DNA of 64,000 bases from Paramecium tetraurelia (taxonomy: Eukaryota > Ciliophora > Oligohymenophorea > Peniculida > Parameciidae), in contig NW_001799648.1 of assembly GCF_000165425.1 (NCBI RefSeq), positions 186,001-250,000 on the forward strand. The letters are read 5' to 3'. Numbering within the stretch: position 1 is the first letter of the stretch; each line of letters begins with the position of its first letter. Positions 1 to 64,000 of the stretch are shown here, one piece after another. The position numbers and the translations under genes are program-made. Below the pieces are notes generated by a model. The model did not search any database. It worked only from the letters and a program-made list of their open reading frames with translations, and was not told the DNA's origin.

Positions 1-648
1 TTTAAGTTAACTCTTCTTCGGTAAAGATTCTGAATTGATTGAAGAATCTGCAGAATAACTCAGTTCCACTTTTAATCATCTTAAACTCATCATCAGTGTA
101 GATCTCATGCTGATTTTCCTTTAGTATTTGATTTACTAATGGAATTAGATTATTATTTAATAAGTATTCTAATTATTTTCTTGTTAATTCATGCGTACAA
201 ATACTATTGAGGGCATCAAATAACTAAATGATTTTGATTGTATTGTTACATTATCAATCATTCTGATGTCCATTCTTTGCTTTGCCAATTTTAATTAATT
301 TAGAAAAAGCACTTCACACTCTCCAAGATTTTATTTAGTGCAAATATTACTCAAAATTGTGATTGAATAATAATCTGATTGCTATGCGCTAAGAAATAGC
401 TTGTTTAACAGTTATTAGTCATTCGCAGCCTTCAATAATTTCTATTGACTAAACTCGCCATCGATCAAATATTTGTGGAGTTCCTATGATTCAGAAAAAC
501 TTGGAATCTCAATTATGGGGTTCTCTTCGTTGTTCATACCGCATTTCTTTCGATTTTAATTGAATAAATCTTCTAGTCTCTCTTTTCTAATCGAAAATCT
601 AAATTCCTCTCTTTTTGTCAATAATAATGATTATTGTTCACTTTTCAT
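1..648 (-). CDS. Importin-alpha-like protein, 3' end beyond window
   Basis: Starts at the ATG ending at 648 and is still open at base 1, so about 207 N-terminal residues are seen. One 26-nt GTA...TAG intron (224-249) restores the frame. The first 30 residues carry a basic segment with Arg/Lys clusters (KREEFRFSIRKERLEDL), like an importin-beta-binding domain. After it come helical repeats rich in Leu and Asn that resemble armadillo repeats (for example LEYLLNNNLIPLVNQIL). That order is typical of importin alpha, the adaptor that carries NLS cargo with importin beta. The ARM repeats are weakly conserved and the C-terminus is missing, so another ARM protein cannot be excluded. The TAA/TAG codons fall where Gln is acceptable. 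Confidence 0.5.
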
Positions 649-1128
649 AATTATATTTATATTCAAATTATTTATAACATTCTCAATGTTATATCTAATA
701 TTTGTCAAATAGCTCATCAACAAATTTTCACATATCTATTCAATAGAATATGTCATTTATCTCACATAACTAAATCATTTTTAATAATCTTTTATTAATA
801 GCCCAACTACATATGAGTTTGTATTCACTTTCTTTAATGAAGTCTAAAAACGGTTTCGCAATCCATTGACTCTTGCTTTAAATTAGTATTACGTCTGAAC
901 TATCCCAAAATAAGCTTATATCTTATAATTCTTTAATCCCTTATTTGTGTCTAAATCAAATTAGTGGGATAGACTTTGGATAGACATTATTGTTTTAAGT
1001 AATCTTTCTTAAATAGCGAAAATTAATATAATTTCTAGGTATATTCAATTAGATATATTCATCTTTTTATTCATCCTTAATTTATTGTTTTAGCAATTTA
1101 TTCAATACTATAAATAACATAAACTAAA
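649..1128. other. Intergenic between divergent genes, with one doubtful small ORF
   Basis: This gap lies between the importin-like gene (leftward) and the kinase gene (rightward) and should hold both promoters. It is AT-rich with no recognisable motif. A minus-strand ORF at 762-987 lies inside and is listed separately with low confidence. Confidence 0.5.
762..987 (-). CDS. Possible small protein, 67 aa
   Basis: Reads from an ATG ending at 987. With one possible 22-nt intron ending in AAG it makes 67 residues. The translation has ordinary composition (N-terminus MSIQSLSHQFDLD, basic middle GLRNRF). No family is recognised. Open frames of this length without TGA are expected by chance at this base composition, so support is weak. 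It may be a remnant. Confidence 0.25.
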
Positions 1129-2726
1129 ATGCAAGATGATAGGGTTTTAGAGAGAAGTCCACAAGACTCACTTAGAATTTCACAAAGATCTTCCATGCTA
1201 GATAGGAAGCAGAGTGGCCGTTTCACATTCAAGAAAACTCAAGAGGAAGAACAACAAACTTAAATTCAGAGCAATAGAAATCGAATCAAACAGCAGTTAA
1301 AATGTATAAGATAACTGATTTTGATTTTAAGGTTAATTGAATGCCATAATTAATAAGCCAATACAGCCATTACAAATGAGAGAGGAGCAGTTGATAGAAT
1401 TAGGTAAGAAATTAGATGTAGAAATTACTTCAATTGATGTTGAAAATATCATTCCAAATACAAAGGAGTTTTTTGAAGATTATGAAATTCATGAGAGATT
1501 GGGAGAAGGATGTTTGGGATTGGTGAAACGAATAGTCTAAAAAAATACAGGCTTGGAATTTGCTGTGAAGATAGTTGCTACTTAGGACGATGAAATTATA
1601 CGCAATGTAAAAAGACAATAATAATATCTTTTAAGATGATTATAGAATTTAAGAGATTGGTTCAATTATCACATGATAATATAGTTAAAGCCTACAAAAT
1701 GTACTTGGATTTTGATACAGGGTTTTAATCTGAAAGTTAGGCTTTTGTGGTTATGGAGTTGATCCATGGCAAAGAGATGTTTGAGGTTATAAGCGAAGCG
1801 GGACATTATAGTGAAGATGATGCAAAAGAACTTTTCAAGTAATTGCTTAGTGCCATTGAGTATATGCATCGTCATGGCATTTGTCATAGAGATCTCAAGC
1901 CCAATAATATCTTGTGTCTTTAAGGTAAAGCATTCGTAATGATCTCTATATTTAGATAGAAAGCAAATCAAGGTTACAGATTTCAACGTTAGCAAATTCA
2001 GTGATTCATATAAATTGTTTGGGGATCTGCAAGATACGGAAAAAATAGAGATGTGGACATATACTGGCACTGTGGCTTTTTCAGCACCGGAAATATTCAC
2101 AGGAGAAGGTTATAAGTAATAAATACTTTAATGATATTTTGAAAGTTAAATGGTTGATATGTGGAGTGCAGGTTGTATTCTTTATTCAATGCTTTCCGGA
2201 TAATTGCCATTTAATGCAGATTAGTAATCAAATTCACCATCATCCTAGTTTGAACGACCTTGTAGAAAATATTAAACTAGCCAAGTATGATTTCCCAGAA
2301 GAAATCTTTTCAGAAGTCTCTGCTGAAGCCAAAGATCTAATTTAACTATTATTAAAGAAGGATCCATAAGAAAGACCATATCCAGATCATGCATTAGGGC
2401 ATTCTTGGTTTAGAGGAAATGTAGTCAGGAAGACTTTAAGACATTTGACTATTAATAAAAATATAAACCATCTTGCATCCAGAAACTCAAATAGGTAGAG
2501 ATAGAGAACATTCCTATTGAAAAAAGACTGCTACACAGGATCAAGTGATGGGGAAGATTATTATGATGTTAAAATTAAGTCCACCATTAGAAAGAGTTTA
2601 TTTTGCGCTATTAAGCCCACACAAGAATAACAGGTTGATATGAACCACCTCAAAGTAACAAGCGGGTTGCTTCGTAAGTCTAATACAACTTAGATAGAAG
2701 ATTTTAAATATTATGATTAATAGTGA
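1129..2726 (+). CDS. Serine/threonine protein kinase, CAMK-like, with DFN motif
   Basis: Six exons give 484 aa; introns at 1304-1331, 1607-1635, 1925-1955, 2116-2145 and 2224-2248 (28, 29, 31, 30 and 25 nt). Residues 1-105 are a polar N-terminal extension. The kinase domain follows: glycine loop LGEGCLG near 114, ATP-binding Lys in FAVKIV near 138, catalytic loop HRDLKPNNIL near 234, a DFN instead of DFG near 255, APE as SAPEIF, and the F-helix VDMWSAGCILYSML. The last 90 residues are a basic, Ser-rich tail. The HRD Asp, the Asn and the metal-binding Asp are all present, so activity is plausible. DFN is a known variant in some ciliate kinases. The substrate is unknown. Three introns end in AAG; the conserved kinase text on both sides fixes them. 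Confidence 0.9.
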
Positions 2727-2836
2727 TTAATAAATTAATTAATTCAATAAATAATTTTGGTTATCCAAAAATATCTTTTTTGGGCATTTTTAAACGAATT
2801 CATTTTTGGATTTCTAATCATTAATTAAATTTGGCA

Positions 2837-3228
2837 ATGCAAAATAAGACCGTCTTCGATAAATTAGGAGGTTAAGCTAACATTGACGCTGCTGTTGTCA
2901 AGTTTTATGAAAAAGTCCTCTCCGATCCATCTGTCAGTCACTATTTCAAAAACACAGACATGAAGAAATAGACAGAAAATTAATAAAAGTTCCTCACCAT
3001 GGCTTTTGGAGGACCCAATAACTACAAAGGAAGAGTAACACATTTATTTTATATCATTAGGACATGAAAGCAGGTCATGCTGGTCTTGGAATTACAACAG
3101 TCGCCTTCAACACAATTGTCAAGCATCTTGGTGACACCTTGAAAGAAATGGGAGTTCCAGCAGATGTCATTGCTGAAGCTGCTGCTGTTGCAGAAACCAC
3201 CAGAGCTGATATTGTTGAAATCAAATGA
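2837..3228 (+). CDS. Truncated haemoglobin, group I (Paramecium type)
   Basis: Two exons joined over a 26-nt intron (3035-3060) give 121 aa, the usual length of group I truncated globins. The N-terminus ([19 protein letters not shown]) matches the family signature: the GG pair after helix A and Phe-Tyr in helix B, where the Tyr normally contacts bound oxygen. The second exon starts at [11 protein letters not shown], whose His is the likely proximal haem ligand. The C-terminus [13 protein letters not shown] matches Paramecium haemoglobin. The product should bind oxygen or NO in the cytosol. A TAG/TAA-rich stretch near residues 46-50 reads as glutamines. Confidence 0.95.
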
Positions 3229-3710
3229 TTCATATAGATATATGTCATTCATTCAATAAAATCATTTATATATCCCTATTCCCACCCCTCCTCTGGCAAT
3301 AACTAGACCCAAAGTTTGAAATGGAGAATATTTGAAATCATTGATCTAGATCAATTTTGAGGGTGAATTCTAAACTAAAATAATAATATTGGAATTCATT
3401 TGAACAGTAAGCAATTGACCTCATGCATAAGTGGGATTAGTGAAGAAATGAAGTCACGTATGAAATCAGTAATATATTTTAATTGTATTTCTTTTTAATT
3501 TTATCAGTCCCAATTTATTTCAATAAAACAAATGGCCTTTTGTTTAGAAAGACTTTATTTAATCAAGCATTAGACATAAAATGAGTGAAATAAGTATTGA
3601 CTTTCTAAATTCTTACCAGACTTTTTTTATAATATTTATATGTAAATGTCAATATAATTATATATATTTTAACAATTTATTTATTATATAAAATCAAATT
3701 AACACTAAAA
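3229..3710. other. Intergenic, convergent 3' ends
   Basis: It separates the haemoglobin gene from the DnaJ gene, which converge here. It is AT-rich. Short frames exist on both strands, but none has coding character, and I see no repeat or RNA gene. Confidence 0.5.
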
Positions 3711-5225
3711 TCACAAATCTTCTTTAAATATATTAAGATCAAGACTATCTTTCATTGATTTGAATTAAACGTTTCCACTAATTATTGAATCAAGAAAATC
3801 TTAAACATTTGAAAGTGTCAATTCTCCTTAGAGTTTAGCATATCTTTCTTTTTTAGGTTTGATGACCAATGCTGATGGGAAACTACTAACATCATCAAAA
3901 ACTTCCGAATAAATTAAGTTGCTAAAAATAATGTATTTCTTATTTACTTCTTATTAATATAATAGAAATCGATTTTGTCCTTCATGTAATGATAAGACAA
4001 GGGAGTCAATAAATCTAAATAATCTTTGTCCTCAGTAATAATAATGAAACACATTTTTGTGTCTTTAGTAGTACAAGCCCCATTTTTTATCAATAAGTTG
4101 GACAATTCTCTTGGACCTTGATGAGTTTTTTTAACTTTTTTGCTGATATAAGCATATTCTCTTAAGAATTTCATAATTTATTCTTTCTTAAAATCGTTTT
4201 ACTCATAAATGACTCCTCTATATGATTCTGGCTCAGTCACTACCATGAGAGTAGGGAAGTTCTTGATTTAAAATTACTCAACCAATTTAGTATCTGAATT
4301 TCGAACTTGTCCAAAGACTAGTTTCCCTTTTAATTCTTTGGATAGAACTTTAAGGAGAGGAGGAGTAGAAGTTTTATTAGTGAATAACAAGACTATATGT
4401 TATTCTTCTTGTTGAATGAATTTTTCGTAGTTGTCATTAGTTACTATGCTTACGAAGCTTTCCATGAAGGAGATGGCAAATTTGGCTAGTTGGTCTATTT
4501 CCACTTTGGATTTGAATTCGACTGGTTCTTATCTGATATTGGCAGGGTAAGCGTATATTTTGGGAAACTCATAAACCTGGAACTCATCATCACAGATTTC
4601 ATTTTCAGCAGCACAATTTATTGCAGCAACTTAGAAGATGCCATAATATTTAGAGGCTAATTCATTCCAAGTGTTTTTGTGTTACCTTCCATAATCATCG
4701 TTCTTATAGAAGTAGATCATCCACACGTGATCTCTTCTAAAGAATCTATTTATAGTAGTCATTTCAACTTCGTAAACATCACTTTTAGAAAATAAGGACT
4801 ATTCAAGATTTGGTTTTTGTTATTAGAATCCACCTCCAAAAAATCTTGAGAAAACATCATTATAATTAAAATGACCTTATTCTAGATGTATATTTATAAA
4901 TGGATACTTTGTTGTTATCTTTGAGTATGCTCTTTCAATCCCTCTTCTCCATATTTGTCATATACTTATCTCTATTCTGGGTCTTTGAGTATTTCATACG
5001 CATTGACAATCTTCTAGAATTGTTTTTCAGACTAATTATAGGGGAGATAAGAATTACTTCCTCCTTATTACCTTTGGCCTTGTCTGGGTGGTATTTGAGA
5101 GAGAGCTTTTTGAATGCCTTTTTGATTTAATCATCAGATGCACCTCGCTGTACTCCAAGTAATTAGTAATAATCTTAGCAGAGTGCTTGAAGAAGGACGC
5201 AAAGGAGAAGGAGAAAAGTTTTCAT
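3711..5225 (-). CDS. DnaJ-domain protein with signal peptide, ER-lumenal type
   Basis: Four exons; three 26-nt introns (5032-5057, 4882-4907, 3922-3947) give 478 aa. It begins with a hydrophobic signal peptide (MKTFLLLLCVLLQALC), followed at once by a J domain (YYQLLGVQRGASDDQIKKAF, then the HPD tripeptide in LKYHPDK). A short Gly/Phe-containing link comes next, then about 340 residues with no zinc-finger or classical DnaJ C-terminal motif. The order VWMIYFYKN ... FPKIYAYP resembles thioredoxin-like folds in ER J proteins (DNAJC10/C16 type), but no CxxC pair is seen, so redox activity is doubtful. It is likely a co-chaperone for an Hsp70 of the secretory pathway. Confidence 0.85.
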
Positions 5226-5361
5226 TTTAATTATTAAAAACACGTTTATGGTGTAAATTCTAGAACAATGCTTAATAACATTATAAAATATGAATAAAGA
5301 GAGGGGGTGGAGGGAGATAAATGATGTATGTTTATTTTATGTTTAATGTGAACATAACAAC

Positions 5362-5858
5362 TCAATATCCAGAATCAGCTAGGTATTTTGCCATTTCTAT
5401 GACACGTTTGTTGCATTCAGCAGCATTCTAAGTAGCTCCATTTTCTGCATTGATGGTTTGGGAGAATGAAGCAAAGACAGCGGCTGTGTTAGACCAAGCA
5501 ATGCATGCTCCTCCTTTATTCTATTGATTATCATGTTAGAACGTACCTTCTTCAAATACCATGACTTAGCATCACCATCAAATTGAATTGTATAATATTT
5601 TTGATTGTTGATTCTAACTCCAGCTGCATTTCCAGAGTTTCCATTGTGTGTGAGAGCGTGAACAAAGGCAGTCTTCTCGTCATAGGCAACCTTGGTTACG
5701 ACGTCTGGATTCTTTTCATCTGGGACATCAGCTTGATAAGAAGGTAGGACGGCAACACCGAAATTGCTAGCCCAGATGTTTCCATCTAATCCAATAATGG
5801 CAGCATATTCAAGAGCTCCGTTGGCTGTCAAATTTGTCACATAAGCATCCCAAGACAT
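5362..5858 (-). CDS. Profilin
   Basis: Two exons split by a 26-nt intron (5521-5546) give 156 aa, slightly longer than most profilins. The N-terminus MSWDAYVTNL and the segment AAIIGLDGNIWAS are the family hallmark (short helix, then a strand with the poly-proline-binding Trp). The C-terminal helix reads EMAKYLADSGY. Profilin binds G-actin and promotes nucleotide exchange in the cytosol. The start is the first ATG; the stop is TGA. The gene lies tail-to-head 136 bp from the DnaJ start. Confidence 0.95.
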
Positions 5859-5990
5859 GGTTATTTAATATATTTAATGAAAATTATATCTTCTTCATCC
5901 TGAACATATATATATATGCACAATTAATTGAAGATACTAATTAATTATATAATATTGCAGAATAATTGTTTATAATTTGTACTGCTTTTT

Positions 5991-7112
5991 TCAATTTTAT
6001 TTTGAAGAAGAGAATGAACTATTCGACTAGTTTAACAATTTGTGATAGTATCGCTCTGGCAAACTTTCCACTTCTAACGATTCCTCTCTATAAGCGGGAT
6101 GAGATTCTTACCACATATTGCACTTGTTTCTTTTTGAACCAAAACAAATACACAGCGCAAAACAACGGCAGGAAATATCCAAAAAGACAAATTAAAATAT
6201 CAGCCCAAGGTTACACCGCCACATTCTATATTAATATGTCTCATCTTTTACATATGCAGGAAATTCACAACTGTCTATATCTTTTGATTTTTAATAGATA
6301 AAATAGACTAAATCGGCACTCCATTGAATTACTTATCCAAACGCTGTCACACAAACCAAAGTCCTTTTATTTAATTACAATTCTGTCATTACCAAAATTT
6401 CAATTTTATGTTTCTAATCTTCATGTACTACGTCTTCTCTACTACTGTCATTCTGTTGGTGAACATTATTTGCTCAATTATCAATGCATTCATTTTCTTA
6501 TTCAGAAAATACGCTCCAGTGATGAAAATGATGCTTGCAAATACTTCCACCACTCTTATCACAAATAAAGTTATGACTAAGGCCTAAGATATTTTGTACA
6601 TACAACTACAGTCTTCATTCTTAGTGTAATAGACGATTATATCAATCAATAACAATATAGAAAAAAAAGCACACAATCCATATGTGCAACCTCGCACTAA
6701 TTTTGTATTGCTTTTATTATAAACATTAAGATCTGTTGCCTTTTTTGTAAAGAAGTAAACCAGAAAAATCAAAAAAGATTAATCAAAGTAAAAATACAAA
6801 AAATAAGCAAATGCTAGATTTCTATTCATTGTGAAGATCAGAAAAACTATTTAGTTCATTCTATCCTAAAAATACCCTTACATGTATCTGCAAGTAAAAT
6901 TATCAAAAACAATAGCTGCTTTCTTTTGTAAAGTCTTCTCTATTCAATTACTCGTACTGTAATTTGGTATATACATAATGTCATTAACAACAAAGAGCAA
7001 ACCGTTCCTAAATAGAGGCTGTTGAATGGGCAACTTACTCCAAACATAATCCTAAGTCTGCGCACTTTCCTGATACACAATATATGAATCCCTGATTTTT
7101 GCATTCACTCAT
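5991..7112 (-). CDS. Multi-pass membrane protein, unknown function
   Basis: Six exons give 333 aa; introns at 7052-7076, 6940-6957, 6364-6392, 6226-6251 and 6130-6151 (25, 18, 29, 26 and 22 nt). A short Cys-containing N-terminus is followed by six or seven hydrophobic helices, for example LAFAYFLYFYFDQSFLIFLV, GLCAFFSILLLIDIIVYY and WADILICLFGYFLPLFC. The last 45 residues are an acidic, Ser-rich tail (YREESLEVESLPERYYHKLL) of cytoplasmic type. The layout recalls a seven-helix receptor, but I recognise no family motif. The 18-nt intron is at the lower limit for Paramecium; it is needed to remove an in-frame TGA. The last junction was chosen because it joins the final helix to the acidic tail. 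The start codon is 10 bp from that of the next gene. Confidence 0.7.
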
Positions 7113-7122
7113 TAATTATTTT

Positions 7123-8086
7123 ATGAGTAAAACTATTAAGAAATTAAATGAAGTTGCATTAGATAATATACAAGCAACAACTTGGCATGATGAATACAAT
7201 AAGAGTAGTTACATATTTATCGCCAATCTTAATTATGCCATGAATGAAGGTGATATAGCCATTGTCTTTTCGTAATATGGAGAAATAGTTGATGTACATT
7301 TAGTCAGAGATAAAATTACTGGAAAATCCAAAGGGTTTTGTTTCTTAGCCTATGAAGATTAGCGGTCAACCATCTTGGCTGTTGACAACTTCAATCACGC
7401 AGAAATATGTATCTATATGAAATACCAATAAGGTGGAAGATTATTAAGAGTGGATCATGTAAGAGAGTTCAAGCCTCCTAAGGAATACCTTGACATCTCC
7501 CCTGATGATCCGGAAATATTTAATAAGCTCTATAAGCCATCTGGTCCTGATGGCAAAGGATGGGGAACTTTTAGGGAGCTGACTCAAGAAGAATTAGTAT
7601 TAAAAGCATAAATAGAAGCATAATAATAAGAAATCCAGAAAAGAAATGAAAAAATATTTGAGAACATGCAACAGATAAAAAATATGCAGACGATAATTGA
7701 TGAGGATGAGAGGGTATTATAATTATATTATTTTTAAGTGGGATAAAATGTTGATGGTATAGGATGAGAAGAAAGAACTATTGGAAAAAATTGAAGCTCT
7801 CCAATATTTCAATAATAAGATGCAAAAGTATAAGGAGGTCCAAGAGCCAGAAAAATAAGAAACTAATGAGGAGAGATTATTGAGATTATAGAAAAAGCAG
7901 AATAAGAAATATGAGAAAAAGAATTCAGAAGAGAAGGGAAAAGAAAAGAAAATAAAAAAAGAAAAAAAAGAGAAAAAAAACAAAAAGAACAAAGATAAAA
8001 AAGAGAAAAAGGAGAAGAAATCTAAGAATTCAAAGAAAGATCAGCCACAACAATCAGATAACTAAGATAGGGGAAGTTAAAAATGA
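7123..8086 (+). CDS. RNA-binding motif protein, RBMX2/Ist3 (Snu17) family
   Basis: Three exons give 304 aa; introns at 7409-7432 (24 nt) and 7714-7738 (25 nt), both ending AAG. The RRM follows the RBMX2 pattern closely: WHDEYNKSSYIF, RNP2 IFIANL, then FSQYGEIVDVHLVRDKITGK, RNP1 KGFCFLAY, EDQRSTILAVDNFN and RVDHVREFKPPKE. RBMX2/Ist3 is part of the RES complex, which binds activated spliceosomes. After residue 150 comes a coiled coil rich in Lys and Glu, ending in a long Lys-rich tail. The 24-nt intron lies inside the RRM and is confirmed by the conserved spacing between DNFN and GR..RVDHV. It has no TGA in frame, so retention would only insert eight residues. Confidence 0.9.
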
Positions 8087-8160
8087 GATAATTTTATAAA
8101 TCGATCAATTAATACTTAATAATCAAATTATACTAATATTGAAATAAATTAAAGGTGAAT

Positions 8161-9968
8161 TCATAACTATTATTCTTATACAGAATTTATTTACTCCTCT
8201 AATAAATCTTTTAGTCTTTCCTCTAGAGAATTGTCTAAATCTTAACATAATTAACATATATTTTACTATGATCTATTGCAAATTTGGTGGCTAAACTTTC
8301 TGAGTTGTCTCCATTAAATACTGGTAATCTTACAGTTTTTGCATCATCGATTTTTACATCAATGTACAGAATAGGAAAGTTAAGGAATATTGGTTTACTT
8401 TTAATTTTCTTGCATTTTGGTTCTTAACTCATTGATTGTTCAGTTTATAATTTGATCTGTGTTCTGCTTTCATTGTTTGTGGTGTTTCCTGTGTTTTTCA
8501 ATTTTTCCAGTGTCTTCTATCTAAGCCTAGCCTCTCTTAATCGTTTTGCTTATTAATCGATATCATATTGAGTAGAAGCAGTTGATATTGGAAATTGTTT
8601 CATAGGATTAATCTGGGGTGAAAAAGTGCAAAATTATTATTGAGTTTCAAATTCTACATCAATAGTTGATTTATCCTACTGCTTTTTAATTGGTTTGCTT
8701 AATTAAGTTAAATCGATGGCAACTGGTTTGATAGTAGATTTGAGTTCCTTTGTTTCATCTTATTATTATTATTCAAGCTAACTCTTGAGTTTTTCAATGT
8801 TATCCTTCTTTTTCTGTTCTTATTAAGCAAACCATTCATTGATATTTAGATTGTTCTTTTTCTTGATAGCCATATCTCTTGATCTATTGCTTAATAAATT
8901 GATAACTTATGGAGGAGATTTGGATTTCTCAAGATTTCGCCTTTGTCCATTTCCATGGATTAGTTTGGTGTTCAAATAGAGTTATTTGTATTTGTTGTGA
9001 ATTTCAACACAATCTTAAGGGGACAGCATTAAATTTCCATTTTCATCGTTCTTATAGTGAGAGGCCATTGGAACTTATTCGTCATCTTTGGGTATGTAAA
9101 GAGGTATCTATTAGACTGGTACATTAAGGATGGCTAGTAATACAATAAGCAAATTTCTGGAGAGAATGTAAGAGCCATTAGTAAAATCATTCCATAGTTC
9201 TTTATTTTCTCCAAATCCTAATCCCTGGAGAATTTATTGGAAATCGTTTTCATATATTTTCGAGTAATCCCAACTTAATTTGACATTTTCAGTATTGCTA
9301 AGAAAGTAATAGAAATCCTTGATAAATCTTTGGATAAACCATTATTGAGTGATTTCCGATAATTTACCTTCTGTTGTAGCTGAGGTTTGAGTATTTTATT
9401 GTGTTTTCTGTTGTCTTGTTCGACTATCATCATACAATATTTAAGTGACATGCTTTTCTCTTCTTGAGTTTTTAAGTTTGTCTGTAGTATCTCTTTATTA
9501 TTTGGCTTAGATAAGATTTTTTAATTAAATAGTTTGTGACTATTCGATCTTTTTTGGTTATTCTTCAGAGGTGAATAATTTAGGATTTGTATCATTTGAA
9601 TGTTCAACAGAAGACTTGAGGATTCGCTTTTTGTCATTTTAAATTTCAAGTACTCTATTTTCCACTTAAGAGGAATCGATTCTTTCTGGGGAGAGCAAGA
9701 GATCTTGGCTTTTCACATTAAAAGCCCTTGAGGATTTGATGTTATCGAAATGATTGGTATATAGCTTTTGTGCTTATAAGGTGTATTAACTTTTCTAAAC
9801 ATTGGACACTTCTCTCCTAGAACCCTCTGTTTTTTGTTTAGCTTTACTTACACCACGAGCCTTCTCGGGACATACACTATGAGTGCCCTCTTGTGGTTTA
9901 GTCTTTCCAAATAGATTTTGTAGTTAATTCAGAGAAGTGAGGGGATGTCTCTCACGAATAACTGACAT
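8161..9968 (-). CDS. Unknown protein with conserved C-terminal motif
   Basis: Two exons give 593 aa; one 26-nt intron ending AAG (8241-8266). The N-terminal 200 residues are polar and low in structure. Residues 205-300 look folded (QQWFIQRFIKDFYYFLSNTE, LLIVLLAILNVP). A coiled-coil stretch follows around 380-430. The C-terminus has the pattern LPVFNGDNSESLATKFAIDH then LEERLKDLLEEQI. That type of ending (a short beta hairpin, a 'GD..E.LA..F' helix and a Leu-rich helix) is found in several ciliary and ciliate proteins, but I cannot give a function. The intron falls exactly inside this motif, which supports the AAG acceptor. Confidence 0.75.
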
Positions 9969-9991
9969 ATTGTTAAATTAATATATATATT

Positions 9992-13508
<3,517 letters not shown>

Positions 13509-13626
13509 TAAATGTATTAATCATGTTTTCTCCATCATTAGATATATATAAAGATTCATAGTGCGCTTTTAATTGTCATTATTAGTATTTTATACATGCA
13601 TTTATTCATTTATATTATATCTCTAT

Positions 13627-14737
13627 ATGTTATCAGAACAAATTAAGTAGATGCTACACCAATAAACCAAACCCTTTCTCTCACAGACATTCTCTCGAAA
13701 AATAAGCACTCCCAACAAGAGATCCTAAGCACTCTCGACTTTATGTGCCCAAGATCTCCCCTCCTACTCACCATCTAAGCACATCCTTTCAGATTAAAAA
13801 CCTCTTAGATTCCAAACCTTAGAACATCAGAAGACTCAACAACCAAGTTCTCATAATGCCAATTCAGTTAGTTGCCAAACCAACATGTCACTTTGTTGCT
13901 TTGATGACCCCTTACCTGACATTCCCCCTTCAGATCCAATATGGTTACAAATCATACCACAAGAAACATTAAAAGGTTCATCTGTCGAACAACTATTTAG
14001 AGAAAATAAACAATATTTTTATCACTTATTGAGTTAGTACTTCAAAGAACAGATTCAAGGCGATTTCAATATGACTAAATTTCAATCGCCAATTAAATGC
14101 AAAACTCGCAACGACTATGATTCCTAATAGAAATCTAATGACAAAATTCAACCTAATAAAAATTCCTTCTATGAAAATTATAAGTCTCCTTAACATTAGC
14201 AATTTGCCAAAACTTCTTACAAATCTGACTTCACAGGATATGCACCTCAAAATTACAATGTTTAAACAGAAAAGCTTAAATACGAGAAAGCTAAGTAACA
14301 AATCGCCACACTTATATCCTACAAAGTAAAATGCATTTCCTATTGTTAGATTAACGATAATAACTATGAACAGAATCAAAAAATGAACAGATTAACCGCT
14401 CCTCGATTATCTACATCTACAGAAATCAGAATCTAAGCTTATAAGAACTACAATTAAGCCCTTGAATAACCCTAATTGATAGAATAAACTTAAAATTGCA
14501 AAAATAATTATTCAAAATTGTATTTCACTCATCCTTTAATTAAGGAATCCATTATCCTCCAAGGGTATCTTTTTTGAGAAAAAATCAGAATCATACTTTT
14601 AATATCCACTTCATCCTTTGCCAAAATCAAGCAAAACCTTTCTTAAACAATATTCAACAATCATAAAAAAGTAAAGATACTCTATGAAATTTCTAGAGAT
14701 ATATAAGGACCCAAAATTGGAGATGTTACCTAGATGA
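13627..14737 (+). CDS. Unknown protein, about 353 aa
   Basis: Starts at ATG 13627 and ends at TGA 14735-14737. A 25-nt intron ending AAG (14520-14544) is required to avoid TGA. A 24-nt GTA...TAG segment (14326-14349) is a probable second intron but is neutral for the frame. The protein is polar, rich in Ser, Gln, Lys and Pro, and mostly looks disordered. One better-ordered segment (IWLQIIPQETLKGSSVEQLF) lies in the middle. The C-terminus (YFQYPLHPLPKSSKTFLKQY) is basic. I recognise no family. Coding character is clear from the codon pattern and long reading frame. Confidence 0.65.
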
Positions 14738-15081
14738 AAAATTGGAGACAGAGTGTCATTAAATAAATGAATCACTTAAGAAGATTATCATAGAACTGAA
14801 ATTAATTATTCTAATATAGAAACAATTTTGTATTTTTTATTCTTGATATAAATCTAATCAATATTTGATTAATTCATGTGATAATATCCTTATTTAAAGT
14901 GAAATTTACATTCTATATAAAAAAGATTGCAATTAATATTCAAAATAGATTATCTGCAATTTATCAACTTGCAAATCGTTAAGAAATACTAAACGATAGT
15001 TTTTTAAAAGTCTCAACTAAATTATAATATAAAAAGTAGTTCTTTAAATAAATTAAATAAGTTTAATAAATAAATAAATAT
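14738..15081. other. Intergenic, convergent 3' ends
   Basis: Very AT-rich spacer between the unknown protein gene and the long coiled-coil gene, which converge here. No gene, tRNA or repeat unit is seen. Confidence 0.5.
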
Positions 15082-17316
15082 TCAGTTTCTTAATCTGTTT
15101 ATTAAATTGATCTCTGATAAAATTTCGTATTATTTAATAACATCAGAATTGTTAACGGCGTTTTGAATTTATTAGCCATATTCATCTAATCTAAAAAACT
15201 TATTATAAAATTTACTTTTAGTTTAATTCTATGTTTAGTGTTTACTAAGTTTATAAATTTCCCTTCAACTGAATGAGCTCCTAATTTAATGAGGTCTCCT
15301 TCTCTTCATACAATTTCTTAGTACTCAGTAAATCTTCATTTTATTGAGATTAGATTGACTCTATTTCTTATTCATAATTATATTTTTATTCTTCAATTTA
15401 ACTCTAGAGTGTATTTTTAGTTTCTTATAGTTCATTATCAATTTTATCTAAATTTTCTTCAGCAGCTTTTAATTATGCTTTTAATTCAGCCAATTGTTGT
15501 TCTTTTTATCTATTCTAATTCTATAAATTAGTTATTTATCTCTCAGCATTTTATTTGTCTCTTTATGATGTTGATGATAATTATTATATTTTATGTTCTT
15601 GTTGCTTAATTAATTTTAATTATTTGTTTAATTAATCTTCCTACTCGGCTACTGTAACATTGAATTTGGCTTTGTTTTGCTCATTGTCTCTGTACAAATC
15701 ATTTAGTTTATTCTATGAATATTTTTAAAATTAAGTACAATCAATTGATCATTCATATTCTTGAATTACACAAGTGTGGTTTCATATTATTACTCCTTTA
15801 ATTCAATTATCTAATTTAAATTTTAAATCTATTGTTATAACTATTGATTAAATTCTAATTGCTATTGATTATAATTCAATAATTCTTTCTTCTATAAATC
15901 ATAATCTTGATAGTTTTTTAAAATCTAATCTTGATATCTACTTTATTAATCTTAAATCTAAGGAATTATAAATAATACTTACTTCTTTCTTCAAATTGTT
16001 GATGATATTTTATGCATTTTCTTGATCCTATAGATTGGCTTAGTGTAATTATTATCTTATTTTTTACAACTCCTCTAATTGTTTGCTTTATTCTAAAACC
16101 TATCCTTTTAGATGGGCAATTTAATTTTCAAGAATTTGATTGGAATTCTAATGATGTGATTACAAGGTCTCAACACCTATTTCATGCTAGCTTCTTAAGT
16201 TATTTTCCATTTGTTAAGATTCCTCTTAGAATCTTTACTCATTTTCAAACATCTTTTCCTTCAAAACATGGAATTGAAGGGTAATAGTTTCAATTTCTCT
16301 TTCATAATTAGCTCTCAATCTTTCATTCTAATCTATTAATGTCTTAATTTCTTCATTCTTTATTCCTAAAAGCCCTTTCAATTTTTCAATTTCATCATCT
16401 AAAATTTCGGCCTGAGCCATGTATTGATTCTTAATATTGTCCAATTATCCTTAATTGAGTATATCCAACTTTTGTCTAAGATTATTCATTTCAATTTGAT
16501 TGTCTCTCTCTTATTCTTATAATCTGGTTCTATATATGTCGTTATCCTTAAGCAATTTAGTCTCCACATATTCTCTATCTTACAAAACCTTAGTCAATTT
16601 ATTCTCTAACTCATAGATCTCCTTGTCTCTTATTTCAGCGTACTCTCTCAGTTTTCTTAATTGATTTTCAAGCACATCAATTTAAGTGAGATAACTATGT
16701 CTTTATTATTCATTTTAAACTGTCAAAATTATAAATAAAATTACTTGAGAAATTGGTTTTAGTGGCTTCAACTTCATGCGATCTCTCCTTCTCAAGTATG
16801 GCGTTTCTTTCCTCCAACATCTTTAGTTCGTTACTAAGCTTGCGTAAATCCAATTCATATTGAGCCTTCACTATTAATATATAAAAAATCTACATACATT
16901 AAACAGCACTGTTGAGCTATTACTCATATTTGGATTTCCATAATTCACATTCAGTCTTCTTTTAGGCAAAGTTCTTTTGTAATTTATCTATGTCTGAACT
17001 CAGGATTTAATTCTAGTGTATCATTAACTCCGCCTTCTCATCCAAAGCGCCCTATTTGCTCATTCTAATGATGGTAGTATCCAATTCATTTTTCAGTTGT
17101 CTGGCATATTATTCAAGATCAGCTGAACGAGTCTTGTAGTATTCCAATTCTTCGTTAAATTAAAAATCTTGATTATTGTTGTTACCACATACCTTTCAAG
17201 TTAATAGAGTTTTTAAGAGAAATGCTGGCCTCAGGATTATAAGGATGAGGTTTCTTATATTAAGGACTCTATTAATATGGTTTATCCGATTTCATGTGAG
17301 GTGATGCAGTTAACAT
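15082..17316 (-). CDS. Long coiled-coil protein
   Basis: Seven exons give 693 aa; introns at 17168-17192, 16871-16897, 16720-16744, 15958-15982, 15713-15738 and 15191-15215 (25-27 nt). One ends CAG and one AAG; the rest end TAG. Residues 1-40 are Pro/Tyr rich. Nearly all the rest is heptad-repeat coiled coil (for example VLENQLRKLREYAEIRDKEI, LDDEIEKLKGLLGIKNEEI) with many Gln from TAA/TAG. The tail LDEYGQQIQNAVNNSDVIKQ is less regular. Such proteins in ciliates are often cytoskeletal or basal-body parts, but nothing here identifies a partner. Its start lies 35 bp from the stop of the EH-domain gene on the same strand. Confidence 0.8.
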
Positions 17317-17351
17317 TTTTATTCGTTAAAAAAATTAATTTTAATATTATC

Positions 17352-18807
17352 TCAATGCCAGGGAAGATTTTCTGTGTTTTGATTGCCTCCAGAAACGACC
17401 TTGTCTTTCTTAGCTCTATAATTCGAGTAATCGTAATCGTCTTCAATCTAAAAAGCCAAATAAGTTAAATAATTACATTTATAGTTTAAAACTAAGTTGT
17501 CTGAGTAGGAGGCTGATTTTCTTAAAATTAATTATTGGATTATTTGAGTTCAAACAATTTTTTCTATAAGCTTTAATTGACCTGCAATTGATTTAAAATA
17601 CTATCCTGTAAAATATCCATTTGGTGTTGTTTCTAAGCTTATTAATCGTTTAATGATGTTATTTAAGCCTACAATTCATCTTACTCTTTCTTAAGGAAAT
17701 CATAAAAGCTTTGAAGTTTTTAGATGGTTTGATTGAGAAATTCAACATCCTTCTTCTTGTCATCGATTATTTATTTTTATTAATCTACGTTATTTGCTAA
17801 TTAAATCTATTAGGCTTAATTTTAAAGCTTATTCTGTGAATAACTCGCTTGGAGATTGGAACCTTGGAATTCATTCTAAGATCCTGCTCTTTGTGGTTAT
17901 GGTGGTAAACCTGAAGGTAATTGTGGCATGGTTTGAGAAGTTGATCGAACCTAATTTTACTATTGGTCTCTTCTTGTTAATTGAAGCAAAGACTCAGGCA
18001 ATTATTAAGGTAATGGGATGTCTTTTCGACAAAGAGCTATCAAATGAACAGCAACAATAAACTCATTCTTAAAATAAAAACCTTTGTGTCCAATATCAAC
18101 TAAATTCTAAAGTTGGGTCAAAGTTAAAGCTGGGAGTTGTGACTTCTAAAAAAATGCTAAAGCCTAGTCCCCTTATATAAATCCTTAGTGTGCTTTATCT
18201 TATTGTGTGAAGCAGAGTTCATATCTATTATATTAATCATCAGGTAAATCGTACTAAAGTAATGTTAAATTTCATACTTTTGAATAATCTATTATGGGTT
18301 CAACATAAGTTTAGAGTGAGATTTGATTATGGTTTGGGACTGGTACTGTTTAGTAATAATTTGATTAGGGTAACTAATTTTAAGCTTATTAAAAGTTGTT
18401 GAACTACTGCTATTAAGGTTATAGGATTGGTTATTATTATTATTAGGGTTATTATTATTACTACTATTGTGGTACCTAGATTCCATCCATCACTGGAAGA
18501 GGAACTGGCCTATTTTAGTTCAATAATTGCTCATTAAATTCAAATCCATTTTAACAATATGCAATTAGTCTCATAACAGTGGCAAATTCTGAATAATAAA
18601 GTTTGCCTTCTTAATTCTTTACAGCTGCCAACCATACTCCTTTGAGTGCGTCAACTGGAAGTCGACTTTTTTTGAAAAATTGAACAGTACTCTTAGCCTC
18701 TGCAAAGCCTAGACCCTAAGAATCAAATCAAATTGAATTACTTATGGATCAAAGGGAGCCCAGAGTTGTCTGTAGTAGGCGTCTTCTTAAGGTGTATATT
18801 GAAACAT
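17352..18807 (-). CDS. EH-domain endocytic adaptor, Eps15-like
   Basis: Four exons give 458 aa; introns at 18716-18741, 18254-18277 and 17448-17476. There are two EH domains: residues 8-95 (YYRQLWAPFDPQGLGFAEAK, ending EFATVMRLIA) and about 150-240 (FTQQDKAHQGFIQGDQALAF, ending EFIVAVHLIAL). Each has the paired EF-hand-like layout, with weak calcium loops. A Gln/Pro-rich linker joins them, and a coiled coil (DDKKKDVEFLNQTIQKLQSF) with a short acidic tail follows. EH domains bind NPF peptides, and proteins of this build act in clathrin-coated pits. A near-perfect run of Gln codons sits in the linker. The start is the only ATG ahead of the first EH helix. Confidence 0.88.
18429..18472 (-). repeat. 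Poly-glutamine tract coded by TAA/TAG runs
   Basis: Reading the minus strand, 11 of 14 codons are TAA, TAG or CAA, broken by single prolines. It lies between the two EH domains. Since the codons are mostly TAA, the tract is close to a trinucleotide repeat and may vary in length between strains. Confidence 0.7.
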
Positions 18808-18837
18808 TTGAATTATTTTTATTATTGATATAAAAAT

Positions 18838-19113
18838 TCAATCCTTAATAATTGTCTTGCACTTTTTAATTGTTTTATGAACCTTTCTCTTCTTTTAATT
18901 CTTTTGCTACTCAGTTGGTGCTATAATTATTGGTTTGAGGATGACTCTCCTCTTTTTCACTACTTTTCTCGTTTTCTTTCTTTATTTAACCTCATCATTT
19001 TAAATTTAGTCGTGTTATTACTCTCCTTAGTGATCGATTAAATCATCTTGATCTTATTATAATAGTCTCGTTTATTACTAATTTTATATAAAATTCGACT
19101 AATGAACGAACAT
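18838..19113 (-). CDS. Small, very basic protein, 91 aa
   Basis: A single frame from ATG (19113) to TGA (18838-18840). The N-terminal half is Gln/Asp rich; the C-terminal half is Lys/Arg rich (KQRKKTRKVVKKRRVILKP). No family is recognised. The basic half would suit nucleic-acid or ribosome binding, but that is inference. The length alone is not significant at this AT content; the sharply partitioned composition is the main support. It lies between the EH gene and TRM10, same strand as both. Confidence 0.45.
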
Positions 19114-19228
19114 TTTGCTTTGATATCTTTATCTTAGAGCTTATTCTAGGGTTTATCTCTAGCAGTGTGTGATGAAGAGAATGCAAAGAAAAACGATAAA
19201 ATGTTTCATCAAAATTAAATTAATTATC

Positions 19229-20084
19229 TCACTACTCATTGGCTTCTTATTCTTTAAATTTTTGGGGCACAATACTGTCGAATGCCTTGCTCCAATCTTT
19301 ATACTTCAACCATCCAGATATCATCAAAGCAGCTGTACTCACATTCAAGCATTTTTTATAATTCTTTTTGATAAATTATCCAATAGGCAATTTTGCACTT
19401 CTCACTCCTAATTATCTACTTCTATTTAAAGTGGCATTTTTTATGATTACTCTAAAATAATTCTAATTAAAATATATACCTATCAACCAATCCTCCTATG
19501 ACATAGACCTCATCTTCCTTTATCTCTTGCAATTCCTCTTCGCCATCAGGACTTAAATACACAATATTTGCTTATTAAAATTCTTCGATGTCTGTGAATA
19601 GCCTCTCCTCTGATACTAATTGCCATTATTTGTAATTATATTGCTCTAAATATTTATGGAGTATTGGGTAGATATTTGTAACATAGATTTTAAGTGGGAC
19701 ATCTATCTTCCTATTTTCAGTATAAAGTTCCGATAACTATCTTGCAAGTGATCTTTATTCTTTGTCTGACATATTATCCTCAAAACCACAATCAATAATA
19801 ATCCTAAATGGACTTTAAAGTGCTTTCATTCCATTCTCTTTCTTTTGATTTCTTAATCCTTTAAACTGATGAACAAAATCATTCTTTTATTCCTAAGTTT
19901 CTAATGTTTAAATTATTTCCTATTTTTATTGCTTTATTTTCTTTTTTTTCTCCTTTTTCTTCTAAACTACCTTCTGTCTATGCAATTCATTCTTTATTTA
20001 TTATTTTTCTGATTTCAATTATTTGTTCTTTTCATTTTAATGTTCTGTAATAATATCGTCTCCAAATAGATCAAATATTTCCAT
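19229..20084 (-). CDS. TRM10: tRNA (guanine-9-N1)-methyltransferase, TRM10 family
   Basis: Two exons, one 28-nt intron (19452-19479), give 275 aa, normal for TRM10. A Lys/Gln-rich N-terminal 85 residues come first. The SPOUT-type domain follows: PFRIIIDCGFEDNMSDKE, then NIVYLSPDG, VYVIGGLVDR, GQLGVRSAKLPIGQF-like text, and the C-terminal LNVSTAALMISGWLKYKDW. These blocks (DxxFxxxM, VYxIGGxVDR, LP(I/L)) match TRM10, which methylates N1 of G9 in tRNAs using S-adenosylmethionine. The intron splits the VDR motif and is placed exactly by it. The start codon is the only ATG upstream of the basic region. Confidence 0.92.
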
Positions 20085-21480
20085 AAAATTAATTTTTTAA
20101 TAAGAAAAATCCGTTCAAAATAATCAACCTAAAAATTGCAATTCACCAATTTTATGACTTTTAAATTCTACACTACTTTATATTATGTATTTAAAGTATT
20201 TACATAGCCTTCTCAAGCTTACAATTGATGGTGCCTAAGATTTACTCAGAATTAAATAAGAAATTATTTCTCAGTAAAGATGTTTTGGTTAATTAATTGA
20301 AAAAGAATTTAATTATGAAAAATTAAAAAAAGAAATAAATTCAATCAATGCAAATAGAAAGACTCAAAAATGATACAAGATATGCTTCAGCATGTGATAA
20401 TTGAAGAAAGCCTTGTCTAAATGCTATAATTCTTTTAAGCTAAATTAAGGACTAAGAAAAATTCTTACATTAAAATAAAAATAATAATTTTCAGATCTAA
20501 ATTGTGAATAATGATTATTATTGTAGATATGTAAATGAAGCTGATTAATTTGATATTATTGAATGAATTCAATTTGAATTAAACATAATTTGATTCCAAA
20601 AAATATAAAATTAACTTAATATCTTTCATATTTGTTGAATTATACAATTAATCCTAACCACTAAACATGTTGATTAATTATACATAATAGAATTTATACA
20701 AAAAGAACATTGTTATCATATTAACAATTTTGATAAAAAAATTTGGCTAATAAAGAAACCTTTTATAAATAATTCTTTGCATTTAAAATTTGGATATATA
20801 AATATAATTTTTTATCTTTGGTGAAGCATTACTAATGCAAATTGTCTGACATAGATCCTCAGAATAATAGAGAGTCCAAGGAGTCCTAACGAAGTCAAAA
20901 GTTACTTAAATGTTGAAATTAAAATTTACTGTCAGAAGAAGTATTGTTTTTACATAAATTAAATTTGATTTTTACTGTTAAATAAAATTTCAAGCTTTTG
21001 ACAGAATCTGAATATATCTAAATCACAACTTTTGCTAATACCCAATATTTGGATTATGCAAGGGAGTAATTGTTAAAATTTTTTCAAATAAATATTGTTT
21101 GTTAGCATAACTGGATTTTGGAAAATATATTATCTGCTAACTGATTTAAATTGAGCATCAAGCTACACTAATAGTTATTACTCTTCGGCTTATACATCAT
21201 AGCTATATTATATCAGCTCAATGGTAGCCTTTTAAAAATACTACAAAAAATACTGCTTTGAATCACTTATAAGGCTGAAGGCATTCTTGAAATTAATAGA
21301 ATTAATGTAAGTTCAAATACATACACAATATAAAAACCGTATTTCACCACTTTTAAAAAATTCAAGAATCACTGGTATAATGATTTATGGTACAGAGAGG
21401 TAGATTAAATATTTAATTTGATTAGAAACAACTAGAGTATTATATGATTGAATAGATAAATAAAATATAATGGTTGTTCT
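20085..21480. other. 1.4-kb gap without a convincing gene
   Basis: It lies between the start of TRM10 and the 3' end of the LIN54-like gene. A plus-strand frame at 20228-20404 (58 codons, Lys/Gln rich, starting MVPKIYSELNKKLFL) and open segments near 20840-20930 and 21160-21415 have slight coding flavour. All are broken by TGA without suitable introns. They may be remnants of lost genes. No tRNA, repeat array or transposon is seen. Confidence 0.4.
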
Positions 21481-22772
21481 TCATTTTTTATCTTACTTTT
21501 TTCTACTGCTATTATTATTAAGATTTATTTTCAATTAGACTACTGGCTTCTGTGAATCACTTTTGTCTTCGTTTCCAATTTTCTTGATTTTTTTGGATTT
21601 TTGATTGACTTTGATGTCCACATTAACTTAATCCTAAGAATTCAAGACTTAAGCGATATCCTATTGGGCTTGGATCTCAGCATCAGTTCTATTAAGACAC
21701 TATTCACATTTGCATAGATCACTGCATTTTAAGTTTTGGCTATAGCATTCGCAATACTTCTTTTTGCATCCAGATTTTTTACAATTACAACCTTTTCTAG
21801 TTATATTTGAATTATCTTTGGTTGGTTCTTTAAGTGGTTTATCTTAAAATTACTATGAGAAGTTACCTTATTATTAGACAGAGAATTAGGTTTGACCCTT
21901 TTATTGAAAACATTGTGCGAAAGCATCTGGATTTCTAAGCAAAGCTTCTTCAATTGCTTTTGACCTTTCTTGTGGATTATCGATTCTATTCTTACAATCT
22001 TAGCAATTGCAGCTTTGTGAACAAACCTTTTGTTATTGATATTATTAATTCTTATACCCAATTATTGGCAAAGCATTCGCAATAGAGTTTGAGGCATTTG
22101 CTTTTTTTACAATTACATTAGAAATCCGACACTTTTTGATATTAAACTAACTGAAACACTTTGGATTGCAATTCCTTGGAAACGGTATTTTAGCATTGCA
22201 GTCCATCATACTGAGATTAGGGATAATAACAAAATGGGGGCATTAATTATTATTATGGTCTTTAATGATACCATGGACTGGGTGGAACCATATATGGCTA
22301 ACCTTGATGTGTGGGTGGAGGATATTTCATAAACATTGTTTGTGGCGCGTATTTCATAGGTGGATAATAACTGAATGGATAGGACACAGGAATACGATGT
22401 GGATCATCGTCAATGTGATCCATTTGCGGAACTTCACCTAAAGAATGCTTTGGATAAGGATAGCTACTTTGCCCTTTCCTATCGCTGTTCATTTGCGGAT
22501 ATTTCTGTTGATCATAGTCATGATAGACTTGCATAGGATTGTAGGGTTTACCTTATTTCTCTAATTCAAATGGAGGAGGACACATGGGAGGGAATAATTA
22601 TGGATAAGGCATAGGTGTAAATCGTGGTGATGGGTTCCCTTAATACCCCCAATCCTCTGTAAAATCCTGCACTTTCTTATTGTCAGGTTTTGGTTATGGG
22701 TCATTTGAAACATCCCTTCATTATCATTTACATGTTAATTTACCTATTCTGTTCCTCCGAATCAGCACTCAT
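21481..22772 (-). CDS. CXC-domain (tesmin/TSO1/LIN54-like) DNA-binding protein
   Basis: Four exons give 402 aa; introns at 22716-22743, 22027-22057 and 21843-21866 (28, 31, 24 nt), all ending AAG. The N-terminal 190 residues are rich in Pro, Tyr and Met. Two cysteine-rich CXC repeats follow: [16 protein letters not shown] then [14 protein letters not shown], and after a spacer [18 protein letters not shown] then [13 protein letters not shown]. This spacing, with the linker RNPDAF, is that of LIN54/tesmin, which binds CHR-type promoter elements and sits in the DREAM/MuvB complex. The C-terminal 60 residues are Lys/Asn rich. The 31-nt intron splits the first CXC repeat and is pinned by the cysteine spacing. 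Confidence 0.92.
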
Positions 22773-24012
22773 AAATTAAATATTTAATCTCTTAAGATAT
22801 TTAAATTAATGATCAAATAAAATATAAATTAGATGGGCTCTAACTTACTCTTCTTAATTATTTTTAATCAAAATTTCAATGTCAAAAGAATACTCAATTA
22901 CATTTTAATCATTATTTAGAAATTGAAAATTTACTTATCGATTAATTTGAATGTTATCAATACTTTTTCTTTATTGAAATTTATGATTTAAATTCAAGAG
23001 AATTATTTAAAATTCAATAATTGATCTTTTTAACCCTAAAATAGTAAATAATTTCTACTAAATTATAACTTTATTGATAAATTAATAGCTCAGTATAAAT
23101 CTGTAAAATGCAACTCCTGAATTACTGCATACAGGAAATAAGCATACTTCTATTATCCTGTAAGAAGGCAAAAAATTCCAATTTAATTTAAACGGAATGC
23201 CAAATATTAACAAAACCATTCGATATAGATTAAAAATCCATTAAGAAGTGACTAATATCTTATAGGTAGATATTAAATTGTGATATATGAAAATTCTAAA
23301 TAACAACATTCTTATATTTAACAAACTCTTTGAAGTATGAATTAGTCAAAGTACTTCTTTAATTCTATTTTTTGGAATTTTATTCTAGGTTTAATGCCAT
23401 TTTTTTCAATTAAGGACTATCTAGAAATCTTGCTTTTTTGGCAATAAATTGATTTTCATTTAATGATCAATTTCCAAAGCACTGAGATATTAAAAAATTC
23501 TTTTTGCATTCTCAAATTTTTCAAAATACGCATAGAAATTATTAAAAACCAATATATTCATTCCCTTTAGTTATGTAAGAAGATTAAGATTTCATTAATT
23601 ACAAATAAAACTAATAATATTTGATATTAACCCAATTCACTTTTTTGGGCAATTTAAGTAAATTTAATTTTATATATATTTTATTTCAATCTTTTTATCA
23701 TTATTAATTAATCAGGTTATTTTATTTAGAAATATTAATTAATAGAATTCTAGAATTTTTCCTTCTCCTAAAAATCTTCCTCTAACTAATTATTAATAAA
23801 TGGTGCATATCTAATTTGCCATTGTTAATTCAATTCTGTTTGCTATGTCTCAAGAATTTAAATATGTTTAAATAATAATTTTCTATTGGATATTGAGATT
23901 TATAGTTCTTCAGGTAGATTGATATGGAGTAGTGTAAACACACATATATATATGATAATTAGGTTAATTTTTTAAAAACATCTTTGTTTTAATAATTATT
24001 ATAAATAATATC
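22773..24012. other. 1.2-kb gap between divergent genes
   Basis: It should contain the promoters of the LIN54-like gene and of the bZIP gene. A short plus-strand frame (23108-23251, 47 codons) is the only ORF of note and is not convincing. Elsewhere there are AT-rich runs, including an (AT) run near 23942-23953. No RNA gene or repeat was found. Confidence 0.45.
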
Positions 24013-25426
24013 ATGTATAATTAAAATAATGAAAAGGTCAATTCTCTGTTTGATTTAGTTGAAAATGATTTCATTGTGAATTATTTATTGGATCCACCGT
24101 AAGTGCTTGATTTTATTTTATTAGTCATGCATTTCCAAGAACTAATAGTAACTAAAATTTTATTGGATTATAATAAAATTTCTCATTGTTGGATAATTAG
24201 TATGAACCAATGGACATGAAATAAGACGAGCCAATTGCAGAAGCAAAGAAATAAAAATCGAAAAAACGAAAAACTCAAAAAAGCAATGTAAAGAATTTAA
24301 AACCAATGTGATTTAGGAATCTGAACAATTAAAATAAAAGGATCCATTTTAGTACAAGAATAACTTAAAGAACACATACATCAATAAGATTACGAGTTTG
24401 GTTTAGCAGGATAGTCAGAAATTGTTACAACAACAATAGGCAAAATTTAGAACATCAGAGGATGATAGAATTGATAAAAATAACAGTGTTTCTTATTAGG
24501 ATATAGAGGATAGCACTCAGGCCAAATTGTTAAGGAACAGAGAATGTGCTAGGAATTCAAGGAAGAGGAAGAAGATTTACATTGAGTTGTTGGAAAACCG
24601 AGTCAAATAATTAAATGATGAACTCGAAAAACAGAAATTATTGAATAAGACAAGTGCAGGTTACTTGAATAAGATGAGTTAGAATCAATAAGTATTTATT
24701 CATGAGAATATTTTCATAGTTGCAAGGATTCTTTTTGGGAAGGTAATAATTATATGAGAAATTGGAGAAATCCATCCAAAACAAGGCAGATGATAATGAA
24801 TTAAATTTATTGTTAGATTCAATGAGGTTTAGAGTTGGTGGAGGTGGCAAAGAAAGAGTAAGTGCATCCAATTACTTCTTTAATCAAATATTGGAGATCT
24901 GCTTTCCTGTTCATGTTCGATACATGTTATGGGCTGCTAGTGAAAGCAAGGACTTATTTGCTGATTAATTAGATCAGTAATAGTAGGAAGGATAGCCTTA
25001 ATGGTTGTTGGATCTGACCAGGGATCTCTAGATAAACGAAACTCAGAAAAAATAGATGAAGAAATCATAAAGAAGGATCATAAGTGATAAGAATAAACTA
25101 TTAGAGTAATTCATATTCAATAACCTTATAGAATCTTGACTTAATTCCAAGAAATCAAAGAATAACTATATAATAAAACTTCCTAAGTGGAGAACTTTAT
25201 TGATGAACTTAGAAATATTTTAAATCCTACACAAGTTGGCAAGTTTTTAATTGGTTTAGAGAAAGTATGATCATAACTTATAATGTAGAACAAATTTAGA
25301 AGAGAAATGACAATATCCAAGATATGGAATATATTTGATGATCAGAGTGATGATGAAGAAGCGGAAGTTGAAGTTAAAGAAGAGGATTCTGTAGAAGAAC
25401 CAGCTAAGAAAAAAGTATAAATTTGA
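24013..25426 (+). CDS. bZIP transcription factor
   Basis: Six exons give 426 aa; introns at 24099-24124, 24288-24316, 24692-24719, 25106-25131 and 25265-25288, all ending TAG. A basic region LLRNRECARNSRKRKKIYIE (NxxxAxxSRxRK) lies near residues 150-170 and runs into a leucine zipper (LLENRVKQLNDELEKQKLL). This is the CREB/ATF type of bZIP. Downstream comes a segment with VGGGGKERVSASNYFFNQIL and VHVRYMLWAASESKD, a folded block of unknown role. The C-terminus is acidic (SDDEEAEVEVKEEDSVEE), as in activation domains. It is likely a nuclear sequence-specific regulator; the target is unknown. Confidence 0.9.
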
Positions 25427-25488
25427 AATTTGTTATGTTACATGTCTCATCAATAAATAATATAATATCTATATCATTGTTATCATCA

Positions 25489-26756
25489 TCATTAGTTTTT
25501 GTAAGCATAATAAAAAATACTTCCACCTAAGATTAAAGATATCAACAACTATAGTAATCCAATCATAGGACGATAGTATAACCAGCAAAAGCAAATGGAG
25601 AATATATTGATAGGTATTGCACCAATAAGGCCATAAATAATAAAACCAAATCCACTCAGTTGATCTGATTAAATCAATTACGATAATTATGATACAGGAG
25701 ATAATAAAATTATCGATCCCACAGCCTATGTTATTCCATTTTTATATATACTATCAAAATATAGCCAATACTTCTAAAGACCCAAAAAAGCAAAGCATTT
25801 TCATTAACTACTTTTTAAAGACATTCTTCAGGAGTAAAAAGACCTTAAAAAATCCAATAAATTTGTTTGATTGGTTTGTCCTCATTTGGAAGTTAGGTAT
25901 CAGATAACTCCTTCTCTTGCACTTGATTTTATTTGGATACAGTTTTATTATATGTATCTTCAAATTACCAAACCAAAAGTGAATTGATGATCGCTCTAGC
26001 AACTATTGTGGCATCACTACAAATTACTTATTTGAAACATATTCTCAAATCCCCATTTACAATTTGATCTTCAACCTAATGCATGTAGATGTAGTCATCT
26101 TATAATAAGCTTAATAGAATCAATAATATATACAATCTTCTATATCCTTTATCCTTGTATCTCTATTAGAATATCTGAACATTTGCCTAATTCAATTTGA
26201 CAGTTTCTAAAGGAGTATTGAGTTGGGTTTTCATGTCCTCAGGCAATTCAAATTGATGCAATTTAACACTTATATTTAAGAAGGTCTCTGAATTTAAAAT
26301 CCATTTAGATTTGTCATTATTATATCCAAAAGAGTTTTCAACATAATGATCGACCCATTATTGCTCTTTCTACTTCTCTCCCACAACCCATTAATACATT
26401 TCCACATTTCTATACAACTTTACACAATTGATTTAAGAGACACCAAATTCTTTATCAGTTACTAATTCATCAGTGATCAATTAACCAGTGATGTGAATTA
26501 AATCTTCGGGGTTTGATTCTTAAAAAGGTGTAAGGGAGATACAATTCTATCTTGCATATTAAAGGCGATATGAATTGATAGCCGCTTTTCTTTCATTGAA
26601 CTACAATAATATAAAAGAGATTGCTATGCACGCCACTCCAGCAAATATCAAATTTGTTTCCAAATCTTCGGAACCTGATCGAAGGTGATGAATATGTTTT
26701 TGAATCTCTGAACCTAATGTAATTGAAATAAGGGTAAATAATTTCAAATATTTCAT
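25489..26756 (-). CDS. TMEM43 (LUMA) homologue
   Basis: One certain intron (25726-25751, 26 nt) and one probable frame-neutral 24-nt intron near 26132-26155 give about 405 aa, as in animal TMEM43 (400 aa). Matching blocks: an N-terminal membrane span (NLIFAGVACIAISFILLQFN), then DLIHITGQLITDELVTDKE, VKLYRNVEMYQWV, NGDLRICF, and GLFTPEECL before two or three C-terminal membrane helices (VFRSIGYILI, IYGLIGAIPINIFSICFCWL). Human TMEM43 is an inner-nuclear/ER membrane protein that binds emerin and lamins. The ATG overlaps the stop codon of the upstream gene (ATGA), so the true start or the neighbour's end may differ. Confidence 0.85.
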
Positions 26757-27559
26757 TAATTAATATGTTTTATATTCACCAAACCATTATACCAATCCAT
26801 CATATGATCTTAAGAATGGAACAGCAAATCAATTGACCCTTGATTTAGAGTGAGAATTTGCAAAGGCCAATAAGAGAGACTTGGAACATTGTTTTCTTTG
26901 TCCTGCATTTTGCTCGGCTTTCTCTTTAGATATCCCTGTATTTATTTGGGAATTATCACTCTCAAAATTTGAGAAAGAGGCAACTAAGAGTCGATTACCT
27001 AAGGTTTCAATTGATTTCTAAACTCAATTCTATCCTAAGTCAATTATGCCATCCTTAGCCCATAGCCCAATTACGTAGGGTTTTGATGTTGAAATACATC
27101 AAACTCCCTTTTCTATGGTATATTTGAGAACTTTTTGAGTAACAAAGTCCCTTTTGTTAATGATCTCTTTAAAGGATTGTCTCTCAAGTAGTAAGACTTA
27201 GACATTTAGGGACTGATTTAAGCAGTTGAATGTTTATGACTAAATATAGTTTTGCTATGATAATGTTATCTGATAGGTTGATTGCTGTTTAATAGTTATT
27301 CTTCATAAATAGTATGTAATTTGATTGGATGAGAGGATTTAGTAATGATGTTATTGAATTCATCCATGTGTTAGATTAAGGAGTCATCTTATTATGAATT
27401 AACGATTTATTTGGAGAGATCTGATGATTGAATTCTTTTATAATAATAACACAAATTACATTTAGGATAATTGGAGAGTATCATCCCTCTTTTGAAGGAT
27501 TGATTGATTTGTCCTATTTTATTGCTGATTTAATTGGCTAGACAAATCGTTATCCACAT
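26753..27559 (-). CDS. Protein with a PH-like C-terminus, 268 aa
   Basis: A single frame from ATG 27559 to TGA 26753-26755. The N-terminal 150 residues are polar. The last 70 residues (IPKQIQGYLKRK, then WPLQILTLNQGSIDLLFHSQ and DHMMDWYNGLV) resemble the second half of a pleckstrin-homology domain: a strand pair and a final helix with the conserved Trp. The first half of a PH domain is not clear. The stop overlaps the TMEM43 start by sharing ATGA. An alternative ending through a 66-nt intron would replace the last residues with RFKNIFITFDQVPKIW; that intron would be far longer than the others here. The function is unknown. Confidence 0.6.
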
Positions 27560-27652
27560 AAAAAATATTGTATTAAATGGCTTGGTCTATTTAGTTGAAT
27601 TGTTAGTATATTTAAGTAATGCCTTATATCTTTTTGTTGTACTATGTGTATA

Positions 27653-28069
27653 TCATTCCTTTTATCTACTCCTTTTATTCAAGTAACTGTTATTGATACT
27701 TCTCCTCTCCATGTATTACTCTAAACCCCTTAAAATCACTAACTTAATTTAATCGACACAATTACTCCAATTAGCCATATATTATTCAAAAACTTGGAGG
27801 GTTTGCTCCTCCATCCTTTTGTTTAGTTCTTAATGCAAGGTTTCTCTCTCCTTAATCAAACTCTTAATCTTTTGATCTGAAGAACAATTGTTTTGAATTT
27901 CTTAAGCTAGCTCTTGAAGTTTAATGGCCAAACTATATTCGAAAGTACTATTGGTTTTCTGAAACTCTAACAATTCTTCGAGTTCTTCGTAATGCCCTAT
28001 CAATTCAACACGTTAGAGCAATTTGGCATTCAAATCTTCCATCAACATCTGTTGCCATTCTGAATTCAT
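27653..28069 (-). CDS. Coiled-coil protein resembling ATG16 N-terminus
   Basis: A single exon, 138 aa. The first 50 residues (LMEDLNAKLLQRVELIGHYE, then a segment ending YSLAIKLQ) resemble the ATG5-binding helix and the start of the coiled coil of autophagy protein ATG16. The rest is a charged coiled coil (KIKSLIKERETLHQELNKRM). ATG16 with ATG5-ATG12 directs lipidation of ATG8. No WD40 part is present, as in yeast ATG16. The last 45 residues are less regular, so the end could involve an unseen intron. Similarity is by eye only. Confidence 0.5.
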
Positions 28070-28119
28070 TTTAAAATATTATATTTAACTGTTAGTATAA
28101 ATTAATAAATATAATCCAG

Positions 28120-29844
28120 TCATTTTTATAAAGTTACGATATGGCTTTTCAATTCCTGTATCTGTTTATTTGATCTTTGATATTGTTCATCCATAAATTA
28201 GTAATCATGATGCTTATTCTTATAAGTAGCTAACTCTTATCTTAAAGAAGCTGTTTGAGCATTCAATCTCTAAATTTCCTTTTAGAGACTGTAATTCTTT
28301 TCATCATTCAATTCCAACAGCTTAATCCTATTCTTCAAAGCTTACACCTCTTCCAAATCCACATTCGGCTTATTTGATTAGTAGGCAATGATTTATTCCT
28401 TCTCTCTTAGCTTTTTCAAAGTGTCCTAAAACATTATATTTTATTGTTATAAATCTGCTTCTTTCTGTTGCAACTTGTCTTATAACTCAGCAGTGATAGA
28501 TGTCAATTAGGCATTTTGTTCTTAAAGACACTTTTGTTTAAATTGATCTTCCTTTTTACTATCATTAAACACCTATTCCATTCTGCTTTGTTTCGACTTC
28601 CATTACTCTATTTCTAATTTAAGTTCATTAATGAGAACATTATTCATTTAATTCTGTTAAATTCTCTAACTGTATTGCATGTTTGTATTCTTATTGACCT
28701 CTAATTCAATTTATTTCTACTTTAATAGTTCATTTAATTTATTGTAATCATTTTCAATAATGTTGTAGTTTTGTTTTAGGTGATTGTATTACACATCTAA
28801 TTAAGATTTCTCATTGGCTATGAATTCCAACTCATTAATCTTATTAGCCTAATCCTATATTCTAGCACTAGCATATTCTATTTTGGATCTTTATTCATTT
28901 AATTAATCTATTAATTAATCAATATATGAATCAATTTATTATGATTTGTTCAATTCCATAATTAGATTTTAATTTAAGGCCTTCTGCTATTCGAAATTCC
29001 TCAACAACTCCTAATTTTTTTCATGCAATTACATATTCTCATGTTCTTAATTACATAAAAACTATTCTGTTCTACTTACAAAGCAACAATCTCTTATTTT
29101 AATTTCAAACAACTTCTTTTCTGCTATTCTAATTCTTATTATATACACTTAATTTTGTCCAATTACTCTATTGATTTCTAATTGTGCTTATTGTGTTTCC
29201 TATGCTCTTTACTGAAATATTTGTTGATAATAATCGATCTCTTATTGCAAATTTCTATATTACTCTTACTTTTATTGCAATTAAATTTCCTATGTCTGAA
29301 TAGTTGAGTTCAATTGATGCACATAAGTCTGTTAATTCTTGTATTCAGCAATTTATTGACACAAATGTTGGTTCTCTTGATTTGATAGCATCAAGGCTTC
29401 ATTAACCTTTTCCAATTGATTGGTAACGAGTGTTAGCTTCTCCTGCAATTCATACGTATATGCTAACTGCTGTCTAAGCTTTTCATTTTCAATCGCATAG
29501 TGTTGCTTTGATATATGAATGTACCAATACCAATTTTTAATTCAAAAGTTCAGTTTAACCAATCTATGGCCTATCCGACAACTATCTTAATAATTAATTA
29601 TTCTCGCTCTGTAAGTCTTGCTAATTAAAAATCACACATAGATGCATACATATTTTTTAGCCAAGTCTTGATATTGATGTTGAAGCTGAGAATCTCTGTA
29701 GCCATAATCTGTACTTGGAGATTGTTGATATCGAATTGGTTATTGAATGATTGGCTATTAGTACTTGTTGGGATCAACGTATATGGTGGTAGTAGGTATA
29801 TTTTGATGAGGTACATTCCTGTAAGGACTTTGATTGAGATACAT
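28120..29844 (-). CDS. Coiled-coil protein, about 550 aa
   Basis: It starts with a Pro/Tyr/Gln-rich 60 residues (MYLNQSPYRNVPHQNIPTTT). Introns at 29621-29649 (29 nt, TAG) and 29506-29530 (25 nt, AAG) are required. Around 29060-29180 the frame can be read either unspliced or with two more tiny introns (19 nt and about 26 nt). The spliced reading (QQELEQQKRSCLKLKQEI) keeps the heptads better. Everything after residue 90 is coiled coil with abundant Gln and Asn. No family is recognised; a structural role at cortex or basal bodies is only a guess. Confidence 0.7.
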
Positions 29845-30105
29845 AAATGTCGAGCAAAATTAGTTGTTACAAACAAAATTTATTAATAAAATTAGTTATG
29901 TATGATAAATCAAATTCAGAACACTCCTTTTGTTCAATTATGAGATGCTATGGTGGATCTGAACATTAAATAAAATACGATAGTATCATACATGATATTA
30001 ATTAGGAGTCTCTCCAAAAATGTCCATCTGATTTTATAATTATGAAATTTATTTATTATTTTTAAACAATTTCATAGGAATAATTTTTATTAATTAGTGT
30101 CATAA

Positions 30106-31102
30106 TCAATGTTGTACTTTTGGTGAGAAAGGTCTTGTGAAATCTTGAGTCTTTTTCTCTGAATTCTTTACGGACAGAGGCTCTCTTATTTGATGAGCAT
30201 AGGATCTTTAAACTTCTTGTATCTGTCTATCTTCTAATGCGAAATTTAGGATTGCACATTTGATCTAAATTGAGTGCGGAGGCATTATTTGATTAAAATG
30301 AGGGAAGATGCGATTGAATTTGTAAAAGATAAGCATTCTTGCCTGTAGAGATTAACACTATTTTAATTAGTATATGTATTTACTTCTTTATAAAGTTCTA
30401 ACAATTATTATTTGTTACTTATGAGATTGGGATTCTTTTCGATTAAGTACTTTACATCTTTCAAGATGAAAATGTAAATGTCCTATATATCAAAATACAG
30501 AAATTTAACTAAATGAGCTATTATATCATTAGGTACTTGTTCATTATTAATTGTCTCGATCAATCGTTGCATATTCATTCCAATATAACATTAATTTGAG
30601 AGAGTAAAATAAATCATTAAATCATCGTAAGGCTTACCAATATCTTCATTAATTAAAGTTGTCTACGATGCCAACTTGTATATGTAACAATAATAGGATT
30701 AGCACAATTTTCCAATCAAATTATCTGTTCCGTCATTTGATTTAATGTTTATGGTTAATTTAGTATTTATGATCATTTTAGAAAATTCTGCTCTTGCTAC
30801 TTAAGAACTTATAATTATATGGACTAAAAGCAGCATTTTGAGTTTTACATAAAAATTTTCCTTTCTTTATAAGTGATCTCCTACCACTTGTAACAATTAG
30901 TTTAAAAATAATATCTAAATGAAGAATATATCCCTACTTTAGTTTGATCATTTAAAAAAAAATGCTTAAGCCGATTACTAATTTCCAGTTAAGACATAAA
31001 TTAAGTATCATTAACAACGAGCTTCAAATCAGATAGAGCCATTATGACTTTATTGATAGATTGAGCTCCAGTATTGTCATTTAGAAATTGCTTTATTTTC
31101 AT
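30106..31102 (-). CDS. Helical protein, possibly ANTH/ENTH-like
   Basis: Three exons give 315 aa; introns at 30915-30937 (23 nt) and 30358-30383 (26 nt). The protein is all-helical by pattern: MKIKQFLNDNTGAQSINKVI, LLQVVGDHLQRKENFYVKLK, LLLVHIIISSQVARAEF, and later LQARMLIFYKFNRIFPHFNQ. A helical solenoid of this size with an early LL-rich helix recalls the ANTH domain of AP180/CALM, which binds PIP2 on coated pits. The basic lipid-binding Lys cluster is not obvious, so this is tentative. The last 50 residues are polar (VQRSYAHQIREPLSVKNSEK). Confidence 0.55.
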
Positions 31103-31161
31103 GATCATAATATAATTATATATAATCTGTTAAGTTTTTAAATACATATATATCTATATAG

Positions 31162-33767
31162 TCAATTAACAAATGATATGCTTTTGTTCATTAATTTATG
31201 ATTTAAAGCATTTGCAATATTTTCAATATTATATGAAGGATAATAATATTCATAACTACACACTTGATCTATATCATCCTCATTCTCCTCTTATTATGGT
31301 ATGATAGAACCAGTTTATGATTTTGGTTACTACATGATACTTGTGGAATGCACCTTTTTATTTAATGAACTAGAAGAACTAGTTTATCTATTTTTTTGAG
31401 TTCTTTTAATCTATAATTCATTGGAGTTAGTAGACTTAACTAAATTCACTTTGATTGAATTTTAAGTATGGGAGTAATCCACATGTTTATGCACAAACTT
31501 TCTACTATTATAAGAGGATTCCTTCTCCTCCAACTTTATAGGAGGCAAACTACTCTATTGATGAGTTAGACTATTTAAAGTACCCTAAGGTGAATTAATA
31601 GTTTTTGGAGCTTCGACAGTTCCCAGTTTTTGATACAAAGAATAACGAGAGGATTTCTCATCTTAAAAATCATTCAGAATCGAATCTTCAAAGTTATTCA
31701 TACTGCCTTACAACCTCCCCATGATTTCATTTGTCAAATCAGTTTCTGAAGATATCTTATTTGTAATTGCAAAGCTGATGGCTGTAATGCATATTAGATT
31801 CTTATTCTATAAGGAGTTAATCCTATTTTTGCCATTATCTCTATAATAATTAGCTCTATCATTAGGTTCAGATGTGTTGTGAATAAGAACTAATTCTTTG
31901 AAATTGGGAACATAAAATACATGTTTGCATTTAGCAAGTGTGTGATTCCTGTATCCACAACAAGGACATACTTCTTTGCTGCAATCTCTTAGCATACAGA
32001 ATTTTTGAAAATCTTGGCTGTGCATCTTAATCAACCTCAAAAATTCCTCGATGCTCACATGAGCAATTAATGATTCACTTAAACATCTCAGAGTTAAAGG
32101 GCATTAGAGTTGAGTGTAAAAGTATTATATAGGAAATATATTGGTTCTTAGCACTTTATTGCCTATGCATTAAGCAAAGTTTCCCTTCATCAAAAAGAAT
32201 AATTTATCCATAACTTAATATTTTTGATGCAATATTGTTCCATTAGGATAAGTCTAAGTTTTTAATGTCTAGGACAAATCTTACAAAAAGGATCTTGTAA
32301 ATGGGAGACTTTCCAATAGCGGCATAAAGAGCTCTTGTTTCATTTGAAACTATAAATCAGGTCTCAATCCGCTTAAGTCTATAATTTCCAACTTATTTCG
32401 ATTTTGATATCTTTATAGATTTTAACTAAGTTGAGCACTAATCTTGTATTTCTATTAAGGTTTATACCCTAAGCATTATTTAATTAGATATATTGTAATT
32501 AAATAACCACTGATCGTGACTATTATGGAAAGTACTCTCAATGGTATTTTTGTATCTCCATTGATTTCCAGTTGTCTATCATAAGGATTGCCACTATTGG
32601 TCAATTAGAAAATTGTCCATTAAAATGATGTTACGTACATGGAGATATTGCTGTCTGAAAATCTAATTATGCACAATATGTTACTAATCTTGAGAAAGTC
32701 TTGAGTAAAGTGTTGAAACCGTATGTATTAGCAGAATAGGTATGAAGCAATATGTTACTTGTGAATTGATCAAGCGGAGTCTTTATACTCTCAATAATAA
32801 TAATAAAACTAATATAACTATTAAAGTTGTTACTAAAGTACTTAGATACAAACAGTGTAAGCAAGCAACTTGTTAGATAAACAATGTCTTAGTATACGTA
32901 TTACTGAGCGATGCTCCATCTATTCTCAGTGTACATCTCATCAACGTACACTCCAATAAAATAGTTACTTAAACTTTCAAAAATTGATAAAGCAACTTTA
33001 ATAAATTGATATCAATTACAAAAAGCTAAAAATAAGTTTTAAGATTCACTGAAGGCGAATTCCCAGAAGATTATCAAAAATCCAAACATTTACATGATGA
33101 GCAAGATGTAACGAATCCATAAAACCTTTGGTGTATATGGATTAAATATAAAACAATTTTAAAATATGATATTGGCCTTATCATCTATTAACATTAAATG
33201 GGATTATTTAAGAAGGTTTGGTTAAACACACATAATTTTGCTGAGGAACTTAATAATATAAAACCACCTTTTGGGCCATTTTTGTTAAGAGAACAAGTCT
33301 TCTTTGGGTAGGAGTGGACTGATTTATATTTTGAATTTTGGAGAAGCTTAGGGGAAATTGGATGATGAAGCCTTTCTCAATTATTCACTATGTTTACGCA
33401 AGCCCATATCACTTTGATCACTAAATTTCCGGCTATTTTTGGAAATCAATTTTCGGCCATTGATATTTTGCATCTCTATTTGAAACAACTTTAAAGATTT
33501 GTAATTTTCCTCAACTTCATCCACTTTGTTAATATTTCGTTTTTCTATTGACAATCGGGAACCAAAGATATCGCCTTCCTCCAAACTTTCTTTATGTTCA
33601 CTCTTCTACAACTGATTGGGGTCTTCGAAATTGACATGCTTCTACACTCCAGTCTAATAGGCTTGGATTTCTTATTGGATTAAACGAGGAACTGCCAAAA
33701 ATGTTTAAGATTGTTAGGAGGAATGCTGAGAGTTGCTTTAATCCAAACTGTATTACTAATTAAACAT
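31162..33767 (-). CDS. Cyclic-nucleotide-channel-like protein, pore segment not found
   Basis: Four exons give 846 aa; introns at 32996-33019 (24 nt), 32663-32684 (22 nt) and 32576-32594 (19 nt). After a 200-residue polar N-terminus come FSQQKWPKRWFYIIKFL and IFNPYTPKVLWIRYILLIMQ (S1), then a S2-S3 block (ESLSNYFIGVYVDE, QDIVYLTSCLLTLFVSKYF) like ciliate CNG/HCN-type K+ channels. A helix IPLRVLSIIVTISGYLITIY fits S6. It is followed by a C-linker and a cyclic-nucleotide-binding-like fold (ESLPFTRSFLQDLSQTLKTQ, DKLFFLMKGN) and a Cys/His patch (CPCCGYRNHTLAKC) seen in ciliate channels. Between S4 and S6 only about 40 residues remain, and no TxGYG filter is seen. It may be non-conducting, or exon calls there may be wrong. 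Confidence 0.7.
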
Positions 33768-33912
33768 TTTTATTTGTATTAGAAAAGTTAAATATTTTGA
33801 TATTATTGTAAAGGAGGCGATATATTGGACATTGAGAGCAAGAGAAGGCATGATGTTGCAGAAGAGCTGAAATAAATTATAAAGAAATATTTATTAATAA
33901 AATAACAGAATT

Positions 33913-34981
33913 ATGTTAAATAAACCAGAGTTGTCAAAGGAATTGAGCGTTTTCTTGGAATTGTTGCATCAAGATAATGGGGAGTATAAGGGATATGAGA
34001 ATTATTTAATTGGCAGCGATCTTGATGAGATGGATATTCATAGTAAGAGAGGATTCAATAAGGATCTCTCAATCATTTATAGTTAACCTGAAAGTGAAGT
34101 ATCCACTCAGAGAGACAATGCCTCTCTCAATATTGGAGACTTGTTTTCAGTGATTTTTAGAGATCTAGAAAATTAAGCGTATTCTACATTATCTTAGCGA
34201 ATCAAATAATTACAAGTAAGATGGTTATTTAAACTAAGTAATAAATTCATATTTATATGATGAGAGTATCTGAGAAATTGAGTGAGTTCCAATAGCAGAA
34301 TCAGAGTCTTGAAACTAATAATAAACTATTGGTCTAGGCTCTAAACTCATCCCAACAGGAGATTCAAGTTTTGGCTGTATCGCATGAGGAATCTTCCAAT
34401 AAATTGAAGAAATCTATTTAAGACCTAAAGAAATAATGCGTAATCTAAATTAACATCAATTTAGGAGGAATTACATAAATCCTTGGCTTACACATAATAA
34501 ATTAATTAAAACTTGTTATCATAAATTGACAGAGAACAATCAACTTACAAAAAGAATGAGGAGGAGTTTAGAGATGCTTCTCAAAGGTTGATCAAAAGTA
34601 ATCAGGCATTACGGTATTGCATTCCTATTGAGATTAGTGAAATAATTGTTAATATTGGCAACATTTCACCTATGCACAAAAGTAAGTTGCAAGAAGTCAT
34701 TAAATACCTGAATGATGGAATAGATACAAAACAATAAGAACTCAGAAGTGGTCGTAGTTAATCTAGAAAACAAAAGGAGAATAATAGTCTCCATTATTGT
34801 ATCTCAAAATTATCATCTAGCCACTCTCAACATAAGTAGTAATAGAAACAAAAAATCAATGTCTCCTCAAGGATTTACATCAACAAGAAAACAACAAGGT
34901 GTTAATGTGTTGGATACAAATTATTAAACATCTTATAAAGAGTTATTTTTAAAGAGTTTAAAAGTAACAAAATAAAAATGA
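33913..34981 (+). CDS. Coiled-coil protein, 324 aa
   Basis: Introns at 34216-34238 (23 nt, AAG), 34440-34464 (25 nt), 34799-34820 (22 nt) and a probable frame-neutral one at 34614-34637 (24 nt). An N-terminal 100 residues (LSKELSVFLELLHQDNGEYK) precede a central coiled coil (RVSEKLSEFQQQNQSLETNN). Then comes a conserved-looking block EIIVNIGNISPMHKSKLQEV and a basic Ser/Gln tail. No family is recognised. Its 3' end faces that of the next gene at 29 bp. Confidence 0.7.
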
Positions 34982-35009
34982 AACAGTATAAAACTATTTA
35001 TTATTATTT

Positions 35010-35620
35010 TCACATCTATCCGAAATTTTAAGTGACGTTAAAATTATCATTTTCTTAATATTCTAACTACTCTATATAGAATTGTTAATTCTGATAAGAT
35101 TCTTGAAGCTAAGTGTTTTCAACAATCAAATTCTCTAATTTGTGGGTTAATTAAGTGATTTCTTCTTGAAATTAATCGAGGTTTACTTAAAATTGGAGAG
35201 CCTGTTCAGTTTTCTCCCCTTAAATTTTCTAATTAAAGTAGGATTAAGTACATCTAACTATTTTTAGAGAAGATTGCTTTTTCTAATGGCTTCTGCTAGA
35301 ATTTAAGACATATTCTCCTTTTATTTTGTTAATTCTTAGATTTAAGTTTGCATTTCCTTATTTGGTGGTTAGTTTTGACAGAACGAGTTGCCTTGAACTC
35401 TATTGATGTTGTCTGGTTTGATGATGATGGATTATAGATGTTTATTGTCAACGAGTGGTCGAATAGGTTGTCTGTCATCGAGTCTTTGAGTCAGATTCAA
35501 GATGCTGTTATGGTTGGATAGTTGTCGAGTGGGAGTAACGTCTAGACAAACGTGAATTGGTCGGACATTGGTGGGAGTGATGGCAAATCTAGTTCGAGGG
35601 ATGGGGGCTTGTATTAGCAT
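35010..35620 (-). CDS. Coiled-coil protein, 195 aa
   Basis: Two exons, intron 35229-35251 (23 nt, TAG). The first 65 residues are rich in Pro, Thr and Arg (MLIQAPIPRTRFAITPTNVR). The rest is a coiled coil (QVNLDQFQEEITQLTHKLEN, LEYQENDNF). The codon usage of the N-terminus is slightly richer in C than its neighbours. No family is recognised. It converges on the previous coiled-coil gene. Confidence 0.65.
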
Positions 35621-35928
35621 TTTAAATTAAATAACAGTCACTTAAATAAAATTAAATGGCTGAAATGAAGGATTTATTGATTGTAAGGAATTAATGGGAG
35701 GGGAGGACTAGAATGAGTCGAGGGAGAGAGAATTAAGATTTGGGAGGCAGTATTTAAATGGGAAAGTAATTTGGTTAATTTTGAATAAATTAAATAAAAT
35801 TAAATTAATGATGAGATTTAGGCTGATTCATCTTGTATGATTTCATGATTCCAATTCTTTCCCCAACTGATAGATATAATCCCAATATATTATATATATA
35901 AATGAATTAAGAGAAAGATTGCTCTTAT
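35621..35928. other. Intergenic between divergent genes
   Basis: A 308-bp spacer that must hold both promoters. It includes a short AT run (TATATATATA near 35891-35900) just ahead of the Myb gene. No other element is recognised. Confidence 0.5.
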
Positions 35929-37455
35929 ATGTAATAGGTTAAATTTGATTTGCGTCGTCGAAGAATGCACATAGTACCATCAGTGATAAATTGTGAAGTT
36001 CAGAAACGCAGAAATTCTTTCTCTCTGAGTTCTGATGCTTGTAAGAGTCCCTAGAGGAAGGCAACTAAATACTTCGAAAATCAGAATCCAGGTTAGAACG
36101 CGTATTTCTGGAGTTTGATAAAATCAAAGCGAAATGAGAATGAGTAGTTTGTGCAAGTGCTCAAATCCATGTGTCCAATATAGGTGAGTGAGGTTGAGGC
36201 AAGATTGTAATTTTTACTAAGAAACTTTGGTTATGAGGATGAGAAGTCTATGTTGGAGATCGTAGAAAACATACAGTAGGGCTAGAGATGTCAGCAATGG
36301 ACTTAAGAAGAGTCACGTATCTTGATTTGGGCGATTTGTAAGTTGGGAGTGCAACACAATTAGTGGAAGGAGTTAGGGAATTTATTGAATCGTTCGGTTA
36401 AGGAATTGAAAACTCATTGGACTGAATTAATCCATCATACACAGAGAGGATTGTTATGGACAGCATAGGAAGATTAGACTCTTTAAAACATGATAATAAC
36501 ATATTTGAATAATTCATAGACGATCAATTGGAAGTGTATGGCCAATGTTCTAAACAAGTCTGATAAGCAATGTTAGGATCGTTGGTATAATACTCTGGAT
36601 CCATCAATATCGAAAGAGGCTTTTAAAATTGAAGATGATTTATAATTGTTGTAGTTGGTGTAGAAGTACGGGAAGAGATGGAAGAGAGTGTAGAGAGAAT
36701 GGTCATTGAATAGAAAGAGATCTCGTTATGACTTGAAAAAGAGGTTTTATGAATTATTAAATTAACCAGATTCAGGTTATGATAGTGATACATCTTCAAA
36801 TTCTTCTTCAAAATATAGGAAATTGAATTAGGATGATATCGATAAAATTTAGAAGTTGATTTCCGAGATGCAAATTAGTGAAGGAATGCAATTAGAAAAT
36901 AAATTGGGGAAGGACAAGTTATTGAAGAACAAACTGTTGAGCATAGCCAAGAGTGATCTTGATAAGATGTTGAATTAATAGAGAAAAATAAAGATTTAAT
37001 CAGCCAGTACACCAACTGATGAATAGAAAAATGATATTCAAGAAGAACCTGATGAAGTCATAATGAACACTCCTTCAATTATGAACTCTTTGTCAAGATG
37101 TCTACTGAAGATCAATTTGGAAACTGAGGATGATCAGTTGTCCATTGATAAATTGGCAGTTCCAAAGGTTCAATATAATGTCGATTCAGTAGAACATCTA
37201 AAACATGAAGATATTTTTGACATCCAATTTGCATTGGTCAATGATAAAACAAACACTCTCTATTATGCAAATTTAGAATTCATGCAATAACTGATAAATC
37301 TGATTACCAATCAAAGGAAATTGATGCAATTGACTGATATGAATAAATAACCATAGAAAACAAAGAAGAAGTTCAGTTCTTAACAATTGATTCAAGTCTA
37401 TCCCAACAAAGTCGGGTTGTCACAATTTAGTTAGGATGATACAAAACAATAATGA
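35929..37455 (+). CDS. Myb-domain protein, 508 aa (three Myb repeats)
   Basis: A single exon. Residues about 120-280 hold three SANT/Myb repeats: CQQWTQEESRILIWAICKLG with ELKTHWTELI; LLWTAQEDQTLQNMI with DKQCQDRWYNTLDP; and IEDDLQLLQLVQKYGKRWKR with RYDLKKRFYELL. The second is the most typical, with regularly spaced Trp. After a Ser-rich linker and a helical segment (DKLLKNKLLSIAKSDLDKML) the C-terminal 170 residues are unassigned. Three-repeat Myb proteins bind DNA; SNAPc4 and plant-type MYB3R are the closest architectures, but I cannot choose. The start at 35929 gives MQQVKFDLRRRRMH; the second Met at codon 13 is an alternative. Confidence 0.85.
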
Positions 37456-37496
37456 TTAATTAATTTACCTAATTGTCAACTCTTATTTATTTATAA

Positions 37497-38773
37497 ATGG
37501 ACTTTGAATTGCCCAAGAGGTATGGACTCAACAAACCTACTTTTAAAGTCATGTACAGTATATCCTAATAAGGGCTGGCTAACATTTTGCTAAATTCGAC
37601 TCCTCACTCAAACCCCTCAAAAATCTGATCTCCTTCATTGATCTCTCTAAACCCATTAAGGAACTCAATTATATAGAACACAGAAAGGTTCGTCAGATTA
37701 TGCAGCATCTCAAATTCCAATCCCAGAGTCGCAGATTCATAAACCATTAGGATGAATAGATAGCTGTCATCAGTCAGTAATTAGAAATGGAATTGGAAAA
37801 TCTAGCAAAAGAAGATTGTCCAACACCCCAAGTCGATTTAGTCAAACTTAAATTCCCATCTCAATTGCAAACCAAATTTGTACATGAATCAGCAGCCACT
37901 CTTGAAACCCATTACAATCTGCACAGAATCAAAGAAAAGATTAATCATCGTAACATCACCTTAACAGAAAGCGATCTACTCAACAAAATTACTTAAATCA
38001 ACTTCTAAACTGCCAGGAATAGCGACACTAAAGAATTTTATCACAATTTTAATACTTCTCGTCCAAGAGGAAAAAAAGAACCTTATCTAAGTCTTGATGA
38101 AAAATACCAGATTCTTAAAGGATATTTGAAAGAGAGAGGAATAGAGATGGGCAGGAAGGAATCTGTACCAAATGAAGGGTATTTGCAATTCTACCATGAA
38201 GCCACTAACAGATTAATCAAATAAACTAAGGAACAGTAACTTTTGAAGTTTAGAAAGAGCATAACACTCAAGACTGCTCCTGATAATTAGGATCATTCTC
38301 CTCATAAAAAAATGAGTATCACCAAAATCACAACAGTACCTACAACTGTAGGAACCACACCTGCCTTACATGCTATAACTCCAAGCAATTTGACCATGTT
38401 ACATTCATCTCTGCTTAAATTGAATCCAGGAAACAATTGTTCTCCACTTGCCTTATCTCATAGACATCGATCGGAAAAAGAGAAATCTCCTGAAAAGCCC
38501 TACTCAGAAAAATGGCAGGATTTCTAGAATAAGGCTGAGGCATTGCAAAGCTATTACCTTCATGAAGGGAAGGAGTTCCTGCAAACCTTGGATGATTTAG
38601 AAAATACAATTGAAAAACCGTATTTGAGACACTTTAATTAAATTATTAAGGTGGAACAAGAGCAAGGGAACTTGGAAGAACAGTAAAAACAAAACAAAAT
38701 CATGAGAAAGAGAAAATAGAATTTGCCCAAAAAAATAAGAATGCAAAAGATCTTCAAATCTGAATTATAGTGA
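37497..38773 (+). CDS. Unknown protein, 415 aa
   Basis: Two exons; a 29-nt intron ending AAG at 37520-37548 right after codon 8. The protein is soluble, charged and mostly helical, with blocks such as YIEHRKVRQIMQHLKFQSQS, LQTKFVHESAATLETHYNLH and KYQILKGYLKERGIEMGRKE. A Thr/Pro-rich stretch (TTVPTTVGTTPALHAITPSN) separates an N-terminal and a C-terminal half, and the end is strongly basic (KIMRKRKQNLPKKIRMQKIF), suggesting nuclear or nucleolar location. No family is recognised. It starts only 41 bp after the Myb gene's stop. Confidence 0.7.
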
Positions 38774-38858
38774 TTTATGTGTGTTATTCGTATGTGTCCC
38801 TTCCAATAAATAATAATTTGAGTATTTATATAGGGTTAATGCTTGAACCTCAAGGCAA

Positions 38859-38929
38859 GTCCTATTAGTGTAAAGGTAACACGTGAGATTCCGGCTCTCG
38901 AGTTCGAGGTTCAATTCCTCGGTGGGACG
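38859..38929 (+). tRNA. tRNA-Arg (anticodon CCG)
   Basis: 71 nt fold as a full cloverleaf: 7-bp acceptor (two G-T pairs), 4-bp D stem GTGT/ACAC, anticodon stem TGAGA/TCTCG with loop TTCCGGC (T33, anticodon CCG at 34-36, G37), 4-nt variable loop, and T arm CGAGG/CCTCG with loop TTCAATT. The discriminator base is G. A run of seven T directly follows (38931-38937), a typical RNA polymerase III terminator. No intron. It would decode CGG, a codon rarely used in these genes, where AGA dominates. Confidence 0.9.
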
Positions 38930-38930
38930 A

Positions 38931-38937
38931 TTTTTTT
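38931..38937 (+). terminator. Pol III T-run terminator of the tRNA gene
   Basis: Seven consecutive T bases one base after the discriminator of tRNA-Arg, the usual eukaryotic pol III stop signal. Confidence 0.75.
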
Positions 38938-38956
38938 ATATTGATAATATAGATCA

Positions 38957-40487
38957 TCAAATCAATTGTGCATTCCAAATAGCTAGAGTTTGACTAGAAA
39001 ATCCATAACTAATTTGAGGGCCCAATTAGTTTTTTAACCATCCAGATCCAAAAACATTTTTGCCAATCAAATTTTAGTCGAGGCCAGTCTTAATGATACT
39101 TAAAATTTAATTTATCTAGTATATACCTTTCCAAATTCTTCAGACTCCAAATACCATAATTAGGTGCTTCTTGGAATTTCAAAAGGAGTAAATGATATTC
39201 CTTAATAAACTAATTTAATTAAATTGCAATTATACGAAGTCTATGTATTCTGAGAATTCTCTGATTGCTAATTTCATCTCAACATCGATATCGAAACCTG
39301 TTATCAATATGCCTTGAGTAATGACCTAACAGTGATGTCCCAATTACACTGAAATGCTATTGTTTATCACAGCCAAATCAGTCAACCCTATAAAACTATG
39401 AGTAATAAGTTTGCATTAAACTATCAGTTCTGTGTTTAACTTGAAGGAATAGTAGGCTGAAGGAATCATTGTTCTCAAATCTCCAGTCTTATAAGAGAAC
39501 CCCTGAATTGGGAAGTTATTGTTAGTAATAGTGTCATCAAACATTCCATTCTCAGCTCCATAGTTAAAGTAGGATTTGAGGAGATCCATTGAGATTCCGA
39601 ACGAATAAGTGTTTAACTTGATCTAATGGACATCCAAGGGCGTTGTGAACTCGGTCTAATAGTTAAAGATTTCCACATTTAATCCAAGGACATAATTCTA
39701 ATCATTGAAGTTAAGTCCTTAGAATATGATGTTCTCTATGGATTCTATGATTTTAGGGTTTGGATCATCGAACTAATAAAATTCAAACATGGTGAAACTG
39801 ATTTTATTGGATATCAATTTCTCACTTACAAACAATTTCAATTTTGAACAAAATTTTTCAGAATGATCCTCATAGTACTGATTTATCATGGGATTTAAGA
39901 ATCTGATAGAGTTCATAGCATTTACGACTTCCATCTTCTATACTTCTGTTAATCCTTCCAAATTCACTTGAGTGATTGTGAAATCCATTGTCATATTCGG
40001 ACATTCATACAATTTATATGCAATAGTCTATATTTTTTATAAATTCCCATTTTTACTTTATTGTTTTAATGAACCCAAACAGAGTAATTCATTGATAATG
40101 GTTGAGTGTATAATGTACCATACACTAATTTATTTTGATAATTAGTAGTAAAATCAACTTAATACTTTAATAAATTGTTGTTAATATCGATTGTTCCAAA
40201 TTCAGCATATGTTTTATCAGTACTTGAAATAGTTTGTTTGCTGGTGTCAACACTTGGTATCACTCTTGTTGGAGTAAATGTAGCATCTAAAAATGGAACA
40301 CTCTCCTTAGGCAATACACACCCCTAACTTGTTATCGCTTGAGAAAATGCTTAAGTTGGGATGTCTTAAAATTATATTATATGATACAGGGTTTCCAATC
40401 CACAGTCTGCATGTAATTCACTTCATCCAATTCATTTTTTGTAATTTCTGCTGCCTTAAGCAAACAAATAATAAATATTATAAACAT
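38957..40487 (-). CDS. Secreted or lumenal protein, unknown family
   Basis: Five exons give 474 aa; introns at 40365-40387 (23 nt, AAG), 40028-40056 (29 nt), 39210-39235 (26 nt) and 39099-39126 (28 nt, AAG). It begins with a signal peptide (MFIIFIICLLKAAEI). The body has alternating beta-strand text (YAEFGTIDINNNLLKYQVDF, LYTQPLSMNYSVWVH), then an alpha/beta mix, and ends with APNYGIWSLKNLESIIKTGL and LGPQISYGFSSQTLAIWNAQ. The two-domain beta/helix order recalls lipid-binding BPI/LBP-like proteins, but no diagnostic motif lets me assign it. The 3' end stops 27 bp from the tRNA. Confidence 0.75.
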
Positions 40488-40792
40488 AAAAAAATAATAC
40501 ACTCTTTTCTAATTTACGAATATGCGATTTCAGATTAGAAAAAAACAAGATTATGTTATTATTGATAATTGAATGAAATTTGGAAGCCATTTGTGGAACA
40601 GAAGAATAATCTGAAATTCCAATAATAGTCCTTAGATTTATACATACCCCTCTATTATCTGGAATTCATTGACATTCCTCTGCTCTATAAAAGGATGATT
40701 AATTTTGTGAATGCAGATTTTATTAAATATAAATATAATTATTTTGGACTCTTTTCTTTGTCCAATATTTATTATTTTTAATAATAATTAAT
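40488..40792. other. Intergenic between divergent genes
   Basis: A 305-bp AT-rich spacer between the secreted protein and the ZPR1-RRM gene, presumably with both promoters. No recognisable element. Confidence 0.5.
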
Positions 40793-42199
40793 ATGGATAA
40801 CATTTAGCAAATATTTGATACTCTGTAGGAGGATTAAGAAAGTAATTTAGTTCCATTATGATTCTAGTCACCATTAAGGATAATAAATGTAGCAATTGTG
40901 ATAAACCTAGCAAAACCAAAATTTCTATCAAAAATATACCTAATTTTTAACATATTTTTATAATCTCATTCAATTGTCAATCATGTGGATATAAAAATGA
41001 TGAGGTAAGATTCAGAAAAGAAAAGCAAGAAAAGGGTATTAAATTGCAATTAAAAATCAATCAGCCTCAAGTATTGCTTATTTAAAATAATCATAGATAC
41101 TTTAATATAGAATAATCCGTTCTCAACAATGCAAGGTCTCCATTCCTGAATTAGAGTTTCAAATGTCAACCAATAAGAAGAGCTGCATTAATACTTTAGA
41201 GGGATTCATTGAAAATATCATCGATGAATTATCAAGAGATTAAATAGAGAGAAAGAACTGCTAAGGAGAGTTATATTCAGGCATTCAATATATCATTGAG
41301 AACCTACAACAATACCAATAGAATAAGAGACTCCCATTTCATTGGAATATGGACGATCCATCTGGCAACAGCTTCATAATTAGTCCTAGTCAATTCCCTC
41401 AAGATGATCACCTAAATATTCAATATTACACCAGAGAAGAAGATGAATTCGAGACTATTTTTAAAAAGAAAGAAAATCCCTAACAAAAAGATCAAATCTA
41501 AGAGGAATCAAAGCCCAAATAGTAATTTTACTTAAAGATTAGAGGACTACCATTTCAATGCACTAAATCAGATTTAATAAACTTCTTGGAAATGCCTCGT
41601 CTTAAAAAAGATATGCTGACAATGAAATTTTAATAAAATGGTTTGTTCACTGGTGAAGCATATGTTCAAGTCAACTCAATCGAGGATTTGGAATATTTAA
41701 GAACCTTTCATAAATCCCAAATGGATCATCGCTATCTAGAAATATTTAACAGTTGCTTTGATGAGTATAATAAAGCACAAAAATCAAATCAGTTCTTAAA
41801 GAAGATCAATCCTAAAATAACATCTGAGGTAGGTAATATAAATGAAGAAAATGAGTATCAGTGTTAACAACAAGGAGTGCTAAAGTTAAGAGGACTACCC
41901 TGGTCAAGTACTGAATAGGATGTACGAACTTTCTTTAAGAGTATCCATTCATTTTCTATACCTTAGATAATTCAAAAATCAAAACAATTAAATTTCTTTA
42001 TGATGATACTGGGAAAGCCAAAGGGTAGTGTTTTGTATTAGTGAAGAACTTAGAGACAGCTGAAAAGTTGAAATAAAAATACCATAAGAAATCCTTAGGG
42101 TCTCGCTATATTGAAGTAATAAATGATCGTAACATTATTAAAGGTTTTTATATGCAATCAAAGAGAATATCTTGCTTGCTTTCAAAAGACCTATACTGA
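40793..42199 (+). CDS. Single ZPR1 zinc-finger module fused to two quasi-RRMs
   Basis: Four exons give 442 aa; introns at 40842-40867, 41071-41096 and 41941-41966 (all 26 nt, TAG). Residues 20-60 are a ZPR1 C4 zinc finger (KCSNC ... IPNFQHIFIISFNCQSCGYK), followed by the ZPR1 continuation IIRSQQCKVSIPELEF, TLEGFIENIIDEL and LPFHWNMDDPSGNSF. Canonical ZPR1 has two such modules; here only one is seen. In the same frame follow RGLPFQCTKSDLINFL and, about 110 residues later, RGLPWSSTEQDVRTFF with the RNP1-like KAKGQCFVLV: the quasi-RRM type of hnRNP H/F and ESRP. ZPR1 binds eEF1A and links to SMN; qRRMs bind G-rich RNA. The reading between the parts is continuous. Confidence 0.85.
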
Positions 42200-42404
42200 G
42201 AGAAAGAGGAGCGTTAGTCCTTGAAATAAGATGTGATAATTTAATAACTTTATTTTAAATATCATAAATGATAGATATTTTTAATTCTAATTTAAGAGTG
42301 AGAATATTTTATTAGTTGAATAACTTTTATGAATTATTAATAAGTTAAACACCAATAGCTTTAGAGATCTGTTTCTATTAGAACAATATTGAGTTATAAG
42401 TAGA

Positions 42405-43949
42405 TCAATGAAATGAGTAATAAAATTACTATTTTATTTGAGAGATCATAAGATCATATTTAGTATAATACTAATTACTGGAGTATACATTAAATGTTTA
42501 ATTGAAATATTATGATTGATTTTAATTTTATTTCTCACTTATAAACTCTTTCTGGGTTGTATTCCCAAATTGTGAGTTATGGTATATTGAATCTACAATA
42601 GGTTTATAGATTTCTTTTCCATCCTTAACTAAATGGTGATCCATTCTTTCTTTGCAATTCTTACAAATAGGAGATCTTATTCCAACTATAAAATTCCCCT
42701 ATTTTAAATAGCAAATAATACAAGTGGTTAGGTTTTGAAATGAAAGAAATGTTTGAAAGCAGAGCAATCTCGTTACTAGGAAACCGAAAAAAATGGTATT
42801 TGTAAGAAAGTAAATTGAAAAAAATTTTAAGAGAGGGTTGTAATGATCAAATTCTAGATTTTGCAATGTCTAAAAACTAGTTTATTGAAATTTAATACGC
42901 TAATAAAGGCATAGTAGATTTCTTGAATCTAAAATACTAGGGAACCAATAATAGACACATCTATTTCTTTCTCCAATGCAATTGCCAGCCCAAGGACAAT
43001 GATGGTCATAACAAGCTACACATTTGTTGCATGACTGACAATGTTTGGCTCTTGCTAATTGATCAATTGAACAAATAGGACAATATCTAATGTATTCAAG
43101 AAAGTTAAACCTTTTCTCTATGAAAACCTTATTCACTGCTCTAGTTGATTGAGTGATTTTGTTTCTCTCTGACATTCCTGGAGAGTACTATTCACTTATG
43201 TATTCATTCTAAACAGAATGCACTTAAATCGAGAGTTGTGGTTCAATTTTGTTGTTCTTTCTTTTCTCTTCACTCATACCCTTTTGTTGAGTTTTTTTGC
43301 CTTCTGATTTCTATACATCTGCTTCTTTTTATTCATCATTATTAGTGTTAGGAACAATATTTTCATGTTCATTTTGACTTGTGATCGAAAATGCTTATGT
43401 GGATGGTTATTTGGAGTCGAAATCTTGAAATGCTTTTTAGCCTTTGATAGGAGATGGATACTTGTCTGGAGTCTTGGTGAAGGATGGAATTTAATTAATA
43501 TCGAATTCTGGTAATTGATTAACATCGATTGAGGCTTCACAGGGTAATTCTCTATAAATATTAAAAATAGCTACTATTCATTTTCAGATTTTTACTCTTG
43601 GACTACGTTTTATTATTCAATTATGGGGTAGGTTCGAGCATTGGAAGGGATGGCTTAAAATTAAAACATTTTGCGTTTTTATGTTATTTAATTTGAACAT
43701 TCAGTATTGCTAGGACTCCTAATGATAAGATAGCCAGGCTATTTCTTAAATGGTTTGTTACATCTTCGAAGGAAGTCTTAGCATAAAATCCTATTGACAA
43801 TATCACGACAATTGCAAAGTAATAAAAGGAAACAGTTGAAAAATCAAACAATGAAGGATTGAGGATCCCATAAATCGTTAAAGTACTTCCTTAAAGAATT
43901 AAATAAATGAGAGGGGCTATCTAAATAAGTTGGTGATACCTATCTTCAT
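42405..43949 (-). CDS. DHHC palmitoyltransferase; 5' end unresolved
   Basis: The catalytic zinc domain is clear: YCPICSIDQLARAKHCQSCN, KCVACYDHHCPWAGNCIGE, NRCVYYW, with the DHHC tetrad intact. Before it are two membrane spans (IAPLIYLILQGSTLTIYGIL and VSFYYFAIVVILSIGFY) and a polar loop of about 190 residues joined over a 22-nt intron (43574-43595). After it comes one more span (IYFLTNTIFFGFLVTRLLCF) and a tail. It should S-acylate membrane-linked proteins at Golgi, ER or plasma membrane. The first spans are in a frame with no ATG. The nearest ATG (43949) needs a 50-nt intron to join, longer than any other here. The stop at 42405 is the first TGA in the tail frame. Confidence 0.75.
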
Positions 43950-44031
43950 GATTGTTAGTGTTTTTAATTTATTAATTTTGGAATCTCCGTATTAATATGA
44001 GGTTTTGAAAATATTATATATATATATCATA

Positions 44032-47000
44032 TCAATCATCTTCGTCATTTCCACATAATGCAACTACATGACAGCGATTTGGAGATTCTTTTTTTTACAC
44101 CACTTCCTCTATAGTTTATTAAGCAGCAAATTGCATAAAGATCTGTTCCAAATTAGGTTGACTAATCTGAAAATCTTTAATCAATTGCAATTCCTTTTAC
44201 AGTTTCTCTTAAAAGAAATGAAATGTCTAATGGAATTAGAATCCAGCCAATGGGAACTTACAAATAATTTTGCCAGAATGCATATCATCAACAATATAAA
44301 TATTGCCGAAATGCTTCGTAATCTCCTAAATGATGTTTGGTCTATTATTCTAATAATCCTTAGTAATCAATTAGAGCATGGTTGCATCTTTATCCTAAAA
44401 ATGATACTACACATAAAATTACTAGATTATTTATTGGCTCAATCACAACTCGATATCCATCTCCAAATTTGGATCTCAAATGCTGCACCGATCCTAGACA
44501 AGCAAATCTACCATTCACTTAGATTGCAATCTTATTACAAAGACTTTCAGCTTCATCCATGGTGTGAGTAGTTAGAATAACCGAACTCTACCTTAATTTG
44601 ACTCCTTATTGTATTGCATTCCATAAAAATCTTCTTGCAATTGGATCAACTCCTGAGGAAGGTTCATCAAAAAATTACATATTGGTTCCGCCCATCAAAG
44701 CCAAAGCAACACATAATTTTCTTTTATTCCCTCCACTCAATTATGAAGCCAATGTATTTTCATAGGCTGTCAATTGCATCACTTTCATAAAGTATTCTAT
44801 TGTTTGATTCACATCTTCTCCTCTTAAGCCTTTTAAGATAGGCCCAAGATTTGTAAGTGTCTTCTAACGTTTACTATATCATATAGACTATCAAATTAAG
44901 GACAGATTCCAACATTCTGATACACATCTCCCAACCCTTTTTTAACTTCCTAATGTTCTAATAGAATAGTTCCTGTGGATGGCTTCAATTTTGAAGTAAT
45001 CATGTTAAAAGTAGTTGACTTACCAGCCCCATTTGGACCCAATAACCCAAAGATCTGTCCAGGTTCTACTCCGAATGAAGTTCCCTTTACTGCCTAGAAT
45101 CCATTGGCATATGTCTTTGATATTTTCCTGGGCGATTACTCTGTCTTAACAACTCTGAACTTCAACTCTTTTTTCCTCTTAAATTACATCATCATCCTAA
45201 TTCAGGCTTAAGACTCCTCCAGATTGTGCACCTAAGAGTTCTCTATTGTCAATTAAATAAGTTATGTAGAAATAGAGACATGCTTAAAAGAGCATGATGA
45301 TCATAAAGACAAATGGATAAACATTTTCAAATATATCTCCATCGGTTACATTATTATCTTTAGCAATCTAATTATATACAGCCATGAATCCACTAAAAGT
45401 AGCTAATGAAGGGCACAAAAATGATAAAATCCAAAGAACACCCTCAACTTTTATGCTCACTATATAAATTACTGAAGCAATCATAAAGAACCCAAATAAT
45501 TGAATGAATACTAAGGATCTAACTGCTGATAAGAATGAAGTAAATAGCCAAGACAATATATAACTAAGTGGTAAGTATGCTAAGTAACAACAAAATATAA
45601 GTCCATAAACATTTCCATTATTAATTGCTTCAACACCAAAAATGTTTACTGTTATGATAAATACAATCAGTAAAATAATGCAAACTGTGATATCATAAAT
45701 ATAATATCCTAGCCAATATGGTAATGTTCTGCATCCCATCACATTTAAAGCATATTTCTACTTTTTTTCTCTTTCTTCAACAGGAGCACTTCCTATTTAA
45801 GAACTAGCCATGGATGCACCTATCAATATGTAGACATACGCGTCAATTAAGGCAATCTCTCCAAAAACTAAATTCTTATTGACATCGTCATCCAATGTTG
45901 GTTCTATTGCGTTGTATGTAATTTTTGTAACTATAGGAGCTACAATTGCAAAAAAGGATGGCATAAACACACACATCGTATATCTTTTGGCTGTCATAGT
46001 ATAATGTTTTTTTGAGTAAACAGGCCCAAAGTTGCAATCCAAAATTGTATTCAGGTGGTCTACTCAAACATTCAGGAGGTATGATTTTGTTGAATTCATC
46101 TGTTATGTCAATGTTAATTTTTGAATCTTCATTTGTAACTTGTTTCCCTGATGCTTTATCAAGGAAGGATTCTTCATCCATTCCGATAGATTGATAAATG
46201 CTTCTTCCAAAGTATTCATCATCAGATTAACTTAAATGCAAGGATCTCTTTCGAGTTATTCAAATAATGGCAAGAACTTATCCTTCTATTTGAAAGGCAC
46301 TTGAAATATCATACTATCTGAAGAAGTTTAACTATTCAATTTTGCTTGAGGAATGAATTGTTGAACCACATTAACAATTTTCTTGCTTTTTTCACTCCAC
46401 ATTTATGGGTTGTTTGTTTTATCATACAAACTCAAATGATATCCAATTCCAAAGTTCATCTTTATAAATTCGACAGATCCTACTGTTAGCAACCTACCCT
46501 TGGCCATGATGGCTAATCTCTCTGACAAGACTTCAGCTTCATCTAAATGATGAGTTGTCAGCACCAGACATCTACCTTCGTTTTTTACTTGTATTAAGAT
46601 TTCCCAAATCTTCTATCTTGATATTGGATCCATTCCTGATGTTGGTTCATCAAGAAATACAACCTTGGATTGTCCAATCAACGAAATGGCCAAACTTAAT
46701 TTTCTTCTCGTCCCTCCTGACAATTACTTAACTAATTTGGTTCTATCGTTTAAGAGATCGCATTTATTAATAATCTAATCTATTTCCATTTGAAGTTCCT
46801 TCTCATCTATTCCCTTTATTTTCCCATAATATTATAAATGCTAATCACAACTTAAACTATCATATAGAGCATCTTTTTAAGGACAAAATCCCAAATAATT
46901 TCTAATAACATCGAAATCATTGTCAGTCCCATAATATGTAATGGCTCCACTATCTCTTTTTATTAGACCTGTCAATATTGAAATGAGAGTGGTCTTTCCA

Positions 47001-48219
47001 GCTCCATTATGACCTAATAAACAGAGAATCTAAGAATCATATATTTAGAGTGTAACACCATTGACAGCCATAAGCTCATTAAAGCTTTTCTTCACATTTT
47101 TTATTGATATAGCTCTCTTGAATCATAAATACTAATAATTACCTTGGACTTATTTTAGGATTATCAAAAACTTCATGATAGATAGCTGAACTATTGTCTT
47201 CTTATATTTCAGATTACCTTGTACCAATAATAGGTTTATTCATATTGGTTAGTTCGTATTGATTTGAAACATCCTCCCCTTAAATTTGGTATTTTTTTCC
47301 AATAAAGAACAAGGGATGTTTATTTGTTCCATATTCATTGGGCAGAACTTACTCCAAATATAAATACAAAATTCCATAAAACAATATTTCAGCTCCTTAT
47401 AATCCAAAATACAGAGCAACTCCTAAAGGGGGTTTAATTCCTTTATTAATTGTTCCTAATACTTAATTGTAAGGATAAGTATCAAACAAAAATGATGGAA
47501 AAATAATCCCGAAAAGAATTACTATCCAAGAATGCCTAGAGTTTTAATATGCAAATTACTTTTAAAAATAGGGGATGCTGAGTAATGCTGAACAAAGAGA
47601 TCCAAAAATGTTGAGTAACATTGATACATCAGCTCCATTTTTTGGTTGATCAAACAATGTTGTTAAGAAATATTGCTAAGCTGTCAATCCTATTGCATAC
47701 AACAGATAACTTCCAATTTATTGGATAGGATTAAAGAATTGGATCTTTACTTGATAGGAATCAATCTTGTATTCTATTTCTTGGGGTCCAAAACATCCTG
47801 TAGGCACAGCTAAAGCTAGAAAGAATATTGAGACAGCCAATATTCGAGCAAGGTTGAAGAGGAGCCAACCTAACTAATAAGCTGATTGTTTGAGACCCAT
47901 GATCTAAAGATATGTGATGAAGAATGATTACTTTTTAAATCTCTTTTTATCTGTCGCTTTTTTCTGAAATCATTGCTGTGACTATATACCTCGAACTTAT
48001 CAAAAGAGTCATTGGTATAAACTCAGCCCCGATTTACAGCAGTGCAGGACTGGATGTCTCTTCTATTGTAGGGATATGCTGCATATTGTTACTTCCAACG
48101 AGGAGGATGATGAAAACAAGAAGAGCCACGAAGAACTCTTGTCTGAATTATCTTTCTTGGTAATAAATAGAGAAATTCTTGTGGAAAACAACAGTCGTTT
48201 GTTGCCAAATGCTCGTCAT
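44032..48219 (-). CDS. ABC transporter, ABCA-type full transporter
   Basis: About 1360 aa in one chain: TMD1-NBD1-TMD2-NBD2. Introns: 47904-47931 (28 nt), a junction near 47115-47142 (acceptor uncertain), 44395-44422 (28 nt) and a frame-neutral 30-nt candidate near the N-terminus. NBD1 has Walker [10 protein letters not shown], signature [10 protein letters not shown] and Walker [16 protein letters not shown]2 has [19 protein letters not shown] and [10 protein letters not shown]. After NBD1 a span-rich TMD2 includes [20 protein letters not shown]. The block [18 protein letters not shown] before the TMD1 helices matches the ABCA 'MMG' loop. ABCA proteins usually move lipids. NBD2 has Ser in place of Thr in the Walker B region (DEPSSG), a mild change. 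Confidence 0.92.
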
Positions 48220-48328
48220 TCCTTTGATGGAATATTATTTTATTTAACAAAAATTTATTCTATAATCTGAATATTTCAGATTTAATTAACAATGCTAATT
48301 CTGTATTCATTATTCCTTATCAATTAAT

Positions 48329-48619
48329 ATGCTTGCTCAAAGAGGTCAAAAATAATTTGAGTTTGCACTTACATTGTTGGGAAAAGAATGGAGAAAGAAA
48401 AAGTTGAACAAAAAAGTTATTAAAGAATTGTCGAAATTACCACAAATTTTGGTAAAAATAATTGATTAAATTGATATTAATAAAAATGTTAAACATTTGA
48501 GAAATAAAATGACTTCATATTTTCATTCATAAGTGCTTCGAACTAAGAGATTAGTTTTGATTGCAATAGGATTCTCTATAAAACTCGAGCATGTCAAGTA
48601 TTTGACAGGTTACTGTTGA
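48329..48619 (+). CDS. Possible small basic protein, 96 aa
   Basis: One frame from ATG 48329 to TGA. The translation (MLAQRGQKQFEFALTLLGKE, WRKKKLNKKVIKELSKLPQI) looks protein-like and basic. No family is recognised. Its last 93 bases overlap the 3' end of the opposite-strand gene, so one of the two ends is probably misjudged. The length alone is not strong evidence. Confidence 0.4.
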
Positions 48620-50035
48620 GTATTGGCTGATAATGCTCTAGGATGAGGCTTAATCAATTGGGCATCCTTATATAACTTGAGTTGTGGGCATTTGTTATTT
48701 TGACTTCCCGTTGTTATTAGGACTATTGTTGTGTTTGCTTACATCAATTTATTCTTTTTTAGATTGTTAATCAGACTACTTATATACATTATTTACCTAC
48801 TTTTTAATCTATAAGATAGACTTTCTGATGATGACTTTGTTTTTAATGGGGGACATTTTCGGTTAAACGGTCTGCTTTTGCATACAAGGACACAAACTGT
48901 CAAAAATGGGTTTAAGTTGAATATTGCAGAAATGATAATCTTGATTATTCTACAGTGTAGTGTATTTTTCTTTGATTAAATTGGGGTATTCGGTCTCAAC
49001 ATTTTAGACTCTAGAATAAGAGTGATATTACCTTTTCAATGCGTAGTTGGTATAGTCAAAGACACTCTATTAGATGAGATTGTTTCTTAATCGAATCTTA
49101 TCACAGAGAGCATCATAGTTAGTTTTAAACTCTTCATAATTTTGAGATTGTCTCTTGACTGTCTGATAATCACATATTTAAATGTTCTGTTCATCCAGAT
49201 CCTCAATGACAGTGGTGATATTGGCAAACATGGAGGCGAATGGAGCTTTTTCGATCTCTTTGAATTTGTTTCTGAGATATAACGTAGGAGTTTCAGTAGT
49301 TGGAGACAAATCGCAAGAACTGTTTTATTTTTAGATAAATTACCTTTGTATTTTTGAAATAGTGATTTGTTTTCGTTTGATTCTATCTACCTTATTGATC
49401 ATGGTTGTGGTAGGAGGCTTTTCAACTAATTTGACTTCTTCGATCTTTTGTGTTGATGAACGAATGCGTTGATTTTCTATTCTAATTTTCTGTGGAGATG
49501 GTTCTTTCTTGACTTGATTACTCAATTCTTCGACGAAATCTCTGTATTGTTTACGAGAGGTTCCTAAAAGTGACTTAATTAGATCAGTCACTAATGAGAT
49601 ATTTCCAACTCTGACTGCTTGCTTAAATTGTACTTTTAATTGAGTATCCTAATTCAGATGCTTCTGGAAGCTTGAATGAAGTGTGTAATAATTTTCCAAA
49701 TATTAATACATATTACATGTAGGTGTATAGGGGATTTCTAAAAATTGATTGCTGATAGCTTTCATCATTTCATTTGTCTTGACATAGATGTGACTAAAAT
49801 TAGAAATCTAAATGTACCACATTTGTTCTTCGTTGTATTGTTTGGTGTTTCGAATCACTCCTATGATCCAATTCTCCTTCTCTGCTCTTATCTTCTCCTC
49901 TTCCTTCAACTTCCTTACCATAGAGTATACAGTCAATCTCTCCTACTGCTAATTGCCCTTGATCTAATAAATAGCCTCCTAAATCTCATTTATTTTGGCT
50001 TTCCTTTGCTATATAGCCCCCAATAGTTCATCCAT
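48527..50035 (-). CDS. Coiled-coil containing protein, 487 aa
   Basis: Three exons; introns at 49320-49343 (24 nt, CAG) and 49011-49031 (21 nt, TAG). The N-terminal 100 residues are a charged coiled coil (MDELLGAIQQRKAKINEIQE, RKLKEEEKIRAEKENW). A globular-looking block follows (FLEIPYTPTCNMYQYLENYY, QAVRVGNISLVTDLIKSLLG). The second half is polar and Ser/Gln/Lys rich. No family is recognised. Its start lies 29 bp from that of the divergent G-patch gene. The 3' end is uncertain because of the overlapping plus-strand ORF. Confidence 0.7.
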
Positions 50036-50064
50036 TTTAGAGTAAAATAATTTTTTATTATTAG

Positions 50065-50616
50065 ATGGCATAAAAATTTAAAGAGAGGTTACTGTAAGGT
50101 ATGCCATTCCTTATCACATTTTTAGGTACTGGAGTATCAAACAAGAAATTCGAATCCGATTATGCAATGAAACTGATGCAGAAGATGGGATGGAATCAAG
50201 GTCAAGGACTCGGCAAGAATAAAGATGGTCATACAGACTGCGTATAAATTGAAAGAAGAGCTGATTAGTTGGCAGTACCCTATTCATTCTAAACTATAGC
50301 TTGGAGCCTAACAGTACAGTCTGGGATAAAGTTGGAATGACTTGTGGTGGGAATAGAGCTATTCAAGCAGTCTCAAGAATCTTAAACCCATATCCACTAA
50401 AAATGTAATCACCATTCCTATCAAAATTAGCTTCCATAACAAAACTCCTCAGATGAAGAAGACAAATTCTCAGATTACGAAAAACATAAAATAAATCGTT
50501 CCTAAAAATCCAAACCATATGCATAATCAGCTAAAGTTCTAATTGAATAAGATAGTGATTCAGAAAATGATACCTTCATAGCAATTCAAAAGAAAAAAAT
50601 AAAAAAGACAAAATGA
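50065..50616 (+). CDS. G-patch protein, PINX1/Gno1 family
   Basis: Three exons give 166 aa; introns at 50275-50299 (25 nt) and 50405-50430 (26 nt). A G-patch at residues about 35-80 (KLMQKMGWNQGQGLGKNKDG, then LALGAQQYSLGQSWNDLWW) matches PINX1/Gno1, including the LGA and W.....W after the core. The C-terminus is Ser/Asp then Lys rich (KKKIKKTK). PINX1/Gno1 G-patch proteins activate the helicase Prp43/DHX15 in ribosome biogenesis. Animal PINX1 is longer, with a telomerase-inhibitory C-terminus that is not seen here. Confidence 0.85.
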
Positions 50617-50957
50617 TCATAATTAGATCACCATTCAAAAACCTATAACTTATTTACAATTTAACTATTCTAACTCCTCTCCTTCATGTTTTCTTAAGAT
50701 TCTACTATAATACATAAAATATGTATGCCATTTATTTTTGTATGATACTTATAGTTATAAAAGCTTTCCTTAATTTTCCTTTGACTATCTTACTGCTACT
50801 ATGAGATTGGTCTTTCTTTTTACTTAATTCATCTCTTAATCCTCTTAACAATTATATTAATATTTATAAATTTAATTCTATCATAATAATATTAAAGAAT
50901 TTGAGAGAATACAAAGTCAAGTTTAAGTAAAATTTATATTTATTATACTTTAATATC
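50617..50957. other. Intergenic, convergent 3' ends
   Basis: AT-rich spacer between the G-patch gene and the ELM2-like gene. No gene or RNA is seen. Confidence 0.5.
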
Positions 50958-51362
50958 TCAAAGTACATTATTATTCTATAGTTCTTCTTTCTTTATCTTC
51001 AAAGCTGAATTCACTTTGGCTCTATCAAAATTGTTTATGAAGAACATTGTAAGTATAGAGTCTTCAGAATTGAATTCTCTTCCCATCAAATAGCGAAGAC
51101 GTTTTCTTTCCATTTCAACTTCAAGCTTCAAATGCTTCTTTGAACTACCATCCCAAATTTTCAAGTTTTGACAAAACTTTTTACATTTTTGAGTATTGAT
51201 TGGTGAATTCCGAATTTCAGCTTGATAGTTCGATCCAATTCGAGGATAAATAACATGGCTTTGTTGCTTGGATATTTTCTTCTTGATTTCAACCTATTGT
51301 GATTTGAGATCGCTATCGTTGATTTATTAAGTAGTTTCATCTGTTTTGAAAGGAGTTTGCAT
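50958..51362 (-). CDS. Small protein with ELM2-like motif, 134 aa
   Basis: A single exon. The segment YPRIGSNYQAEIRNSP resembles the start of an ELM2 domain (pattern G..YQA.IP). About 50 residues on, GREFNSEDSILTMFFINNFD and AKVNSALKIKKEEL resemble its helical second half. ELM2 recruits histone deacetylases next to SANT domains in MTA/CoREST proteins; no SANT is present here. A stand-alone ELM2 chain of this size is unusual, so the call is tentative. It ends 47 bp from the following gene on the same strand. Confidence 0.5.
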
Positions 51363-51409
51363 GCTAGAATATTTAGTTAAAAAAATTATTATGTTAAACT
51401 AATATAAGC

Positions 51410-53459
51410 TCATTATGTTTGTTGTGGCTATGAAGTTTACACTACTTTATAAATGACACACTGTCCAGATCCTTAGGTTAATCCTATCAAGCTGATGCCA
51501 TCATCTTCTCTTACTGCACAAACCTTGACCATCTGAGTTTCCAAATCTATAAACTTCTCCAATTTATAGTCATATATAAACACCTATTTTTTTTGTATTT
51601 GCTATTAAATAGATTAATTCAATATACTTAAGGACGTAAAACAATAACAATAGGCAACTTTGTTAATGAATTCATGTATCTGATTTCTCCTGTCACGTAT
51701 TCATGAATCCTAAAGTAATCACCATTTTTTCTTCTTTGAAATACATTAATCCTATCCTACAATCCTACCAGTAAATTATTTTCCTATGTGTTGATACTGA
51801 TAATGGTACTATTAATATCTGGGATATCTAAATATTTATCGTATTAATGATTCATGTCACAAATTATTAAACGTGACTTGCAACCAACATAAATAAAATC
51901 AGAATTCACATGAAGTACAGTTCCAGGTTAAGTAAGTTGAAATGAATCTATTTATTTAAAAGGATCGACTTGGAAGATTTTTATAATATTTTTATCTTCC
52001 AAAGTTACTATTTGCTTTTTCAATTAATTAATTGAAACAAGTATGCTTTTGTCAGATTAATAGTTAATTTGTGACGAATCATTGATTGGTATAAAGGGCT
52101 ATGAAGGATCTTATGTTCTTCTACGTAATTCAATATTTCCTTTTTTAGTTGCCAAAACGAGAATTCCATTTTAATGATTGAATTCCATATATGCAGCATC
52201 AGTTATCTATTCTCGAAGATTTATTGTATAAGTCTGTTGAAGTGTTTTAAATTCAGATATAATACATTTCGTTCCACAACATGCTGCTATCAATTGGTTA
52301 CTTAAAAACAATAATTTAGTGATCTCTTGTTCAGACGTTTCAAATAAAGTTTTACTTTCCTGAGTAATTTCAAGTGCTGTTTATTATTCTACTTAATTTC
52401 TGTTTTCAGCTGCTTCTAATCATAAATGAAGATTTTACATTGTAATGGCGAATATGATCGTTGAATAGACCTTTGATTAGGAGATAGTGGAATAGTTGAA
52501 AAAAATGAAGGTATTTTATTTGCTGAATTAGTCTCTTGCTATTAAGGTTTAGGTATCTAAGAACTTTATACTTATTTGGAAGATGAAAGATTGAAAGTAG
52601 GATCAGGCGACTTAGTACCTGACTAATTTTGGATATTCCTATTAGTATTTTTGGTATCACTTGTATTTTGTGGTATATCTTAGGCTCTTGGGGGTGTTTT
52701 GAAACGAGAGAATGAAAAGGCTCTGTCTAAAGTAAGTTGTTCTTGATCATTAGGTTTATTCGGAGTAATATAAAAGTAATTCTGTAAATTAACCTAAAAG
52801 TCTTCATTCAGCTTTTTGAATTATTAGATAATAGAACATGTTGAATTTATATATTATTAGGCATATTTGTTCCCATTTTAGATTCTTTCTTCAATCTTTG
52901 TGATTTCTGATCCTTATGCCTTTTTGATTGAGAATTAAAATTTATTAGCATTTTTTCTAAAATCCTCTATTTCTTCGATTAATTCTGCATAATTCTCTTA
53001 GTTCATGTTTTATTCGAATTTAACTAGTTTTTCTTTCTACTGTTTTTACTTGTTCTATTATTGAGAATGATCTTTAATATTATCTTTTACACTAAAATCT
53101 TAATTTATAACTACTTCTTGATAATTTTCTTTTATTCATCAACAATTAACTAAATATTTTAAAGGGTTAATTCCATTTGATTCTCAATTTTTTCATAAAC
53201 TGAAATCAATCTATTTGTTAATATATTATAGCTACTCCTCAATTTAATTATCTTAATCTATACTACCAGAATGAAGTTATTATTTAAACTACATCAAAAA
53301 GGACTTTATAGATGGAGGGTTACAAAATTAATGCTCATTCTCTGAGCAAATGGTGCATACAAGCTGATGTTTATTACATTTTGGATCTATGCAAGCCCTA
53401 TCTAGACGATAATTATCGTGGTCTGCTTTGTCACAGGGATAAAAATTCCAATTACTCAT
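51410..53459 (-). CDS. B-box-like zinc finger, coiled coil and beta-propeller-like protein
   Basis: Five exons give 651 aa; introns at 53211-53235 (25 nt), 53092-53111 (20 nt), 52416-52438 (23 nt) and 51602-51627 (26 nt). The N-terminus has a Cys/His cluster (CDKADHDNYRLDRACIDPKC, LVCTICSENEHQFC) like a B-box. A coiled coil follows (YEKIENQMELTLQNIQLIVD, QEYAELIEEIEDFRKNANKF-like) and a Ser/Pro-rich linker. The C-terminal 330 residues are repeated beta strands (LIAACCGTKCIISEF, GILVLATKKGNIELR, DFIYVGCKSRLIICDMNH) like a WD40 propeller. The order recalls TRIM-type proteins without a RING, and such ciliate proteins are common. The function is unknown. The 20-nt intron starts GTT and is supported by the coiled coil on both sides. 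Confidence 0.75.
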
Positions 53460-53508
53460 AATCTGAAATAATAAATTATGAAATCAAACAAAATTTGTAT
53501 ATATAGGT

Positions 53509-54983
53509 TCAATAAGATGAAATAATGTGCTATATTCAATATACTCCTTTTAAGAATGTTACCACCGGTTCATTTGTTTTTTTACTGCCTAAAACTGAGT
53601 CAGTTCGAGCGACCTTATTCAATGGGCTTTTATTAACGCTGAAATTAATTGGAGAAGTGGACTTTGCAGTAAATGCATTTCCTTTTGTAGATTACAAGTC
53701 ATAGTCTTTCAAAGAGAGTTCATTATTATTCAAAAAGGTCTTAACAATCTGGTTCTCTTTAATAGCCTTACCAGTAGTTGGTTGTGGATTTTAACACCCT
53801 TATTTATGATTGTAGAAATATTAAGGTGGGTTGATTTCTTTGGCGTCAATTCTAGGTTGAGATGCAGCTTTGTAGAGATTGTTAATTCTATTTAAATTAT
53901 CCATTAAGGATGACTTTGGTTGTTCTTCCAGTTCTTTGGGCTTCCTACTATGGATGAACATATCAATATACTTTAAGTTCTATAGTGTCTTGTATTCCTT
54001 AGGAGGTTTCAATTCGAAGGTATTGGGATGATTCTTGTGATACTATTAAACAAATCCTAATCGTTATTATAGACTGGATTCTTATTGTTGCTGCCTTTAC
54101 ATTAGTGAACGTTAAATTAATAAAAATTATATTTCATGAATTTGTTGAAATCCTCTATTTCCTCTAAGTGTTTCCATTATTAATATACGGTTTCTTTTGT
54201 TTCAGGAAATTTGTATCAAGCAATGAGCAATTATTCCTGGCTGAACAAATCATTTTAATTTTTGGTAGAGGATATGTAGGTTTGATTACTTGATACCTTC
54301 CTAAATTAATTAGTGATTTATTTTAGATTAATCCATTCATTTCAGTGAGACTCTAAAAACCTGCGAAGCTCATGAATGGATTTGTTTAATTCACAATATT
54401 ATTTGGATTCATTGTTTGTTCTTTCGCTTACATAGTTGCTTTTTCGTTTATGTAAGTTTGGATAGAAGCGAATGGCTTTTTGGATTTTCGAGAAACATCT
54501 AAGACTACTTTAGATTGTTCAGGTTCTAAGACAAAAGATCTTAGTTTTTGTTTTTTCACTTCTTGAGACTAAGGAACATTGGGTTCATCATTTCCTTATT
54601 ATTGTTATTATAGTATGAGTAACTGCACTTCGCTATCTTTCTAATTCCCTTGGTTGTTAATATTGCGAATCGTGGTTTGATGCTTGAGGAGAATGCTAGA
54701 CATTCTCTTTAATACAGTCCGTTTTCTTTCTTTAGTCCTTTGTAGCTCATTGGTTACAACTTCTTAATGTTTAACGATTGTCTTAGGATACTAATAGTCT
54801 AGATGTAGCTATTATTTCATAGTACATAAGTTTTACCTACTTTTAGGATAGTTGCTCCGAACCACTTTTTCTTCTTTATTATTATTTTTTAGTATTCCTC
54901 ACATTTCTTAATTCAAAACTCTTACATATTCTATTTATTATTGTTTCTTTATCTTTGATTCTTAGATTTATCAGCGTTCTCAT
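53509..54983 (-). CDS. Unknown polar protein, 473 aa
   Basis: Introns at 54809-54836 (28 nt) and 54164-54188 (25 nt), both TAG. The chosen ATG gives MRTLINLRIKDKETIINRIC; an alternative 5' exon in another frame (rich in Lys and Asn, with a 19-nt intron) cannot be excluded, so the first 30 residues are uncertain. The chain is polar with many Gln/Asn/Lys. Better-ordered pieces are VTNELQRTKERKRTVLKRMS and KEYKTLQNLKYIDMFIHSRK. No family is recognised. It stops 50 bp from the B-box gene start. Confidence 0.6.
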
Positions 54984-56158
54984 TCTTTTTAATGGAGATT
55001 CAGTTTGATTTAATTTATTCAAGCATAGACTTTGTTAAGGTAATAGTGTTTATGAACACAGAAGTTCACTATTTTATGATGTGAGATTACTATTGCTTTC
55101 ATAATTTCTAGAAAGTATCATTTAATTCTAATTTTAAGAATTAATTGAAGATTACATAATCAAATATTTTTACAAAATAAATTAATTCAATCAACCTGAA
55201 TCCTTCTTTATTAAAATAGATTTACTATAGTTAAAAAAGAGTCCTTCAAAATCCATTAGATCTTTGAGTTAGTGAATACTTTCATGTTATTAAAACAATT
55301 ATATTATACATTATCTATAAATCTTATTAAATATTATTGATGGACATCTTTATTAATTTTTAAACATAATAACTTAATTCCAAATATTATTAATAGAAAC
55401 CAATAATCACTAATAAAACAAACCAAGTAAAATGGCAGATAAAGATTAAAATTTGTGTCAAAATTATATTTTTCCAAATTGCTTCTTTGACTTTATTTTC
55501 TAATATTTTAATCTAGAACCGATTTCTATACAATTATAATGCCAAAAATATATATTCTAATTTTGTCAATATTTATAGTGTAATTAAAGATTAATAAAAT
55601 TTGGTGAATCCTTGCAGCTAAATTTACTCATTATCTTACTAGAGATCATAAAATACAAAATCCCCATAAAATATAGACTTTCATTATGAGATAATTAAAG
55701 TCTTATATTAAAATAATTATAAAGCGATCCTCTATTAAAATTTAATAAGTAAGGAAATAATATATTACTGATTATTATTTATTGATTTGATAAACTGTTA
55801 AGATGAATTACATACCAATAGAGGCCAATAAAATTATATCGTTTTTGGGATTAATCATTTATGGAGGTGTGTAGTGGAATCTAAGATGATTGAGGAAACA
55901 ATAGGTCCTATTGAATAGTGATTATTGCATAGAGTGCCATTATAATTGTAGAAAAACTTTGTTTGCTCAACATTTAATTAATTTATAATTGAATGGTTAG
56001 AAATATATAGAAATCATCACAATTTTATCAAGCACCCATTTTTGATTATTACTAAGGAAAATTCAAAATCTGTTCTCAAAAATTCACAACAAGAATATTC
56101 TTGAGTCAGAGTCTTTTGTTATTTTTCTTAGATAATCTCGATTTTGGATAGGATCATT
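54984..56158. other. 1.2-kb region with only doubtful ORFs
   Basis: A plus-strand frame at 55433-55690 (85 codons) is no longer than chance allows. A second at 55803-56045 is listed separately. The rest is AT-rich, with no tRNA or repeat. Promoter and 3' regions of the flanking genes should lie here. Confidence 0.4.
55803..56045 (+). CDS. Doubtful small ORF, about 72 aa
   Basis: ATG 55803 (MNYIPIEANKIISFLGLIIY) reads to a TGA unless a 24-nt intron ending GAG is removed. After that it gives a Cys-containing segment (LLNSDYCIECHYNCRKTLFA). The acceptor would be non-standard. It could be a remnant or a misread frame. Confidence 0.2.
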
Positions 56159-57032
56159 TCAACTTCCTATATGTTCCAACGAGGAACTGATTTCGAAATC
56201 AGTCTTATTAAGTCTTTTAGCTTTGTGACCTAAAATATGGGATTATGGATATACCATAATATTTCTAGAGTTACTTGAATTTGTGTTTAAGAGCAAATTC
56301 AGTTCTTCTCTTGTATTTGGTGATCATTGACAATTTTAAAGATATGTCAGCCCACCTTCGTCCATTCTGAAGAAGCAATTGAAGAAAGTGAAACTCCTCA
56401 GATCTAGACCATGGTTCTCTAAGTCGATTAAATATTTATAATTACCTATTAATCTATGGATCGAGTTTGTTGTTCCACCTCTCTCGACATTGTTTGGCAT
56501 TTCTAGGAATCTCAGATTTGCAGAGTAGATTGTATTAATTAGCAATGGAGCTCCATTTTTTCTTGCAGCGACTGGTATTGTCTCTAAATATAGTAAATAA
56601 TAAATACAAAATGATTTACAACAAAGCTTTATCTTCAAAGGAAGACCAGGGTTGTCTGGGAAGTTGTGCTTTATAGAAAGATTAGAATTTAAAGCACAAT
56701 TCAGACAGACTCCTGTACTTTGGCATTAACTTTTGGACCTTCTCCCAGTCGAAGCGATTCTTTAAAAATTTAATCAAATGTTGTACCTTTATGCATCTTG
56801 GATTAAGACTTAAAACAATGAGTTATAAGAAAATCTCTTCATTGTGATTCCAAGCTTCATTGCACCCAATTTTAGATGACTCGTAAAGTTTGATAAAGTC
56901 ATCAAAATTGGGGATAGTTTTGAAATGTAATTTAAGCTTCAAAGATAGATACTCTTGTTCGATGGTTTGGAGATTCTAGTAAACTAAAGCCCAATCGTTA
57001 AGATCAGTAAATGAGCTTTGGGAAGAATTCAT
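56159..57032 (-). CDS. Second Myb-domain protein, 265 aa
   Basis: Four exons; introns at 56584-56607 (24 nt, frame-neutral), 56419-56445 (27 nt, frame-neutral) and 56230-56254 (25 nt), all TAG. After a 110-residue helical N-terminus come Myb repeats: LPRQPWSSFEDKALLQII with RCKKKWSSIANQYN and AKQCRERWNNKLDPQINR, then EPWSRSEEFHFLQLLLQNGR with RWADISLKL. The phrase CRERWNNKLDP parallels CQDRWYNTLDP in the Myb protein at 35929-37455. The two frame-neutral introns are placed because they restore normal Myb repeat length. It is a likely nuclear DNA-binding protein. Confidence 0.82.
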
Positions 57033-57610
57033 TTGTTTGATAAGATTAATAATGTATAATCTGAATGCACATTTTATGATTTAAAACCGTGAATTTTAAT
57101 ACAATATGCAGATACAATCAATATTTGATCAGATAATATTAATAGAAAATTAAGAACTTGTATCGGAATTTCCAAATTCAACCTTTACTAACTATTCTCC
57201 TGAATATTTGATATATTAGCCGTTTCTAGAGTTTACATATATATTAAAGTATTCTTATTTCATAAAGTTTTAATAATCATAACTTCGATGCCTTATAAAT
57301 TTAATCTATATAATTATGCTTATATTGATATATCTAATAATTTGACTAGACTTAGTATATCCTTAGATTTAAATTTCATGTTTCAACAACAATTCGGTAG
57401 TATTGGCAAAGAGTATCGATTTCAAAACTATTTTTTTTACCCATATAGTTTGATTATAGCATTTTCTTACTTAAATAAGGAGTGAATAAAAAATTTGGTA
57501 TAATTTAATTCAACTCTATTTTACAAAAAAAAAATGCTATATTATTAAACTACTTTGTTTCTGACACTTTCATTTTTAATTTAACATTTTTCCAGACACT
57601 GGAAGCACGA
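57033..57610. other. Intergenic, no gene seen
   Basis: A plus-strand frame at 57288-57485 (65 codons, Tyr/Leu/Asn rich) is not convincing. It sits upstream of the second Myb gene and downstream of the next unknown gene, so promoter and 3' UTR are expected here. Confidence 0.45.
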
Positions 57611-58029
57611 TCAATAGATAATATGACTAATTGATTAATTGTAAATAGATTTTCGAGATCTCTTAATAACGCTTTCAAAAGTTTCGACCTTTATATTGAA
57701 ATCTAATTAAATCACTACACGTTTACCTAATTTTCATATATTTCCATTTTTCTTCTATTCATACCTTTGTTTAGTGGATCAACCTTAAAAAAGATAGACT
57801 TTTCCTTTTTTGAAACTATCGCATAATCTTATTCTACCAATCCACTTAAATTATAGTGTCTAAATTACGATATTAATTCAAAATAGTTTGTTTTTAAATC
57901 AAAATTGTAGTTAATGACTCTACGATTTAAGATTGGGATTGCAATACTTGCATAGGGAATGTCTGAATTTGTTGATTAAATTTCTAATTTGATTGGGATT
58001 CTGAAGATTTTAGATATGAGAATCAGCAT
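57611..58029 (-). CDS. Unknown protein, about 128 aa
   Basis: Reads from ATG 58029 (MLILISKIFRIPIKLEIQST, then YASIAIPILNRRVINYNF). A TGA at about residue 101 must be removed by an intron of 32 nt (or 38 nt) ending AAG before VETFESVIKRSRKSIYNQS. No family is recognised. Its start is only 38 bp from the MORN gene's stop. It could be a 3' part of that gene if an unusually long intron joined them; a separate gene is simpler. Confidence 0.45.
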
Positions 58030-58067
58030 CTTTATATAAATATAATTCAATTAATAATAATAAAAAT

Positions 58068-58736
58068 TCATATTCTAGAAATCAATATACCCTTTAACCA
58101 TAATCCATTAAGCTTTTCTCCATTTTTTTTGGTTAGTTATCCCATTCCGTTTCGACAATTGGATTCAAAATTACCGACATACATAGAACCGTCTCTGTAA
58201 TACTCAATGGCAGCTCCATATTTATATCCAAATTAGAATTGTCCAACATATTTGGTGAATTAAGCATTTACGTCATGATTATACAGAATTCCATTGCCAT
58301 GCTATTGATCATTAAACCATTATCCCTCATACACCAAGATGCCTTATGCATTAAACAATTTGCCGAATCCTTCTCTCACTTTTCCATTATAAGAACCTAT
58401 ATATTAGGATTCATCTTTAACATCCTTAACGATAATTTTATCAGAACTTTTAGAGTAGCTTTTACTCAATTCTCGATTGGGCTTAATTAATTTAGTGGAT
58501 TTAATCAATTTATCGTCATGGAAGGGCTTCACCTTTTTGATGGGAGAATCTTCGGCCTTGGAATTCTTTCGAAGAGTGGTAAATGGAGCATAGGTAGTAA
58601 TAATCTACAAGAGACATTGTGATATAAAAATACAGTGCGATAGGGTCCGATGGATTTACCTGATGTTATGTGAAATAGTAATACTTGGAGTAGAGGTAGA
58701 CGGTTTTAGAGGACTTGAAGGGTTGGTCGATTGCAT
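58068..58736 (-). CDS. MORN-repeat protein, 222 aa
   Basis: A single frame. The first 110 residues are Ser/Thr/Lys rich. Then MORN repeats: YIGSYNGKVREGFGKLFNAQ, YEGQWFNDQQHGNGILYNH, YVGQFQFGYKYGAAIEYYRD, MYVGNFESNCRNGMGQL and a final LNGLWLKG. The pattern YxGxxxxxxxxGxGxL defines MORN repeats, beta-hairpins found in junctional and ciliary proteins and in lipid kinases. No catalytic domain is attached. It probably binds a cortical or ciliary partner. Confidence 0.85.
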
Positions 58737-58770
58737 TTGATTATATATTTATATATTTGTGTTTTAAGTC

Positions 58771-59020
58771 TCAGAAAATCAATTTCTTTGGTGATTGATA
58801 ATCTTGTGGATCAACATAATAGTCTTCTCCCATTTTCTGTGTCTATGAGGCTACGGCTCCTCTGTAAATCAGGAATGAGAGAATTAATGTTGGAATTGCT
58901 ATATGTACTGAATGTCTAAACCATTGTCTATTGTAAAGCCAGGCATCACTCTAGAGACATTCATGAGATCATTAATACCAGCACATAACGAGGAATAGGG
59001 TACTTCTAAAAACCTCCCAT
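58771..59020 (-). CDS. Small single-span protein, 73 aa
   Basis: Two exons, a 28-nt intron (58951-58978). It starts MGGFQKYPIPRYVL, has one membrane helix (SVHIAIPTLILSFLIYRGAV) and ends with a soluble acidic tail (MGEDYYVDPQDYQSPKKLIF). Size and layout resemble supernumerary subunits of mitochondrial respiratory complexes, but I cannot name one. The intron is needed to avoid TGA and joins two protein-like halves, so a real gene is likely. Confidence 0.65.
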
Positions 59021-59387
59021 TTTACAATATATAAATTAATAATAATTATTATAGGAATATTTATTTAAAATAGAATACGGTTAGAGCAAAAATACAAAAT
59101 ATTTATAGGTGAATTTTAAAAGTAGAGAATTTTAGTTACTAATTTAAATCAATAAAGATTTGTGTAGGGTAGTAAAAATAAATACAAGAGTGAAATAAAT
59201 GAATTAATTATTAATAAATATTATCAATAAATAATGTTCGAAATAAAAGATTGAAATTATTTTTTGTTATTTTGATATATTTTGCTCTCCTCCTAGAAAA
59301 TGTATTGTGGTAGTGAATTTAACAATCCATTAAATTATTTTTAATACACATTTTGCTTTATTAAATATAAATTATCTTTAAAACCGA
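59021..59387. other. Intergenic between divergent genes
   Basis: A 367-bp spacer, nearly all A and T, with promoters expected for both flanking genes. No element is recognised. Confidence 0.5.
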
Positions 59388-59720
59388 ATGACTACAAATT
59401 TGGGGCCTAAGTTGAAGTTTGTGATGCCTCTCAAAAAGTCTCTCTCGTTTGAGGATGTTTTCGAGGAGAATTGCGATCTTGAATAGAAATAATGGAATAA
59501 TTCTAAGATGGATCGGAAAGTAAGTTTTGCCGTCTCGACTCTCGTATTTCTCAGATACTCGGAAGAAGAAATACTGCATTTCAGACATAGATTGAAATCG
59601 CAAATTCATAGTAGCATAGAGTTGATTGAGTCTTCATATTTAAATCCCTAGTTGTGTAGTCCTGGTAAATAAAGCAGAAGGAAGTCCTGCTTCAAGGAAA
59701 ACGACGAGCATATCAACTGA
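59388..59720 (+). CDS. Small soluble protein, 110 aa
   Basis: A single exon. The translation (MTTNLGPKLKFVMPLKKSLS, FEDVFEENCDLEQKQWNNSK, FAVSTLVFLRYSEEEILHFR) has strong coding character, and the codons fit those of the neighbours. No family is recognised. The opposite strand has a frame through the same bases, but its codons and composition are poorer. It ends 169 bp from the TFIP11 gene's 3' end. Confidence 0.6.
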
Positions 59721-59888
59721 TTACTTATTTTATGTACTCTACAACTCTACAAAAAACTTCAGTAGATATTACATTATATTTTCAAAACTTTTATTCATTA
59801 ATTTAATATGTCTCTAAATGAAGTTGAATACTAGAAGCAACATAACATTTATAATATATTGTATTAGTGACATAAAACTTAACTATCA

Positions 59889-62456
59889 TCATATAATTTT
59901 CTGTTTCATCGAATTGAATTGGGTTTCAAACTTATACACTTTCTAAATTACTCGTTTCATCAAGAATCTTTCCCATCCATCCAACCATCTAGATAGTTAT
60001 GAATAATCAGCTTACTTATTCATTTCCTCCTTGCTACCCAGTTGAAGTATCCAGTTCTCCAAAGTCCTGCTCAATTTCTCAATCAAAGGTTGGAATATCA
60101 TTTCAATAAATGGTTCAATTTCATCCATCCACTTGAAAATTTCCTTGATCGGTTGCACATTCTAATTTTGAGGGTTGATTTCTAAATTGTGGATACAGAA
60201 CAGCATCTTAGGTAAAACTGACATGTATAATAGATTTTTCCAATTTTCTCCCAAATGTATAGCCCAAGGTTACAGTACACTAAAACCAAAGTCATCTTTA
60301 TCCGTAAACTTTAATTGTTTTAATTTCTTCTCCACTTCCTCCAGCAATTCCTTACTGTTTAATTTTGAAGTGATCCAAGGTTACAACCATTAATGTAAAG
60401 ATATTTTTGAATTCAGATTCCATTCTTAAATCTTAAGTTTTAGTTTAGACATTACTATACACATAATATCTTTTTATACTTATTAATCCAACAATCTTAT
60501 ACTCTGAAATTGATTGACTCCTGTTTCATCGGTTTCAACTAACGCTAAGTCTTTCATCCATAATCCTAAAAAATCTATTAAATAATTTTCTTAGGTTGGA
60601 TCAAATGCTACAGATAGATAATTTCTTAATCTGATTAGAATCGGAGCAATCAATAATCCAATGAATCTTTTTAGAGTGTTAAGATCAGAGGTTGAAATTG
60701 AATTATTAATAATAAAGACATCCAATTGTTCAGCATATTTGCTCAGATTTTAAGATTTCTTCTTTATATACACATCCTTTGCCAAAGTAATCACATCAGA
60801 GATCAATTAAAATTCATATTCTAAGATATCCAAATTTGTAATAGGTCCTTTCCATTTAGATGTCAAGACCTTAATCTCTTATTCTGCATTCTTGACTAGC
60901 AATCCAATTAAATTGAATTAGATGAATTAATCACTAAATTTCCTAAAACATTCTTCAAACTTTGTAAAAATGTGGAACTTATCATTTGAGATCAAAATGT
61001 CATCATCTTTGAAGAATTTCAAATAATTTAAAAAATCTTCTTTTCTCTTAACTGAATCATTCCATTAGGTAAATTACATCAATTCTTCTTATTTTTCGTG
61101 CTCCAAAATAATCATTTTATCCTTCTCCTTCTTTATACTCTATTCATTATTCTCCCACTTCCCTAAACGCTTTTCTAAAATTGTTTTTACTGACCAAGTT
61201 AGTTCTTGAACTTCTTTCAAGTATTCCCTAACTGCTTTATTACTGTACACTTAAGCATCTTAAGTCTAATTTAAGTAATCATTAATATCACTGCCTGTCA
61301 TATCAATTATCTTATATTTATTACTATTCTAGTTCTCTTTAATTAGATTGCCCATTATGTGATTCCTATCTAAATTCATTACTTCCTCCTTTCTAATGTT
61401 AACAGTAACTTATCCATCCTCTTTATTCTACTTCTTTCTCCATTATTTTTCGTATTTATTCAACTTCTTAGATTAAAAAAAGGGTTTCTACTTATTTTCC
61501 TAAGTCTAATTATTCTCTTGCTCCTCTTCTTCATCTTATTATTGATATTCCTATACTCCCTCCCCTGTGAATGATTGTTTCTTCACAGCAATTACTGGCT
61601 CCAGTATACCCTATTTGTTAGCACCTAAACCTTCTCCATATTTGTATCCTAATTTCTACAGGAACTTCAATCCAACACCATAATCATGTTCTTCCACTCT
61701 TTTTTCTAAAGTCTTTTTTTCTCTTTAACTTAGATTTTTTTTATTTCTACTATCTTTAAATGCAACTTGCTCGACTGTGATCGTTTTCTTGCCCTCTTCT
61801 TCTTTAAAGACTTAGAGTTTCTTCTTTAAAATTCCCTTTGGCTTATGAGAAGGAGTTGAACTGACCACCTGAACAATGGAATCATCACTCTAATCATCTT
61901 GAGCTTCTACTTCTGAATCAGAATCAATCCTATATAATTGCCATGCACGTCTGATGTTACTTGAGAGATGAAGCTTTTCCGCCAAAGTTAAATACTCCTC
62001 CTCATGTTTAACTATAGGATGAACAACATTATTTTCAAGATTAAATTGCACTGATCGCTTCTATTTTATCTTATACTCAGTTTCATTAAGTTTCTCGTTC
62101 TTTGGCATGTTCTTATCAAATATCTTCACAGTCACACCCTTCTCTACGTTTGACAGAAGAGATGCATTCGATTTTTAGAAATTAGCAAATGCTTAATTTC
62201 TTTGGTATTCCTTATATATTCGATGATGCTAATTGTTTGGAGTGTCCTAAACTTACGGTTTTGGAGTTTATTCGAAATCCTCCTAAAAGAGATTTAATCG
62301 AGCTCTCTATGGTTATGATTGAGGAATCTTAAATTTTGGTATTTCTATTTCCATCTCATATTCTTCCTCATGATTTACTTTGGGTTTCTTGAATCCCAAG
62401 CCTGTATGGAATGACAATTCATCATCACTACTAAGATCGTCTAGATCAACTTTCAT
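59889..62456 (-). CDS. TFIP11/Ntr1 (Spp382) splicing factor
   Basis: Two exons, a 24-nt intron (60479-60502), give 847 aa, like TFIP11 (837 aa in human). The N-terminus is acidic (MKVDLDDLSSDDELSFHTGL). A G-patch at about 255-300 (GVGLKFLQKLGYKYGEGLGA, NKQGILEPVIAVKK) is followed by a Lys/Gln-rich segment and a long GCFC helical domain. That domain ends with EWNLNSKISLHQWLQPWI, LQPWAIHLGENW and QLSRWLDGWERFL. TFIP11/Ntr1 binds Prp43/DHX15 through the G-patch and drives disassembly of intron-lariat spliceosomes in the nucleus. The near-complete length and domain order make this a firm call. Confidence 0.92.
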
Positions 62457-62496
62457 TGATTTTAATAATTTATATTATGCATATATATTAACTTCA

Positions 62497-62872
62497 TCAA
62501 GAAGCATAATACTCCTTGTTTGGTCTTTCTTCTTGCTCCGTCCTTCTCAAGTATGCCAACTCATAAGAGAAATATGCAAACCAAGAAATGCCCATGACTA
62601 ACCAAAAAATACCGTCCTTTCTATCATAGTTGTGATCTATTTATACTTATAGTTAATTGTCCAAGGTCTGTAGTCCTCTGGATAAGTGAATTATTCAGTA
62701 TAAGCAATTGGTGCTTGTTAACCTGGAGTGAAATTTCTAATACTTAGTTAAGTTTCATATACCTGGGTGGTCTGGACAAGTTGATACTTTTAGTATGGCT
62801 TAATCCAATTTGCTCAAGTTTTGAGAGATTGCTTTATCCGTAACGATAAGCTGCCCTTTGTATAAAATTCAT
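62497..62872 (-). CDS. Small single-span protein, mitochondrial-like, 107 aa
   Basis: Three exons; introns at 62737-62762 and 62621-62646 (26 nt each, TAG). The N-terminus is basic and amphipathic (MNFIQRAAYRYGQSNLSKLE), like a mitochondrial targeting peptide. Then come a Pro-rich segment (YPEDYRPWTINY), one membrane helix (GIFWLVMGISWFAYFSYELA) and a charged tail (RRTEQEERPNKEYYAS). This is the build of accessory subunits of respiratory complex I or IV. The exact subunit cannot be named by eye. Confidence 0.72.
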
Positions 62873-63345
62873 TTTAATATTAATATATATGTATTATTAT
62901 AAATTATATTAAATACTAATCTCTATATTAATTAATCAAAGGACTACTTCCTTCTAGCTTGGAAGGCAGATTCCTAAATAAAGGTCAATCAAAGATATCA
63001 ATAAGAAAGACCTTACTGAACTGATTTTTGCCTAGTTACTCTAATATAAAGGTAGATTCAAATAGAAATTTAATAATGCATACATAAAATTAATATTATT
63101 ATTTATCTATTGAGGAAAAGTGATCAATATGGTTAATAATGAGTCAACTCCTTATAAATAGATTCAAATTATAACTTTCCACGCTTCATTAATTTATTAT
63201 TTTCCTTTTTTGAAAATTATTAGAATTTAATTTATCCTGATAATAAAATGACAAATGGATGAAAATATTATTTATTTTATACTTTGCCAAAAATATTAGA
63301 AATTTTCTATCGTTAAATTGAGATTTCTTTTACTTATTATTTTCG
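62873..63345. other. Intergenic between divergent genes
   Basis: AT-rich spacer with promoters expected for both sides. Short frames such as one starting at ATG 63129 are too short and biased to support. Confidence 0.45.
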
Positions 63346-64000
63346 ATGATTCTTAATCTATAACCCAATTGGCTAGTTCTGAAAAATCAATTGTTTCCTT
63401 AGAATACTTAAAATAAATTAATTAATTATTTTATTTTCATAATCCCACTTTCCACAATAGAATAAATATAAATTAATTTAAATACTTTAAATTTTGACTT
63501 TATATATATTCTAGGATAAAATTCAATACAACCTGTAGGTCTGGATAAGAGAGATCAAAGAATTATTCTATAACTAAATTATATAGGAACCCTACTAGAA
63601 ACTTACACCCTTTAGCACATGCCAGAGAATATCAAAAAGCTTTTGTTGCTAAGGAAGTTCAAAAAATATATGCTTTCCCATTTGGGAGCATTGAATTGAC
63701 ACTCCAATAGTGTAAGCTGTATTGAAGCATGCAGATTCAACTTATTAAAGCAGGAGTTCTGATGGAGAGAAATAGGAATCTAGGATATTCAAAGTTGAAG
63801 TACATTAGTTCAATTTAAGTGAGGAATGCAGTGTATAAATAAAATAGATGCACATTAATAAATAGCCAATGGAGTTTCATTTAGTTGAAATGAAGTAGCA
63901 ATTTTTCATCAGGCGAAGACAAGACAATAAATATCTTATGAATAAAAAGAAGCAGAAATATGAAGTAAAGGAATCTAAGAGTAGAAAATTACAAAACACA
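63346..64000 (+). CDS. Unknown protein, 3' end beyond window; start tentative
   Basis: Introns at 63535-63560 (26 nt, AAG) and 63712-63734 (23 nt, CAG) join three exons. The second and third exons are clearly coding (ITKLYRNPTRNLHPLAHARE, VAKEVQKIYAFPFGSIELTL, then IFKVEVHQFNLSEECSVQIK and a Lys-rich end). The first 63 residues after ATG 63346 are hydrophobic, low-complexity and may not be translated; a start nearer 63500 would need another exon. No family is recognised. Confidence 0.55.

Follow-up and report, generated by a model that had tools for sequence, protein, structure and literature searches.

A 64,000-nucleotide stretch of the Paramecium tetraurelia genome (C229:186001–250000 of the assembly; hereafter the window) contains a gene that encodes, in one reading frame, a single ZPR1 module followed by two quasi-RRM (qRRM) domains of the hnRNP H/F type. 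Judged from the sequences, the fusion is real and common to at least three Paramecium species. Its architecture is new, is built of known families and is already present in databases in the form of uncharacterised proteins. The earlier note on this DNA had proposed a single frame that links one ZPR1 module with two qRRMs, and this is borne out both in the window and by annotated proteins of two other Paramecium species.

Spliced translation with the ciliate code (code 6, TAA and TAG read as Gln) and comparison with the orthologues of P. primaurelia (P0001) and P. sonneborni (P0002) yield a gene model on the forward strand (40793–42224) that runs from ATG to TGA in five exons and encodes 441 amino acids. 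Given the TGA frequency of the window, an open frame of 441 codons would be expected by chance with a probability of ~6e-5. Three 26-nt GTA-TAG introns are located at 40842–40867 (phase 1), 41071–41096 (phase 0) and 41941–41966, and a fourth intron of 28 nt, GTA-AAG, at 42116–42143. The frame and the three 26-nt introns are as the earlier note described them, once read with the ciliate code; the 3′ end of its 442-aa version is wrong, since the last 26 residues (INDRNIIKGFYMQ...) are a read-through of the fourth intron, which it had overlooked. Both orthologues have the C-terminus RYIEVFIC.QREYLACFQ...RKRSIS, and the window contains an ending of the same type in another frame, 3′ of intron 4. 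Removal of this intron (GTAATA...TAAAG) yields RYIEVFICNQREYLACFQKTYTERKRSVSP, in agreement with both orthologue endings, and the last exon (42144–42224) then encodes VFICNQREYLACFQKTYTERKRSVSP followed by the stop TGA, similar to the endings of P0001 and P0002. The AAG acceptor is ordinary for Paramecium, because GTA-nAG introns make up 91.8–94.9% of the total depending on expression class, with GTA-TAG accounting for 65.5–72.6% of those (Table 1 of PMC9612004). As to length, 20–34 nt is reported for over 95% of the introns in Paramecium (PMC11334263). We infer that the gene is spliced as drawn, with four introns. Its convergent neighbour (42405–43577, minus strand) encodes a DHHC palmitoyltransferase (87.9 bits).

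The protein begins with a ZPR1 zinc ribbon (residues 21–67; 40879–41019; Pfam PF03367), in which Cys 24, 27, 53 and 56 are invariant, followed by a ZPR1 jelly-roll with helical hairpin (residues 86–204; 41100–41456). The join (residues 205–227; 41457–41525) aligns with the inter-module linker of ZPR1. Then come qRRM1 (residues 228–305; 41526–41759), best matched by qRRM2 of hnRNP H/F (6dhs, 2hgm), and qRRM2 (residues 345–424; 41877–42170), which is split by introns 3 and 4 and matches 6dhs and 2lxu; all of these lie on the plus strand. The C4 zinc ribbon, PELEF, DDPSGNSF, RGLPFQCTK and RGLPWSSTE sequences listed in the earlier note were all found in the window translation. Scored on the earlier 442-aa version against the curated Pfam cut-offs, jr-ZPR1 matched with 109.7 bits (cut-off 27), Zn_ribbon_ZPR1 with 52.2 (23) and RRM_1, in qRRM2, with 55.5 (20.7). 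qRRM1 has no Pfam RRM_1 match, yet it matches hnRNP H/F structures (2hgm, E 3.9e-12). The fold search with VIA-align returned many RRMs, of which only rows spanning whole domains were used. Structure prediction covered the orthologue from P. primaurelia, and with a mean pLDDT of 69.9 and a pTM of 0.33 the model does not define how the domains are arranged; it predicts a helix after each RRM (residues 305–329 and 421–428). A helix likewise follows the RRM in qRRM1 and qRRM2 of Glorund (PMC9262583).

Like ZPR1 (ZNF259; 2qkd; Paramecium P0003), the fusion protein has the C4 zinc ribbon and the jelly-roll with helical hairpin, as well as two introns in the same place, but where canonical eukaryotic ZPR1 has two modules in tandem the fusion has one, and then the RRMs. 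With the hnRNP H/F family (6dhs; Drosophila Glorund, 5uzg and 5uzm; GRSF1) it shares the qRRM fold, the RGLP[FWY] and RYxE motifs and the arrangement of qRRMs in tandem. Members of this family have a Gly-rich region. Unlike them, the fusion has two qRRMs and no third, no Gly-rich stretch or tail in its 441 aa, and a ZPR1 module at its N-terminal end. Three qRRMs are described for hnRNP F, H1 and H2 (PMC7244589).

The identical domain order is annotated in P. primaurelia (91% identity) and P. sonneborni (73%), both identities calculated with the earlier note's ending; the two proteins are entered as ‘RRM domain-containing protein’ and are uncharacterised. The annotated P. sonneborni protein has, at the join, one insertion of a single residue and another of 11. 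A stop and start that would split the two parts was sought in the window: the join has neither an in-frame TGA nor a Met, and the first Met after the ZPR1 part is residue 250, within qRRM1, so that a stand-alone RRM protein would be truncated. Two separate products are therefore unlikely. It is likewise very improbable that two separate genes were run together through an error of prediction or assembly, an explanation that has nothing in its favour beyond the two parts belonging to different domain families and that conflicts with the same join being found in three species, and with the window sequence, in which neither a stop nor a start separates the parts.

The search for the combined architecture, which the earlier note had suggested, recovered it in P. 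primaurelia and P. sonneborni and, among the hits, nowhere outside Paramecium: ZPR1 and RRM families occur together in 2 of 47 and 2 of 39 database hits, in both cases P0001 and P0002. ZPR1 is a widespread family, and the 47-hit search returned no ZPR1 named as that of Tetrahymena or another ciliate genus either; the missing fusion in other ciliates thus carries no weight. Among the matches listed in open-licence PMC for a ZPR1–RRM fusion or for ZPR1 in ciliates, no title or abstract opening mentions such a fusion protein.

Where did the ZPR1 half come from? A tree built from 73 ZPR1 modules, 69 of them different, places those of the fusions as sister to Paramecium ZPR1 module 1 with support of 100/100, which identifies as module 1 the ZPR1 half that the earlier note took to have been recruited. 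The fusion modules sit on a longer branch (0.65, compared with 0.12), and the program flags the letter composition of all three of their rows as unusual. Archaeal ZPR1-like proteins are also single-module, and to our knowledge lack an RRM; the fusion's module instead descends, according to the tree, from the eukaryotic module 1. The first two introns match those of canonical ZPR1 in site and phase: intron 1 (phase 1) follows GDSE in the fusion and EDQE in canonical ZPR1, and intron 2 (phase 0) follows NEPK and NQPQ, respectively (compared by eye, with the canonical splicing checked). Identity between the fusion ZPR1 half and module 1 from its own genome is ~50% (103–104 of 205 residues). On the evidence of tree and introns, the ZPR1 part of the fusion is a duplicate of Paramecium ZPR1 module 1, and the qRRMs occupy the position of module 2. 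The sister relationship, the two shared introns and the location of the join in the inter-module linker together indicate that a copy of the 5′ half of ZPR1, introns included, became fused to qRRMs: module 1 and two introns would have been duplicated at the DNA level, and the inter-module linker of the duplicate would then have been joined to two hnRNP H/F-type qRRMs.

The separate two-module ZPR1 that the earlier note had proposed to look for is present on C156 and on C157. Searching the genome (69.07 Mb, 231 contigs) for the zinc ribbon gave six matches: two in each of these two genes, one in a stand-alone module 2 and one in the window. As assembled, neither two-module gene reads unbroken through both modules. 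In the C156 copy the two modules are separated by an in-frame TGA (L015:2557–2559). In module 2 of the C157 copy the frame shifts by one base relative to C156 (L016, about 3592–3600 of the plus strand, the gene being on the minus strand), which could be an assembly error. Purifying selection acts throughout the pair, including the stretches beyond the breaks (dN/dS 0.10, 0.15 and 0.04); a two-module ZPR1 is thus probably still made, and the breaks may have arisen recently or be errors. In both L015 and L016 the gene directly upstream of ZPR1 carries a GFLGSGKTTL motif, and we take it to encode a CobW-type GTPase.

The stand-alone module 2 is a 234-aa protein encoded without an intron directly behind the two-module gene on C157 (L016, C157:233500–240000; minus strand, reverse complement 3360–4061). 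It is annotated in P. tetraurelia (100%, a macronuclear entry) and in P. primaurelia (90%, the C-terminus differing), and in the 73-module tree it is sister to Paramecium module 2 (100/98). On L015 (C156:211000–216500), about 3619–3684, apparently no more than a short remnant of this gene's end is left, where the protein match is weak (E 0.27), and from position 3655 on the flank is 86% identical to the sister contig C157 over 689 columns. The existence of such a protein raises the question of whether ZPR1 has been split, with module 1 of the fusion pairing in trans with the stand-alone module 2 to form an RNA-tethered ZPR1. This would fit the position of the stand-alone module in the tree, its annotation in two species and the breaks between or within the modules of both two-module genes as assembled. 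We nevertheless consider it quite unlikely: purifying selection acts on every part of both two-module copies, of 45 conserved module-2 columns, 28 are retained in the stand-alone protein and 35 in canonical Paramecium ZPR1, and a word-based search, with 2 hits altogether, did not find the stand-alone gene for P. sonneborni, which carries the fusion.

As to the RRM half, RGLP[FW] and RY, the residues of qRRMs that presumably contact G-tracts, are present in both domains of all three fusion proteins, which makes it likely that the fusion qRRMs bind G-tracts. In the qRRM tree (113 domains, 78 columns), good support is limited to 16 of the 105 inner branches; its domains were chosen by a pattern already requiring the contact residues, so the count of contact residues there is not independent evidence. 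A genome search with RRM_1 gave at least 142 matches (150 of 222 candidates scored); one of the matches lies elsewhere in the window (7213–7407, C229:193213–193407; 60.1 bits). An hnRNP F-like query (E up to 1) gave five matches, three of them in the fusion gene (2.4e-10, 0.0039 and 0.0052) and one each on C74 (0.0038) and C183 (0.056). The latter two score about level with the pieces of the window's second qRRM; RGLP is absent from every frame of at least 40 aa there, and we took them for ordinary RRM proteins. This search, run exon by exon and on the best candidates only, revealed no further hnRNP H/F-like gene, so that the hnRNP H/F-like domains of the fusion appear to be the only ones it detected in this genome.

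What might such a protein do? We tentatively favour the view that, bound to RNA, it acts as an adaptor for a client of ZPR1, either eEF1A or another, with both the RNA specificity and the eEF1A contact predicted from its domains. The qRRMs would bind single-stranded G-rich RNA, and ZPR1 module 1 would recruit the client, eEF1A being the likeliest, to the RNA–protein complex. In favour of this, the qRRM motifs are kept; module 1 is the eEF1A-binding module, an important role in binding eEF1A being ascribed to the ZnF1-A module of ZPR1 (PMC10925172); Zpr1, together with Aim29, assists the folding of eEF1A, for which it is a dedicated chaperone (PMC10869706); and Glorund (hnRNP F/H) is reported to inhibit translation elongation by recruiting dFMRP through its qRRM2 (PMC9262583). 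ZPR1 is also tied to SMN (PMC5557895). The earlier note's suggestion that a ZPR1 half-module brings a G-rich-RNA-binding protein to eEF1A or SMN-type partners is thus partly supported, in that the recruited half is module 1; contact with such partners and with G-rich RNA is a prediction.

The conservation of the ZPR1 half, however, weakens this case. Columns conserved in module 1 were counted with 25 references (28 for module 2), after P0024, P0030, P0031, P0032, P0034, P0036, P0038 and P0041, mostly near-identical to others, had been left out. The three fusion proteins keep just 28, 29 and 28 of 41 columns, having lost 12–13, and sit on the longer branch noted above; canonical Paramecium ZPR1 keeps 36 and has lost 5, and each of the references keeps at least 31 (minimum fraction 0.756, median 95%) and has lost at most 10. 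The ZPR1 half is also less conserved between species than the RRM half and than canonical module 1: relative to P. primaurelia, 188 of 205 residues are identical in the ZPR1 half, 206 of 219 in the RRM half and 194–196 of 205 in canonical module 1, and relative to P. sonneborni 144 of 205 in the ZPR1 half and 177 of 219 in the RRM half. Furthermore, module 2 is absent from the fusion, while ZPR1 acts as a whole protein.

The main rival of an adaptor function is that the fusion is real but that its ZPR1 module has given up its action on eEF1A and serves instead as a structural or contact domain (for another partner or for dimerisation) of Paramecium's hnRNP H/F-like protein. This is possible, if somewhat doubtful. 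The loss of module-1 residues beyond the range of the 25 references, the lower conservation of the ZPR1 half and the failure to find another hnRNP H/F-like gene in the genome speak for it. Against it, all three fusion proteins retain the zinc cysteines, PELEF, MDDPSGNSF and hairpin residues Q133 and R136, and comparison of the fusion half with its own canonical module 1 gives a dN of 0.37 and a dS of 1.64 (near saturation), a ratio of 0.23, which indicates purifying selection over the history of this pair.

A more far-reaching scenario, speculative and in our view unlikely, is that the modules of a duplicated ZPR1 have parted, module 1 having become attached to hnRNP H/F-like domains, the only ones that were found in the genome, and module 2 having been set free, and that, together or alone, they would form an RNA-addressed chaperone or inhibitor of eEF1A that controls elongation on G-rich transcripts.

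The selection on the ZPR1 half suggests that module 1 can be maintained without module 2. The natural fusion of an eEF1A-binding module to RNA-binding domains hints at a physical coupling of protein folding and RNA binding, for which a fusion protein in a tractable ciliate would provide a test case.
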